Assembly (NCBI GenBank): GCA_907163375.1
Contig: CAJQUW010009247.1
Coordinates: 248,001-312,000 of the forward strand
DNA: 64,000 nucleotides
Source of the DNA: Prostheceraeus crozeri
Taxonomy: Eukaryota; Platyhelminthes; Polycladida; Euryleptidae
Direction of reading: 5' to 3'
In this document: positions 1 to 64,000 of the stretch, piece after piece
How positions within the stretch are numbered: position 1 is the first letter of the stretch
How the letters are laid out: every line of letters starts with the position of its first letter
The notes under the pieces: model-generated
The model's input: the letters and a program-made list of their open reading frames with translations, nothing else
What the model was told of the DNA's origin: nothing
Databases searched by the model: none
Position numbers and translations under genes: made by a program

Positions 1-190
1 GAACTCCGTTCAACCCGTGTCCCATGCATTCATTCCGATGTAGATCACGATTATAACCGGCGAAATATATCGGTCTTGATAATGATTCGTCGTCATCCAT
101 GAGGAGAGGTTCGTGCAAAGAGCATTCAATAAGAATGTCAGTCATAAAATATCAGAGCAGAATTTCTGATTTTTCATGGATAATGTTTAT

Positions 191-1245
191 ATGCGCTCAA
201 AGATTCAGTCTGAGGATCTTATTAGCGTCTCAAATGTGACACTGATTCCTAAGACTTTAGATGCGCTCAAAGATTCAGTCTGAGGATCTTGTTAGCGTCT
301 CAAATGTGACACTGATTCCTAGGACTTTAGATGCGCTCAAAGCTTCAGACTGAGGATGTTGTTAACGTCTCAAATGTGACACTGATTCCTAGGACTTTAG
401 ATGCGCTCAAAGCTTCAGACTGAGGATGTTGTTAACGTCTCAAATGTGACACTGATTCCTAGGACTTTAGATGCGCTCAAACCTTCAGACTGAGGATCTT
501 GTTAGCGTCTCAAATGTGACACTGATTCCTAGGACTTTAGATGCGCTCAAAGCTTCAGACTGAGGATGTTGCTAACGTCTCAAATGTGACACTGATTCCT
601 AGGACTTTAGATGCGCTCAAAGCTTCAGACTGAGGATGTTGCTAACGTCTCAAATGTGACACTGATTCCTAGGACTTTAGATGCGCTCAAACCTTCAGAC
701 TGAGGATGTTGTTAGCGTCTCAAATGTGACACACTGATTCCTAGGACTTTAGATGCGCTCAAAGCTTCAGACTGAGGATGTTGCTAACGTCTCAAATGTG
801 ACACTGATTCCTAGGACTTTAGATGCGCTCAAAGCTTCAGACTTAGGATGTTGTTAACGTCTCAAATGTGACACTGATTCCTAGGACTTTAGATGCGCTC
901 AAAGCTTCAGACTGAGGATGTTGCTAGCGTCTCAAATGTGACACTGATTCCTAGGACTTTAGATGCGCTCAAAGCTTCAGACTGAGGATGTTGCTAACGT
1001 CTCAAATGTGACACTGATTCCTAGGACTTTAGATGCGCTCAAACCTTCAGACTGAGGATGTTGCTAACGTCTCAAATGTGCCACACTGATGGCTAGGACT
1101 TTAGATGCGCTCAAAGCTTCAGACTGAGGATGTTGCTAACGTCTCAAATGTGACACTGATTCCTAGGACTTTAGATGCGCTCAAAGCTTCAGACTGAGGA
1201 TGTTGCTAACGTCTCAAATGTGACACACTGATGGCTAGGACTTAG
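191..1245. repeat. 70-bp satellite array, 15 copies
   Basis: Fifteen head-to-tail units of 70 bp (two are 72 bp, from CACA insertions near 731 and 1082) each begin ATGCGCTCAAA and contain a CCTAGG palindrome. Units fall into sub-types by GATCTT/GATGTT, AGCTTC/ACCTTC and TTAGCG/TAACG changes. The first two copies are the most divergent and the middle ones nearly identical, as expected from unequal exchange. The last unit ends in a truncated CTTAG. No open frame or gene was seen in the array. Confidence 0.97.
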
Positions 1246-1593
1246 CACGAAAAGGCAGTTAACGGAATGAACTCTGCATTTTTCAATCTTTCGGATTTAT
1301 GGATGTTCACTGTATGGTAGTACATTTATTAGCAGAGGTCTGCATTCGTGACTCGAACATCAAGTTGCTTTATGAATGTGACCGTGGATCATGTTGTATT
1401 GAGCCTTGTCATTCGTGTTATGTGTTTTTGATTTTTATATATCGTAGCATTTTATCTTCGTGTTGACAAACATTCATTGTCAAGTTCTATTTTCAGAACA
1501 CTTGAATGCTTAACCGGCTGCAACTGAAGAGTGCTCAATACTTTCCATGGTGACAAAGAATGAATAAATAGCCTTCTTTTATTGCTCTTGCAG

Positions 1594-1813
1594 GGAAAGA
1601 TCGCCTGGTGCAGTGCAGTTAGTCAATTCAAATATGCCCAGTCACAGAGCATCAGTCGCCTCCTGCCCCGAGCGTGCTGCTCAATGCACACCTGAGAACA
1701 GCCACATCCGTGATTATCATCATGATGTTCATTTCCTCTACAACCGAATGAGCATTTTCAGCAGCGAAGTTTCTCATACACAAGAGATGGTGGCCTCAGT
1801 CAAGAGCACCTGA
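1594..1813 (+). CDS. Candidate terminal exon of an unrecognised plus-strand gene
   Basis: A strong acceptor (TATTGCTCTTGCAG|G at 1580-1594) opens a frame of 73 sense and stop codons ending in TGA at 1811-1813. The stretch is noticeably less AT-rich than its surroundings and includes EAAQC-like and Cys/His-bearing text such as ASCPERAAQC and HIRDYHHDVHFLYN. No family was recognised. An AATAAA at 2468-2473 could be the poly(A) signal of a 650-base 3' UTR. The exon would take one base of a split codon from an upstream exon left of the window or before the satellite. A chance open frame remains possible. Confidence 0.35.
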
Positions 1814-1958
1814 ATTAACAGCTTCATACTTGATCGGCCACAGGTCTACAGTCTTTTCCCAAAAAATCACTAATCCTTCAATCCAAATCGAGTTCTTTTG
1901 CTACAATTCTTCAATCTAATCCTCCAGTGAAATTGAATTTCTGGATGAAAACCTCACA

Positions 1959-1982
1959 ATATATATATATATATATATATAT
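1959..1982. repeat. (AT)n microsatellite
   Basis: About twelve AT dinucleotides in a row. It lies in the possible 3' UTR of the candidate exon at 1594-1813. Confidence 0.9.
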
Positions 1983-2473
1983 TATGAGACTTTCATTTTT
2001 TTCGTGCTGTGGCCTAGATGCAAGTGGTTTGAGCAATCATGTGGTGTCGTGTTTCGGCCGAAATTTCGTGCTACGTTGAACTTTGGGATCATTTAAAGAT
2101 GGATGTGCCAAGGCTCTCTGCATTTAGACGCGATTAATTTCACGAGATTAGTGAGTACGAGAGCTCTTCAACTCATTTAAGCCAATTAGATTTGATTTCA
2201 GCATGTCAGAGACGTTGAGCTATTGAATTCTTTCGTTGCACGAACCTCGTTAACTCTCATACTTCTTGTCAACTTGCACGATAAGTTAAACACAAAATTG
2301 CTCATACAAAAGACCTTTGAATGAATATTGAGTGTGGACATTACATGTAAAATGTTTCCAAATAATTTCCACGATTTTGTGTTTTCCACTGCAAATCAGC
2401 ATAAGCCAATTTTGAAGTGACTTAAATGTATCATTCTTGATAGAATGAAGAATTCAAAAGGCGATCCAATAAA

Positions 2474-3703
2474 GGAATCAAGGAAATACAAGTTTTCGTT
2501 GTTGTTTGGGTGGATTGAGATGGATCAGCTGTTGAAGAACAATTCAGAAATTCACTGATTTTCGTGCATGACGGTCAAAGTTTCTAGATCTTTAATATTA
2601 AATAATTAATATCAATGTCATTAATCTATATGCTAAGTCTTCAGAAAGATTGCAAGTCACTGAAAACCGTCATTCATTTCTTTACTACTGCAGCGTATCG
2701 CTGCGCCGTACATCATGGCACGACTTATTATTGATATCAGAACATCGACGGATTTCTATGGTCAAAATTATGAATACAAATTTGAGTAATAAGTTGATAA
2801 TTCTTCGGATCGGTGAATAAATTGAGCAAAATTAATCTTTTTTGTTAAAATATTTAAGTGATGATAAAATGGTGAATGAGTTAGCGCTACGCTATTGACT
2901 GCGCTGTTTTGTATGCTTGTTAAAACTACATAATTTTCGCTGCTGGTGTAAAGATGAAAGACCGATAAATTCCGATAACATTCCAACCGTCTCAGTACAC
3001 GAATGATTGGTGATTTTTGCTTGTTGTGTGCATCACTTACAATGCCAATGTAGGTCCAACGCGCATTCTGAAAGCAAAATTCAGTTTCAAGCTACAACTA
3101 TTTGTTTACGAAAGTACACAACATGCAATCAGTAATCTGTAAGAGAGTTTCCAGCAATCTGGTGCCCACTGCGCAAGAATATCAGGCTTTAACTTCCGGC
3201 AGAGATAGTTTACGGGAATGATGGAGGACATTTGGTGATAGTGGACAGCAGTACCAAGTGGATTTCAAAGTCAATGCACATTTCGGTGAATGACAATTTT
3301 CTTTTTTAATCCGCAATCTGTAGCTAGTCATTATCTTTCTGAATCATTATCTTTGGATATACCAAATAGGCGCTAATCTACCAGAGTATCAGGCGTGACT
3401 AAGAAATTATTCAGATATGTAAAAATGTCTGCAATTGTTTGAGTTCCTAAATTTGACATCATTTATGAAATATTTAATGGATTAATAATGAAAATAGAGT
3501 TGAATAAATTTCAACTTTGTTTCTAGGTCATAGTCCGGAACAGGGATAATATATCAAAAGTCAATAGTTATATCAGATTTTGAAAGCTTGATATTCAAAT
3601 TTGTGAGATATTGTTACAAAATGATGATCTGAGCATGTTGATTCTACTGAGAAAAGTATTACGATAAGTCAAATATATGAAAATTCAGTGCAGAAATCTT
3701 ACA
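2474..3703. other. Unannotated AT-rich stretch
   Basis: No exon, repeat or RNA was recognised. Short open frames are present but have no motif or good splice context. Confidence 0.5.
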
Positions 3704-5170
3704 TAGTCCGGCAGCCAGAACACGTCTCATTAGGGAACAAGACCGAAGATAAGCCTTTCATAGAACGATTACGCCCTGTGAATACCAGGAATCTTCGCGT
3801 CTGCCGAGTTCTACCCGGTTATCTTCCTGTCACATGGAATCAAAGAAAGCACAATTTAGATCTTGAAAAGAAATAAGCCCAAAGTTTGAAGCCACAACTT
3901 TGTCATCAAATGTACGCCTTCAAGTTATTTCCAGGCTTGCCGTTAGAATGGATTTCCAGCCCAATCCTAACCCAATTCCAATCAGAATTCCATTGGGATC
4001 CCAATAGATCCCAATAGAAATCCGAATAGGCTGCTTTAGAGCTAAAAACGTTAGCAATTTGCATCGGGCTTACCACTTAGGAGCTGCCAAATGTGATACT
4101 TTTTGAATTGACGAAGTCCGTTTGAATAATAAAATTTTATACAATTTTATTATAGAGACTGCCTTCACCCAAGAGCTTATAGGGTTCTATGTGTATAGCT
4201 AATATGTATGTATGAACAACAAACGCACTTGGTATTAATTAAGCCTATATCGGAAATGCGGTGTTAATAAACAGCTCGCTACACGGGCTCACACGTATAG
4301 TAGGCAACATGCAGTAGACAGCGGCTTATACGGTTAAATAGGCCTGAATAGCTTACAATGTATAGCTTAATTATAGAAGCGGCGAAGCGCATGACAACGT
4401 ACAGGCGAATTGTATAAGCCTATAATACTATTACATAGGTGACACCATTTTAATCAGCACTATTTTTAATAACTAGAGAAGTTAAAGCCATAGAGTATAG
4501 AGTTAAAGCTTAAAATTTGTGCAGATCATACTAAGACCTCTCAATGCTCGAATTCGAGAGGGACAAGATCAGACTCGAGACACAGAAAAATGAACTGCTC
4601 TGTACAACCCGAAAACATTTGTAACGTAATGTCAACGATTACATGTATATTTTGTTGGGAGAGGGCTTATTGGGATTGGGGTGGATTTTTGATTACCCAA
4701 TCCCAGCGGCAGGCCTGGTTATTTCCAATCATGTGCACGGCATTATCATACTTCTGCTTGGTGATGCATAAGAAAATGTGGTTAAATGAAACTAAATTTG
4801 GCTTCAATGCTGTGGTTGCCGACAAGGATATTTGCCTGAACGTAATGCGCTGAAACTTATGGACGAGGCTACATGAGCACATGAGTTTATGACATGAAGA
4901 CGTTCTATGCCAAAAATGCTAAATGCAGCCGTAGTACTTTCACTTAATCAAAGAAAACATAGAAATCTCATTATTGCAGAAAGCTTCAATCTGTAGCCCA
5001 TTTAAATTTTCATGTGTTTTTATTTTATTATATTTAGCAAGAGCATGAACCATGCAGAAGTCGACAGATACGCTGAATTATACTAGTCATTGTGAAACCT
5101 TCATATCATTATGTGAAAGTCTTATTTTTGGGCACATTCCCTGCAGAAACTCGGTCTGGTTGCCGGACTA
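3704..5170. mobile_element. Long-TIR MITE (family F), copy 1, split by a hAT-like MITE
   Basis: The ends match as inverted repeats: TAGTCCGGCAGCCAGA at 3704 and TCTGGTTGCCGGACTA ending at 5170. They are consistent with TA target duplication. The arms contain a shared block (CTGCCGAGTTCTACCCGGTT and CAGGATCAAAGAAA-type sequence) found in the other copies at 13205, 55961 and 57433. Removing the 786-bp insert and its 8-bp duplication leaves about 673 bp, close to the 690 bp of the copy at 55961-56650. No transposase is encoded. Confidence 0.8.
3932..4717. mobile_element. hAT-like MITE with perfect 8-bp target duplication
   Basis: The ends are CAGGCTTGCCG and CGGCAGGCCTG, flanked on both sides by GTTATTTC (3924-3931 and 4718-4725). 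An 8-bp duplication and CAGG...CCTG termini are the hallmark of hAT transposons. Subterminal sequence rich in CCCAATCC/GGATTGGG is inverted near both ends. The element sits inside the family F MITE and so is younger. A relative is at 17542-18264. It has no coding capacity. Confidence 0.88.
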
Positions 5171-6180
5171 AGAGGTCACTTATGAAGTTGATTGATGGTG
5201 AAAGCTGCTTGATTCAGAATATCCTAGCGAAGTCATAAGTTAGCTTCTACATGAAAGAATCTTCATTTGTTTTTGTATTTTTTTCTCGTTAGTGTCGAGT
5301 TCGCATATTGTGCTACCAACATGTGATCTTGAACAGATTTGGCATGCAACTTTTTGAATGACAGCTTTACAATTACAAAATTTATTGTCACTTGTGAGCA
5401 ATCATTCATTGTACTCGTACAATTAACTTGATCACAGTTTTCAAGATGACTATTCATTGTTTGAGATTTGTGGCATATGGGAATAGTGTTACCTGAAAAG
5501 CGATTTGATTTGTGGTTGAGAGTTTCGTCTTCACGTATGGTATAGGTTGAGATATGATACGCTATTTCCTTTGTTATTACGCTTTCTTTTTTACACTCTT
5601 TGTGAGACGATGACTTTTGGACAACAGTTGAAATTAATCGAACGCCTATTTCGACCGCAATGCCATCAAATATTAAAGTTACATAATTTTAAAATGAGTG
5701 AAATTATTTAGGAAGGGTTCTACAGCCATTTAAGTGGCATACCTAAATTTTTGTTATTCATTGTGTTTTAAAATGCTTATCTAAAAAACTTCAGAATGAA
5801 TTTGACACAATTAGTTAGTTTGCGAAAGTTGTTCGTTTCTTCCATTGCCGAGACGAGTTAACTATTCCATGAAAAAGAGATTTCATGTAAGACTACGCCA
5901 GAAACTCTGTCTTTACAAACAACGTTGTTTTTGACATATTGCCTAAGGTTAAAGTATAACAGAAGTTAAAATCCGCTGGAATATGAAATGTAATAGGATA
6001 AAGGAATAATGACAAGCATTCGTTCATAAGTGAGTTAATAATTTCTATGGTAATGGTAAATCACATGAATCACATGAATTATTCTTGCTGTTGCCATTAG
6101 ATGATGAGGAAGTCAAGTTAGAATAACACAACGCAAATAAAAAGTAAGTAGAGATCCATGCATAAACTCCTTCAACTTAC
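5171..6180. other. Intron after exon 9, nothing recognised
   Basis: AT-rich DNA with no recognised exon, RNA or repeat. It belongs to the intron that begins at the exon 9 donor. Confidence 0.5.
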
Positions 6181-6355
6181 TGCCTTGCATCTGCATATCC
6201 TTGCCCATCATTGATCTTGATGTACAGAATGCATCCTACGAAGCCTTCGCGTGACCAAACATTCCATGGAGCTCGTGTGCTTTCCGGATTCCACGTTTCC
6301 AGAGATCCAATGTAGGTGTATGACTTGAATCTTTTTGGATGCGGTTGTTCAACAT
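6181..6355 (-). CDS. Exon 9: end of LNS domain B; gene continues beyond window
   Basis: Residues 1033-1090 plus two bases. The acceptor TTAATTTCAG|AT completes GAT (Asp) with the G of exon 8. The donor is CA|GTAAGT (phase 2). The translation has YTYIGSLETW and then NVWSREGFVGCILYIKINDG. This resembles the end of an alpha-neurexin LNS domain (VW..L...G(Y/F)VGCIRDL.I(D/N)G), including the conserved Cys, which would pair with an earlier or linker cysteine. A following EGF or LNS exon is expected, but none was recognised between 1 and 6180, so it probably lies past the window edge. Confidence 0.88.
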
Positions 6356-7349
6356 CTGAAATTAACATGTCAACTTACTGTCTGTTTCATGCATGTAAAT
6401 CGTTCCCAGAACATTCCTTATGACCAAAAGAAAATTAAAGGCGTGGGTATGTCAGACCAGAGATGGCCGGCCCCTTCGCTCCCCCCTTTCATGTCGCATT
6501 TTTGCTTTGGCACACTATAGAACAAAGCCGATCAAGCAACGCTTATGTGACTTTTAGCTTTGTTGTACTTTCAAAATTTTCACCGAAAGTCGTTGAATTT
6601 GACGCAGTGGAAAGTCAAATTTATGAGTGATTTTACAAAATACTTTTTTTCGAAGGAATGAGCTTCGCCCCTTTTGCAGAACTTTTTGTGTGATAAATTT
6701 TAATGAAGTGCATCCATTATCAATGTAATTGCAGTATTTTGTATATCTAAGTTGGTGAGTCAAATTATGATCATATATTATACCATAGATATCCGACTTC
6801 CCGCTGTTAGTAGGACTACTAGCAGAATGGACATCAGTTGTTTATTGATAGTGATTTCAGCCGTACGATGCGATTGATAGATCTTTAGAAGACGTAATAT
6901 GGAAGATTCTTGCCGCAGTGCGATTCATCCACAACGTTCTATTCTTTTCAATATCCTTTATTGTTATAGAGTGTTGGATTCTATGTATTATACCGTAGAC
7001 ATCGAATAGAATACTAGAAATTCAATTGCAATGTGATAACCATTTTTATTCAAATTTCAAATGATAATGACAATTTTAAGTGGCAAAATTTGTGTATTTT
7101 CCTAATGATTTGAATTCCTTATGTATCTGTAAGTTGTTTATCTTCTTTACATAAGAAATTACGTAGAACTGTATCATCAGATTTCCCAGACACATTGAAT
7201 TGGTTACTTTTGAAGAAAAACTTCTACATTTCATAAACGCATATTTTAAAATGTCATACATCGCTTTGCTTTCATAAAAATCATTTCACTATGATAGAAT
7301 GGGGTCATTGAGTTTAGAATTATAATGTCCTCTGGTGCATTTCTCTTAC

Positions 7350-7561
7350 CCGGTAGACGAACTGATCGACCGTCGAACATTGCTCGCATTGCGCCTGTCT
7401 TGGCTATCTTGAAGTAAACAGTGTGAGGCCGTCCGTCATCAACACGTGCTGTTGACATCTTGACATGATGATTCCGTTTCTGATGATTGTAGACGAAGTA
7501 CAGTTGACCGTCGAATATTTCCACGCAGGCGAAGTCTTCATGCCCTTCATCTCCAGGCCCA
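7350..7561 (-). CDS. Exon 8: core of LNS domain B
   Basis: Residues 962-1032 plus one base. The acceptor is ACATTTTCAG|T, whose T completes the ACT codon begun in exon 7. The donor is CCGG|GTAAGA. The exon gives ACVEIFDGQLYFVYN, then DDGRPHTVYFKIAKTG and MFDGRSVRLPG. This is the most recognisable LamG sequence in the gene (DG.l.f.y ... DG..H.v.f....... .DG). Asp in GDEGHEDF and in the FDG turns could contribute to the Ca2+ site found in LNS domains, but this cannot be settled from the sequence alone. Confidence 0.9.
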
Positions 7562-7965
7562 CTGAAAATGTATTGGCGAATTGTGTCATTTGTATAATAC
7601 ACATAGTACCGGTATTATAATTCCAACAGCATTTGATTAAGCTCCAATACTATAGCAATGAGTCGTATAGCATGTGGAAATTTCACTTTTATATTTTTAA
7701 ATTTGTATCTCAGTGAGTTACACATTTCTTTCATATTTGAATAAAATATCATGGCTTCTATCTATAATCCTGCAGAGGTTGAAGGTGAACCAATTCTATG
7801 AGAGAGAGTTCTGTGATGCTATTAGCACTTTGAAAGTAGTGTGAAATTTAAATTACCAATAGCCGGAAATTCTCTATTCTGCGAATTATCAGCAATCGCT
7901 TTTGCATAGCAAGTCCGACTTTTGATATATCAGGTCATTTGAGATAATTTGTAAAAATGACTTAC

Positions 7966-8159
7966 GTGTAGAAGATCAGGCCTCGTGGATTGTAAGTGAC
8001 AAATTGAATCTCCATTGACTTATAATTAGGGAATTGCCATGTTGGTAAACGAATCAATGCAGGATCCGTGTGGAATGTATATGGGATTGGATTAGGACTA
8101 AGGATATCATTCATAGTTTCGCCATAGGATGCCTGGCCTGGTCGTGTTGTAATGACCAC
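7966..8159 (-). CDS. Exon 7: start of LNS domain B
   Basis: Residues 898-961 plus two bases. The acceptor is CTTTTCCACAG|GTG (phase 0) and the donor is AC|GTAAGT. A linker of about 30 residues with several Pro and Asn (VVITTRPGQASY, SPNPIPYTF) leads into ALIRLPTWQFPNYKSMEI. Next comes QFVTYNPRGLIFYT, the standard LamG beta-strand that ends in GL(I/L)(L/F)Y. The next exon continues the same domain after a 404-bp intron. Three exons for this domain, with phases 2 and 1 inside it, contrast with the phase-0 splits of LNS domain A. Confidence 0.85.
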
Positions 8160-8608
8160 CTGTGGAAAAGTAAATCAAAGATATCAACCTGATTAATGTA
8201 GAGAAAGAGCTGATTCATTTTTTGATGCTACAGACAAAAGGTGTCTCCGAAAATCAAAGCGATGACATGCACATTGATAGAACTACATTACTAATGAATT
8301 GAATCGCTACATTTAGTTCCGTCTACACTTGAAAATCGTCAATTTTGGCAATCTTTTTTTAACTGTGACAATGTTTCCCAAAAGTATGGTTTTGTCGCAT
8401 GGTAGCCTAGCCATCTTTAGACGGCGCTCTGATGAGAAAATGCACGTCATACTACTGCATGTAGTTCAAACATTGAATCTCAAAAAGAAATCATAGGCTG
8501 CATTAAGAAGCCCTAATTTCACTGTCACTGACATGGAATATTTACCATCACTTTAAAACAACCACAATAAGAAGCTAAAATCCACTCAATAGTAATGAAA
8601 AATCATTT

Positions 8609-8795
8609 ACGGTTAATGCTATGTTGTCTTGGAGGATGAAGCTATCGGATTCTATTACGCGGGTTCTTCAATTGAGGACTTATGTCGTTCTGTCGCTCGT
8701 CGATAGCTCAGTTGGTAGAGCGTTGGCCTATAATGCCAGAGGTCGGTGGTTCAAATCCACCAAGACGCGCAGCAATTTTCCGTCTGTTAAATTAT
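8609..8795 (+). repeat. Duplicated tRNA-containing unit, copy 1
   Basis: About 187 bp, nearly identical to 8896-9083. The shared part starts at ACGGTTAATGCTATG, about 88 bp before the tRNA-like sequence, and runs about 25 bp past it. The two units are offset by 287 bp. Confidence 0.9.
8697..8768 (+). tRNA. tRNA-Tyr-like gene or tRNA-derived repeat, anticodon loop CTATAAT
   Basis: The D arm (GCTC-AGTTGGTA-GAGC), anticodon arm (TTGGC/GCCAG), five-base variable region and perfect T arm (GGTGG-TTCAAAT-CCACC) fold well. GTTCAAATC matches the Pol III B box. The anticodon would be ATA, which reads Tyr codons, and CGATAGCTCAGTTGGTAGAGCG resembles animal tRNA-Tyr. Two facts argue against a working gene. 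Only four of seven acceptor positions pair, and the intron usual in animal tRNA-Tyr is missing. A TTTT terminator follows at about 8775. A tRNA-derived repeat is more likely than a functional tRNA. Confidence 0.55.
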
Positions 8796-8895
8796 CATTG
8801 CAGCTTTCTTTGAATACTTGTGTGGACTAAGTCCCCGTTTCAAAGTATAATGCTGGCTTTGAATTACTGATAACTTGCTTCAGTAGTTTGGCTTG

Positions 8896-9083
8896 ACGGT
8901 TAATGCTATGTTGTCTTGGAGGATGAAGCTATCGGATTCTCTTACGCGGGTTCTTCAATTGAGGACTTATATCTTTCTGTCGCTCGTCGATAGCTCAGTT
9001 GGTAGAGCGTTGACTTAGAATGCCAGAGGTCGGTGGTTCAAATCCACCAAGACGCGCAGCTATTTTTCGTCTGCTAAATTATA
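8896..9083 (+). repeat. Duplicated tRNA-containing unit, copy 2
   Basis: Tandem partner of 8609-8795 in the same orientation, with a few substitutions. It includes the second tRNA-like sequence. Confidence 0.9.
8984..9055 (+). tRNA. tRNA-like sequence, second copy, anticodon loop TTAGAAT
   Basis: Same fold and B box as the copy at 8697. The anticodon stem has one mismatch and the loop would give AGA (Ser codon family), but there is no long variable arm as real tRNA-Ser has. It is therefore a degenerate duplicate rather than a new isoacceptor. A TTTTT run follows within 15 bp. Confidence 0.5.
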
Positions 9084-10340
9084 ATTTAACACAACTTTCA
9101 TATCTATGGAAATGCTATGTAATCACTCAATAAATGGAAGTGACATCAGAAGTTGTTCAAATATGGATCAACAATATATTTGTCTTGAAAGTTGTCAAAA
9201 TATTTAATGAAAACGATGAATGTAATCTTAATTAATCAAGCACTTAAGAATTCGCAATTTTTGTCAACCCCATACAAGTGCTCATTAATGTGAAGCAATA
9301 TGTCACGACAGTTGCCTAAGTATCTGCATCCTACATATTTTTTACATGTAGCACTCTAAAAAAATTGCCTCGAAAACCGCATATGTGTCAAAAGATCGAT
9401 AGAAGATCATGATATATTTGACAGATCAAAATCTTGGTAAGTGTTCATGTATAAAAGCGCTTACGACGCTTGTGTTTTCCAATTGCTGCGCATTAATTCA
9501 AATTGTTCCATATCTGATGTAAGCTAAGTAATCTGAGATCGTTATGTTCAAAGATATTTCTCCACTTAATTTATTACTTAGATGCGAATATTGAAGATCG
9601 TGGTGATCTTTTATAATGTTGGCATTCGAAAAATTAAAGGAGTAATACAACATACTATCTGTTGCACTTTGACTTCCCAACAACCTTTAATATGCAATAA
9701 ACACATGTATATTCGTACCGTTAATTTTTTTAATTCGCTGTTGTGAGAGTGGATATTGTTCCCTCAATATGTCAACAGTTTCAAAGAGGTGACCACTCTC
9801 ATTTGTGGCCAGGTGCATTGAATCCAAGATTTCCGCCTTATTTAAATCATGCTGTGTGTGGGCAAGAAGTTAAGTGCAATGTTCTGTATGTAGGCTACGT
9901 GCTACAAGAAGGTAGTCATTTATCATGATTATGAAACTAGAAAATATTATCTCTGACAGTCTTTGATGTATTATAGGAGTTACAGATTTTATGATAAAGT
10001 GGCCGGTGTAGATCAATTTTAGCCACAGAAATTGATAAGAATAAAACCTCTAGAATGGAAGTAAAACTTCATGCAATACACAATAGTGGCACATAAATCG
10101 CGCACATTTTCGCTTAGATACATTTGTCAACGGCTGCACCATTGGGTTAGAATCAGTCACATTAGTAATTCTAGGCTTTTCATTGGTAGTTCATGCCCCA
10201 ACTTGGTTCCTCCGGATGTTCCGCGACCTTGAGTCAATTTCCATTCTAGTCAACTTCAGATGAACAAGCTATTTCTATGATTTTATCAGCTTATTATGAC
10301 TATAGCTGTACAGGCCCTCATTCACCGTCGGTTGAACTGT
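9084..10340. other. Intron DNA, nothing recognised
   Basis: AT-rich part of the 15.8-kb intron between exons 6 and 7. No gene or repeat was recognised. Confidence 0.5.
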
Positions 10341-10425
10341 CAGTGTAGCCTAGTGAAGAAGGTGCGAGCTCGTCTCCACCTCGGAGTTCGGCTCGATTCC
10401 TGGGTCGGGCGAGTGCGGTCGGGGA
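10341..10425 (+). repeat. tRNA-like SINE head
   Basis: GTAGCCTAGTG and GCTCGATTCC lie at A-box and B-box spacing, followed by a G+C-rich GGGTCGGGCGAG tail unlike its surroundings. This reads as a tRNA-derived SINE promoter. No second copy of this subtype was seen in the window. Confidence 0.45.
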
Positions 10426-12001
10426 ATCAATGGTGTTGGTGTCTTGTATTGACTAAATAGTTATCACTCTCTTAAGATATTCAATGCAATGCGAAAGACC
10501 TTTGTTGTCAACAACGGTACCAAGTAGGTTTTTTTCAGATATATATTTTCTCATTGCTTTTTACTTTTGTTACTAAGCGGAGCCAAGCAGTAACCATTGC
10601 GTAGATAACTTTCGTGCCCTAGCCTATCAAAGGCCAACGTAACGCTTTCACGACGTTTCCATCCACATTTTGCAGCAAACAAGTTTCTACCGCAAAACAT
10701 TGCAGACAAAATAAAGAGACGTCCACCATGATTCAAATGTTGCAGCTCCCAGCCTCCTTCATTGCCTAAAGTGTTCGCAAATTGAGCTAGAATTCCATCG
10801 AACTTTTTTTGAAAGCAGATGGACCTTCAATGGAATTGATAGTTCAAACCCAAAGCTATTTAATGGACATATGTAGCAAATGGGAATCGATGAATGAACA
10901 AAAAATAATTCTAGCCCTGCTTCATTAAAATCCATGTAGCTTTTCAATTACATGCATAAAGATGTGTCACGTAAATATTATTCGATGTAGTTCTGCTATA
11001 TTCTGAAATCTGTATCATGAATGGAAATTCCATCTCGAATTTGAATGCTTTAGACAAACAGATATGAGAGATAGAAATAACAGAGATGAATGTTAAGGTG
11101 TGTAGCGTCATATTGCATCGAAATGTTTCATAAAGTTCCCTTTACCCGCTATGAAAGGAGAGATAAGACTTTACCAGTCACAGTTCCAATAACATGAACG
11201 TGCGAATCTATCGTCCCATCTCGGTCAAGATGATAAACTTGAAGAAGTTACACAAGTTGGATAACATTTATCGTATCTCTCATTTTAATATATCATTCCT
11301 CATTATTTCTCATATGTCATGACTTTTCTAAAACTGTTTTTTTGCATACAATTCCAAAATTAGCGGGAACGTGGAGTGAAAAGGTTTTTTCCGATCCTGA
11401 CTCCAGACGACACATTTTACACTCTAAAAAATCGTTTTTCGTAGGTTTTCTGGAAAACCAAACTCTGGACATAATTTGGTTTTTCAGAATATCATTTGGT
11501 ATTCCGGAAAAATGGCTTTCTAGAAAACCAAAGTCTTTAATAAAAATTCTTTAAGAAACCAAGCTTGTAACCTTTCGAGACCATAACTGTGACTCCTTTC
11601 CATGCACTGCTATTCTTTACCATGTTTGTGGTTAGAATTGAACTCCTTAGATCCATGTGACTAGTACATGCCGTAATTCACCAAGCTCACGGCTGGGATC
11701 GGTTAACCGGTTAGACTTTCTCTTAACCGCTTAAAATCGGTTGCGACGTTTGATCAGATTTATTTTGTATAATGAAATATTGTCGATAATTATGAATGAA
11801 TGAAAATAATAATGAATGAAAGTTGTCGATAAACCTTGCCAACTAGATAAATGCCGGGAATGGTCAACCGGTTAAAAATAAAATGGGTTAGGCGCTTACA
11901 AAAAAATTAACTGGCACCAACCTTGATCGAGCCACTGAAACACTGAGAGTCATGTAAGTAAGCTTCGAAGAACTGAGATTTGCAAAAGTTGAGCTTCCAA
12001 C
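10426..12001. other. Intron DNA with short CGGTTAACCGGTT-type repeats
   Basis: Mostly unrecognised. Around 11695-11900 the motif GGTTAACCGGTTA and GTCAACCGGTTAA occur about 160 bp apart and may be remnants of one small repeat. Confidence 0.35.
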
Positions 12002-12701
12002 CAGGGATGCGGAGTTGGAGTCCTATCAAATGATAGGACTCCAGACTCCGGTTTATAACTAGACCCGAAGTTTAATACAAACAGATGATCTATCCTCGTG
12101 CATAGCTGTCACTGTCTTGATGTCAACTTAGTTCATCAAGTAAAAGTACAGAGACACTGCTGCATGCAAAGCTTGTAATAGTTGAGGGAATGAACAGTGA
12201 TAGTGAAAAAGGATTGTTTTTTCACTCAGTGATTTGGTAGAGAAGACAAGCCTTCCTAGCCTCGATCACACCTACGCACCAAAGTTCACATCAGAGACAA
12301 AAATGAAATACTAGTTTGTTTGAGAACATACCTGTTACCTTCACGTTAATCGTGTGTGATAGCTCCTCTAAAGCGCATATTAAAATCAAAAGTGTACTCA
12401 TATCTTTTGGAGAAGGATGGGGATTTTCCCGCCTGGTAGAGACTGGAGAAAAACCGTGTGAAGCACACATCAACAAGATGGGATGAGCCGAGTCGTATGC
12501 ATTCAACTGAAAGCGACATTTGATAAACTCTCATCGAAAATGATTGATAATAATTGATGCAACAATGATCACTAAAGATAGGGTCAGGTAAGCCTATAAT
12601 GATCTATGATGTAGTTTACCAGTTAATTTCTCAAAAGCTAGGCTTTATACTTGCTACCCGGAGTCGGAGTCCTATCAAAATGATAGATTTTCGCATCCAT
12701 G
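12002..12701 (+). mobile_element. hAT MITE with BED-finger relic, copy A
   Basis: The termini CAGGGATGCGGAGTTGGAG and ...CGCATCCATG form degenerate inverted repeats containing the palindrome TCCTATCA-AATGATAGGA. The interior matches the copies at 49923 and 56679, including a stretch related to a BED-type zinc finger, here broken by a stop and indels. Flanks CTTCCAAC and CTTCCTTA share five of eight bases, compatible with an old 8-bp target duplication. Confidence 0.8.
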
Positions 12702-13204
12702 CTTCCTTACAGAAGTATTGCAATCAACAGTCTTTTAGAGATTTGACGATTCCGTGATCAGATTTGCTCATTAATCTTCGGATTTTGATGACTCAATGTC
12801 AGTGCTTGAGCGTCTGTTTATGTACCGTTTATTTTGATTATATAAATATTTGATGACACCTGCGACCGCTGCGATCTAATGCTGTTCTCTGCTGTTCAAA
12901 GCCTTCGCTGACAATAGCGTGATAAAACGCACATTCTCAATAGCAGACAGGAGTAGGTTTGCCTCTCAGTTCATGCGGCTCGCAGATTTTCATTGTGTTT
13001 TCAAATGGTGCAGCACACTGATAAGATTGCCTGCAATGTCTGCTGCACTCACTATTCTAGTCAATTGAGCTTTTTCTTCAGGTGAAGTTTTAATCCGATT
13101 ATGAGCTGGAAGAGCCACATCAGGGAGGAGCGTGAATTATAAATCTTGACCGACATTCGTTTGGCTTAACAATTAGGTCGGGTGTTTGGTTGCATTTAGG
13201 TTTA

Positions 13205-13916
13205 TTAGTCCAGTCGCCAGAACGAGTTTCTGCAGGATGTTGCAAATGAGACTTTCAATATATGATGTACACTCTATTCCTACCATCGTCGCACTGGCCT
13301 TGTGCTAGAGTGCTCGCTATGGTCCGGGGTTCAAATCTAGGTCAGGTCAAACCTAAGACTTTCAAAATAGGTGCATTCTTGCTAAACACTCAGGCCACAT
13401 GGAAGAGCGGTGTGTCACCGAATGTGCCGAAAAAACAAGGAATATTTAGTTTTTGTGCAAATCTGCGCGTCTGCAGAGTTCTACCCGGATTCTCTTCTTG
13501 TCAGTCACGATCAAAGGACACGCATGAAATATCAATGGGAAGGAGACCGTTTTAGGATCTTTGCTTTCTCTGATAAAGATGAGACTGAATCCAAAGTCAA
13601 TCTTTGTCTTGGAATGTTTTCAAATGATTTCCTGTCATTTGAATGTCCTTTTTTCCATGCCTCTGATCAATTATTCATGTGAGAATACACTGAAATGTGA
13701 CAAAATGACATTTGACAAAGCACTTCTCAGTTAATAATTAGAGACGTTAATTCATATTTACTAGACGTCTCAATCTGCTTCACATTGGATTTTCATGTGT
13801 TTTTCTTTGATCCTGTCTGTGAAGAAGAGGAACCGGGTAGAACTGGACAGACGCGCAGATTCGCAGCAGGCATAGAGTGAACGTCATTGTGTGGAAGTCC
13901 CGGTTGCTCGAACATA
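13205..13916. mobile_element. Family F long-TIR MITE, copy 2, with tRNA-like insert
   Basis: The left arm (TAGTCCAGTCGCCAGAACG) and right arm (CCGGGTAGAACTGGACAGA through CGGTTGCTCGAAC) are inverted and match copies at 3704 and 55961. The left arm is interrupted by tRNA-like sequence near 13285-13459. Short open frames across it are not genes. Confidence 0.75.
13285..13459 (+). repeat. tRNA-derived SINE inserted in family F MITE
   Basis: GGCCTTGTGCTAGAGTGCTC followed by GGTCCGGGGTTCAAATC gives A-box-like and B-box sequence (GTTCAAATC). A roughly 110-bp tail that is absent from the homologous position of the MITE at 55961 comes next. A related head, CGCGCTATGGTCCG, lies at about 31575 between two GA blocks. 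Confidence 0.55.
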
Positions 13917-15520
13917 TGATGCTGAGGTGCATAAAGCGATAAATTTCGTCACCCGATCAAGGATTCTAGTGTCATGTAGATCAAAATAATAGATAATATA
14001 TAGCAAGATTGTCTTAGAAAAATGTATTAGTTCCCCACGTGCAGCGAGGCATTGTCGGTCGTACTTAAAGTTGGCTTATGTTCACGACTGGCCGCTGCAG
14101 GTTACTCCACTTTATCTACATGTATACATGTGCATGTCGTAGCTGCAGAAGTTGCATTTCACATGTTGAATCTAATTAGCAAAGTATGCATCGGCTTTGT
14201 AGAATGTAGCCTTTTAAAACAAACAGTCTGCACCGTAAAAGTATTCTGTTCAGTGTGAGAACATGAGAATCTAAAATACTTGGTATGTTCTAAAATAAAA
14301 TATAAAATATATGTCGATGTAGCAAGATCTATTACAATCTTTTTTAAGTTGACATACTTTGAATAGCGTAATCACCTATCTTCGTGGTATCCGAATAAAA
14401 ATAGAAATAATTTATTTGTCAGAAAATTGAAAATCACAACGCTACATCAGCTCTGCATAAATAATAAATTTTAAGTTTCAAGTTAACGTGGCTTGGTAAG
14501 ATTAGTAGGATAGAATTTTAGTCTATGAAGCAGTTACTGATGTGTGCATTAGCGAAAGGAACGAACTGTGAAATTTTCCGTTTCCTGCTAGAGTTTGGTT
14601 GAATTAGTCTTCCTGATCGATTCGATCGTTGTTGGATGATGTCATACAGGGTGGTCACCATCATCCATGGGCTTTTAAATAAACGGACTGCAGCTTCAAT
14701 ACGCCAGTCTCACAGACATTCGAATTTACCACATGGACATTCACTTGAAGATTTGACGCGACAAATTAACCTATTTGATCGTTTTGCAAGCGATTCGGCT
14801 TTTCTTCAAGGCAAGTAGGAAGCTCAACGAATGCTTGAGTCCTAAAAATGAGACCAATACCCAACAGTGGTTCTCACGTCTACGGATAATAAATATCCAC
14901 TTTGAGGTACTATAACATCTAGAACTGTGCTTACAATAGATTGCTCTATGTTTTTCTGGACAATCAGTGCGGTTCATCATTAAAAGGAAATATAGTGTAT
15001 TCATCTATTAACAAGTATATTTTGACATTCACTAGCTCAATACTGAGCTCATGGCTAACTTTAATACTTTAAGGTGAAAATCAAGTGGCGCAAATGTAAT
15101 ACACGCCTACAAAACCACTTGTCTGTTAGACTTTACACTGATTTAGTGTCAATGTTTATCAGTTATTCATGTCTAGTTTTGGTATTGTGAGTATTTATGT
15201 GCACTTGACTCGATTAACGAAAATAAGAATTTCCAGCATGAAGGGAGTGCTGATTACAATACTGCATAATACTAATATCTGCTTTGCTACAATTTTAGGA
15301 CAGCAATAATTTAACTTGAAGTTGGAAATCGAGAAATTGCACCATTGACAGCATGCGGAAAGGATAGTTATGGAAAGTAGCTAGAAATCTATCAGCATTG
15401 TCTCAATTCTAATGTCGATGACAACTACAAAATTCATTCTCCTGATGCACCTGTAATATTGCAGATCAGTCATGAAATAAACCGTTCATACAATGCCCAT
15501 TTTCATTATATAATAATAAG
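13917..15520. other. Intron DNA, nothing recognised
   Basis: AT-rich, no recognised exon or repeat; short frames at 14052 and 14636 carry no motif. Confidence 0.5.
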
Positions 15521-16470
15521 TAGGGCAAAATCGGGTATTATCGACAGTAAAATGGTTTTCGGGCTCCCACGGCTGTATTTCTTGGTTTTGATAGGAACTG
15601 TAATATCCAAGCAATCTCCTCTTACTCGATTTTGTTAGTTTATCGATTGAAATTATGATTCTAAGTGAAAACCAAAGTGTGTAAACTATAATGATGTTGG
15701 CATAATATCGACACTTTGTCGGGTATCGACAGTTCCAAAAAGAGGAGTCAAAATTTGCCTGGTATAGTAGATTAAAGACATTACATATTGTATGAAGCGG
15801 AACTTAAGATATTTGTTGTTTCTTTAACAGTCCGAGAAGATGGAATTTCATGACTGAGAGCAGTCCACATAGGCGTGTCCATCTTCGCCAAAGATAAAGA
15901 AGAATTCCGCACATTTTCATGTGTGTAGCGCAAGCGTGTAAAGGCAGCGGAGATTGATGAAGTTTCGCGTTTTCAGACAATCAAAGAGACAACAGATGTG
16001 TAAAATGTCGTTTCGTATGATATATAGTGTCTCCAGTTTATCTTATTTATCTTTTTTGACGCTTTTTTAGAGAACTGTCGATGTCGCCTTGCAATGTGTC
16101 GATATTATGCGAACATCATTACAGACTGCACACCTCACTTTTCGCCTAAAATCAGAAATTAAATCGATGGATAAATGGATTCGAGAAAGAAGAGATTTTT
16201 TGGATATCATAGTTTACACCAAAACCGAGAACTGCAACCGTGAGAGCCCTAAAACTGTTTTGAACTGTCGATGTTACCCGACATTTTCCACGCATGGTCT
16301 GAAGAGACCTAATAATTCATATAGAAGCACATTCAAATCTTGTGAAGGCGATACTCTATGACACAGTTAACAATAATGATAAAATATTGGCTATTTAGTC
16401 AGTATCTTTCTAAAAAAATGCTATTTGGTACTTATCAACAGTAGTGTCGATATTACCCGACTTTACCCTA
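15521..16470. mobile_element. TIR element with repeated subterminal motif
   Basis: The 26-30 bp inverted ends are TAGGGCAAAATCGGGTATTA at 15521 and TAATATCGACAC-type sequence complementary to it, ending ACTTTACCCTA at 16470. The core GTCGGGTA.TATCGACA recurs inside near 15718, 16076 and 16255 in both orientations. Repeated subterminal motifs are typical transposase-binding sites of DNA transposons. A 90-codon frame at 16089-16361 shows no transposase motif. Family unassigned. Confidence 0.7.
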
Positions 16471-17347
16471 ATATATTTACTTGCACTGTTTGCGGTGCAC
16501 CGGTTATTTCTACTTGGAGTGGTTCCCGGGCCGCCCACAGAAATTGTTGAATTTTCAACATGTCTGTATTTCTTCATGGCTGCAATGTTTTCATAAGTAG
16601 GAAGAAGAACACGTTAGTCCCGTAACCAGACTATAGAAAATCAATTAAAATTTTCCTTCAATTTTCAACAACAGCTCATTCCACCGAGGGGTTTTGAACG
16701 AAACAAATTGATTAGCTTCATATAAAACTAGATTTCAGCTTTCAATCAGCATGGCATGAAACATGTGTTAAGTCAATTTCATTTGCATGCTGAATTGGTT
16801 TGGGACTATGAAAAATCTATTCAACAAAATGATTTTGGATAACTTATTATTGAGGTTTAAACTATGTCGTGGATTGGAAATAAAGGGTGTGAATTTCAAT
16901 GATCAATGAGGTGATCGATCCAGCTAACCTTCACCGGGGGAGGGACTCTCGTTGCATGCTAATGGCGATAGTTACCCACCTTCACCTGAAATAGACATGA
17001 GGCGTTTAAAACTGATACTGGGAAATAAAGAAAAGAAAAAAAAGAAGAAGTCATGGATGGCATAAACATTGAATACATTCGATAACAGACTTGTTCTTTT
17101 ATTAACGGAAGGTCGACATGAAAGCATTGATTTATATTCAAGATTCCGACTGATACTTACCAACTAATGACGATTTAGAATATTCACAAGTGGAATGCAC
17201 ACAGCTATCAAATCTGAAGAGATGTAACCACCACGAGACGTATTGTAGTAAATAGTGGACCTGGGTATGACATAATTGTTCGCAATTGGTGAAAACCCCA
17301 ATATGGCTGATGTTAGCCTTAAGACAAAAATGTCACTTCTTTTCAAA

Positions 17348-17392
17348 TTGCCGAGATCTTTCGACCAGCACTGCCGGCCATCATCAGAGAAC
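17348..17392 (-). ncRNA. Hammerhead-like motif with one extra base
   Basis: On the minus strand CTGATGA (17387-17381) is followed by an unpaired T and an eight-pair hairpin GGCCGGCA-G-TGCTGGTC. GAA, the self-complementary AGATCT and C complete the core. This matches the hammerhead order CUGANGA, stem II, GAA, stem III, NUH. Two features weaken it: the extra U before stem II and a poorly paired stem I. Palindromic loopless stem III is typical of minimal hammerheads that act as dimers. Activity is uncertain. Confidence 0.4.
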
Positions 17393-17541
17393 TAACGCCG
17401 TTCAACTACAAGATCGCCTGACTATCACTTGAAGATGGAACCAGCCGGTAAGACACTGCTTCATCGTGGAGGGCCTCACGTCGGATGCGGCAATAAGTGC
17501 CTGCAGAATGCCATCCGCCCTCAACGTGACTACGTTGTAGC

Positions 17542-18264
17542 CAGGCTTGCCGTTGGGACGGAATTCTTCGCCACATTCCCACAGAAAAAAATATTTCGAT
17601 TCTAATCCCATCCCACGTCATGATAGGTCCTTTAATATGATGGACATGCATGAATATAGATACGATGCGATACAACTTTATAAGCTTATTATATGCCGGG
17701 GTATAATAGCATAGAGACAGGCTCGTAGGCTTTATTCTTGAACCATAGGCCATATACACATATTTCTTGAAGTTTGTCCATTGGGTTTGAAATGGACAGT
17801 AGGCTGAATGCTGTTTAGCCTTTTCGGTACAGAAATGTTGACTTCCCCATCCTCTACTTGAGGTGATTAGCCAATCACATGAATAGAGCCGGTCTTACAG
17901 CTTGTTAATTGGTCTCTGTCGTGTCCTATTCATCTGATGAACAACAAAAGATGTGAAGGGGAATACAGGTTTCTCCGCGTCCTTTACGTTCTAACAACAG
18001 ATAAGATCAGCAATGAGTCAATGACAGCAGGCAAGACAGCAGTTGCTAGCATGTTCAGAAGTAGTTGCTAACACTTCAGAACGAAGAATCAACACTAAGA
18101 GTAGAAGAATGCATGATCAGAATGTGTGCGATTAACTTCTGCTCAAAATAAACACTAAAACTTTTCAATTAGTATTGTAAAATTTTCCTCTGGTTTCCCA
18201 TGGGACAGTAGCTTTCAATGCATCGTGGGAACCCATGGGTTTCCCACTTCCACCGGCAACCCTG
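17542..18264. mobile_element. hAT-like MITE, second copy
   Basis: The ends CAGGCTTGCCGTTGGGA and TCCCACTTCCACCGGCAACCCTG are inverted and match the element at 3932-4717. The sequence on either side joins up when compared with the uninterrupted element at 35750-36142, showing where the insertion occurred. The target duplication is no longer clear. Confidence 0.7.
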
Positions 18265-18311
18265 GACTTAAAGCAGTGTCTTATTGGCTAATTCACACTC
18301 TCAACTGATGT

Positions 18312-18393
18312 TCCGTTGGCCTTGTGGCTATAGCGCATGCTCGCACGTTCTCTGGCTCCAACGTCGCTGGTTCGAACCTGCCAGGACTGATGA
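18312..18393 (+). repeat. tRNA-like Pol III head followed by CTGATGA
   Basis: GGCCTTGTGGCTATAGCGC (A-box region) and GGTTCGAACC (perfect B box) precede CCAGGA-CTGATGA. The same tRNA-to-CTGATGA junction occurs at 35836-35921 on the other strand, where the rest of the hammerhead is present. Here the sequence after CTGATGA has diverged. Confidence 0.65.
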
Positions 18394-18654
18394 AGATCTA
18401 CAACCATGCAAATCCAATGCTCTATGAGATAAAGTACTAGAACGAACAGGCTCACTCACAGCAACACCACGTCTTGAACACGCATTGTCATAACAGCAGT
18501 GATGGCAGTTCCCAGTGGTTGACAATGTGGAAGTACCGGCCGCTCGTTGTGCGTGTTGTAAAGATCAACAGTTATCATCATTTCGTATTAAATAGAAAGG
18601 CATTTTGACGAAAGAAATGCAACCTTTGCGGGTTCCAGTAATTCGATTCTTCCT

Positions 18655-18745
18655 AAGATTTTGCAGTGTCTGACCGATCGGCTGAAATTGCCATCAACAA
18701 TCAGATGTTGTCAATTTTAGTCTCACAGACTTAAACAATTCTCTG
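18655..18745 (+). repeat. Dispersed repeat shared with 47345-47425
   Basis: CGGCTGAAATTGCCATCAACA and TAGTCTCACAGACTTAAACAA recur with a few changes at 47370-47425 in the same orientation. The family is unknown. Confidence 0.6.
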
Positions 18746-18785
18746 ATTGACATCTGTTCAGATTTGATAAATCTATCAACAGTCA

Positions 18786-20116
18786 CATTACTTGAAAAAA
18801 GTCGTCTGACATTCACATGTAATTCTACATCACTGAGCTGCTAAACCAACAGAGTCAAACAGAAAAAACTATGTTAGCATTATTATTAACTGTAATCATT
18901 AACTGCATCTTGCAATTAATGTTCAGTTAGGCAAAAAATTACAGTTAGTATAATTAATTAATGTGTGAACAATAATAAACAACTGTATGAATAATTCAAA
19001 TCATTATCAAAAACTGTTATATCAGGAAAAAACTTTTACGCCTTTTTGCGTCATTAATTAATTAGTCAACAATACACATTGTCAATAATAATGATAACAG
19101 TAGAACTAAACACCGATAAAAAAGACAATACATCAGCAATGTTCAAAGTAGCCGATAAGTTTCACTCCACGCTTTAATTACCTTTCCGAACCTCAACAAG
19201 TTCTACAAGTATAGGAAATGTCGATGATAAAATCAAACTCTCTTATGTTTTCATCATTTCAATAACTGAATGCGCAGGTGGTTCAGTTAAGGGGAAATGT
19301 ACCTGCTTTGAGAGGGGATCACAGATGAATCGCCAGACGACCACGACCAGCTGACTTCACTTTCGAAAGAAATACAGTATCGGGTCAGAAAACAAGGATC
19401 TTCAATCACCTACGCATGAACGATGTGTCAATATTATTGATCGGTGCAAGCTAGCACCTTACGCAGTTTATTTTATGTGGCCATGCAGCAAATTGCAGCG
19501 TTAGTCAATAGCAGCGCAGTGCAGCGTTCGTGACAGCATGGTATTTTTGTCGCAGCGCAATTTGTCCAAAAGGTGTTATGATGGTATCCAAAACATTGAG
19601 AAAGTTTTAAATATCCGTTATGTAGAGTCAACAGTCATACATTGGTGTTATAATTCAAAGTCCTCACCTACCATTGCTTTATCATTCAATAATTCTGTCA
19701 TATCATCGCACAATTCATTGTCATTGCTTCCATAAATTTGTTTGTTCATGATATTTAGCATTCCCATGTTTGTTATCATCACCGTGTTCTCTGGTTATGT
19801 GTTTTGATATCTTGACCTACAGGAAGTCTATTAAAGCTGATATGTTAGCCTTTTGTCTAAAGCCCTTCACTGCGTTAGCACTACGATCATCTACTAAGAC
19901 TAGATTTTTATTTTAGCTTGCTATGAAATACAATAGGGGAAAGTTGGAATTAATACATCTTGTCGCTCTATAAAAATGCTTTTCGAAATGATGGACAACC
20001 CGAAAGACATATTTGTTGGAAAGGAATTGCTCTATCACAGATTAATCATACATCCAAAACTAAGGCGCATTATCGCAAGTGACATAACTTAGATTGATTT
20101 ATCAAAGCCATGTATA
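18786..20116. other. Intron DNA, TAATTAATT-rich
   Basis: Strongly AT-rich, with many TTAATTAATG-type words between 18880 and 19100. No gene or bounded element recognised. Confidence 0.45.
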
Positions 20117-20585
20117 GCCACAGAATTAGACAGGTCGTCTCTTCTTCTGTTTGACTAGAAAGGAAACATCGGAACATGTAACGTTAATGAAATGGCACAA
20201 TCTGCTGACATAATGCCATAGAAATCGAACAATGAGCAGTCAGGTCAACATTAAGCACGCCAAATTGTGCGAAGTTTCAGTGAGTGCTATCAGCCGGATC
20301 ACACACCAAAGAGACACGGACGATGTCAAGTTCTATAGAGAAGTTTGTGAACGTTATTTGAGCGCCGGCTAACTTTTTTAATAATGATCAGAAGGACTAA
20401 CATTATCGAGAAAACTTTTGCGCAATGATCTGAATTCCTCGAATCTAAAGGGATCGTGACGATCGGAGCATTTTGAAGGAATTCAAAGCAATCCGCAAGC
20501 GGCTCACGACTATTTTTCCTATCTCTGCAAGGTATTAAAAATTTCTTTTTGCCCACTTAGTAAGTTCCTGCATGTGTCATCGTCT
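20117..20585 (+). repeat. Dispersed 470-bp repeat R1, copy 1
   Basis: It runs from ACAGAATTAGACAGGTCGTC to AAGTTCCTGCATGTG and is closely matched by 33487-33960 in the same orientation, roughly nine bases in ten by eye. No tRNA head, TIR or coding sequence was recognised, so the class is unknown. Confidence 0.85.
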
Positions 20586-22828
20586 TGCTTTCTGATAATT
20601 GCACCAACTACTGCAGATATTGCAAAAGCATGTATCTGAAAAGTCAGTGCTGCGCTACGCACGTCAATGTTTCAAAATGTCACACCAAAGATCTACCCTG
20701 AAATGTACTATTTTATGTCATGCGTTCTCACAGCAAACATGCAGATAGTATTTTCACTGACATCATTGATGTTATATCAGAAAACATGTTAATATCCATG
20801 AAGTAACTGCATGTTATACGTTGTCACACGAGTTCACAATTCACCAAGCATGGTAGTTAAGTTAGACAACACCGATTAAAACGAACAATTCTCACTTTTG
20901 CTGTGGTCCTTTCTGGCTGTAATCATGATACATGAAATCATACTGAAATCCCGACGAAATGAAAAATGAACACATCATTCTGGAAAACTCGGCCATTGAA
21001 CTGTTTGATTGTCAAAAATGCTTCTTGGATAAATCGCAGAAATCATCATAAATCAATTCATTGCTAAATATTTTTGGAGTTTCAAGATTGTTTAAAAATT
21101 AGGCCCTACTATTCATTGAAGTTCATCACTTACATTGATGTAGTAAGATTGCAACAGATATCATATCTATTTGTCTTCAAAAGCTAATTTCATTTTTTAA
21201 CTTGTTAATCATTTACATCAAATGTATCAACAGCAGCTTTAATTCAATAAAGCAGTGTTCATTTTTGAAATTTCAAAAAAGAAAATATATACTGAATGCT
21301 AAAAAATATACTGAATATGTATATGCTAGCAACTTTGCGAATACTATTGCCATAAATTTGATTACATTATATTTCATTTAAATCGCTACTTTCATTTCAA
21401 GAGCTCCTTTTAAAATCATCTGCAAATCATTACATTATTCAATAAGCAGACATTCAAAAGTGATTCCAATATACCGGACAGATAAAATTAATATTAAAAG
21501 TAATATTCCCTGTACTAAATCTGACGAATAACTCATCAAACTTATTCAAATATTCTTAATTATGAAATTACTTTATAAGGAAACACAAAGAAATTATCAT
21601 AAAAATATCATTGCTTCAGATGATGACATATGACTGTCTAATCACTTACAAATCATAGATAAAAATTTTATGAATATGTTATTAAATATGTAAACAATGA
21701 TTAATACTATATAAATTTAACAAAAAGAAAAAGTACCCAAGGATAGATATAACAGAGGGAATGTTATTCAAATTTCAATTGAAAACATTCCTGAATATTT
21801 GAAACTTTCTCTTCTGATTAAATTGGCCTAACGCAGGAAAACATTGGCGGTACGGATATTAAATGCCAAACCGAAAACCCGTATGTGAAAGAGGAAACGT
21901 GTGACCATGATTTACAATCTGAATTGAGCCGGAATAGTGATTTTAATTTCATTTCGAGTAATTCCATGTTTTATGATGCGACTTCAAAACAAATTGCGAC
22001 GAATTTCTTTATAAAGTCCGCTTGATTCAAATGATCCTCATTTGCAGATTCGGTATTATGGCCGGGTTTCCCATTTAAATTAATGACCTGTTAGTAGGGC
22101 AATACAAGACAGTTAGTTGCGAAAATATAGTACAAGCGGAAATTAGCCTACACAAAAAAGAAATGATGCCACTGCATCTACACGCAGTTCAAGCATTCGT
22201 ATTATGGCGTGCCTGATCCAGTATTCTACGTTTTGCTATTTGACATTTCAAGAGCAAAATTTAATAATTTGAGTAGTTCACAGAAATTCGCTGTACAAGT
22301 AAATAAAATCTACAGTTGTAATTAGCTGATATTCATGCAAGTCAGTTGACGACGAAAATTGTTCATTATCGCTTTGGTTGAAAACATTTCATCGATATCA
22401 GAGCGATACGAAGCGATTGGCATACAGTATTTTGACATTAATCGCTGAACTCATCATCTTGCTCAAATTACCTTTTAATTTCTTTAACCTGACGTTAAAT
22501 GAACAGCATGACCGAGTCTATGAAGTTGTTTCTATATAGTTAGAACATTGATCTAAAAGCATAAAAGCGTGTCTATTTTTAATCAGTCCTTTGAGACATT
22601 CTGTTATTCTATTCTCAAATAATTAACTCAATGATAATTAAATTATTCTCAAATAAAAATGAATTTTCCATTCAGCATCAATCTTCATCATTTTCTTTCA
22701 TAGTTCCATGTTCCAGTCTTTCATCTTCTGCTAAGGTCTCATTTTCATTTGCATGGCAACTCAAATCACTAACATAGAAATATTTTCATGTCATAGAAGT
22801 GATTTCGTTATATGAAAGCAGTCATAGG
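20586..22828. other. Intron DNA, nothing recognised
   Basis: Very AT-rich (especially 21230-21760); no exon, repeat or RNA recognised. Confidence 0.5.
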
Positions 22829-23577
22829 CTCCTAGATATATATCTAGATTATATATCCAGGGACATCTATGATTAATATAAGATATCTAAGGGACGTTCA
22901 ACTACCAGAGCATGTACTGGACTGGAGGCCAGTGACTTTGGTAGACTTGATTAATGGTGATAGTGTGTATCTGGATAAAACCATGGAACAAGTGGTAAGC
23001 AATTCACTTCATCATTGTAAAATACATCAGAATAATGATTGCTGTACATACTGATTAGTACCCCCGTCCCAGTCTTGCAGAGAAATTGTCGGAAGAACCT
23101 GCGTAGTGTACATGCACACATACAAGCATATCATCAATGGTCAATTTCAAATAAATTGTGACTTTCTATTTTCATTGATTTTCCCATTGTCTTATCTATA
23201 ACCTCCTGTATCAATGCTGTTCCTGAATTGTCCAATATGGCAGGACCTTAAAATTGTGGAAATCACCAATCACCACTTGGTTTGTTTTGTAATTCTTGAC
23301 TGGGTCCAGAATCTTCTTTCAACAGATTCCCTGTGTGAATGAGCGCATTAGAGTATTGGATAATTGCTTATATACAACTTGTTTCACGGTTTTATCCAGA
23401 TATGCACAAACTATTGTCATTAATCAAGTCTAACAAAGTCACTGGCCTCCAGTCCAGTACATGCTCTGAGAGTTGAACGTTCCTTAGATATCTTATATCA
23501 ATCATAGATGTCCCTGTATATATCCTAAAGAAGTAGACTTTCTATGGTATTGTTAATTTCTATGATATATCTAGGAG
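22829..23577. mobile_element. Foldback element with about 200-bp inverted arms
   Basis: The left arm (CTCCTAGATATATATCTAG through GACATCTATGATTAATATA and CCAGAGCATGTACTGGACTG) reappears inverted at about 23340-23577, ending CTAGGAG. The arms share long exact stretches, including CTGGACTGGAGGCCAGTGAC. No coding sequence was seen; the short frame at 22869 lies in the arm. A further CTAGATATCTAG palindrome at 23640 may be a remnant end. Confidence 0.8.
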
Positions 23578-23929
23578 TCCATGGAAAGCAGGGAACCCTA
23601 GTTATCGGCGCTTCGCTCTTGTTATGTTTCAAACATGGACTTCTAGATATCTAGGAGTCCATGGTTTCAGAAGAGCATCATCATAGTTATATTTTTTCCT
23701 CTCTTTAACATCATTGATTCCCGACTTCTATGATGAAGTTTTACCTGTCTATGAAGATGCAACTCAGGTTCAACGGGTTCTCAAAACTAGCGCAAAATGT
23801 TGACTATTTCTCTCCTGTTCGGAGAACGCAATGAACCTGCGAAAATATCATTTCCTATTATTTCCTTTTCTTGTGAAGAATTTATAAAAAGCCTATGTTT
23901 CATCGGTCGAACAGTCGCTTGAATGTTAC

Positions 23930-24061
23930 CTGGGGCTGAGGGATCGGCTTCGGTCGCTCCTTGAACACAACCACTTGAGGATTTCCGACTTTTTCATGCT
24001 CAAATTTATTGATGTCTGTAACGAGTTTTAATGTAGGATTCCGATCACCACGCAGCTTCGC
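23930..24061 (-). CDS. Exon 6: end of LNS domain A and proline-rich linker
   Basis: Residues 854-897, 44 codons, phase 0 at both ends. The acceptor is CTTCTTACAG|GCG and the donor CAG|GTAACA, a slightly weaker donor than the others. The translation AKLRGDRNPTLKL closes the LNS domain begun in exon 3. It is followed by a hydrophilic segment ending in RPKPIPQPQ, which looks like a flexible spacer before the next LNS domain. The domain assignment rests on continuity of frame with exons 5 and 7; the exon itself has no strong motif. Foldback and TIR repeats flank it on both sides (22829-23577 and 24997-25520). Confidence 0.72.
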
Positions 24062-24996
24062 CTGTAAGAAGATAGGACAGTGATTCAGACGACATGTAAA
24101 TTCCACAGCTGTGTGCGAAGTTTTCCCCTAGGCTGCCAGCCAACATTTCATTCATATTGAAAATGATGTCAGTTGCAGATGATTAACATCTACTGACTTG
24201 TTTTTACAGAGAAATGTCCTCTCTACAGTGTCGCTTAAACTTATTTTTCCTAACTTTAATTCTAAAAGTATTAGCGGATTTTATAAAGAAATATAATGAA
24301 TTTCAGACATGACAAAAGCAATGATGGTCTTAGTTTTATCATAATAATATATCTGCATACAATAAAGCGCATCTAAATATTTGAAGATTATCTAGTTAGC
24401 GCAGTTTTTTGAGAAAAGTTATATTTCTTTGGTAATATGGTAGAAGAAAAGGTTTCAACCGACCAACGTCTCATAAAAATTATGTTATAATGACATATTT
24501 GTATTATTTTAGAGAAATCTGGATATTTAGTTGAAAATTGTAGTTGTAATACAGCTCGAACAAATCACATGGGGATTCATTAGCTTCTGCATAACTTATC
24601 AAACTACAAAATCCCTTTTCATACTTCACTGCAAGAAAGTGAAAATTACTTCAACGTCATGAGTAAATGATTGGCATAAAAGTAACAACAAAAAAGATAA
24701 TCTCTAATATTATCAAATCATTCACTTAATAAATGGATCCCGCAGAAATCAGGACGCTATTTTGAAAATCTCAAATTTGCCTGGGCATGCCCGCAACTTT
24801 AAATAGAGAGTTGTGTCGATGTTGAGAGATGTGAACTAGGCCTGATGATGATTCCTGGTATTGGATGAAATAGCAGCTATTCAGGTCTGTTCCCATTTTT
24901 CAACTGAGGATGCAACTCAATGTTTAATTATTCTATTTGTATTGTGTTTGCAAAAAGCAGCGTTTTCGATGAAAAAATTCTCCGTTATTGATCATT

Positions 24997-25520
24997 CTGA
25001 ATATGTGGAGAGGAGGATAGCTTTTTTGGTGGTAAGCTGAATATCAAAAAGTTCAAATTCCAAAAGAGTGCGATGCAAGAATTATAAAGGAAGCCCTGTG
25101 GTCGTGCAAAGGAAGTGGTAATAATGTGAAACTGTCGGTTGGACAATCTTGGTGTTCGGTTCTGTCTGGTACGTAACTTGTCTTGATCATTTTGCTTATT
25201 TTCTATTTCTTATTTTATATGCTTTTCTTTTCTGTGAAAAATCTGCTGTTTATTGACTTTTGCTTATTTCTTTATTTTCAGCAGTGTGTCTCAACTTCTT
25301 GATTTTATACAGTTAACGAATTGTTGATGCTTTCTATGAATCGTTGATTGATTTCTCTGCCTCATGAACTGTGTTTGTCTTCGATTTTTGTCAAAGTTTT
25401 CATTATGCGTGATCATGGCAGCGTAGCTGCACGAAATGCATCGCACCCTTTTGAAAATTAATTTTTTTGAAATATTCAGCTAACCACCCAAAAAGCTATC
25501 CTCCTCTCCACATATTCAGA
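24997..25520. mobile_element. MITE with 48-bp TIRs
   Basis: CTGAATATGTGGAGAGGAGG at 24997 pairs with CCTCCTCTCCACATATTCAG ending at 25520. The match continues through GATAGCTTTTTxGGTGGTxAGCTGAATAT. The interior is T-rich with no coding sequence. No clear target duplication. Confidence 0.85.
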
Positions 25521-28500
25521 AAGCAGCGTTTATAAATTATTGCAGGTGCGCTAACTTAGACGACATTGTGCAGTTTATTTCTTTTAATGAGGCAATTGAT
25601 TTTGCTGGTTGCATTGTTTTACTTGAGGTACTTTTGGTGTCGCAGCTTCGGTCATATGTTGGAGTGTCGCGAGGTATAAGGCAAAGATCTCGAATTATGT
25701 GCTTCTGACTGGTTGTCTTGCCGCGCCGATGTTCGTGAGAATTTTAACTGTGGTTGACCTTAGTTTCCGAGTTAACTTTCTGTGTTGTCGTCACCTTCCG
25801 GTTTCTGTTTATGTTCTGTTATTTTGCTTCTAGTTTGGTCTTGTGGTTCTTTGTTGGTTTTTCGTTCGTCGTAATTGGTACTCTTCTGTGGTTGGTGGCT
25901 TCTATGTACGCGATACGTAAGTACTTTTGATATCGGTGTTATTTTTCTATAGCTTGCATATACTTAGTGACATGTCAGTATAGCAGTGTGCAGCATTTAA
26001 TGAAAATCCGCCCAAAGTTCTCTTAAAGTTCTTCTACTCGCATGTCTGCTTCGATTATGCTGCTTTAATGTCGTTGTCTCATGCTTTTTGCGATATTAAA
26101 GGAACATAATCGAAGCGCATTATCGAAAAGCGTACTTTCACCAAATATGATGAAACTCAAGTATTACTTCCATTCAAAGTCATAGTGAGATTTTTTAGAC
26201 TAATTTGGTCATGCGAAGAGTATAAGACATCAATACAGAGGCGTCAGTTATGCATTCGACATCCCTATTCCCTTGAAGAATCTGTTCGTGAAAAATTTCG
26301 CAGACACTATGAATCGTGCTTGGTTGTAAAAGGATTCGAAGCATTCGCTTTCATTTTGGTTTTGTTTACAAATGAACATATGAATAAACAGTGTGCACCT
26401 GGCAGCTCTTCTAAAGACGTGGATGACAGGATTTATTGCATCTAAAGATAGCTATGCATTCTGTGATGATATTTCCGCATGCTAGAATTTGAAGCGCTTT
26501 ATTTTAAGCAAAACAAATCGATAATCATCACCTGTAGGTAATAAATACTTTGACAAGGAATTTTCGTAGTCGTCTCTGCACCTTAGTGTTATGAAGCTAT
26601 TATTTCAGAGATGAGAGTGCATAGATGCTCTTCTGTGCAACCTTGAACAAGTGCTGTCTATTCATGCAATTCAAGATGAAAATACCATGCTCAAAATATA
26701 AGCAATGAAAGTGAATCAATGTAGAAAAAAAGATAGAGGATGACTTCAAAACATTGTGTATTGAATTTTTCCACTCTTGTGTATCAAGGATTAGCAAAAA
26801 TTAGTTGCAATTTAATTGCTCCTTCTAATCAATTAATTGGAATTGGCATTTGTGAGCCAACAATAAATTGAAACAAAAGTCAAAACAGCCAATTGATTGT
26901 ATTTGGCAGTGGTGAACAGTCAATCAATCAAATGAAAAAAACAATGTTGTTCTAGCAATTATATAATGAATCCATAAAAATATCATGAGTGTGGAGAACT
27001 GGATCACAGAGTATAAAGCACCTGGAAGCATTCCAGGTAGAAAATCGTCAAATCCAGCAGAGGTGGAGAAAAGGACATTAAGTGGACATAGGGCTAAAAG
27101 TTAAGCATGAGGTACGACATCACTACATATACACGTATGCTTGCTACGTATGTACAGGTGTACATGTAGACAGCAAATGGCTACTCACAGGTGTGGACCA
27201 GTGATTGACAAAAATTGATAGAATTTAATTTTTCTTTCCAATCAATTTATTAAAATTGGCATTCGTGAGCAAACAATTAATTAAAATTCAATTAATTTGT
27301 GATGATCCCTGTTGTGTATGCCTATTACTTTGACAATGCGTGGATGAATCCGTTGATAGAATGAAAACAGAATACTGCGTTTCTAGAAAGGACTGCAAGT
27401 AGGCTGCAGTCCCAGTAATTTCGCATGCATGACAACTTTTAACGAAACGGCTCCCGTTTCAATATAATTGCAGTGATTTATTAATGTGAACTTATGATAA
27501 TCATTGTTATCTACTACACCACAGACATTGAATTGAGTATTGAATATTCAAATATTCAAATAATATTAAGCTTATATTGATTTTTAAAGGTACTTCATAT
27601 TGAGCTATTTTGTAATGGTGCATTTAAGCAGTCATGCGTGTGCATTTTTCCAATTATTTGAATGCATTGGTTACATGAAAGTCGTCCATCTAATTCATAC
27701 TTACGAGTACACATAAAGTTAATCGGAGCTGGAGAATATAATTCAACAGATTTCACAATAATTAATTTGAAAGAAAATCCTTCATGTTTCATGTTCTTAT
27801 GTTCAAGTTGCAAATCATGTATAATGAACCGAATGAATTTCATTTTGTTCTACTCAAAAGTAATTTTCCGACCAGTTTTGGTATCGCAAACAGATTCACT
27901 GAAGAATCATGGTCAAAATTAAATAAAATTCCGTAAATGTCGATTTTTTAAAATTGATGATTATAAATTTTAGAATTTTGCTATTTTTAGAGAGAATTAG
28001 AGCAAATACATGCCGGTACCATTAGAAAGTTCACTGTTCAAGATGTTGCACCATGAATTTCAAGAATCTAAGAGCAATGCTTTATAAGTTGAGGAGGGAG
28101 GTTGGGGGTTCGTGTGTTCATATAGTGATTCATGTAAACTGGTTTATACACATAGTGGTGATAGTGGGTTCATATAGACGTCTATTATACGCAAATATTT
28201 GACAATTCTAGCCTAGCTTCGTGGTACATAAAGATCGAATATTTTTCATTTCTCATAGTGAGCTACGAGTAATAAAACTTGATTGAAACATGAGCAGTCA
28301 TAGAAATGTTTCAAAATATTGCAGTACATCAATAGTGACACAATTTTAGCCGTACTACCTCGTGCTTGCAAAAATGACTCAATTTTCAGAATATTCTATC
28401 TCTATGTCCAGCAGACTGCATGTGAAGGATCAGACAATATAATGTGCACAATCCACGCAGATTGAAAATTAGCATTTAAAATGTGTTTTTAGACACGTTT

Positions 28501-29209
28501 TGCTGAACTTTTGAATGATTCTTAATATTTGTAGAGAACGAACTATGCGTCCTTGTCAGGATCTCATAACTTTATCTTCATCTTAATCTCAAACACTTCT
28601 ATCTTCTTACTCAATCACAGCAGGGAGACTTAGTTGACAGATGACAGGTCTGTGCGGTGTCAATTTTCAAATGACCAACCGAACGTCATCGTTAGAACAA
28701 AGTTGATAAATTAAGCACCAATTAGCACCAAATTGATAAAGTATTACCCACACGTTGTAGTAAGTGCAGCAGTAGAATTCGTAGTCGAGGAACGTTCAAG
28801 TGAGCAATTTTTCATAATTCGTAGAAGTGATTCCAATCAAATTAAATCCCTACTATATCGCATGTATGTGTATTAGTCCTTTGAAGCCTTATAAGACTAC
28901 GGATAGGATTTTACATTAATAGAGTTACATGTAGATTACTTTGTGCCTAATTAATTGACATAATAGAATTTATGGATGATAAATGTTGATTTAATTACTG
29001 GCATTTTTCATTTTCAGTTTAGTATACTGCTTTTACCTTATATTGATTTTACTTTATAGATTGACTGCACTAAAATCAATCCAGCAAAACAGAAATTATA
29101 GTAGATGCATTACTCCTGCTGCTCCGTCTGGAAGCGAATATCGTATCCAGACACATAGGAATCGAAAATTAGAAAAGTTTTCCACAGACTTGAAAAGCTT
29201 CTTACTCAC
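25521..29209. other. Intron DNA with two AATTGG-rich repeat blocks
   Basis: Blocks at about 26810-26950 and 27205-27310 share GAATTGGCATTTGTGAGC-type sequence and many AATTAATTG words, so they are related. The second block ends GATGATCCCTG, which may be a transposon end. Otherwise nothing was recognised. Confidence 0.4.
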
Positions 29210-29365
29210 AATGTAAACTCTTCCTTGGAAATTTTGCGTGTTGAGTGATCCGGGATTTGGTATGCCTCCAAGATAAACATGATTCCGAACGAGGATTCGA
29301 ACAAGCCCATGAGCAACTTGCTCCATTTGATCTCTGTTGCGGTTATTATCGATGACCAAGGTGAG
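29210..29365 (-). CDS. Exon 5: LNS domain A, later strands
   Basis: Residues 802-853, 52 codons, phase 0 at both ends. The acceptor is ATCTTTCAG|CTC and the donor ATT|GTGAGT. The sequence LTLVIDNN follows the HTIDVSRDGRR of exon 4, as in other LamG domains. It is followed later by HVYLGGIPNPGSL and NFQGRVYI, matching the family pattern (l.iGG.p ... f.G.i..i). The usual Cys after the last Gly is absent (QGRVYI instead of QGC). Open frame beyond the donor reads into the intron and is not coding. Confidence 0.85.
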
Positions 29366-30660
29366 CTGAAAGATGGCAGACAGTGATGTTCAATTCATAT
29401 TGACAACAGACATGATGCAAGTTGAAAATGTATGCAAAAATATGTCTTGGCTCAAATGCAGTTTTAAACACTGTTTAAATATGGTCAATTATTTTGTATA
29501 GAACTAACTCTGTCAAGCCTCTCCGTTTTTTTCTCCAAGATGTTATGATCAGTGACAGGGGTCTTAGGCTACATATTTCCCGTAGAATTCTTTGAAGTAG
29601 ATATCATTATTAGTGATGAATTGAAGCGATCATTTTTTTTATTGATGAAAGCCCTCATGAATTGCATTGTCTACCAGACATGAGCAAGTAATCCATCTTT
29701 GTGTGAAGACCACATGAATGATTGTCAGATGACCTTTCTCCTGAAAATGAAATATCCAATTTTCAGCATGATCAGCCTACAATTACAACCGTTTTTAACA
29801 AATAAGTCTATGAATGTGTTCAGTACCTGTAAAATGGAATGAAAATTCGCATCAGTCAACTATCAGACTCAAAGAATGGTTCTCAAGTATAGCTATAATC
29901 ATTTCAGAAGTAATTTATTGATGCGCAAATGTGGCAAAAGCGTCACTGCAAAGTCATAATACATTAGCGAGAATTTTATCATGAGATTAGCCAATTAAAT
30001 GATTCAATCACAGTTTCAAATTAGTGTGTGAATATTTAAATTACTTGACATTTTTAGTTGGAGACTATTAAAAATCTACGGCAATCTACGAGTAAATAGA
30101 AAAAGCATTCTTTTGAGATTATGTTAAAATGTTTCTTGCACCAAATGTGAATATAATGGAAAACGTGCATGAAAAGTGAAAAGAAGACGTACTCTGTCAT
30201 TCCTTCAAATGCTGAAGATGCATTAAACTTAATAGTTACTATATTATTGTTCTTTTTTCATATATGCTATTTTTTCATTTCTATAAATTCCATTTTGACG
30301 CTGTGCATCCTACATGTACAGGACCACGCTTGGTTAGGTTTGAGTGTAAAGGATTTAGCGGTCGAAAGGCGATCGTTCACACCAAGTTCCTGTTCATGAC
30401 CTCATTTAATTAGTCAAATAATTTGTATTCATGCGAGTATTTTGTAGTATTTAATTTCTCGTTCTAGTAGGTCTGGGAACTAATATGAATTCTCTCATTC
30501 ACCTGGTGGATTTTAGATAGCGTAATCCCGTTGTGTTTGCTAGATCTTATCTTATTATTGGAAACAGACATCCTCTTATAATCACAAGGATTGCAGAATG
30601 CAGAATAGAATAGAAATATGTCCTCAGACTTGAACAATTTAAGCACAAAAATTCCTTGGC

Positions 30661-30706
30661 AGCCGTAGACGCTGCGTTTCGCCGTACAAGGGTTCGTCAG
30701 TGCGGC
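30661..30706 (-). ncRNA. Hammerhead ribozyme motif, Penelope type
   Basis: On the minus strand, stem I 5' strand GCCGCA (30706-30701) precedes CTGACGA (30700-30694), a 13-base stem II region, GAA, stem III ACG-CAG-CGT, C, and the stem I 3' strand TACGGC. Stem I pairs at five of six positions and stem III is perfect with a CAG triloop. All core bases (CUGANGA, GAA, GUC) are present. Stem II is weak, with about two pairs. The predicted cleavage site is between 30668 and 30667. Short stem III hammerheads of this kind are known from Penelope-like elements and retrozymes; a related, decayed sequence is at 55110-55200. Confidence 0.55.
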
Positions 30707-31336
30707 TTGGAATAGCCTAAAGTAGTTTAAAACATGTATCACATTTTTATAAACGCACAGCAGCCTGTTGTGCAGCCCTGAAGCTTGTTCAGCCATTCTA
30801 GATGTTTTGAACATTTTGAACAATATTCTGATATAATCAAATAAGCAATTACAAAGCATGTTAGGAAACGCTATCTTCAAAGATGTGTTTTCTCAAACAG
30901 AGAGTTATCTGAAAGACTTTAACACATGCATGTAAAGTGAAACATGTGAAGCACGATCCACTTTGAATTTAAGAATAAAAGGACATTTTCATAATGAAAG
31001 ATAACCAACCATTCGGCAGAGAAGTAATTGTCAATCAAGCGAATCCATGAAATAGCAGAGGACATCGAAATTTAAAGATCAAAACAATTGAAAGTGAACA
31101 GAGAGATAAAAAAACCAACAATCGACTTTACAAATATAGAGACTCATCTAAGCTAAGAATGTTGCCTTATGTTTGCTGACTTGAAATCTATGAAGTTTTT
31201 CACGATTGTAGTAATAACTTGAGATGTTGAATGTGATGCACGCAAAGAGTCAATACTGCATTTGGTTCCTACTGCAACTGTAAAAGGTGCAATGCTCTAT
31301 CGATTTAATTTGTAGTGAATCAAAATGATTTCCATT

Positions 31337-31556
31337 AGGAAAGGAGAAGAGAGAGAGAGAGAGAGGGAGAGAGAGAGGAAGAAAGAGAGGGAGAGAGAGA
31401 GAGAGAGACGGAGATAGAGGGAGAGAGAGAGAGACGGAGATAGAGGGAGAGAGAGAGAGAGAGGGAGAGAGACGGAGATAGAGAGAGAGAGAGAGAGACG
31501 GAGAGAGAGGGAGAGAGAGGGAGAGAGTAGAGAGAGAAAGAGGGAGAGAAGATAGA
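31337..31556. repeat. GA-rich microsatellite, first block
   Basis: GAGA/GGGA repeats with scattered ACGGAGATAGAGG units, giving a loose higher-order period of about 30-35 bp. It is interrupted by C and T, unlike the second block. Confidence 0.95.
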
Positions 31557-31559
31557 CAG

Positions 31560-31654
31560 CTCTCCCTCGTGCTACTCGCGCTATGGTCCGCTACTGTAGT
31601 CAGGAAAAACACAGATGCGAGGAGACCCGGGTTTCGAGGTCTTTCTCAATCCTC
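31560..31654 (+). repeat. tRNA-like remnant between two GA blocks
   Basis: CGCGCTATGGTCCG and CCCGGGTTTCGAGGTC resemble parts of the SINE at 13285, spaced by an unrelated segment. The two GA blocks may have grown from sequence next to this SINE. Weak evidence. Confidence 0.3.
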
Positions 31655-32012
31655 GAGGGAGAGAGAGGAAGAAAGAGAGGGAGAGAGAGAGGGAGAGAGA
31701 GAGGGAGAGAGAGAGAGAGGGAGAGAGAGGGAGAGAGAGGGAGAGAGAGGGAGAGAGAGAGGGAGAGAGAGAGGGAGAGAGAGAGGGAGAGAGAGAGGGA
31801 GAGAGAGAGGGAGAGAGAGAGGGAGAGAGAGAGGGAGAGAGAGAGGGAGAGAGAGAGGGAGAGAGAGAGGGAGAGAGAGAGGGAGAGAGAGAGGGAGAGA
31901 GAGAGGGAGAGAGAGAGGGAGAGAGAGAGAGGGAGAGAGAGAGAGGGAGAGAGAGAGAGGGAGAGAGAGAGGGAGAGAGAGAGGGAGAGAGAGAGAGAGA
32001 GAGGGAGAGAGA

Positions 32013-32058
<46 letters not shown>

Positions 32059-32170
32059 GAGAGAGGGAGAGAGAGAGGGAGAGAGAGAGGGAGAGAGAGA
32101 GGGAGAGAGAGAGGGAGAGAGAGAGGGAGAGAGAGAGGGAGAGAGAGAGGGAGAGAGGGAGAGGGAAAGA
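31655..32170. repeat. 516-nt uninterrupted homopurine tract
   Basis: Every plus-strand base from 31655 to 32170 is A or G, mainly a 10-bp GGGAGAGAGA unit with GAGA variants. Long open frames in several phases (RERERG... or SLSPSL...) come from the low-complexity repeat and are not genes. Mirror-symmetric homopurine DNA of this kind can form triplex H-DNA and slow polymerases. Confidence 0.97.
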
Positions 32171-33486
32171 TAACATTCTTTGAAAAAGTGTTTGTTATCA
32201 AAAGGTTTAAACAAATAGACACGAAACCTAATTCATTCATTGAAGTAAGTTTCGATGTTTGTGTCAATTCTACTATATTCGCAGAACATTCATTAACATA
32301 CGATAACTCTTTCCAGTCAACTGTTTTTTGATGTAGACTGGAACTTCCCCAATCTTTTGTCATGGACCTATGGCCCTCTTTAACGCTGCCGTTATAACGA
32401 CATGTATATACCAAGTGCCTTATTAAGAGGGCAACTTTCGTAGAGCATCAACATTTTTGGAAGACATGAAACTTGGCAAATAGTTCTGTGTAGGGAACTA
32501 TGAAACCAACCATAGGAATTTGTATTCTAATCCGAAGCAACAGGTAACCTGAAAACCTGTGATCTGAATTCCGTTCAGCTTGCTATCTACCACGCTGCAA
32601 CTCGCATCGCTAGAAAGATAAACAACTCCTTTCAACTTTCCAATATGTCGCGATCTTCATCTTCATAACGGAAGGATTGTCAGAATTTAGAGATAAACAC
32701 ATGGAACACTAAAGCCTTCACCTTCGTGCATGCAAACGCAACACGAATGCATCGCCCAACTTAATGACTTGTGATCTGTCATAGCCAATCCTGAAATCCT
32801 GAAACCTCTCTTGGGTAGTCGTTAGCGGTAGAATCAATCTTGACTTATATGCGACTAAATAATATCAGCGCGATTATCAACGATTTCCGCTGATAGAGGA
32901 AGCTTTTCAGATTCAATTCATTGCCACTTTTCGTATGTGTCGCCAATATGATTGACCAGAAGCTCATGAAGAATAAGGTTTAACTAATATGCTAGTAAAT
33001 GATTATCAATATGCATGTAATTGGGTGCTCTTCTTTTCTCATGTATTTTCTTGTTGCTCAGCAAAACTTGACAGAAATGCACTCTGGACGAAGCTCAGCA
33101 GCTGGTTTGCAGTGAAGCGGCCTGGATTTTCATTTCAAATTATGGAAACACTTCTTCATTCCAGAAGCTTTGAATACTGGCCTTATACCATTGAAAACAT
33201 AACAGTGACCTCAACTAGTGAAAACATCTTTTCGAAAACTTTACAAGTACTAAAAGTGTTCACCATGGACATCGTGACACTTGTAATCACTGATGTAAAC
33301 ATTGTAGCACGAAATCACGTTAAAGTGCAGTCCTTAAGTCATTGACTTATTTATGTCAAATGATGACAGCAGCGCTTCAAAATGATTGCCGCCATACGCT
33401 GTGATGAAATTTTCTTGTGTCAAGTGAGGTAAACAAACAAAATATGCGGCACTGGAACCACGTACATCGAGATTCTGTTCACTTGC
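32171..33486. other. Intron DNA, nothing firmly recognised
   Basis: A 118-codon frame at 32989-33345 (+) has no recognised domain and is read as chance. No other feature seen. Confidence 0.45.
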
Positions 33487-33960
33487 AGACACAGAATTAG
33501 ACAGGTCGTCTCTTCTTCTGTTTGACTAGAAAGGAAGCATTGGAACATGTGACGTTAATGAAATGGCACAATCTGCTGACATACATGTAATACCATAGAA
33601 ATCGAACAATGAGCAGCCAGTTCGACATCAAACACGCCAAATTGTGCAAAGATTCAGTGGTTGTTTTCAAGCGGATCACACATCAAAGAGACACAGACGA
33701 TGTCAAGTTCTGCAGAGAAGTTTGTGAACGTTATTTGAGCGCCGGCTAACTTTCTAATAATGATCAGAACGACTAATTTTGCCGAGAAAACTTTTGCTCA
33801 ATGATCTGAATTCTTCGAATCTGAAGGAATTGTGGCGGTCGGAGCATTTTGAAGGAATCCACAGCAATCCGCAAGCGATGCACCACTAACTTTCCTATGC
33901 CTGTAAGATATAAAAAAAATTTTTGCCCACTTAATAAGTTCCTGCATGTGCTATCGTTTT
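33487..33960 (+). repeat. Dispersed repeat R1, copy 2
   Basis: Same orientation and extent as 20117-20585, with small indels (for example an extra TACATG near 33582). Confidence 0.85.
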
Positions 33961-35613
33961 GAATCAGTTTGCACTTCTAGGAAAGTGATGCGCTAGTTCT
34001 GTGCTTGCAAGAGCAAACCCTGCAGGTATGTTGAAAGTCCGAAAAAATGTATGTATGTTGCAGAATGTGTAACATGAAATTTCAGTTCGATTTCACAAAT
34101 GTCACGATGTTCTTGGTGAGCTCTTTGAACACTTGCAAAATTGAAAGTATTCTTGTGACTGAACAAATGATGAGTCGGCCTACCGATGAAGTGGAGAAAC
34201 TATCAAAGGTAACCTCTCATTTTCTCTCATTGATCAGAGCCCTTAGTGCTCAGTCTAGAAGAGGAAGCCTGCATTATATTCATGATAAATAGTTAGATAA
34301 TTAATTACGTGAGGCACTAAGCGTCCCATAAGGGTCAAGTAAATAAACATTTACAAAATCCATAACTTGGCGGAATGAAACCGTCGCTCAGGGCACCAAC
34401 CTTGCACAGCAACTACTAATCCACGTAGCACTCAGCATGCTACTGGTGATTTAAGCTTACAATGATGCTCTGACTATCTTATGTCGCATTGTTTCCTCAA
34501 TTCGCTGTTTTTCTTCGCTAATCGCTAGAGGCAAGTCATTCAATGACTCAAGCTGAAAATCGCTGTTCGCAGAAAAGTGCGGTTTTGAGAATTTCCATAG
34601 CTTCGGCGCAGATTGCAGGCTTTACTGTTTGACAGGCGTACAGGAGTCAATCAAAGACACTCTGCGATGCAATCGACGCCACATCCATTCATTCTTTAGC
34701 TCATAAAGATCTTCTTAAAGCCCATCGTCATGGCTGCACGCCATAATCGAGCATTATGGTATATTTCAGCCGGCAGAGATTGAGAGCGCTGGCCGCAATG
34801 ACTGAGTCTGCTGAGACTGCTACAGTTTTGTAGCAATCGGCAAATAATAGTGTCTTATATCTCTTGTATTTATAATTCACAATAATTGAAGCTACAATAG
34901 ATATTTAAGATCTGACATGTTCTGATTCCAAATCACATGTGGTAAGTAAACAATGAGTGACAAATTAACACCGGATTGTGACACGTTGCCTGAACGACAA
35001 GAACTACCAACTTTTCATATGCCAAGGTTCTCACGACCTGTTCCTGAGGACTTTCGACCCATACTTTAAGAACTTCTACTTTGAATGATTTCAAAAATCC
35101 ATAATCACAGAGTTCTGTTTTTGCTTGCTCAGTTTGTTCTACTAGACAGTATATATTTGCTTCTTACTTTTCCTTCATGGCATTAATTGTTACAATTACA
35201 TATAACATTGCAATTACATTCAAGTATTTTGAAACCCCGAATGTCATGAACAAGAAAGTAGATAATTCCAGCTTGTCATGCCGAAAGATTTCAAATTCGC
35301 AAGAAACTTTAGAATGCATTCACTAGAAAACTTCAATGCGAAAGTGGTGATCAATTAATGATCTTATGCGATCGTTACTTTGAAGTGTTGAGTCGCTGAC
35401 ACTCTCCAGCATTTCTACAAAAAGGGAATATACCTGTATGCGACTGTTATTGACGAGCAAGACAATTAGCAGTATTGTTTAGAATTGAAGGCGCTCAATA
35501 GGAGATCATAGGAGAATGTCGAAAAAGTAGTAGCTAAAGCGAAATCATTTTCTTGATCGTTTTCGAGCAATTGCCCAACCAGCCTTTCGGTGCCTACAAT
35601 ACTAACAAAAATA
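33961..35613. other. Intron DNA, nothing recognised
   Basis: AT-rich up to the mariner end at 35614; no exon or bounded repeat recognised. Confidence 0.5.
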
Positions 35614-35749
35614 CAGGGTATTTGGAAAGTCACTGTGCAGTGAAAATACATCTATATTTCAATGTTTCCTTCACTATGAAAAGCAGTAGAGAGCAAAATA
35701 TGCATCGTAACGATTAGCATTTTATATTTTTTAGAACAAATTTCTAGAC

Positions 35750-36142
35750 GTTCAGACAAGTAACCTGGCTATTGATAAATTTATCAAATCTCAACAGATG
35801 CAACCACCACGAGACATGCTTCGGCCTGTTGCGCCTCATCAGTCGTGGGTAGGTTTGAACCAGCGACGTTGGAGCTAGAGGACGTTCAAGCATACCCTCT
35901 AACCACAAGACCACCGGACCATCTGTTGCGAGCGTGAATTAGCCAGGAAGGCACTGCTCTAACGCAGGCACGTGGAGGGCGGACTGCATTCTGCAATCAT
36001 TTAATACCGCATCCGAGGCGCTTCACGCAGGCGCTACTCATTACATGTTCTGACAAGTAACTTGGCAATTGATAAATTTATCAAATGTCAACAGGCCGAA
36101 ACATGTCTCCTGGTGGTTACATCTGTTGAGATTTGATAAATC
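35750..36142 (-). mobile_element. tRNA-hammerhead foldback element, copy 1
   Basis: Inserted in the mariner relic and bounded by TCTAGAC on both sides (35743-35749 and 36143-36149), a 7-bp target duplication. In minus orientation it has an inverted end, a GC-richer segment, a tRNA-like region (35921-35850) with TGGTTAGAGGG and a perfect B box GTTCAAACC, then an intact-core hammerhead and a tail TTGAGATTTGATAAATTTA. Both ends carry ATCTCAACAGATG.AACCACCA.GAGACATG in inverted orientation, so each end holds the 3' half of a hammerhead, but only one has CTGATGA. There is no coding capacity; movement would need enzymes from another element such as a Penelope or LINE. Copy 2 is at 17196-18785. Confidence 0.75.
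35807..35848 (-). ncRNA. Hammerhead ribozyme motif, intact core
   Basis: Stem I CCACGA/TCGTGG is six perfect pairs. CTGATGA (35842-35836), stem II GGC/GCC with a seven-base loop, GAA (35822-35820), and stem III GCA/TGT with no loop (one G-U pair), followed by C at 35813, complete the core. Cleavage would fall between 35813 and 35812 after GUC. The loopless palindromic stem III is typical of minimal hammerheads in retroelements that work best as dimers. The inverted partner at 36088-36108 has GAAACATGTC but has lost CTGATGA. The motif sits immediately after the tRNA-like B box. Confidence 0.65.
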
Positions 36143-36204
36143 TCTAGACATTGTGAAACTATAGACCGTAAAACTGTAGACAAGATTGACATTGACAATT
36201 TCAA

Positions 36205-37190
36205 ATAGGCCTATAATAAATGTTGAAAGTGTGAACCATCTACGCGAATCCATGCGTTCACACGTCGCTTCATGTTATCAAAGACTCGCACAAGTTGATC
36301 AGTAAAGGGGAGAATTTCATCCTTTAGTTCTTGAAGTGTGTATGCGGATTGTTTTTAAACACATTGACTTTTGCTGCACCCCGAAAGTAAAAATCAGAGG
36401 TGTTAAGTCTGGAGATCTGGGGGCCACAAACCCTTCGTGATTAGGCGATTCTGACCCAGAGCCGATTCAGCGTTTCGATTGACGTGTGTGCAGTTGCACC
36501 ATCTTGCTGTAACACTGCACGAGACTTTTTATGGTCCGAAAATTCTCCGATGAATTTTGGTAAAATGTTAATGTAACGTTGTGAAGTCACCGTCTCTTCA
36601 AAAAAGAATGGTCCAATAATCCTCCTCCTGCGCATCGCGACCCAAACACCAAGTTTTAAGGAGTGAAGTGGCGATTCATGAAGCTTAAGTGGGTTCACCT
36701 CAGACCATGTACGGGAATTTTGGCTATTTATGTAGACAGATATGCAAAACCACGCCTCGTCGGAGCAAAATGTATGGTCAAGATCGAGATATGCTTCAAG
36801 AAACCAACGATAGCAGTGTAGGCGCTTGGCATTATCTGCATCCTATAGCTCCTGAAATGCTCGTATCTTATAAAGATAAAGGGATAGCTCTATAGGAACG
36901 GCTTTATGAGCAGTTGCCACGCCGATGTCTGATTCGTGGGATAGTTGCCGTATTGACTTATTTGGGGAGCGATTCATTTTTCTGAAAAATCCCGTTCTTC
37001 CATTTCGCGGCGCGTCTTGAACGGAGCCAGTACTTCTGAATTTGTTAACCAAATCACGCGCAATATTCCTATTAGGGAGAACGGTGTCACGAAATCGGCT
37101 GCTAAATTGATGTTTTACATCATCCGTGTATTTATCCTGGTTGCTCGATCATAAAGTTGTGTTCTTCTAGTGTTAGTATGTCCACAGTCA
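36205..37190 (-). pseudogene. Mariner transposase relic
   Basis: The N-terminal part reads VNKFRSTGSVQDAPRNGRTG and KSIRQLSHESDIG, the helix-turn-helix region of a Tc1/mariner transposase. The middle reads LGVWVAMRRRRIIGPFFFEE and then AVLQQDGATAHTS, the region of the second catalytic Asp. A shifted frame gives RSPDLTPL and, near the end, MKRRVNAWIRVDGSHFQHLL. At least two frameshifts and several stops separate these blocks, and the first catalytic Asp region is deleted or unrecognisable. The copy cannot make an active enzyme. It is an old insertion in the intron between exons 4 and 5 boundaries of the LamG gene, upstream side of exon 5. Confidence 0.85.
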
Positions 37191-37369
37191 ACGAATGAAT
37201 GGATGAATGAAATAGCCTTCAGCAACTGGAGAACAGTTCACGTGTCTCGATCCATCGATTATTGTTCTTCTTATGGCGTGCATATCCTGCTCTTTATTGT
37301 TTATCATGGGGAAGGAAACATTAAAATATAGATGTATTTTCACTGCACAGCGACTTTCCGAACACCTTG

Positions 37370-37842
37370 TATTATCTGCAATATAGAAGCTACTGAGAAG
37401 GACCACCATAATAAAGAGTATATGTGAGATGAAATCACACCAGTCACACCTGACACAAACTAAAGAGAGGCGAATATCTATGTAAATCACTGTCGCTGGC
37501 TACCATTGCATACAATGGGAGGATCATGTGCGCTCTCCACACGAAAATGAATCTATATACGTGGGGGAGAGGAGGGGCAACGCGCATCACTGGTGATGTA
37601 CATCACTTGTGCTTGTATCCCGTTAGCTAGTCTATTGATGTTCGCTTGTGAGATGAGTTGACTCGCATTCCAAGAAGTGACCTTGTTGGTGACTAATTTC
37701 GTGTTGTGATCGCAGTTGCGTAGGAGGAGGCCGTCATTGATGAAAGATCATTAACTCATGAAATCTTAGCAATAAAACATGACCTTATTGTCTTTAAATT
37801 CATCGTCTTCTGATCACAAACAATATCTCTTTCTCAACTCAC
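37370..37842. other. Intron DNA next to exon 4, nothing recognised
   Basis: No further repeat or exon recognised between the mariner end and exon 4. Confidence 0.5.
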
Positions 37843-37956
37843 CCTTCTTCCATCTCTGGAAACGTCGATTGTATGACGCTGTCCGTCATGAAGAGAATAT
37901 CCATCAGGAGTTATCGTCATTTTCTCTGTCACTGTATGCAGCTGCTTGAATTTTTT
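37843..37956 (-). CDS. Exon 4: LNS domain A, middle strands
   Basis: Residues 764-801, 38 codons, phase 0 at both ends. The acceptor TTTACTTTCAG|AAA and donor AGG|GTGAGT are both strong. The translation contains LHDGQRHTIDVSRDGRR, the classic LamG DGQWHTV.V.R strand pair, with Arg in place of the usual Trp. It continues directly from GKLVYEY in exon 3 and into LTLVIDN in exon 5, giving an uninterrupted LNS fold. The exon is too short to stand out as an open reading frame and was found by its motif and splice sites. An alternative acceptor a few bases inside (TTCAAGCAG|CTG) would remove five residues. Confidence 0.85.
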
Positions 37957-38809
37957 CTGAAAGTAAATTGCATGTTGAAGGATTTGAATATACAGAAAAA
38001 AGCTATAACGTTCTCATGGCAATTACGGCTATGTTCTTGACTTATGTTTATGACATCATCTTGAACGAATTTCATGTGAGCTGATACGATTGAGCCGTTT
38101 AATATCATAGAATTTTGTCCATACGGCCGCCCCAACATGACTTTACTTGCAATATTTAGTCGGGCTAATAAGGCTAAGTTATCTACAGACCCGTTGATAA
38201 GTTCTTGTGCCACTCATCGATGACGCATGAAATGTTATATTGCTGCTTGACTATCATACACTCATACTTTGTTTTCATCTCTATTTCTAGAATTTCTGCG
38301 TCTTCTGACACGGGCGCAAAGACTTATGAGCGGGTCTGTGTTGCTAAATACGAATTCCTTTTCCAATTCCATTCTCATAAACAACGTTTTAATTAAGTTC
38401 TTATTTTAGTGTTTTGCATGCTCGATGATTGTTCAAGGCAATTTATACAAGTCGCGGAATTATGAAATTACTTTTTCTGACTTTGGTTTTACATTTTGCG
38501 ATTATGGATGGACACGTCCCAAATTTGAATCTACTTTTTCAGAATTTGGATATCCTCTTATTGAATTTAAAGTAACATCTTCCACATATAATTCGCATTC
38601 TCCGAATTTCAATTTTCTTTTTCCGTATATAATTAAAAACTTTCCGAATGCGAATCTATTTCTTCTGAATTTGGATCATGTTTTTATGTATGACATTAAA
38701 ATGCATAATTAAAAGTGAAAAAGTAACCATATAACTCCAGATTATGATAAAGCCCTGCGACAAATGAATATCATATTTAGATAATCTCTTCGCAGCCTGT
38801 GTAATCTTC

Positions 38810-40030
38810 AGCAGACTTTTGCAATTGCAGTTGGAATTACAATTACGCAATAGAAATTGCAATTACTGCTAGTTAATTATTAGTTAGTTAGTACAGTTCT
38901 ATGACGCAATGAAACAGGCGGCGCAAACTTCGCAATCTCAGTGATAAAATCGATAGGAATGCGTGTGCGAACATTTTCCTTGTTCATTTCCTATTTTATC
39001 TTTCATTATGCACTATATAGATCTGCGCTTTAAAATGTTCGCAAACACATTCCTATCGATTTTATCACTGAGATTGCGAAGTTTGCGCCGCCTGTTTCAT
39101 TGCGTCATAGAACTGTATTAACTAACTGCTAGAAGCGATTGTATCATCATATCATATCATTTGCTGTATTTCATACAAGAGAACAAGCGAGGCTAATGAA
39201 AATGTGACGTTTTTGGTTTACAAATTGCTGCTATTAGCAATTGCAATCAATTTTTAGTCATGTAATTGAGAAGTAATTGCAATTACTTTGCAGTAGGCAC
39301 TGATAAATATTCATTCAACATACAGTACGAATGACTTTTTTCTCCTAGTTGATAATGCTTTACAATCTTTGCAATAACTTCTGAATTTACGACAGTTAGC
39401 AATAATAATACAATATCGTAATATTATACCTAGATGCATGCCAGGGGAATAATTTGGAAATACTTTATAATACTTAGAAAACCAAAGAAATCTACTTAAC
39501 TTTGCCCCCAAATCCAAATGACAAAGTTAAATAGATTTACGGTTCCTACGATAAAACTACACTAACTGCAAAGCACTGAACAACAATAAGAAGCACCTCA
39601 AATTAGAGAAAACGCGATAAAAATCCGATCAAGATCAACGGAGATATAGTCCAAAAACACTAAAAAGCCGTAAAATGGTTCCTAATAAGCGTCCAACGAT
39701 GTGATTAAAATTCTGACCACTTACGAAATACAAATTATCAAATATCTAATGGCAAAACGGTAAATGAAACACTTAAACCAGTCGTATTTTGTAATTAACA
39801 AAATAGGTAAGATAGCGGCAATAGCTTTCAACGAGGTATGGTCGCTAACGACAGACATTCATATTCCTACCGATAGTTTTTTAAAATAAATTTTTGAATA
39901 TTCAATTTAGGAACCGGGAGTTGTCTAATCTAAAGTAATTGCAAAGTAATTGAAATACAATGGAAGAAATACAGAATAATTAGTATTTGTAATTAATTAC
40001 ATTTCACAAGTAATTGACACAAGTCTGATC
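38810..40030. repeat. AATTGCAATTAC-rich repeat blocks
   Basis: Degenerate words such as TTGCAATTAC, GTAATTGCAATTAC and AGTAATTG cluster at 38815-38880, 39225-39300 and 39935-40015. Similar blocks are at 60720-60825 and 62015-62160. They look like ends of one dispersed transposon or satellite family; boundaries could not be fixed. Confidence 0.5.
38873..39124. mobile_element. Near-perfect palindromic MITE
   Basis: Two 96-base arms (38882-38977 and 39032-39127) are complementary with only three mismatches counted by eye, around a 54-base loop. ACTGCTAG occurs on both sides (38865-38872 and 39125-39132) and may be an 8-bp target duplication. High arm identity points to a recent origin or gene conversion between arms. 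It is inserted in an AATTGCAATTAC-rich repeat. No coding sequence. Confidence 0.82.
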
Positions 40031-40097
40031 TTCAGTCACGTAACATTGTACATGTTTTCATGCTTGCAAGAAATGTAATTTCATTTCATTTTCTTAC

Positions 40098-40976
40098 CGA
40101 AATGACGCGATATTCGTAGACCAACTTTCCATCTCTCAAGTACAAGTACGTGCTTTCATCTCCATCAATAGCGTACCAAAGCAAACCACTTGGATTAGTT
40201 GTTGAAAACACTATTTGAAGAGATTCTGCATCATTCGTGCCTTTTACCACTTCGGCTAGATTGTATTTTACGTAATTGCCTTGAAATTTGAGATAATCAA
40301 CAGGTCTACCCGTCTCATCGACGGCTTGTTGCGATTGTGGCTGCTCGTTAGCGCGTTCGAGATCCTTCAAGTCTCCTACTGAACTCAGTTTACCCAATCG
40401 GCGAAGTTGCTTGATATTATTCCTCCACACTTCTACACGAGCAATCTTGATAACAGATTTTGATGTTATGTCGGTATACCCGCGATCTCCGGCACCCACG
40501 TAGGTCTTCAAATTGCTAGAGGATGTTCTTTCAGTTCGCTGCAGAGAGCTGACGGCATCAATGCGCTTCGTGTTGAAGAAAACTTCGAGACCCAAGTTAG
40601 GGCTCCAACTGATTTCCAAAAGGGACCAACGACTCAGAGGCAGCGATGGAATGTTGACCTGCGATTGTTTATTGTTTCCATCAACAGTGACTGTTATGAG
40701 CTTTTGATCAAGACGGGCTGTCACCAAATTGCTGAAGATGAGGTAGTATGGTTTATCAATAACCACTGGGAGAAACCATTGGCGAACCAGAAAACCCTTC
40801 GGACACTTTGTGAGTTTATTCTCTGGGCAGATTATTGATGCTCCTAAGTCGACGTATTGTCGCTTTGAAGGATGGAATTGTAGGCCAGTGTTTTTTGTAG
40901 GAGTGATCGAAACGTTAGAAGGAGATCCGTAGACTTGCGATTCCGGCCATCCTTGTAGGTGCTTTCTTCGATTGAT
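40098..40976 (-). CDS. Exon 3: second VDLG-type domain plus start of LNS domain A
   Basis: Residues 471-763, the largest exon in the window, phase 0 at both ends. The acceptor is CTCATTCAG|ATC and the donor TCG|GTAAGA. The first two thirds repeat the exon 2 domain: QYVDLGASIICPENKLTKC, then WSLLEISWSPNLGL, FFNTKRI and LKTYVGAGD. A charged linker (about GKLSSVGDLKDLERANEQPQ) follows. Then a neurexin-type LNS domain starts, with LKFQGNYVKYNL, LQIVFSTTNPSGLLWY and YLYLRDGKLVYEY, and this domain runs on through exons 4-6. A GTG at 40766 can look like a start, but the frame is open upstream to the acceptor at 40976, and the upstream residues carry the VDLG motif, so the exon boundary is preferred. 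Confidence 0.85.
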
Positions 40977-43900
40977 CTGAATGAGAAAAGGACAGTGTAA
41001 AATTTACACCGATAAATAACAGAAAATAGCAATAAACCATTAAAGTCATTCACAAAAAAAGCTGTAATATCAGATGAATTTCAATTGACTAATTTATCGA
41101 TGATGCAAAACACTGAGAATCAGTTGATCAATTGAATAATGTCTCAATGGGCAGTTATCGAAATAAACTTTAAACAACTCTTTTTGCAGATTAATAAGAA
41201 TAAGGCATAAAAAGCATATAAGTGCAGCACAATTTTTGACGGAAATACTGTGTTGAAAGTTCCCGGAACCATTAAATGTTAAACATACAAAGTTACCGAT
41301 TTTTTATGCTGGCAGCACGTCCACTGTTTCTGGCTACAGGTCCGGCTCCGGTCACTAAAACTCCGACCGGTTGCAACCCTGATTTGACTCAATAAGCAGA
41401 GGGCAACCGAGGTGCCTAAATGCAAATAAAATGCATGTAGGCCTACTTCAATTTATTAATGCTGCTTGAATGGTAAAGACGGTTTTGACAAGTGATTAAT
41501 ACTAAATCAAAGGCCAGACCCCTATAAGCTTATTAATGGATACGCTTCAATTTGGATTAATTCGCTTGACATGTTTCAGTGAAAGGGTTTACTGGTCTAT
41601 ATTTTACAGCAGAATGCTATAAAGAGTTAAAAGCATTCTCTTGTTAAATTGTTAAATAATGATAATCAATTTATAGCATTATTTTTGCATGCCTAGCAAC
41701 AGTCTAAAACGCCTACATTTAAGCTCAACACAACAGCTAGCATAATTTAAAGCATGAAATTGAAGCACTAGTGTTTACTGCTGTCATTGTTATTTCTTAA
41801 ACCGATTTTTGTTTTTCAAGAATCACATATCACAAAAGAAATATCAACTATTCGAGTCACAGCCTGTGATACAAAAATATATTTTTGTATTTTCCAACTT
41901 TTCAAGTTTTGAGCTCATGTTGTCGAATATTTAATATTTCTTTTTCTGATACATGCTCTGATGATAGCGACGCTTAGTCGTTGAAAAATATTGTTTTGAT
42001 AAAAACAATGCGAATAACACCATCAAAAATAGCAATAACAGCACCATCACTTCAATTTCCTACTCTAAATTATGAATTCAAATGAAGGCCCTTTTGCTAA
42101 AACAGTTAGCAAATTTCATTGAGAATGATCTGAACGAATCGAAAGGCAATTTTCAGCTACCTGAAGAGAATACGAGTTCTTAGAAGTTGTATTTGAGTGT
42201 GTTATACTCATCTTTGCATTCACTCTCTTAAAAACACTCTACTTCATGGCCACTGTCGGCGGCTTTTCAAGAACTTTTGTCAAAACGAAAAGATTGGCAA
42301 ATTATTTCCTCTTAGGAAGATCTACCACATGAGAGCTTTGTTAAGATAATTAGTTGACTCAATTATAAGTCCATACAATTTAAGAATATTAATCTTTTTC
42401 TACGCATGAGTAATGATGACGTGAAAATCTCACTTTACCTATTGAGTTGAAATCATTGAAAATAAATTGAATATTCTGTTGCTGAATACTCAAGTCTGCA
42501 AGAGTTGTGTTAAACGAGCTGTTGCACAAATAAGAGGTCAAATATTCGTTTATGGGGTCAGTTAAGCATTTAGTAAACATTAACAGTGTATCAATGACAG
42601 TGATGTACTATTCATGCCACTACAGATGGATGTCTAAAATTGTGATGCGAGTCAATCAAACAACATCTTCAACCGGCGAACATTCAGGATGAAAAATCAA
42701 CATGACAATATTGACCGTCGCAAAATGCTCTACAAACTACCGGAAGACTCTGTCAAACAATGAAAATTGCTCAGAATATTTCGATTATTGTGAGTTGTGT
42801 TGAATTCCAAACTTTCTTAGCCAATAAATGCCCAACTTTCTTGGATCCACTTTGAGAAACATTCGGAGATTGCACACAATTTAGACATAAATGCGCCGGT
42901 ATTTAGCATTAAAAATTAATAGCCTCATCTCATCACTCAATTGTAACAATGATTTATGATACAACTGCAAACTCTCACAGAGACGTGAGACATCGACACC
43001 GAAAATGTGCAGAATTCACACAGGTGTAACAATATTCCTGAAATCCAATACCATCGGGAACTGTTTTTATTGATTGGTCATCACTAAAATCGCAGCCAGG
43101 AACAGATGTTTGTGTGAAAACTGATGTTATAAAATTCGTTTCGATCAAAAGTGACATTATGTATTTGTGTAGTATAACTGTTACAACTTACATCAAAGGT
43201 CTTTAGCAGTACTCGAAAATGGAATGAAAGTGCTACTTGAGAGTGCTACAATGTCAGCTACCACAAAATGAATGCAGCGATAACAGAATACCTTAACAAC
43301 GTAGATTTATAAAACCCCTATTTACATGACTGCTTGATGGCATCGTTCATTTGACTCTAAAGTAACAATGATTTTGAAGCTTCCGAAATTCGGACTATTG
43401 GAATGATGTGTCCTAATGAAGCATTTAACAATGACAGCTTCATAATCATACCTAAATCTTGCCAAGATCATATGACAGAAAAATGTTTATTGCAATTGAA
43501 CAAGCTCATTTGGCTGAGGTGTGGTGATTTCTTTAATATTTATCAGGCTCATAATTTCCTGCGAGGGAACTCAATTTGATTGTACCCAAAGTCAAAGACA
43601 ATTAAACTCATTACTCACGTTTTTAGGGTGACACTGATCTGAAACTACCTCCGGAATATAAAGATCATAACTTTACCAGTTGAAGGGAATATATCAATGG
43701 CCTCTGAAAACACACCCTTGAACAGGAAATAATAAAATTCCAAAATCTCCTCTCCAATTTTTATTTTCTATTTGTTTATTGCATCTGTGTATTTAAACAT
43801 CACGTCTATTCATTGATCAAACGCTATAAAAATACGTTGTGGTCATTCCTCTTTGTCAGTTTTAAATAGAATAAATATCCTGTGTGAGACACATTTGGCG

Positions 43901-44120
43901 GATATGTTTTGATGATCGAAAACGTAGACGAGACTTTCCGCAATGTGGGATTCTACTGAATCAGCTACTTTCCCCTATGGGGTTTAAAGTAAGCGGGCTC
44001 TCTTCTGAGTGAGTTTCAGATAAAATCAAATATATGGGCTTAAGGTAGCTTTCCCCATATTAAACTCTGCTCAAAGGGTTTCGGCTATGTGGCTTTCAGG
44101 TAGGTAAGCTTTCCTTTCGG
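40977..44120. other. Intron between exons 2 and 3, low part
   Basis: No exon recognised. A hammerhead-like fold at 41957-41992 is described separately. The last 150 bases (43970-44120) contain CTTTCCCCT-type words resembling degenerate minisatellite units. Confidence 0.45.
41957..41992 (+). ncRNA. Weak hammerhead-like fold
   Basis: CTGATGA is followed by T, a six-pair hairpin (AGCGAC...GTCGTT) and GAAA with the near-palindrome AATATT. The layout matches the motif at 17348-17392, including the extra T, but there is no proper cleavage triplet or stem I. It may be a decayed ribozyme or chance. Confidence 0.2.
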
Positions 44121-44900
44121 TGTGCTTCCCCTAAGATTGATTCCTGTATCTGTGCTTCCCCTGAGATTGTTTCCCATATGTGTGCTTCCCCTGAGATTGC
44201 TTCCCGTATGTGTGCTTCCCCTGAGATTGCTTCCCGTATGTGTGCTTCCCCTGAGATTGTTTCCCATATGTGTGCTTCCCCTGAGATTGCTTCCCGTATG
44301 TGTGCTTCCCCTGAGATTGCTTCCCGTATGTGTGCTTCCCCTGAGATTGTTTCCCATATGTGTGCTTCCCCTGAGATTGCTTCCCGTATGTGTGCTTCCC
44401 CTGAGATTGCTTCCCGTATGTGTGCTTCCCCTGAGATTGCTTCCCGTATGTGTGCTTCCCCTGAGATTGCTTCCCGTATGTGTGCTTCCCCTGAGATTGT
44501 TTCCCGCATGTGTGCTTCCCCTGAGATTGTTTCCCATATGTGTGCTTCCCCTGAGATTGTTTCCCGTATGTGTGCTTCCCCTGAGATTGTTTCCCATATG
44601 TGTGCTTCCCCTGAGATTGCTTCCCGTATGTGTGCTTCCCCTGAGATTGCTTCCCGTATGTGTGCTTCCCCTGAGATTGCTTCCCGTATGTGTGCTTCCC
44701 CTGAGATTGCTTCCCGTATGTGTGCTTCCCCTGAGATTGCTTCCCGTATGTGTGCTTCCCCTGAGATTGCTTCCCGTATGTGTGCTTCCCCTGAGATTGC
44801 TTCCCATATGTGTGCTTCCCCTGAGATTGTTTCCCGTATGTGTGCTTCCCCTGAGATTGTTTCCCTTATGTGTGTCTCCCCTGAGATTGCTTCCCGTATG
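44121..44900. repeat. 30-bp minisatellite, 26 copies
   Basis: Twenty-six units of exactly 30 bp (TGTGCTTCCCCTGAGATTGC plus TTCCCGTATG) without a single indel. Two main variants, GC...CGT and GT...CAT, alternate in a partial three-unit pattern in the first ten copies. Because 30 is a multiple of three and the unit lacks stops, at least four frames stay open: SNLRGSTHTG and EAISGEAHIR on minus, LPLRLLPVCV and MCASPEIASR on plus. It lies in the intron between exons 2 and 3. No splice sites tie it to the gene, so it is taken as noncoding. Confidence 0.97.
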
Positions 44901-45059
44901 TGTGTCTCCGCTGAGTGTGCTTCTGCTAAATGGATTTCAGGTAAGTGGGGCTTCCCTTCGGTGGGTTACTGCTCAGCGAGTTTCCCTTGAATAGGCTACC
45001 GCCAATCGGGTCATTCTTGTTGTATATGCAAGTTTTAAACATTCACCACTCAAACTTAC

Positions 45060-45709
45060 CTCCATATTGTACACACTGCACTCCACTGGATCTTTTTGTT
45101 TCTCGGACTCTCGCCGAGGTTGCTCCTCACGGAATTGTAGCTCGTCAATATCAAAGCCTCCACCCCTTCGACCGCCCATCTCAGCAGATGCTCCAACGTA
45201 AATCTTTGCGTCATCAATCAATTTCGTATTGATAGAAATCGGATGCTGCACAACTTTCACTCTTTTTCCATCAATATCTATGACTAAGCCTCGCTCTGGT
45301 GACCAAGCCAACTCAAGTAGCTGCCACACATTTTGCTTTAATTTCAATAGCCCGGGAGACATCCATGTTCTCGTGCGAGTCTTGAAGAAGACATTCAGAA
45401 GTCCTGGAGAATTGGTGAAGATATCATATGAACGACTGGACAAGATAAATGCGCTATTGCGTTGAAGGTCATTCGGACGGAGCCACAAGCGAATGGTAAG
45501 ACCGTTGAGGCAACGCTCGAGGTCTCCATAGCAGCCATAATGAGGACCAAGGTCGACGAATGCATTGTTTGGAAGATGTAGCGCTGATCCATATTTACTG
45601 TTAGGGAAGGACTTCACCTTGCCATGAGATGTAATTTGAAATTGATCACTGATGAAATGTCCGGCCGGAGATTCATGTTCGAATGATATGGTCGACATTT
45701 TCACGGTAG
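45060..45709 (-). CDS. Exon 2: first VDLG-type LamG-like domain
   Basis: Residues 254-470. The acceptor TTTCAG|CT joins the single G left by exon 1 to make GCT (Ala), and the donor is GAG|GTAAGT. The exon is one jelly-roll LamG-like domain with FVDLGPHYGCYGDLERC followed by LTIRLWLRP, WQLLELAWSPERGL, a short DGKRV turn and AKIYVGA. The same signature recurs in exon 3 (VDLG, four residues, Cys, six or seven residues, Cys, then Gly and a W.L strand), so the two domains look like an internal duplication. The cysteine pair probably forms a disulphide next to the first strands. The family (LamG/pentraxin fold) is inferred from this pattern; I do not recognise the exact subfamily. Confidence 0.85.
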
Positions 45710-48700
45710 CTGAAAGTAAGGAGAAAACTTGAAAGACTCATACTAAGCAATGAAGAAATCAGGAAGGAGTTAGAAATCGTAGGAACCGCTTTAAAAACGG
45801 CCGCCGAAAAACGACGAAGTCATTACTTTAAATATTGGTGATATGAAAAGTTATACATACCGAAAAATACCTCCATAGATGCATCCGTGCAATTTTTTTC
45901 AGCATTTTAGGGGTAGAAAATCCTTACTGTCATAAATATTTATATATACTACTTTTAGTGTTTCTGGTGACCACTTTTAAAAGAGCGGTCCTGAGATTTT
46001 TCTGAGAACGACTCAAAATATGTTGATGAAGTGAGAGAATAGATTTCTAAAGGGCTTCTTTGTGGTAGAGAGCTTTTGGCACAACTAATTTTGAAATAAT
46101 AACATTTGTACACTGCGACAGCCTTTTGAAAAAGTTTTACCATATCCAAACGGTTTTACCATATCCATATCCAACTCACAAAGTACTTGAATGACGCACA
46201 GCCACGGGCATTGTAGATGGTAGTGCACTCTTTACGTTATTGATTTTATTTCAATTAATGACTTTTTGGTACTTTTTGGCCTTTACGACAAGCTCTGCCA
46301 AACACAAACGGTTCACACGGCTCTCAAAATTGAATGACATGTACTCTATTGTATATAGGGCCATACTTTATGCGTGAAACACTAAATCTCGGAATGAGAC
46401 ACTACATGAGCAGCTCGATTCTTCTACCAAATTCACAAAATTTTGTTGCTTGGTTAGTCTTTCAGCTACTTATCGTCTATTGGTGTCATAACTTTATAAA
46501 TAAAATAATTGAATTTTAGATGAATTCTAAGAGTTTTATAAGCATTTACATATGAAGAATGTATTTAAGATACCTTGCTCACTTTTTGGCATTTTAGGCC
46601 CATTGACTTGATGAATAGCAAAATGTGCTATTTTTTGTTTTTGTAGCACAAATGTGTTGTACTTCCAAAACAAAAACAAATGCATAATTGCTGTAATCAG
46701 TCTGAAAGGATGCCTAACAGTTAAAATGTCAATGGCCTTTTGTTGGATAGTGCTCGATCACACTCATGATTGCCTACGGCGTCGGGCTTTTCATATAAAT
46801 CAGTCGTATCGAGACTTCACACTATCTTTTGCTCTCAATCAATGCTGCAAGCCTATCATAGTCCATGTTCATACTTAATACCATAGAAATCCAACTCTAC
46901 AATAATACAGAACTAGAACGATGGTCATGTATATTAGAAACAGTGAAACGTCGTGGCCATGCGTTGTCCAGAAAACGCTGTCTGAACGATGGCGGCTTCC
47001 ACTGGTTGACAATTCTTTTCTATGATATTCTTTTCCCCAATCTAGATAGATAATCGAAAAAAGTATATCAGAAAGCCGCTACAGCTAAAATTTTCCCCTT
47101 GGAAGCAAGTGCAAACTTAATAGAGTCTCCTAAAAGTCACAAGCCTGGAAAGACCGGCAAAGAATGCAACTGTTTGCCATATTGCACTTTCCGCCCTTGA
47201 AAGTGAGAGGGTTCATAGTCAAGAATCAAGGTGTTCTCATTTTGTGTACAAAAGCATTTTGATAAAGTATCATAAAATATGCCCCCTTGCGACAAATATC
47301 TGCAGTAATTGCATGTATCACAAATTTGATTCTTCGTGTGATCTGCACAGCAATATTTGCCTGACTAAGCGGCTGAAATGACCATCAACAAGCAGCCGCT
47401 GTCCATTCTAGTCTCACTAACTTAAACAAAGCGAAAAGTTGGGTTTCTTTGCCTAATACCATACCGAAATTCAAGGGCAGACAATTTCTGTGAGAACAAT
47501 CAAACATCCTTCCCTGTCTTTAAAAATGCTCTATATAATGAGCATTTCAGGTACTGGGATGCAGCCCAAATGTTAATCAAAGCAAATTGTTTGAAATAAA
47601 ATTTAGTCCATTACGATCAATACTTCACAGTTCTATGTAACAATTTTTGGACTTTCGGAAAATTTACTTCATTATCCTTGAACTGGGTACTTCTATTCTT
47701 CCCCCACATTTTTGTTGCTGACACGCGCTAGTGTTGCATCGTCAGCGATCTTTTCTTGCTCCTATCTTCTCTTGCAGTCTCACTGCTGTCGCAAAAACGT
47801 TGAGTGCAAAATTCCTCTGGTTAGTAGTAGTTTCACAGCACTTATGCTTTGTAGTTCACCCTAGACAACAATCTACAGAATTCATGATCACTGTATCTTG
47901 GATTCCAAGGCACCAAGCCTTCATCCCAATGTTCAAGTAAGACTTCTCAGCGGTGTTGTACTATCACCCAGTGACAGATCAAGTCCATTCTAAATCCAAT
48001 GTGACTAAGTTTGACGAAATTTCATGTAATTGGAAAAATTTTAAAAATGTGGGTGAGGGGTGGCAAGGAAAGAATAGAAGTACCGTGGAGCTCAGTCAAA
48101 CAATTTCCAGAAGCTGTGTAGAAGCATTTGCATTTTAGAATTTGGATCCAATGGGGATTCCAACCCTGTCAACATGTAAACAGTTTGGTCGAACTGCCAC
48201 TTGATCTTCATTTGCGAGCGTCTGCTAATTGTGGATACCGGTGTAGACGATAAAGTTGACACACAAATATTTATTGAGCTGTATTACGCATAGAATTAGA
48301 CGGTCACCTTGTATTGCCTTTGATTGACAAGTGAATCATTGTATTCAACGAACGGCTCTCTATTCAAAGATGGATTCTCTAACACTCGCTAAGTTGACTG
48401 AACTGAGAAAGTTTTGAAGAACTTGATTTATTGAATGTAAAAAAACGTGATGCTTTTTGTTGTTATTGTTGCGATTACAATATTTTGCATCGTCTGACAA
48501 ACCTACATATGTAATAGATATACCGATAGCCTCAAAACATTGTTTGGTTGAACTGGTGTGCAAAATAGAAAGCCTGTAACACGATTGTCGTAACTTTAAT
48601 ACGCTGCATTATCGCATCATGATATGCACTACTAGACCTCATCATTTAAATATCTTTTAGTTTTCGCATCGACCTTTCTTAGCAATCCACAGTGTGATTA

Positions 48701-49922
48701 AGCGTTCAGGGATGTAATGTGCTCTCGAACTATGTACCTAATGGCCACGATTGTTTTTTTTATTTTTTTCGATTTTTTTTGATAAACGATGATGCCGTTA
48801 ATGGATCATAATTATTGAAAATATGCGTCTAGTTCAACGAAATCAGGAAAGAGCTCACTGTGACTGAACAACATTTGAATAGCATTGAAAAGCATTCTGA
48901 AGGACTTGACACCAGTCCACAAGTGATGAAAAAAAATTTTGTTCGGTCAATGCATTGGAATTCTCTTTCTATCAACCTTAAAAGGTTCCAGCAGACAGCT
49001 ACTGATTGTGCTTTCACCGCATTTGATTATAATAAAGTAAGCTGACACGCTTAAACGTGCAGCAATAAAATTCAGAGTTAATTGAGGCTACTTTAGATAA
49101 TAATCATTTTTTCAAGTCGAACGAATTAATTCTCTGAAATATTTCATCATCCTCCGATATGAATCTACAGATGTCAAACTGTTCTACGTGTTGTTGACTT
49201 AGCTTTGAAAATTGCGGGTGCATTTGCATGTTCATAGTTGCAGACATGTTTCAAGACTTTTACCTCAAGAACACACACTAACAGTCGTGTTGGGCTAAAG
49301 ATGTTTTGATAGAAAGTTTCTTAGATAATTATGCAGATGATGTAAATATATCTGACAGGGCAATCCAAAACGGCGATCCATCTCGGCTTCACTAATTTCT
49401 TACACAATCGCATGTAAATAATGGAAACATGACATTATTCAACTATTCGATAACGCCAATCGTTAGTTCTATCGGAGATTGGCAAAGCTGTCGCACGAAT
49501 TGCGCATGTTCTACATTCTGAAAGATAAAGACCAACTGAAAAGCGTTGGATACGAAAATTACACACAAATTGTTGCCAAATTCACATGCAATTTGAAATT
49601 AGCAATTGATACAAGATTCTCGTATATTTGCAGAGATTTGGTTTGCTTGCCATACTAAAATTGACTTCTTTTCGTGCATCTTCGTATGTGTTTGGAATAT
49701 AGCGGTACCAACAGCTCCCTCTGTGATTGGCTGACTAAAAACGGCAAACCAATATATCATATGGTAATACCCTTGTACTGGATACTCATACATGGTACTC
49801 AAAGGACTTTTCTCTAGCGTCTAAAACCAAAATTACTAACGAATTACTTGAACGCATTAGCTTAATATTTTTTGAAAAACGCAGTCGTTGTGTTTTGCGC
49901 TCCCGTGTCGAAGATTTGAAAG
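45710..49922. other. Intron 1, low part
   Basis: No exon or RNA recognised. A repeat related to 18655-18745 lies at 47345-47425. T-rich runs occur near 48750-48780. Confidence 0.45.
47345..47425 (+). repeat. Dispersed repeat shared with 18655-18745
   Basis: CGGCTGAAATGACCATCAACA and TAGTCTCACTAACTTAAACAA match the other copy. Class unknown. Confidence 0.55.
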
Positions 49923-50710
49923 CAGGGATGCGGAGTCCTATCATTTTGATAGGACTCCGACTCTGGGGGTTGATAGGACTCCGACTCCGGGTGGCCAGTA
50001 TATATAGCCTAGTTTTTTTTAAAAAAAACTGGTAACCTATATCATAGATAATTATAGGCTTACCTGAACCTATCTTTAGTGATCACTGCTGCATCAATTA
50101 TCAATCATACATCTTCTTCTTCTCTGAGATCTTGTTATGAGTTCAAAATACTTCAAAAGGCTTCTATCTCATACGTGAAATTATCAATCATTTTCGATGA
50201 AAGTTTATCAAATGTAGCTTTCAGTTGGATGCATAGGACTCGGCTCCTCCCATCTTGTTGATGTGTGCTTCACACGGTTTTTCTCCAGTCTCTACCAGGC
50301 AGGAAAATCACCCATCCTTCTCCAAAAGATATGAGTACACTTTTGATTTTAATATGCGCTTTAGAGAAGCCATCATACACGTTTAACGTGAGGGTAAGAG
50401 GTGATGTTCTCAAACAAACTATAGTATTTCATTTTTGTCTCTGATGTGACTTTTGGGCCGTAAGTGTGATCGAGGCTAGGAAGGCTTGTCTTCTCTATTA
50501 AATCACCGAGTGAAAAGATAATCCTTTTTTACTATCATGGTCCATTCCCTCAACTGTTACAAGCTTTGCATGCAGCAGTGTCTCTGTACTTTTGCTTAAT
50601 GGAGAAAGTTGACATCAAGACAGTGACAGCTATGCACGAGAATCAATAGTTTGTTTGTGCTATAACTCGGGTCTAGTTATAGGCCGGAGTCCGGAGTCCT
50701 ATCATTTGAT
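49923..50710 (-). mobile_element. hAT MITE with BED-finger relic, copy B (inverted)
   Basis: CAGGGATGCGGAGTCCTATCA at the left end; the interior is the reverse complement of the copies at 12002 and 56679, including the BED-like segment near 50220-50400. The right end is degenerate (GGAGTCCTATCATTTGATAA) and loses the terminal CCCTG. Confidence 0.78.
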
Positions 50711-51501
50711 AAGTAAGGTAAGATATTATTTGATTTGACGGTAAGTGTACCGTCCATGTTATTGTCCCTGTCTTACACTGCATTTTATTAAGTTATGTTC
50801 CTGTGATTAACACCAGTTCCGCGTCAACACACGACTTAGAGCGGACGAAAGGCCTCGTGTTCTGATTTTAACTGTTACTTTGTCTTGAAATATATGAATC
50901 GGTCCTTTGCACTTGCTTTTCTATACAAATTATGCAGAGGGTCAAATTTCTTCAAGATATTGAGTTGTTTTGCTTTTTGACGGACTAGCTCTGAAATGAT
51001 TTTTATAGTATGCTTCACCAGTCCATGCACTCCCAAATTGTGACTGGAAACTTAAATCAGTGGTTGTGTCAAGGCTAGACCTGGACCTGCCTCATATGCG
51101 TCCAGCGTTCAATCTCTACCCATTCAATAGAAATCATTAAGATTTACTTGATGTATAGAAGGACGACGTGAGAGACTTTGACGAGAAAGGTGGCCTACCA
51201 GTTGACATTTTCCAAGTTGGATGAGATAGGTTAGTGGCGATATTTTGTTGAAGCTCAATAGAAATACTTTGCGATTTTCCACTTGATATGTGACATTCAA
51301 CATTGACATTTATACGTCTTTTGAAGTCATATAGGGTCACAAAAAGGCAAATTCTCAAGTCATGACATCTGTCACAGCTATTCGATTTCAAGTTCAATAT
51401 CATTACGATTCAGATTTCTAATGAACTTATTGGCGTGAGATTTACGAAACTCGATAGCATCAGTTGACAATAAGGCAATAGCAGAACATAGCACTTATGC
51501 T
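50711..51501. other. Intron 1, nothing recognised
   Basis: No exon or repeat recognised. Confidence 0.5.
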
Positions 51502-52110
51502 CAGTGGCGTAGCCAAGGGGGACATGTCCCACGAAATGAAATCTGAGCGGGAGACAATCTTTGTGTTTTACACGGGGGTATATTAATATCATTCTATGTC
51601 GATTTTTTAATTTATTAATGTGAGAATTTGAAATCCTACAGTAGCGCGCTTAGTTAATTTTCGCATGTCCCCTGTTGCGCAACGATCGCGAGAGATGTTC
51701 ATTTCTGTGAGTCAGATACTAGTTTTGCTGTCACGGACGTCTCGACATGGCTTGTAGCCAGGACACGAAACGAGTTTGGGTATATAAACACCTGGACTAT
51801 TTCACGTTTGCTTCCAATTACACTTGCATCGAATGATGAGCCACTTGTATTAAATCAATATTGTTAGAGCCTCGACTTCATTCTGCGCTTGTGGGTGTTA
51901 TCGATGATTTTGTATATTCTTGCATATACTGTATGATTTTATGCTAATCGTGTATCATGAATAATCAATAAAAGACAAAATCAGATCATAATCAAATCAT
52001 ATATAAATGAATATCAGGGCTCTTCTGATATACGAAATTATTAAGTATATGCATATATTAATTAAGTCACATGTATTGTCCCCCGAAAGTGAATCCTGGC
52101 TACGCGACTG
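51502..52110. mobile_element. Short TIR element, CAGTGGCGTAGCCA ends
   Basis: CAGTGGCGTAGCCAAGG at the left and CCTGGCTACGCGACTG at the right are inverted; GGGGGACATGTCCC and GTCCCCC follow inside. CAGTGGCGTAGCCA is a common hAT-type terminus. No target duplication is clear and no transposase is present. Confidence 0.72.
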
Positions 52111-55020
52111 GATGAAGCGGTGTTTATTTATGATGCATTGAACTCTCTGCACTCTTGCTAACCATTCAGCGCATGTAGGAATGAAAATGGGATTAATGTA
52201 ACTCGGACACATGGAAAAAAGATGATTGCCTAATTGCTGCTCGAAGATTGAACAAAGTTGGTTTCATTTTTCCATTCATTCAAATTATTGAAGGGATCAA
52301 GAGAGTGAATAGACTCGGGATCATTTTGGCATGAAAAGCGGAAAAAGAATTCACACTTTTTCTAAAAGTGTTTCTAAATACTACTTAGTTGTTATTTACT
52401 AAAGTGTGAAATAATATACCAATATTTCAGGTCATTGTCAGAATGACAATTCATAATAGTCCTAATTCATAGGACTAGCTGCGATATCTTTTTCTACACA
52501 AATGGAAGTTATTGTGATGGAATTCATTGCACGATGAAATGGGTTTCTGTTATCTCTGCTCTGTATTGATGTCAACTATATGATGCACTGCGAAGATATA
52601 ATTTAGACTTAGAGAGGGTCTGTGACAGTTTCTTTCTCTTCATTAACATTCAATTTTGACTTATATTTCAATTACACACATTTGCAACAAAATTCAAATT
52701 CGAAAAATTGTGCGAGCTTAATTTATTTTTAAATGATTTGTCAATAATGATTGTTATTTGGTCAACATCAGTTTCAATTCTCAGAAAGTTGCCTTATCAT
52801 TGCGATTGATTATCGTGCAGTGAAGTTTGTTTTCTCAATCACTATGCAGATCTTAAGTGAAGTCCGAGGCACAATTTTTTATTCCATTGCGATTGAACTT
52901 TCCGATCCAAGGAACTGAAAAAGCTATTTTATGCTTATCCGCATATGAGGGCAGCTACCTTTAATATTCTTCACGTATGTAGTGTTGAAAAATGATTATG
53001 TGAACTTAAAACATGAACTTCAACCCATCAGACGACGGACGCATAAAAACATCAACATGAGAATTTAAGTGATCATTTACATTATGAAGTTATGAGATTT
53101 GAAGTTTTCGGAGTTAAAAGTATTCATGTGAATTTTCACAGGCTGCATTACACTGCATACAACATGTATTCATCTGGATAGATCTAGACTACTGGTGTAA
53201 GTGATATTGCTGGTGCAACTATCTGAACAAAAATGGCGATAATGCAAGGCCACGTGTAGACGTGTGGCTAATCATTCTTAAACTCAAATGCCGTTTTTAC
53301 CGCACTATAGCGCCAACTGCATATATGTCGTATACGAGTAGGTTTCCTTGAAAATTCATGTCTATCTGTGGTCACTAAAGAAACCAGATAATTCTATCGG
53401 TGATTGGATTCTTCAAAGCGAAGTAGTTGAATTTTCGATGATTTTGAGCTAAAAATTTCAACATCAGATAAAAATGTGTCAATTTACATTTGGAGATATT
53501 GGCAGAAAGTCAGGACGGTTTTTCAGTCCGTGTCCCCATGAATAATTTGACCAACTGACGCAACTGCACTCATAGCAGATCATGTAGCATATAATATTGA
53601 ATTTGATGTCGCAAATTGGCATAGGTGCTTTTTTGAAAAGGACTCAGATAATACCTTCTATATCCTGGCTTGCATAGAAATTAACACTGTCATAGAAACT
53701 AAATCTACTTCTATGCTGGCTTGTGTCACCTTGCGTCGTCATGACAACATTAAAAAATCTATGTCATTGATGTCTCATGAACTAATAGGGAAATTGTGTT
53801 TAAGTTAAGTAAAGCAGTAGTATGCGAATGTCAAACGTTTTAGTCCTAATTGCATCAGGGGGAATAAATAATTGTTTGAAAGTCTTCTTCAGTGACTTTT
53901 CCTAAATTTGTCCTGGCTTTCTCTGAGTGGTAGGTGTGTCTTTGTAGACTCAATATTTTAGCCACAGGATCGACATGTAAAAATTTACGACCACATTTTT
54001 TCGACATTTTGAAATTTCACGTCAATTGATAAATATTTTGAGTTTTAAGTTGATCTGCAACTTCTGTAGTGTGCCGGTTCGGGAAAGATGGTCAAGTAAT
54101 GATGTTAATTGATGCTCACATGCCTATTACCTCGTCATGATGACTAATGTTACGCATGTTCTATACATACTACTTACAGATACATATTCATAATTCAATA
54201 AGTGAGGTAATTACACAAACTTCTCTAGCAGTTCATACTCTAGCAGTTTACTCTAGCATGATTCATACAAAAATTTTCATGAAATTCTATGGACTATTTT
54301 AGATACAACTACGAACTTTAAAAAAATATGATTCCTTGAATTCTAGTGTTATTTATAGTAACAAGAACCGTTTGAAATGCAAAATCGACAACATCACCAG
54401 ACACAGCATGCTTTAACTGGGTTCTACAATAATTTTTATGAAATTCTGTCGACTGTTTTAGATAGAATTGCGGAATTTATAAAAGATGATTGTTTGAATT
54501 TCAAAATGCTATTTATAGTAACAAGATCAACATGGACTGAAAAACTGATACCACCATCGGATAGATCATGCCCAAAATAGGTAAACCTTAGTTTTGTACC
54601 ACGTACGTTAATGGCTTATAAGATCTTAGGGGTCATAATGACCCCCTAATACTTTACCGACAAGAAAAAGCCGCGAATAGCGATAAACGACTATCTTGAA
54701 AACTGACTGAAATTGATACGTCACTTGCATTGGAGAATCATCGACGATATATTTGCGACCGAACCTTGGATTAATGTATTGTTTACCGGTATATTATTAG
54801 ATTACAAGTTTACAAGTTATCTGCTGGTTTAGGTGTCCATGGTAGTGGTATATTTGTGTGTTTTGCCCTTACTTAGCAAGATGTATCTCAGTCGTAGAAA
54901 GACTATACTGTGATTTCTTTAACAACTCGATCAGACACATGTTCAGCATCAGAAATGTACTTTGCAATTATCTATGGACAATAATAACTTCAACACAATA
55001 CTGCTATTGCTCTCGTCGTC
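52111..55020. other. Intron 1, nothing firmly recognised
   Basis: AT-rich. Two related segments (54280-54370 and 54420-54530) share TTTTATGAAATTCTxTxGACTx and TTTTAGATA words about 140 bp apart, a possible degenerate tandem repeat. Confidence 0.4.
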
Positions 55021-55024
55021 TTGC

Positions 55025-55250
55025 TTTTTGAGTCACGGCATTTCTGTAATCAAATTGTTCAAGTTTGAAGACAACTTTCTATTCTATGCCTAGGTGAACG
55101 CTGGCACATTGCAATATCAGTCGTATGGCAAAGCCAGTATCCATAAACACAGAACAGCCTGTAGGGCGAGACGCAGTGTCTACGGCTTCCAAAGAATTTT
55201 TGTGCCATAATTGTTCAAATGTGAGGACATGCATTGAGTCTAAGCAGATT
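55025..55250 (+). repeat. Decayed tandem hammerhead-repeat units
   Basis: GTCACGGCATTT...AATTGTTCAAGTTTGAAGAC (from 55032) and GTCTACGGCTTCC...AATTGTTCAAATGTGAGGAC (from 55178) are two related units about 146 bp apart. The second is preceded by GAGACGCAGTGTC, a mutated form of the GAAACGCAGCGTC core at 30668-30680; CTGANGA is no longer readable. Consistent with an old Penelope or retrozyme-like tandem repeat. Confidence 0.45.
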
Positions 55251-55960
55251 CGTTTTCATTTTACATACAACAACTGCTACAAAGCTGAAAATTCTCGATT
55301 TATGATCAGCCGGTGGTTGAAAACAGCCATTATTTATCAGACTGTAAACGTAACATTGTTCATCAGCTTTGTGGTCTTGAGTGCAGGAGCGTGCTTACGT
55401 AGCAATCGGAAAGCTGAAATATTTATCGTAAATGTATGTATTTTACATCGAACTTAATATCTCGAATTCCTTTCAATTATCTCATATCAAGTATGATTAG
55501 GGCAATGTGGGTGGTCCACCTACAGAAATATAGCAGATTGCCATTATCTAAACAATTATTCCGACTCCTGCTGTCTTATGGAGGTATTAGTGCTTAATTA
55601 ATGCCTTTTGGCTGCTGCGGTTTAAATCTTCTGCTGTCTTGTTGAATTCAGTAGTATATACTATACACAGCAAATATCTATAGAAATTAGAATGCAAAAT
55701 TAATTTCGATACCTTTCTGCAGTCTGAACAAGAAACATCATAACCACCGATGCTGTTTTTTCGATAGTGATTATGACGTCATCAATCATCAAACTGTGAC
55801 GTCATCATTTGTACATGATATTAACAGATGTTTTCTGTAAAGCCTTTCTGTGAAGCTTAACTGATATTTTAGTTGTTCTCCTGTGGTGTTCTAATATAAG
55901 CCTTCCCTACTTTTCTTCTAAAACTGCAACATTTGTTGAACACAATCGGCTGAGAACTTT

Positions 55961-56650
55961 TATTCCGGTAGCCAGAGCGAGTTTCTGCAGGGAACGAGGC
56001 CGAAGATGAGACTTTCACAGAATGATGTACACCCTATGCCTACTACGAATCTGCGCACCTGACGAGTTCTAGTTAGTTCCTCTTATTGTCATACAGGATC
56101 AAAGAAAAACACATCCAATGGGACGCAGATTTTTGGTAAAAATCGATATTTTCTATGTTTTTTTCTATCAACTGAAAAATACTAAGTCTAGAGTCACAGT
56201 TTTCTGCATGATATGTCTTCGAGTCATTTTCCATCATGCGCATGTGATGCACGCGAGAATATGGCTAGACGTGGATAAAATTGCTCAGAATGTCTATGTC
56301 TGCCGACAGTGGAAGACTTGCCAAATCTGAATGTGTTTAGCTTCATAGACGAATGTTCATGAACATGATAAGAAATGACTTGAAGACTTATCATGAGGCA
56401 ATTTGGCGCTAGACTCGGTATTTTTCAGCTGATCAGAGAAAACATAGAAAATTTCATTTTAGACAAAAACTTCGATCTGCGTCGCATTGGATTAATATGT
56501 ATTTTTCTTTGATCTTGTCTGACAAGAAGAGGAACCAACTAGAACTCGGCAAGCGTGCAGATTCGTAGTAGGCATAGAGTTCCCATCATCCTGTGAAAGT
56601 CTCAATTTCGGCCTCGTTCCCTGCAGAAAGTCGTTGTGGCTGCTGAACTA
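55961..56650. mobile_element. Family F long-TIR MITE, copy 3 (uninterrupted)
   Basis: 690 bp with inverted arms of about 160 bp: GAGTTTCTGCAGGGAACGAG at left, CTCGTTCCCTGCAGAAAGTC at right, and both contain CAGAATGATGTACACCCTATG/CATAGAGTTCCCATCATCCTG. It serves as the reference copy for those at 3704, 13205 and 57433. Confidence 0.85.
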
Positions 56651-56678
56651 GTTCTTGAAAATCATAGCCTAAACATAT

Positions 56679-57384
56679 CAGGGATGTGGAGTCGGAGTCC
56701 TATCAAATGATAGGACTCCGGACTCCGGCCTATAACTAGACCCGAGTTATAGCACAAACAAACTATTGATTCTCGTGCATAGCTGTCACTGTCTTGATGT
56801 CAACTTTCTCCGTTAAGCAAAAGTACAGAGACACTGCTGCATGCAAAGCTTGTAACAGTTGAGGGAATGGACCGTGATAGTAAAAAAGGATTATCTTTTC
56901 ACTCGGTGATTTAATAGAGAAGACAAGCCTTCCTAGCCTCGATCACACTTACGGCCCAAAAGTCACATCAGAGACAAAAATGAAATACTATAGTTTGTTT
57001 GAGAACATTACCTCTAACCCTCACGTTAAACGTGTATGATGGCTTCTCTAAAGCGCATATTAAAATCAAAAGTGTACTCATATCTTTTGGAGAAGGATGG
57101 GGGATTTTCCTGCCTGGTAGAGACTGGAGAAAAACCGTGTGAAGCACACATCAACAAGATGGGAGGAGCCAAGTCGTATGCATCCAGCTTAAAGCGACAT
57201 TTGATAAACTATTATCGAAAATGATTGATAATTGATATAGCAATGATCACTAAAGATAGGTTCAGGTAAGCCTATAATGATCTATGATGTAGGTTACCAG
57301 TTTATTTTTTAAAAAAAACTTGGCTTTGTATACTTGCCACTCGGAGTCGGAGTCCTATCAAAATGATAGGACTCCGCATCCCTG
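56679..57384 (+). mobile_element. hAT MITE with BED-finger relic, copy C
   Basis: Best-preserved copy, 706 bp. CAGGGATGTGGAGTCGGAG and its inverted partner ending GACTCCGCATCCCTG both contain the TCCTATCA...TGATAGGA palindrome. Flanks AAACATAT and CTACATAT share six of eight bases, fitting an 8-bp hAT target duplication. Confidence 0.85.
57036..57224 (+). pseudogene. BED-type zinc finger relic of a hAT transposase
   Basis: Open frame of 62 residues starting MMASLKRILKSKVYSYLLE. The order SKVYSYLLEKDGGFSCLV, GEKPCEAHINK, SYASSLKRHLINYY follows a BED finger (aromatic start, Cys pair, then L..HL). The second Cys of the C..C pair is Glu and the last His is Tyr, so metal binding is probably lost. 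No catalytic domain follows before the element ends. BED domains give hAT transposases their DNA binding; here it survives in three non-autonomous copies, more broken in the other two. Confidence 0.5.
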
Positions 57385-57432
57385 CTACATATGATAGTGA
57401 TCTTGATCATCAACAACAGCTATGCGGCTTAC

Positions 57433-57690
57433 TAGTCCGACCGCCAGCCCAAGATGTTGCAGGGAACGAGACTTTCACAGAATGATGCACCTCTTGTGTC
57501 TACTACGAATCTGTGCGTCTGCAAAAGTCAGACAGCATTAAAGGAAACACATGCAAAACCAATGAGAAGCAGATTGAAGTCCTCGTTCAAATGTCATTTG
57601 AGAAGTATCTTTTCTGATATAGTGGAAAGTACTTTTCTAGAGCTATAACTTTTGGCATGGAATGTCTTCACGACGTTAACTTTAGGCCTG
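57433..57690 (+). mobile_element. Family F MITE, copy 4, left half only
   Basis: TAGTCCGACCGCCAGCCC, GCAGGGAACGAGACTTTCAC and GAATCTGTGCGTCTGC match the left arm and middle of 55961-56650. The right arm is missing, so the copy is truncated near 57690. Confidence 0.65.
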
Positions 57691-59413
57691 TATTCACGAA
57701 CTATGAAACTAACCACATTTAAATTTGAAATGTACAATTGGCACATTAAGTTATTTTGTGCCAGTATTTAGTAAATAGATGAATTCCCGGAAGAAAACTG
57801 CGATAAATAGAAAGTTTCAATGAAATATCGAGATATAGGACTTGTCACACAGACTAAAAGAATCACAGTCACTTGCAGTGAAAGTGAAATTTTGTAATTG
57901 AAATTCTAAATGACTGATTGCGATTCTCTTCGCATTATGAGAGATCTTTAGGTCATCAGAAGCAAGTTGCAATGAAGCTAGCCGTGTCAATATTGCCGAA
58001 GTAAGATGCTGGCAGTGAAAGCCATAGACCCCGGGCACCCCAAACAAATTCCTGCAGATTTTTGAAATATTACTTTTCACAGATTATTACATCTTGTAAT
58101 TCCGCTGTGAATCCCTTCAGTCACTGATATTTACGGTGCACGGTGGTTAAATTTAGTGGCAGGCTGCCTATCAGTGGGAGAAGAGATTGATCAGATTGAT
58201 TTGTAGATGGAACACAACTCAAGCCTTCGTACATGAAATATGGTTCCAAGTTAGTCTGGAAAGATGTACTATGAACTTCAAAGTACATTCAAATGACTAT
58301 AAAGAACAAGGTCGACTTGCAGATACTTTCAGATTTCAAATATTCATGAAAATAAACAAAATTTGCTACTTTAGTGTGTCATCATTACTAAAAAATTAAA
58401 TAAGTAGTATTTGCATAATATTTGAATTTAGAATAATGTATTCATGTGTATGGTACAATAGATGATTGTGATTTGATTCATATTCATAAAATTGTGAACT
58501 CATATTGAAAGTTGATGTGTTTATTAAAAGTTATCATGCAATCATCTTGGAAAAGGTGACAAAATTTAGACCTTGAGAAAAGTACTTTCAAAATGGGACA
58601 TCGATTTTGCCTTTCACTAGACCAAACGATTTTTGATGAAAAGTTATAAAAACGCCAAAACTAAAAGTCACAATATCCGTAGTCAAATGCCTAAGCTTTC
58701 GAAAATGCGGCAGACTTAAATGTTTCTGTATTTTGTACTGCTATTTGAATATTTTGTTCGTCTTGTATCATGTTGGATATGCATATATGAACAACGGAGA
58801 CAGAGTTGAAATGACGCTTTGTATTCTGACCTGAGAGACAAAATATACATCAAAAATGGGAAAGAAACGTCATCCTCAATGCAGCTCTCGCGGGTAACAA
58901 CCCGTCATGGCGTCTTCAAAAGAGGTCTGTTACACTGCGTGTTGCTGAATATTACGAACATGCTGATTTTAAAAATGAATGATTTATTTCTGACTTTTGT
59001 CAACCGTCTGCACAGTCTTGATTCAAAATTTAGGCTTTTGTATTATGAGCTGATCTTTACGGTTTAAATAAGGATTTAAAGATAATCGAAATGCACAAAA
59101 GATTGTTGTCAAGTGGCATAAAGTTGACTGAGTTTAGAAGTTAGGTACTTATCATAAGGTCATTTTGAAAAATTCATGCAAGTGAATAAGAACATATAAT
59201 CAGAACTTTTAAATTCAACTTTTGGCTTTGTACATCGCTCACTGTTTAAGCCAAATAACAAACTGACAACTTTGAGGATTTGCAACTGTACATTTCGGGC
59301 ATTCTGATTTCGAGTAGTTTTTCTCAATGTTTTATACTTTTTACTAAAACTTTAATCTTTTATTAGACACAAGAACTTAGTCAAGACCAGTGTGCTACGT
59401 GATCTTTTCTTAC
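57691..59413. other. Intron 1, beginning; nothing recognised
   Basis: No repeat or exon recognised between the truncated MITE and the exon 1 donor. Frames at 58187 and 58819 have no motif. Confidence 0.5.
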
Positions 59414-60173
59414 CTTTCTTTGCTTCACAATGTGGCCGCAAAGTGCATGTGCAAGTTGGATCACGATATTTGCTGATACACAAACATTGTTTAGAACATG
59501 GATTCCGCTTTAAACAAATCTCTGGACGAGAAATATCAACAGCTTTCAAAGCAATCAATGGCAGATGTTGCGTTTGCTTGCAGTCGCAATCCTTGTGACC
59601 GATCACATTGCGTAATACACCCTCAAACGTCGGCCTCAAACCTCGTCCTTTATTGACAGATTTTTCTTCCCAACGTCGTTGCCATGGTAATAGAGCAGAC
59701 AGAGGAGGTAGACCGATGTAGACACGTGCTTTTTCAATATCACGTGACGTAACAAGTACCGATCTATTCAACACAGTTGAATCTTGACGCCCATCTACAT
59801 TCACTCGCAGTCTATTGAGCTTCATGCTCATCTTCAGGGAGTGAAATTCACGGTTTTTAACCAGGGCGAGCCTCATCACCTTTTTCGAGTTTTTCAACTC
59901 TCCTTGATGTAAAGTGACGGTGAAGTTGATGCTCCTTTGGTTCCCATTCACCACAAGGGTGGCTGATGGAAAGTATGCGGTCAAGAGGACATAGTTCGCT
60001 TTAGCCAGAGCAAACTCAAGCCCGAGGGAGAACTCCCGTCCACAGAGGCTCTCCGAAGGCAACTGAGCAAATGATTTGGAGTTATAGAAGTGATATCCAT
60101 CCTTGATCTTCTTTGAAGAAATCACTGAGCAAAATAGGCTCAAATAGAGAATGATGACGAAGTTTCGCGTCAT
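59414..60173 (-). CDS. Exon 1: signal peptide, LamG domain 1, EGF-like cysteines
   Basis: Codes for residues 1-253 plus one base. The ATG at 60173 follows an in-frame TGA four codons upstream and has G at -3, so the start is well supported. Residues 1-20 (MTRNFVIILYLSLFCSVISS) form a typical signal peptide. Residues about 30-195 read as a divergent LamG domain with HSLKMSM, LRVNVDG, VYIGLPP and FEGVLRNV in the expected order; the usual Cys of the GC turn is Val here. Residues 220-249 hold seven cysteines (220, 226, 230, 232, 241, 243, 249) in an EGF-like pattern. NFT at 83 and NRS at 136 are possible N-glycosylation sites. The donor is AAAG|GTAAGA, leaving phase 1. The first intron is 13.7 kb, often a site of regulatory DNA. 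Confidence 0.85.
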
Positions 60174-60580
60174 TGCACAGATTCACTCCTCGTAGGTAGA
60201 GGTCGATCACAAGTCAAAGTCACGCCAGAGATATGCACGCGATCTTTGCAGCTGGTAGAGAGAGAGGGAGAACTGTCGCGGATTCGTTGCTCTCTGCGCC
60301 GTGTAACGTGTATGAGGTAGTTCGCTATTACAATCGCGATCTTGGGAAAATATACGCTATCAGTGGCATGAGGGATCGATCGCGATCAGTTCTTCCGTGT
60401 GGGATGGAAATGGCTGCGAGAGAAGCGTGGGTGGGAAAGGAAGATGATTTAGCAATGACGACAAAACTCCATTTTTAACAGTAGACGAGTGTAGCGGCGA
60501 TATTATGAATGGCAAACGATCGACCTCTGTGGTGTCCTCAGGTCTGAGCACGCGTGTATATCTACTCATATTTACTTAGG
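60174..60580 (-). promoter_or_regulatory. 5' UTR and probable promoter of the LamG gene
   Basis: The 400 bases upstream of the ATG are richer in G+C and CpG than the surrounding introns, as is common at animal promoters. A TATA-like TATATTTT lies on the minus strand at 60347-60354, about 175 bases upstream of the ATG. No initiator was identified with confidence. The assignment is an inference from position and composition. Confidence 0.35.
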
Positions 60581-60887
60581 TTTATTGAGCTCGTATGACA
60601 AGAGACCGTGAGAGCTGTATTATAATGGTTTCAGCGAATCAAATGGCGGTAGGTCAAAGGAATGACTTTCTGCAATGACAGTTTTGTCCAGCGTGCTAGC
60701 ATTATAATTACATGCTGACAGAATTGTGTCAATTACTCATGAAATGTTATTGATTGCGATTACAAATTACTCCGGTTTTCTTCAATTACATTTTAATTAC
60801 TTTGTAATTACTTTATGTTATTGCCGACATTCCACTATTTGTTTCCCAACACTTTTTTCCAGGCGTACATGCAAAGGTTAATTACTA

Positions 60888-61535
60888 GAGCAATTTTTCA
60901 TGACCTAAAAGTCGAAAAAATGTGACCTTGAAAGCTTAAAATATAACCAAATACGACCTAAAATCTCAAAATGTAACCAAAATATAACCTAAAAATCGTA
61001 AATTGTAGTTCGGCAAGATTTAAAAATCTTAAATTTAGCCAAAATTATGCTTCCATTCCCAGGCAAAGGAGTTAAAAAGTTCAAAGACAAATAAAACGAT
61101 CTATTTCAAACTTTTGCCACAGTATACACATTTACGGTTGGTTGTACGCTACAAAGCAATAATGGACATGTAATTTACTTCATTTGATGTTAAAAAAAGT
61201 CTGTCTTTGCATGGCATCTTCTTCAACATGGAGAAGAACGCTTTACCGAAGCAGTTATTGGCTGGCAAGGAAAGGCAGACAACAGACGAGCCAATCCTGG
61301 CGCCGCCGGTAACATTCATATCTGTAGGCAATGCATGCAGTGGAACTGTCCTCAGACTGCATCGTGCTGCTGAGAAGACCAATATTGCGTCATTCTGCAA
61401 GCTTCTGCCATTTCTATCCCTCTTCCCGGCAACTCCAACAGTCTAAAACTACAGCAAAATGATCAAAATATGACTAAATTTGATGAGATACAGAAAATAT
61501 GACAAAACATGACATGTCATAAAAAATTGCCTTAT
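60888..61535 (-). mobile_element. TIR element with GCAATTTTTxATGAC ends
   Basis: GAGCAATTTTTCATGACCTAAA at the left and its inverted partner ATGTCATAAAAAATTGCC at the right. A third related end is at 63326. The ends carry repeated ATATAACC/ATATGACxAAA words. An internal minus-strand frame (61149-61400) ends CFGKAFFSMLKKM, resembling the hAT C-terminal dimerisation motif, but this is weak. Confidence 0.5.
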
Positions 61536-63325
61536 TAATGACCACTTCATCCCAGAATACAGACCACGCTTGTAGCTTTGATATAAGATTGCAGCTTTTT
61601 TATTCCCTCCAAGTGCTTTGGACTCACATCTCTATTGAAATTCAAACTGAAGTTTCAGTGCTGTAATATCGAGACTTGTGGCTTCTATAGGAGCCTTTAT
61701 TACGACTGCAATCACATCTCCATTAATGCTTAAATTGATATAAAGATTTTAACTCTAGGCTCTTGAAAACCTTATGTGCCTGTCAATTTCCAAGGGGAAA
61801 TTAATTTCTGATTTACATTTTCAGGTCAGCAACTAGACAGGGGGAGAATATTACACCAAGAACGCCGACACTTCATTTAGATTTTGACAATTTCCTAAAA
61901 AAAATTGTGGTGGTAGGACTCCCGGTACACATCTACGTATTCTAGCGCATTATCAACGAGGAGAGTAAGGCAATTTAAAATGCGCGGTAATGAACAGAGG
62001 GGACCGTAAAGTCATTGCAATTACATCTCAATTACATGGCTAAAAATGTAGTTGACTACAATTGCAAATTACTAATCAGAAGATGCAATTGTTTACAATT
62101 ACTAATTGCAGTAATTGTATTTGCAATTACGAAATTGTAATCACAAGTGCAATCACAACACAAGCCTGCATGCTGACAACGGTTATGGAAAGTTAATTGC
62201 TCATTCTAGTTAAAGAAATCAGGTATTAATTACACATCTAGTTGCAGTGAATTTAAATGATAATTCACGAGCACTTTCGCAAGTCACCGCCTGAATAAAT
62301 ATGCCTGGTCGGTAGCTTGTAAAGTTGCTCGCGAATGCAAAATTTTCAAAAATTCATTGCATCAAGATATAGGAATTCTCCACCCAAATGACTCTTTATT
62401 CAATGCCCTTTATTCAAAATATGTGTTTAAATGTATTCACTATTCAAGTACTTAAAACCACTCTTTGCGATATAATTTATGTAATTTTGTTCAAAGTGGA
62501 GAATGTAGCATTGTACCAATATACAATTTGTAGAATTACAATGATCCGACTTAGGAGCTTTTTTGAAGAATACATTATGAAAACGTATGAGCAAAGCATT
62601 CAATTATCACGTATCTATCAGGCACTTTTTCGTTGTATGATAAGGTGATTAATGATTATTTTATGAAGTGCATGTATGCAAAGCTTATCAAAAATTTACT
62701 ACTTACCCCTACTTGATTGATGCTACCAAAAAAGGCTGTTTTAATTGAGTGCTGTGGCCAATAATTACAATTTATTAATTGATTGATATCTTAACTTGAA
62801 TCAAGAACAATGAATAATGACTGCTCCAGTTACAGAAGTTAATGAGTCAGTGTAAAAAAGCAAAGATGGAATAATGATAGAAGCGAGATATCATCAAATG
62901 ATTGTCCTTCGAAGCTCCATTAAAACCATCATTGTACATAAGAAAGGCACATAAACTTTCGAAAAAATCTAGGTCAGAACCTAATAGGTTTGCCAACAAT
63001 GACAAGCTCTTCCTGCTCAATTGTGCATTGCTTGCATGCCAAAAACGATCGGGCATTACAACCCATCAAGTCCACCAGAAGCTTTCTTGTTATTGTAGTT
63101 CTGACTTCAGAAATGCGGGATCTAGTTTACATGGATATTTGCCCACCAATGCCTGAAAATCTTTCGACTCCTTCCCCCATTCTTCAAAAACAGACACCGC
63201 CATGGATAGGCATCTCCACCCGAGTTCTGCATATTTCGAGCCGTTGGAGGAGTGCTTGCGACTTTCAGCGATGTCAAGAAAAAATCTTAAGGTTGTACTC
63301 GCGACGGATTGATTAGTAATGATTA
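61536..63325. other. Upstream intergenic DNA
   Basis: Contains an AATTGCAATTAC-type block at 62015-62160. Frames at 62902-63316 overlap each other and show no domain. Nothing else recognised. Confidence 0.4.
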
Positions 63326-64000
63326 GGGCAATTTTTTATGGCATGTCATATTTTTGCATATTATATTTTTGAAGAGGATTTTTAGTTTGAAAGTTTTGTT
63401 CTGATTGCATTGTATATTTTTGTCATGTTTGTTATGTTTGTTATGTTTGTTAGGTCATATTTGGTCATAGTTCCAAATTTTCCTATTTTCGTATATGAAT
63501 TACTAGTCCTACAACATTGATAATGACAGCTGATGAATGACTTCAGTGTAGAAATAAATTCATGCCATTTCAAATTATTATTATTATTATACAAAGCTTG
63601 ATTCTTTGTTTTTTCTAAAAATCTACATTGCTCCACGCAACGCCCTGAGCGATGGTGTGTGACATTATGGCTTCAATATACTCACTGTCACACAAACACG
63701 ACCTTACTGCAGCAGTCACTTAAATCTAAAACGATCATACGCTAACATCCTAGATTTGATATCCAGTGCAAAGTTTACTATGCTTGAAGCACAAGAAGTA
63801 AGTTGTTGAAACTACAAGAAGTTTCATCCAATGACATCGTCGGCATTCGCGGTTGTATACAGAAACGCTTGCAAAAAGCAGGTATTTTGCATGCATCATC
63901 AACATGGAAAGGAAGCCGTAAGCCGATTTTTCTACGCTGTGTTACGGAACTCAACAACGTCAGAGATTGAACGATTATTCTCCATGTTAGGAAAGCTATT
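63326..64000 (+). mobile_element. Partial TIR element running off the window
   Basis: AGGGCAATTTTTTATGGCATG at 63326 matches the ends of the element at 60888-61535, followed by the same ATTTTTGTCAT/TTTGTTATG word repetition. The other end lies beyond the window. Confidence 0.45.
63812..64000 (+). pseudogene. Probable hAT transposase C-terminal fragment
   Basis: An open frame with no stop to the window edge ends VLRNSTTSEIERLFSMLGKL. The segment TTSEIERLFSMLGK matches the hAT dimerisation signature (A/T S.ERLFS...). The part before it (HHQHGKEAVSRFFYA) is not recognised. It is cut by the window end, so intactness cannot be judged. Lying in an element with TIRs, it is more likely a transposon relic or non-autonomous copy than a host gene. 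Confidence 0.4.

What the first reader, a model, noticed from the sequence alone, without database searches (positions are those of the whole stretch)
35743..36149. tRNA-like promoter fused to a hammerhead ribozyme in a foldback element
The 393-bp element has a B box (GTTCAAACC) only a few bases before a hammerhead with intact CUGAUGA, GAA and GUC, a six-pair stem I and a palindromic stem III. Both ends carry inverted copies of the ribozyme 3' half. A Pol III transcript from it could self-cleave. SINE-like SM-alpha repeats of schistosomes and metazoan retrozymes also pair hammerheads with small transcripts, but I know of no family with this tRNA-hammerhead plus inverted-end layout.
Basis: partly seen in the sequence, partly recalled or inferred. 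Interest (0 to 1): 0.8.

Follow-up and report, generated by a model that had tools for sequence, protein, structure and literature searches.

The report
Self-cutting repeat spread by Penelope elements
The window holds one copy of a common animal repeat whose RNA carries a self-cutting hammerhead motif, and the way its copies end in the genome suggests that it is spread by the machinery of another kind of mobile element, called Penelope.

Summary
The element is real: 35750-36142, flanked by TCTAGAC repeats, with a hammerhead on the minus strand (35855-35802). The family unit is a 303-bp noncoding repeat. Its 30-nt core occurs 1807 times exactly in the 2.05-Gb host genome (reversed-pattern control 0), often in tandem. 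It is a metazoan retrozyme, or a SINE-like relative of schistosome SM-alpha.

The foldback is explained. Inverted copies are head-to-head; both outer ends lie just downstream of the ribozyme, one at unit ~34 (A), the other at ~62 (B), in or beside the loops of two predicted hairpins. Among the listed ends in (TA)n, 32 of 32 outward-facing pairs are A/B. Twenty sampled inverted insertions are A/B, none A/A or B/B; three have one end elsewhere.

Head-to-head copies with a ~30-bp tail at one end are a published mark of Penelope-like elements. Two of four inverted Penelope pairs examined here show it clearly. Best explanation: a Penelope-type enzyme primes from both target strands at two sites of the retrozyme RNA.

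Weak points: the tRNA-like promoter rests on motifs (no tRNA model match); the helper is not identified; the window copy has changes in stems II and III; RNA, cleavage and circles are untested.

The parts
35743..35749 (.). left copy of the 7-bp flanking repeat TCTAGAC (putative target duplication)
35750..35812 (-). unit positions 63-1, downstream of the cleavage site; outer B-end at 35750
   Evidence: L001 1508-1570
35772..35787 (.). palindrome TTGATAAATTTATCAA (hairpin A of the unit, 26-41)
35802..35855 (-). hammerhead ribozyme, type I; cut between 35813 and 35812
35813..36094 (-). unit positions 303-16 (unit body)
   Evidence: L001 1571-1852
35852..35861 (-). B box GGTTCAAACC; its AACC is the outer part of stem I
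35897..35913 (-). A-box-like stretch TGGTCTTGTGGTTAGAG
   Evidence: not above chance by motif
36069..36084 (.). second copy of the palindrome
36089..36094 (.). inversion junction, 6 bases shared by both arms
   Evidence: L001 1847-1852
36089..36107 (+). unit positions 285-303, ribozyme 3' part in the inverted arm
36108..36141 (+). unit positions 1-34; outer A-end at 36141
36143..36149 (.). right copy of TCTAGAC

Best explanation
It is one insertion of a high-copy non-autonomous retrozyme. Tandem 303-nt units are transcribed (promoter uncertain; perhaps an internal Pol III promoter) and cut at the type I hammerhead, probably as dimers because the family's stem III is only AC[AU]GU, a perfect ACAUGU palindrome. 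The RNA, perhaps circular, then serves as template for a Penelope-type reverse transcriptase/endonuclease that opens both strands of AT-rich DNA, often (TA)n. One target strand primes cDNA at hairpin A (unit 26-41, start ~34), the other at hairpin B (unit 50-69, start ~62). The two cDNAs run towards each other for part of a unit up to many units and are joined at variable points. This gives head-to-head copies, both outer ends just 3' of the ribozyme, a 28-nt tail at one end only, and a short target duplication. Shown here: unit, hammerhead core, end positions, pairing rule, duplications at several sites, variable junctions, the same layout in some Penelope copies of this genome. Inferred: transcription, cleavage, circularity, priming at the hairpins, identity of the helper.
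For: Copies: 1807 exact cores, control 0; among the first 100 listed places, 34 of 35 same-strand neighbours under 700 bp are 303 bp apart and 13 of 15 opposite-strand neighbours face outward. Ends: A-ends in (TA)n 285, B-ends in (TA)n 213, controls 0 and 0; 100 of each were listed. Of those 100 A-ends and the 71 listed B-ends up to contig C4746, 34 neighbour pairs lie under 7 kb: 32 face outward and all are A/B; the two others (one A/A, one B/B) face inward. Random pairing predicts 49% A/B. The 32 lengths, 53 bp to 6.1 kb, all differ. Sampled loci: 20 inverted insertions A/B, 0 A/A, 0 B/B, 3 with one end elsewhere. Duplications at nine non-TA A/B insertions: 12-15 bp in four (L070, L072, L079, L080; no shuffle of 500 reaches them), 6-8 bp in four, none in one. 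Penelope copies: the 4 opposite-strand neighbour pairs seen among the 150 listed GIY-YIG places all face outward; in L041 and L068 one end has a tail of 24 and about 37 bases that the other lacks, with duplications of 12 and 14 bp; L069 has a 12-bp duplication. Published: two adjacent internal start sites bounding the tail, both target strands extended, AT-rich targets (PMC11167929, parts 1-2 of 4); inverted pLTR, 9-bp duplication, 31-bp tail at one inverted pLTR (PMC3846280, passages).
Against: None of the Penelope stretches held (L031-L065) shows a hammerhead in the element by my descriptor or a related tail sequence, so the helper is not identified; these cover few families and not whole units in most loci. 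L067 has no duplication of 10 bp or more and L069 runs past its aligned arms at both ends (12 and 25 bases), so a clean tail is seen in two of four pairs only. L019 has no duplication and four others only 6-8 bp, which shuffles reach in 3-38%. L017, L026 and L076 have one end elsewhere. PMC11167929 saw no difference in start site between the strands in vitro and no need for hammerhead cleavage, so strict A/B pairing is not predicted by it. PMC3846280 prefers self-priming for inverted copies. No expression data.
Confidence: 0.75

Rival explanations
1. Self-priming: one cDNA or RNA end folds back at the palindrome and is copied, giving inverted copies (the view of PMC3846280 for Penelope).
For: A palindrome lies exactly at the A-end; PMC3846280 (passages) reports palindromes at inverted junctions.
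Against: Here the palindrome is at the outer end, while the inner junctions fall at variable unit positions with 0-8 shared bases or short gaps; self-priming would put the palindrome at the junction and does not explain why the other end is always B.
Confidence: 0.1
2. Ordinary tRNA-derived SINE moved by a LINE, with twin-priming inversions as known for L1.
For: B box and A-box-like stretch; 5'-truncated copies and duplications.
Against: No A-rich or LINE-like tail was seen at the ends printed; L1 twin priming (recalled) leaves a random, not a fixed, second outer end; no tRNA model match.
Confidence: 0.08
3. A DNA element: foldback transposon or Helitron-like repeat with terminal hairpins that spreads in TA repeats.
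For: Inverted ends, palindromes, many sites in (TA)n.
Against: Arms of different length and content at each insertion, whole tandem units, 5' truncation, duplications of different length.
Confidence: 0.04
4. Plain satellite amplified by recombination, with inversions of no meaning.
For: Long arrays on C815, C12040, C1095.
Against: Hundreds of dispersed ends at two fixed positions and 32 of 32 A/B pairs.
Confidence: 0.03

Closest known systems
Metazoan non-LTR retrozymes (PMC7229834, parts 1-2 of 6 and passages; PMC7761336, passages)
   Same: Type I hammerhead in tandem repeats of about 300 bp without a protein; weak, palindromic stem III as in amphibian motifs
   Different: PMC7761336 says that retrozymes seem to lack promoters and show no motif that tells the helper; here the copies bear a Penelope-like end pattern, and a B box overlaps stem I
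Schistosome SM-alpha / Sj-alpha SINE-like elements (PMC2770079, PMC8490949; passages)
   Same: Small repeat with a type I hammerhead and a tRNA-derived head (tRNA-Gln in S. mansoni)
   Different: No tRNA model match here; SM-alpha sequence and insertion layout were not compared
Penelope-like elements (PMC11167929, parts 1-2 of 4 and passages; PMC3846280, passages)
   Same: Head-to-head copies, tail at one end, short duplications, AT-rich targets, internal starts, tandems
   Different: No reverse transcriptase or endonuclease; 303 bp
Minimal dimer-acting hammerheads of Penelope elements (Cervera 2014, Lunse 2017; known to me from citations in other papers and from recall)
   Same: Very short stem III
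   Different: Here stem I has an internal loop and an outer helix as in canonical type I motifs

Membership tests
Metazoan non-LTR retrozyme | type I hammerhead with intact core | tested here: met
   family unit; the window copy is altered at 15.1 and in stem II
Metazoan non-LTR retrozyme | small noncoding tandem repeat (about 170-400 bp) | tested here: met
   303 bp unit
Metazoan non-LTR retrozyme | low GC content (under 50%) | tested here: inconclusive
   50.5%
Metazoan non-LTR retrozyme | unit-length linear and circular RNA | not testable with these tools
   no RNA data
tRNA-derived SINE | recognisable tRNA-derived head with A and B box | tested here: inconclusive
   perfect B box; no tRNA match at E<=10; boxes not above chance; a SINE-head pattern search did not complete
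SM-alpha | sequence homology to SM-alpha | not tested
   no schistosome sequence was at hand
Penelope-like element (autonomous) | reverse transcriptase and GIY-YIG endonuclease | tested here: not met
   the unit is 303 bp
Penelope-type insertion | head-to-head copies with a tail of about 30 bp at one end | tested here: met
Penelope-type insertion | short target duplication | tested here: met
   12-15 bp at four of nine non-TA A/B insertions, weaker or none at five

The most novel reading that the evidence does not exclude
Retrozymes are the SINEs of Penelope elements. Two reverse transcriptases of one complex sit on one (perhaps circular) RNA at two neighbouring hairpins and each must take a different one, one per target strand. 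This one-A-one-B rule explains the Penelope tail, the head-to-head copies and the multi-unit arms at once.
Probability: 0.5. Interest if true: 0.85.

Novelty: new variant of a known kind. Interest (0 to 1): 0.72.

Why it matters
Which enzyme moves animal retrozymes is open: PMC7761336 (passages) says that their repeats show no conserved motif that would reveal the helper, names Penelope/Terminon elements as likely candidates, and says they seem to lack promoters. The end pattern here points to a Penelope-type enzyme and gives a rule, one A start and one B start per insertion, that can be tested with purified protein. It also bears on how Penelope elements make their head-to-head copies.

Tried and rejected
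A 5.8-kb spacing of three cores on C46 looked like an autonomous partner; the fetched stretch (L066) is a duplicated genomic region with an ordinary foldback copy. Hammerheads in the Penelope stretches: none in the elements by descriptor; one motif with a palindromic ACCGGT beside L056 was left unexplained. A Penelope with the same tail hairpin: of three sites that differ downstream, two are retrozyme variants and one (L085) is a tail-only insert with a 17-bp repeat on both sides; its other 88 bases match nothing clearly. L060 joins a short retrozyme tail to a 5'-truncated Penelope copy; both favour (TA)n, so I do not count it as proof. The lack of TTTT in the unit means little: 49% of random sequences lack it. 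The exact core in IMG/VR: 0.

In print: searches. I read passages or parts of nine papers (PMC7229834, PMC4918200, PMC7761336, PMC2770079, PMC11167929, PMC8490949, PMC10886601, PMC6962438, PMC3846280) and passages of PMC8969392; none of what I saw states a Penelope end signature for retrozymes. Ferbeyre 1998 and Cervera 2014 are not held.

Full report
What is there. The window lies in a 2.05-Gb animal genome of 14165 contigs. The element at 35750-36142 is flanked by the 7-bp repeat TCTAGAC. On the minus strand it holds a unit body, an A-box-like stretch, a B box, the hammerhead and 63 downstream bases; on the plus strand, at the right end, the ribozyme 3' part and 34 downstream bases. Arms of 53 nt are 94% complementary.

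The family. A whole-genome search with the element lists over 150 of 236 matches, from 40 scored of 1867 candidates, so that count is a lower bound. The unit was read from locus L004 (303 bp; position 1 is the first base after the cleavage site) and mapped on L001-L030. The exact 30-nt core occurs 976 + 831 times, the reversed pattern 0 times. Of the first 100 listed places, 34 of 35 same-strand neighbours nearer than 700 bp are 303 bp apart, one 606.

The hammerhead. Unit: stem I CCACGA/UCGUGG, internal loop UAC/U, outer helix AACC/GGUU; stem II GGCC/GGCC, loop CAACA; stem III AC[AU]GU, a perfect ACAUGU palindrome and so suited to dimers. HH9 gives 33.5 bits on three units of L004 and 28.3 on L014, 23 on the window copy; the gathering score is 52. 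The window copy has C to G in stem II and A to G at 15.1, which probably weaken it (inference). The numbering and the usual A at 15.1 are recalled; dimer action of short stem III motifs is in PMC7229834 for amphibians (abstract).

The promoter. The B box is perfect and its AACC is part of stem I. An A-box-like stretch starts 52 bases upstream. But the tRNA model does not match at E<=10, the box scan picks only the tRNA genes at 8697 and 8984, and six shuffled windows give 1-5 box pairs. In isolation this region folds as one long hairpin. A tRNA origin is plausible by eye, not shown.

The ends. Inverted copies have both outer ends just downstream of the ribozyme, one near unit 34 and one near 62; in (TA)n the matches run on to about 38 and 68 because the flank resembles the unit. 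Of inverted insertions with both outer ends in view, 20 are A/B: L001, L002, L003, L007, L012, L013, L018, L019, L020, L021, L025, L028, L030, L066, L070, L072, L075, L077, L079, L080. None is A/A or B/B. Three have one end elsewhere: L017 at 235, L026 at 220, L076 at 296. L022, L027 and L074 repeat insertions already counted. Loci whose arrays run out of view (L008-L011, L015, L023, L029, L073, L078, L081) and the adjacent pieces of L018 were not counted; L083 was not resolved. L004, L006, L014, L024, L071 and L082 look one-sided. L005 carries nine bases of an A arm between its duplication and the unit; I left it out of the count.

A genome-wide test. A-end in (TA)n 285 places, B-end in (TA)n 213, reversed controls 0; the first 100 of each were listed. 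Among the 100 A-ends and the 71 listed B-ends up to contig C4746, 34 neighbour pairs are nearer than 7 kb: 32 face outward, all A/B; one A/A and one B/B pair face inward and fit two insertions side by side. With these frequencies random pairing gives 49% A/B, and 32 of 32 has probability about 1e-10. The 32 lengths all differ, so the pattern arises anew at each insertion. Some of the same insertions are also in the 20 above (for example on C949, C4198), so the two counts are not independent.

Duplications. Nine A/B insertions outside TA repeats: 15 bp L080, 13 L070, 12 L072, 12 L079 (reached by none of 500 shuffles each); 8 L030 (2.8%), 7 L001 (7.4%), 6 L002 (15%), 6 L077 (38%); 4, i.e. none, L019. 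Some overlap the element ends by a few bases. L013, whose one end is in TA, shows none.

Hairpins. Site A is in the loop of TTGATA-AATT-TATCAA (unit 26-41); site B is at the loop edge of TTACTTGT-CTAA-ACATGTAA (unit 50-69). Both are in the minimum-energy fold of the circular unit, -103.6 kcal/mol, z -3.7 against 100 shuffles. In a fold of 62 bases the first stays and the second changes to a larger loop that still holds position 62.

Penelope copies here. The GIY-YIG search scored 150 of 11858 candidates and lists 150 places. Four pairs lie close together on opposite strands, and all four face outward. L041: arms 593 bp, 99.5% alike, 12-bp duplication, 24 extra bases at one end. L068: arms 621 bp, 14-bp duplication, about 37 extra bases at one end. 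L069: 12-bp duplication, 12 and 25 bases beyond the aligned arms. L067: a 2.48-kb palindrome without a duplication of 10 bp or more. Shuffled flanks reach 12 bp in 0.1%. One abundant family (L061) has 3' ends that often run into (TA)n. No hammerhead was recognised in the Penelope stretches themselves. 32 other hammerhead-like motifs with a different stem II occur in the genome; six places were fetched.

Reading. PMC3846280 (passages) gives as typical Penelope structure an inverted pLTR beside direct ones, a 9-bp duplication in the example, and a 31-bp tail optionally at one of the inverted pLTRs. PMC11167929 (parts 1-2 of 4 and passages) shows for an Anolis enzyme cleavage and extension of both target strands, AT-rich targets, and internal starts at two adjacent sites that bound the tail. 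The retrozyme copies bear these marks. So the foldback is best read as the mark of Penelope-type priming from both strands, and the element as a retrozyme or SINE that uses it. New against what I saw of those texts are the strict one-A-one-B rule and evidence that ties a retrozyme to this machinery, which PMC7761336 (passages) names as a likely candidate.

Limits. PMC11167929 found no strand difference in start sites in vitro, with which the A/B rule must be reconciled.

Noticed in passing
window 17204-18800: Old relative of the same repeat, A-end side on the left and B-end side on the right, interrupted by other sequence; the tRNA-like part is 82.7% identical over 127 bp.
   Followed up: partly
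window 30640-30725, minus strand: CTGACGAACCCTTGTACGGCGAAACGCAGCGTCTACGGCTGCC, a second hammerhead-like repeat; similar downstream sequence follows the motifs in L089, L090, L091 and L093.
   Followed up: partly
L088 (C2914:211300-211800): Minisatellite with a 41-bp unit in which the descriptor finds seven hammerhead-like motifs.
   Followed up: no
window 8697-8769 and 8984-9056: Two tRNA genes found by Rfam (47.8 and 39.4 bits) and not by ARAGORN with the bacterial code.
   Followed up: no
window 7246-7614 and 44973-45737, minus strand: Open frames with Laminin G-type domains; the second is below Pfam's cut-off.
   Followed up: no
L084 (C6227): COI reads through with TGA=W and AGA=S; AAA stands where I recall Asn to be usual, which would fit genetic code table 9. 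Host not identified.
   Followed up: partly
L061 and L032 (C12829): 259 bp beside a Penelope array are 99% alike on both sides, an unusually long repeat for a target duplication.
   Followed up: no
window 44064-44990: Tandem repeat of a short unit, open in several frames.
   Followed up: no
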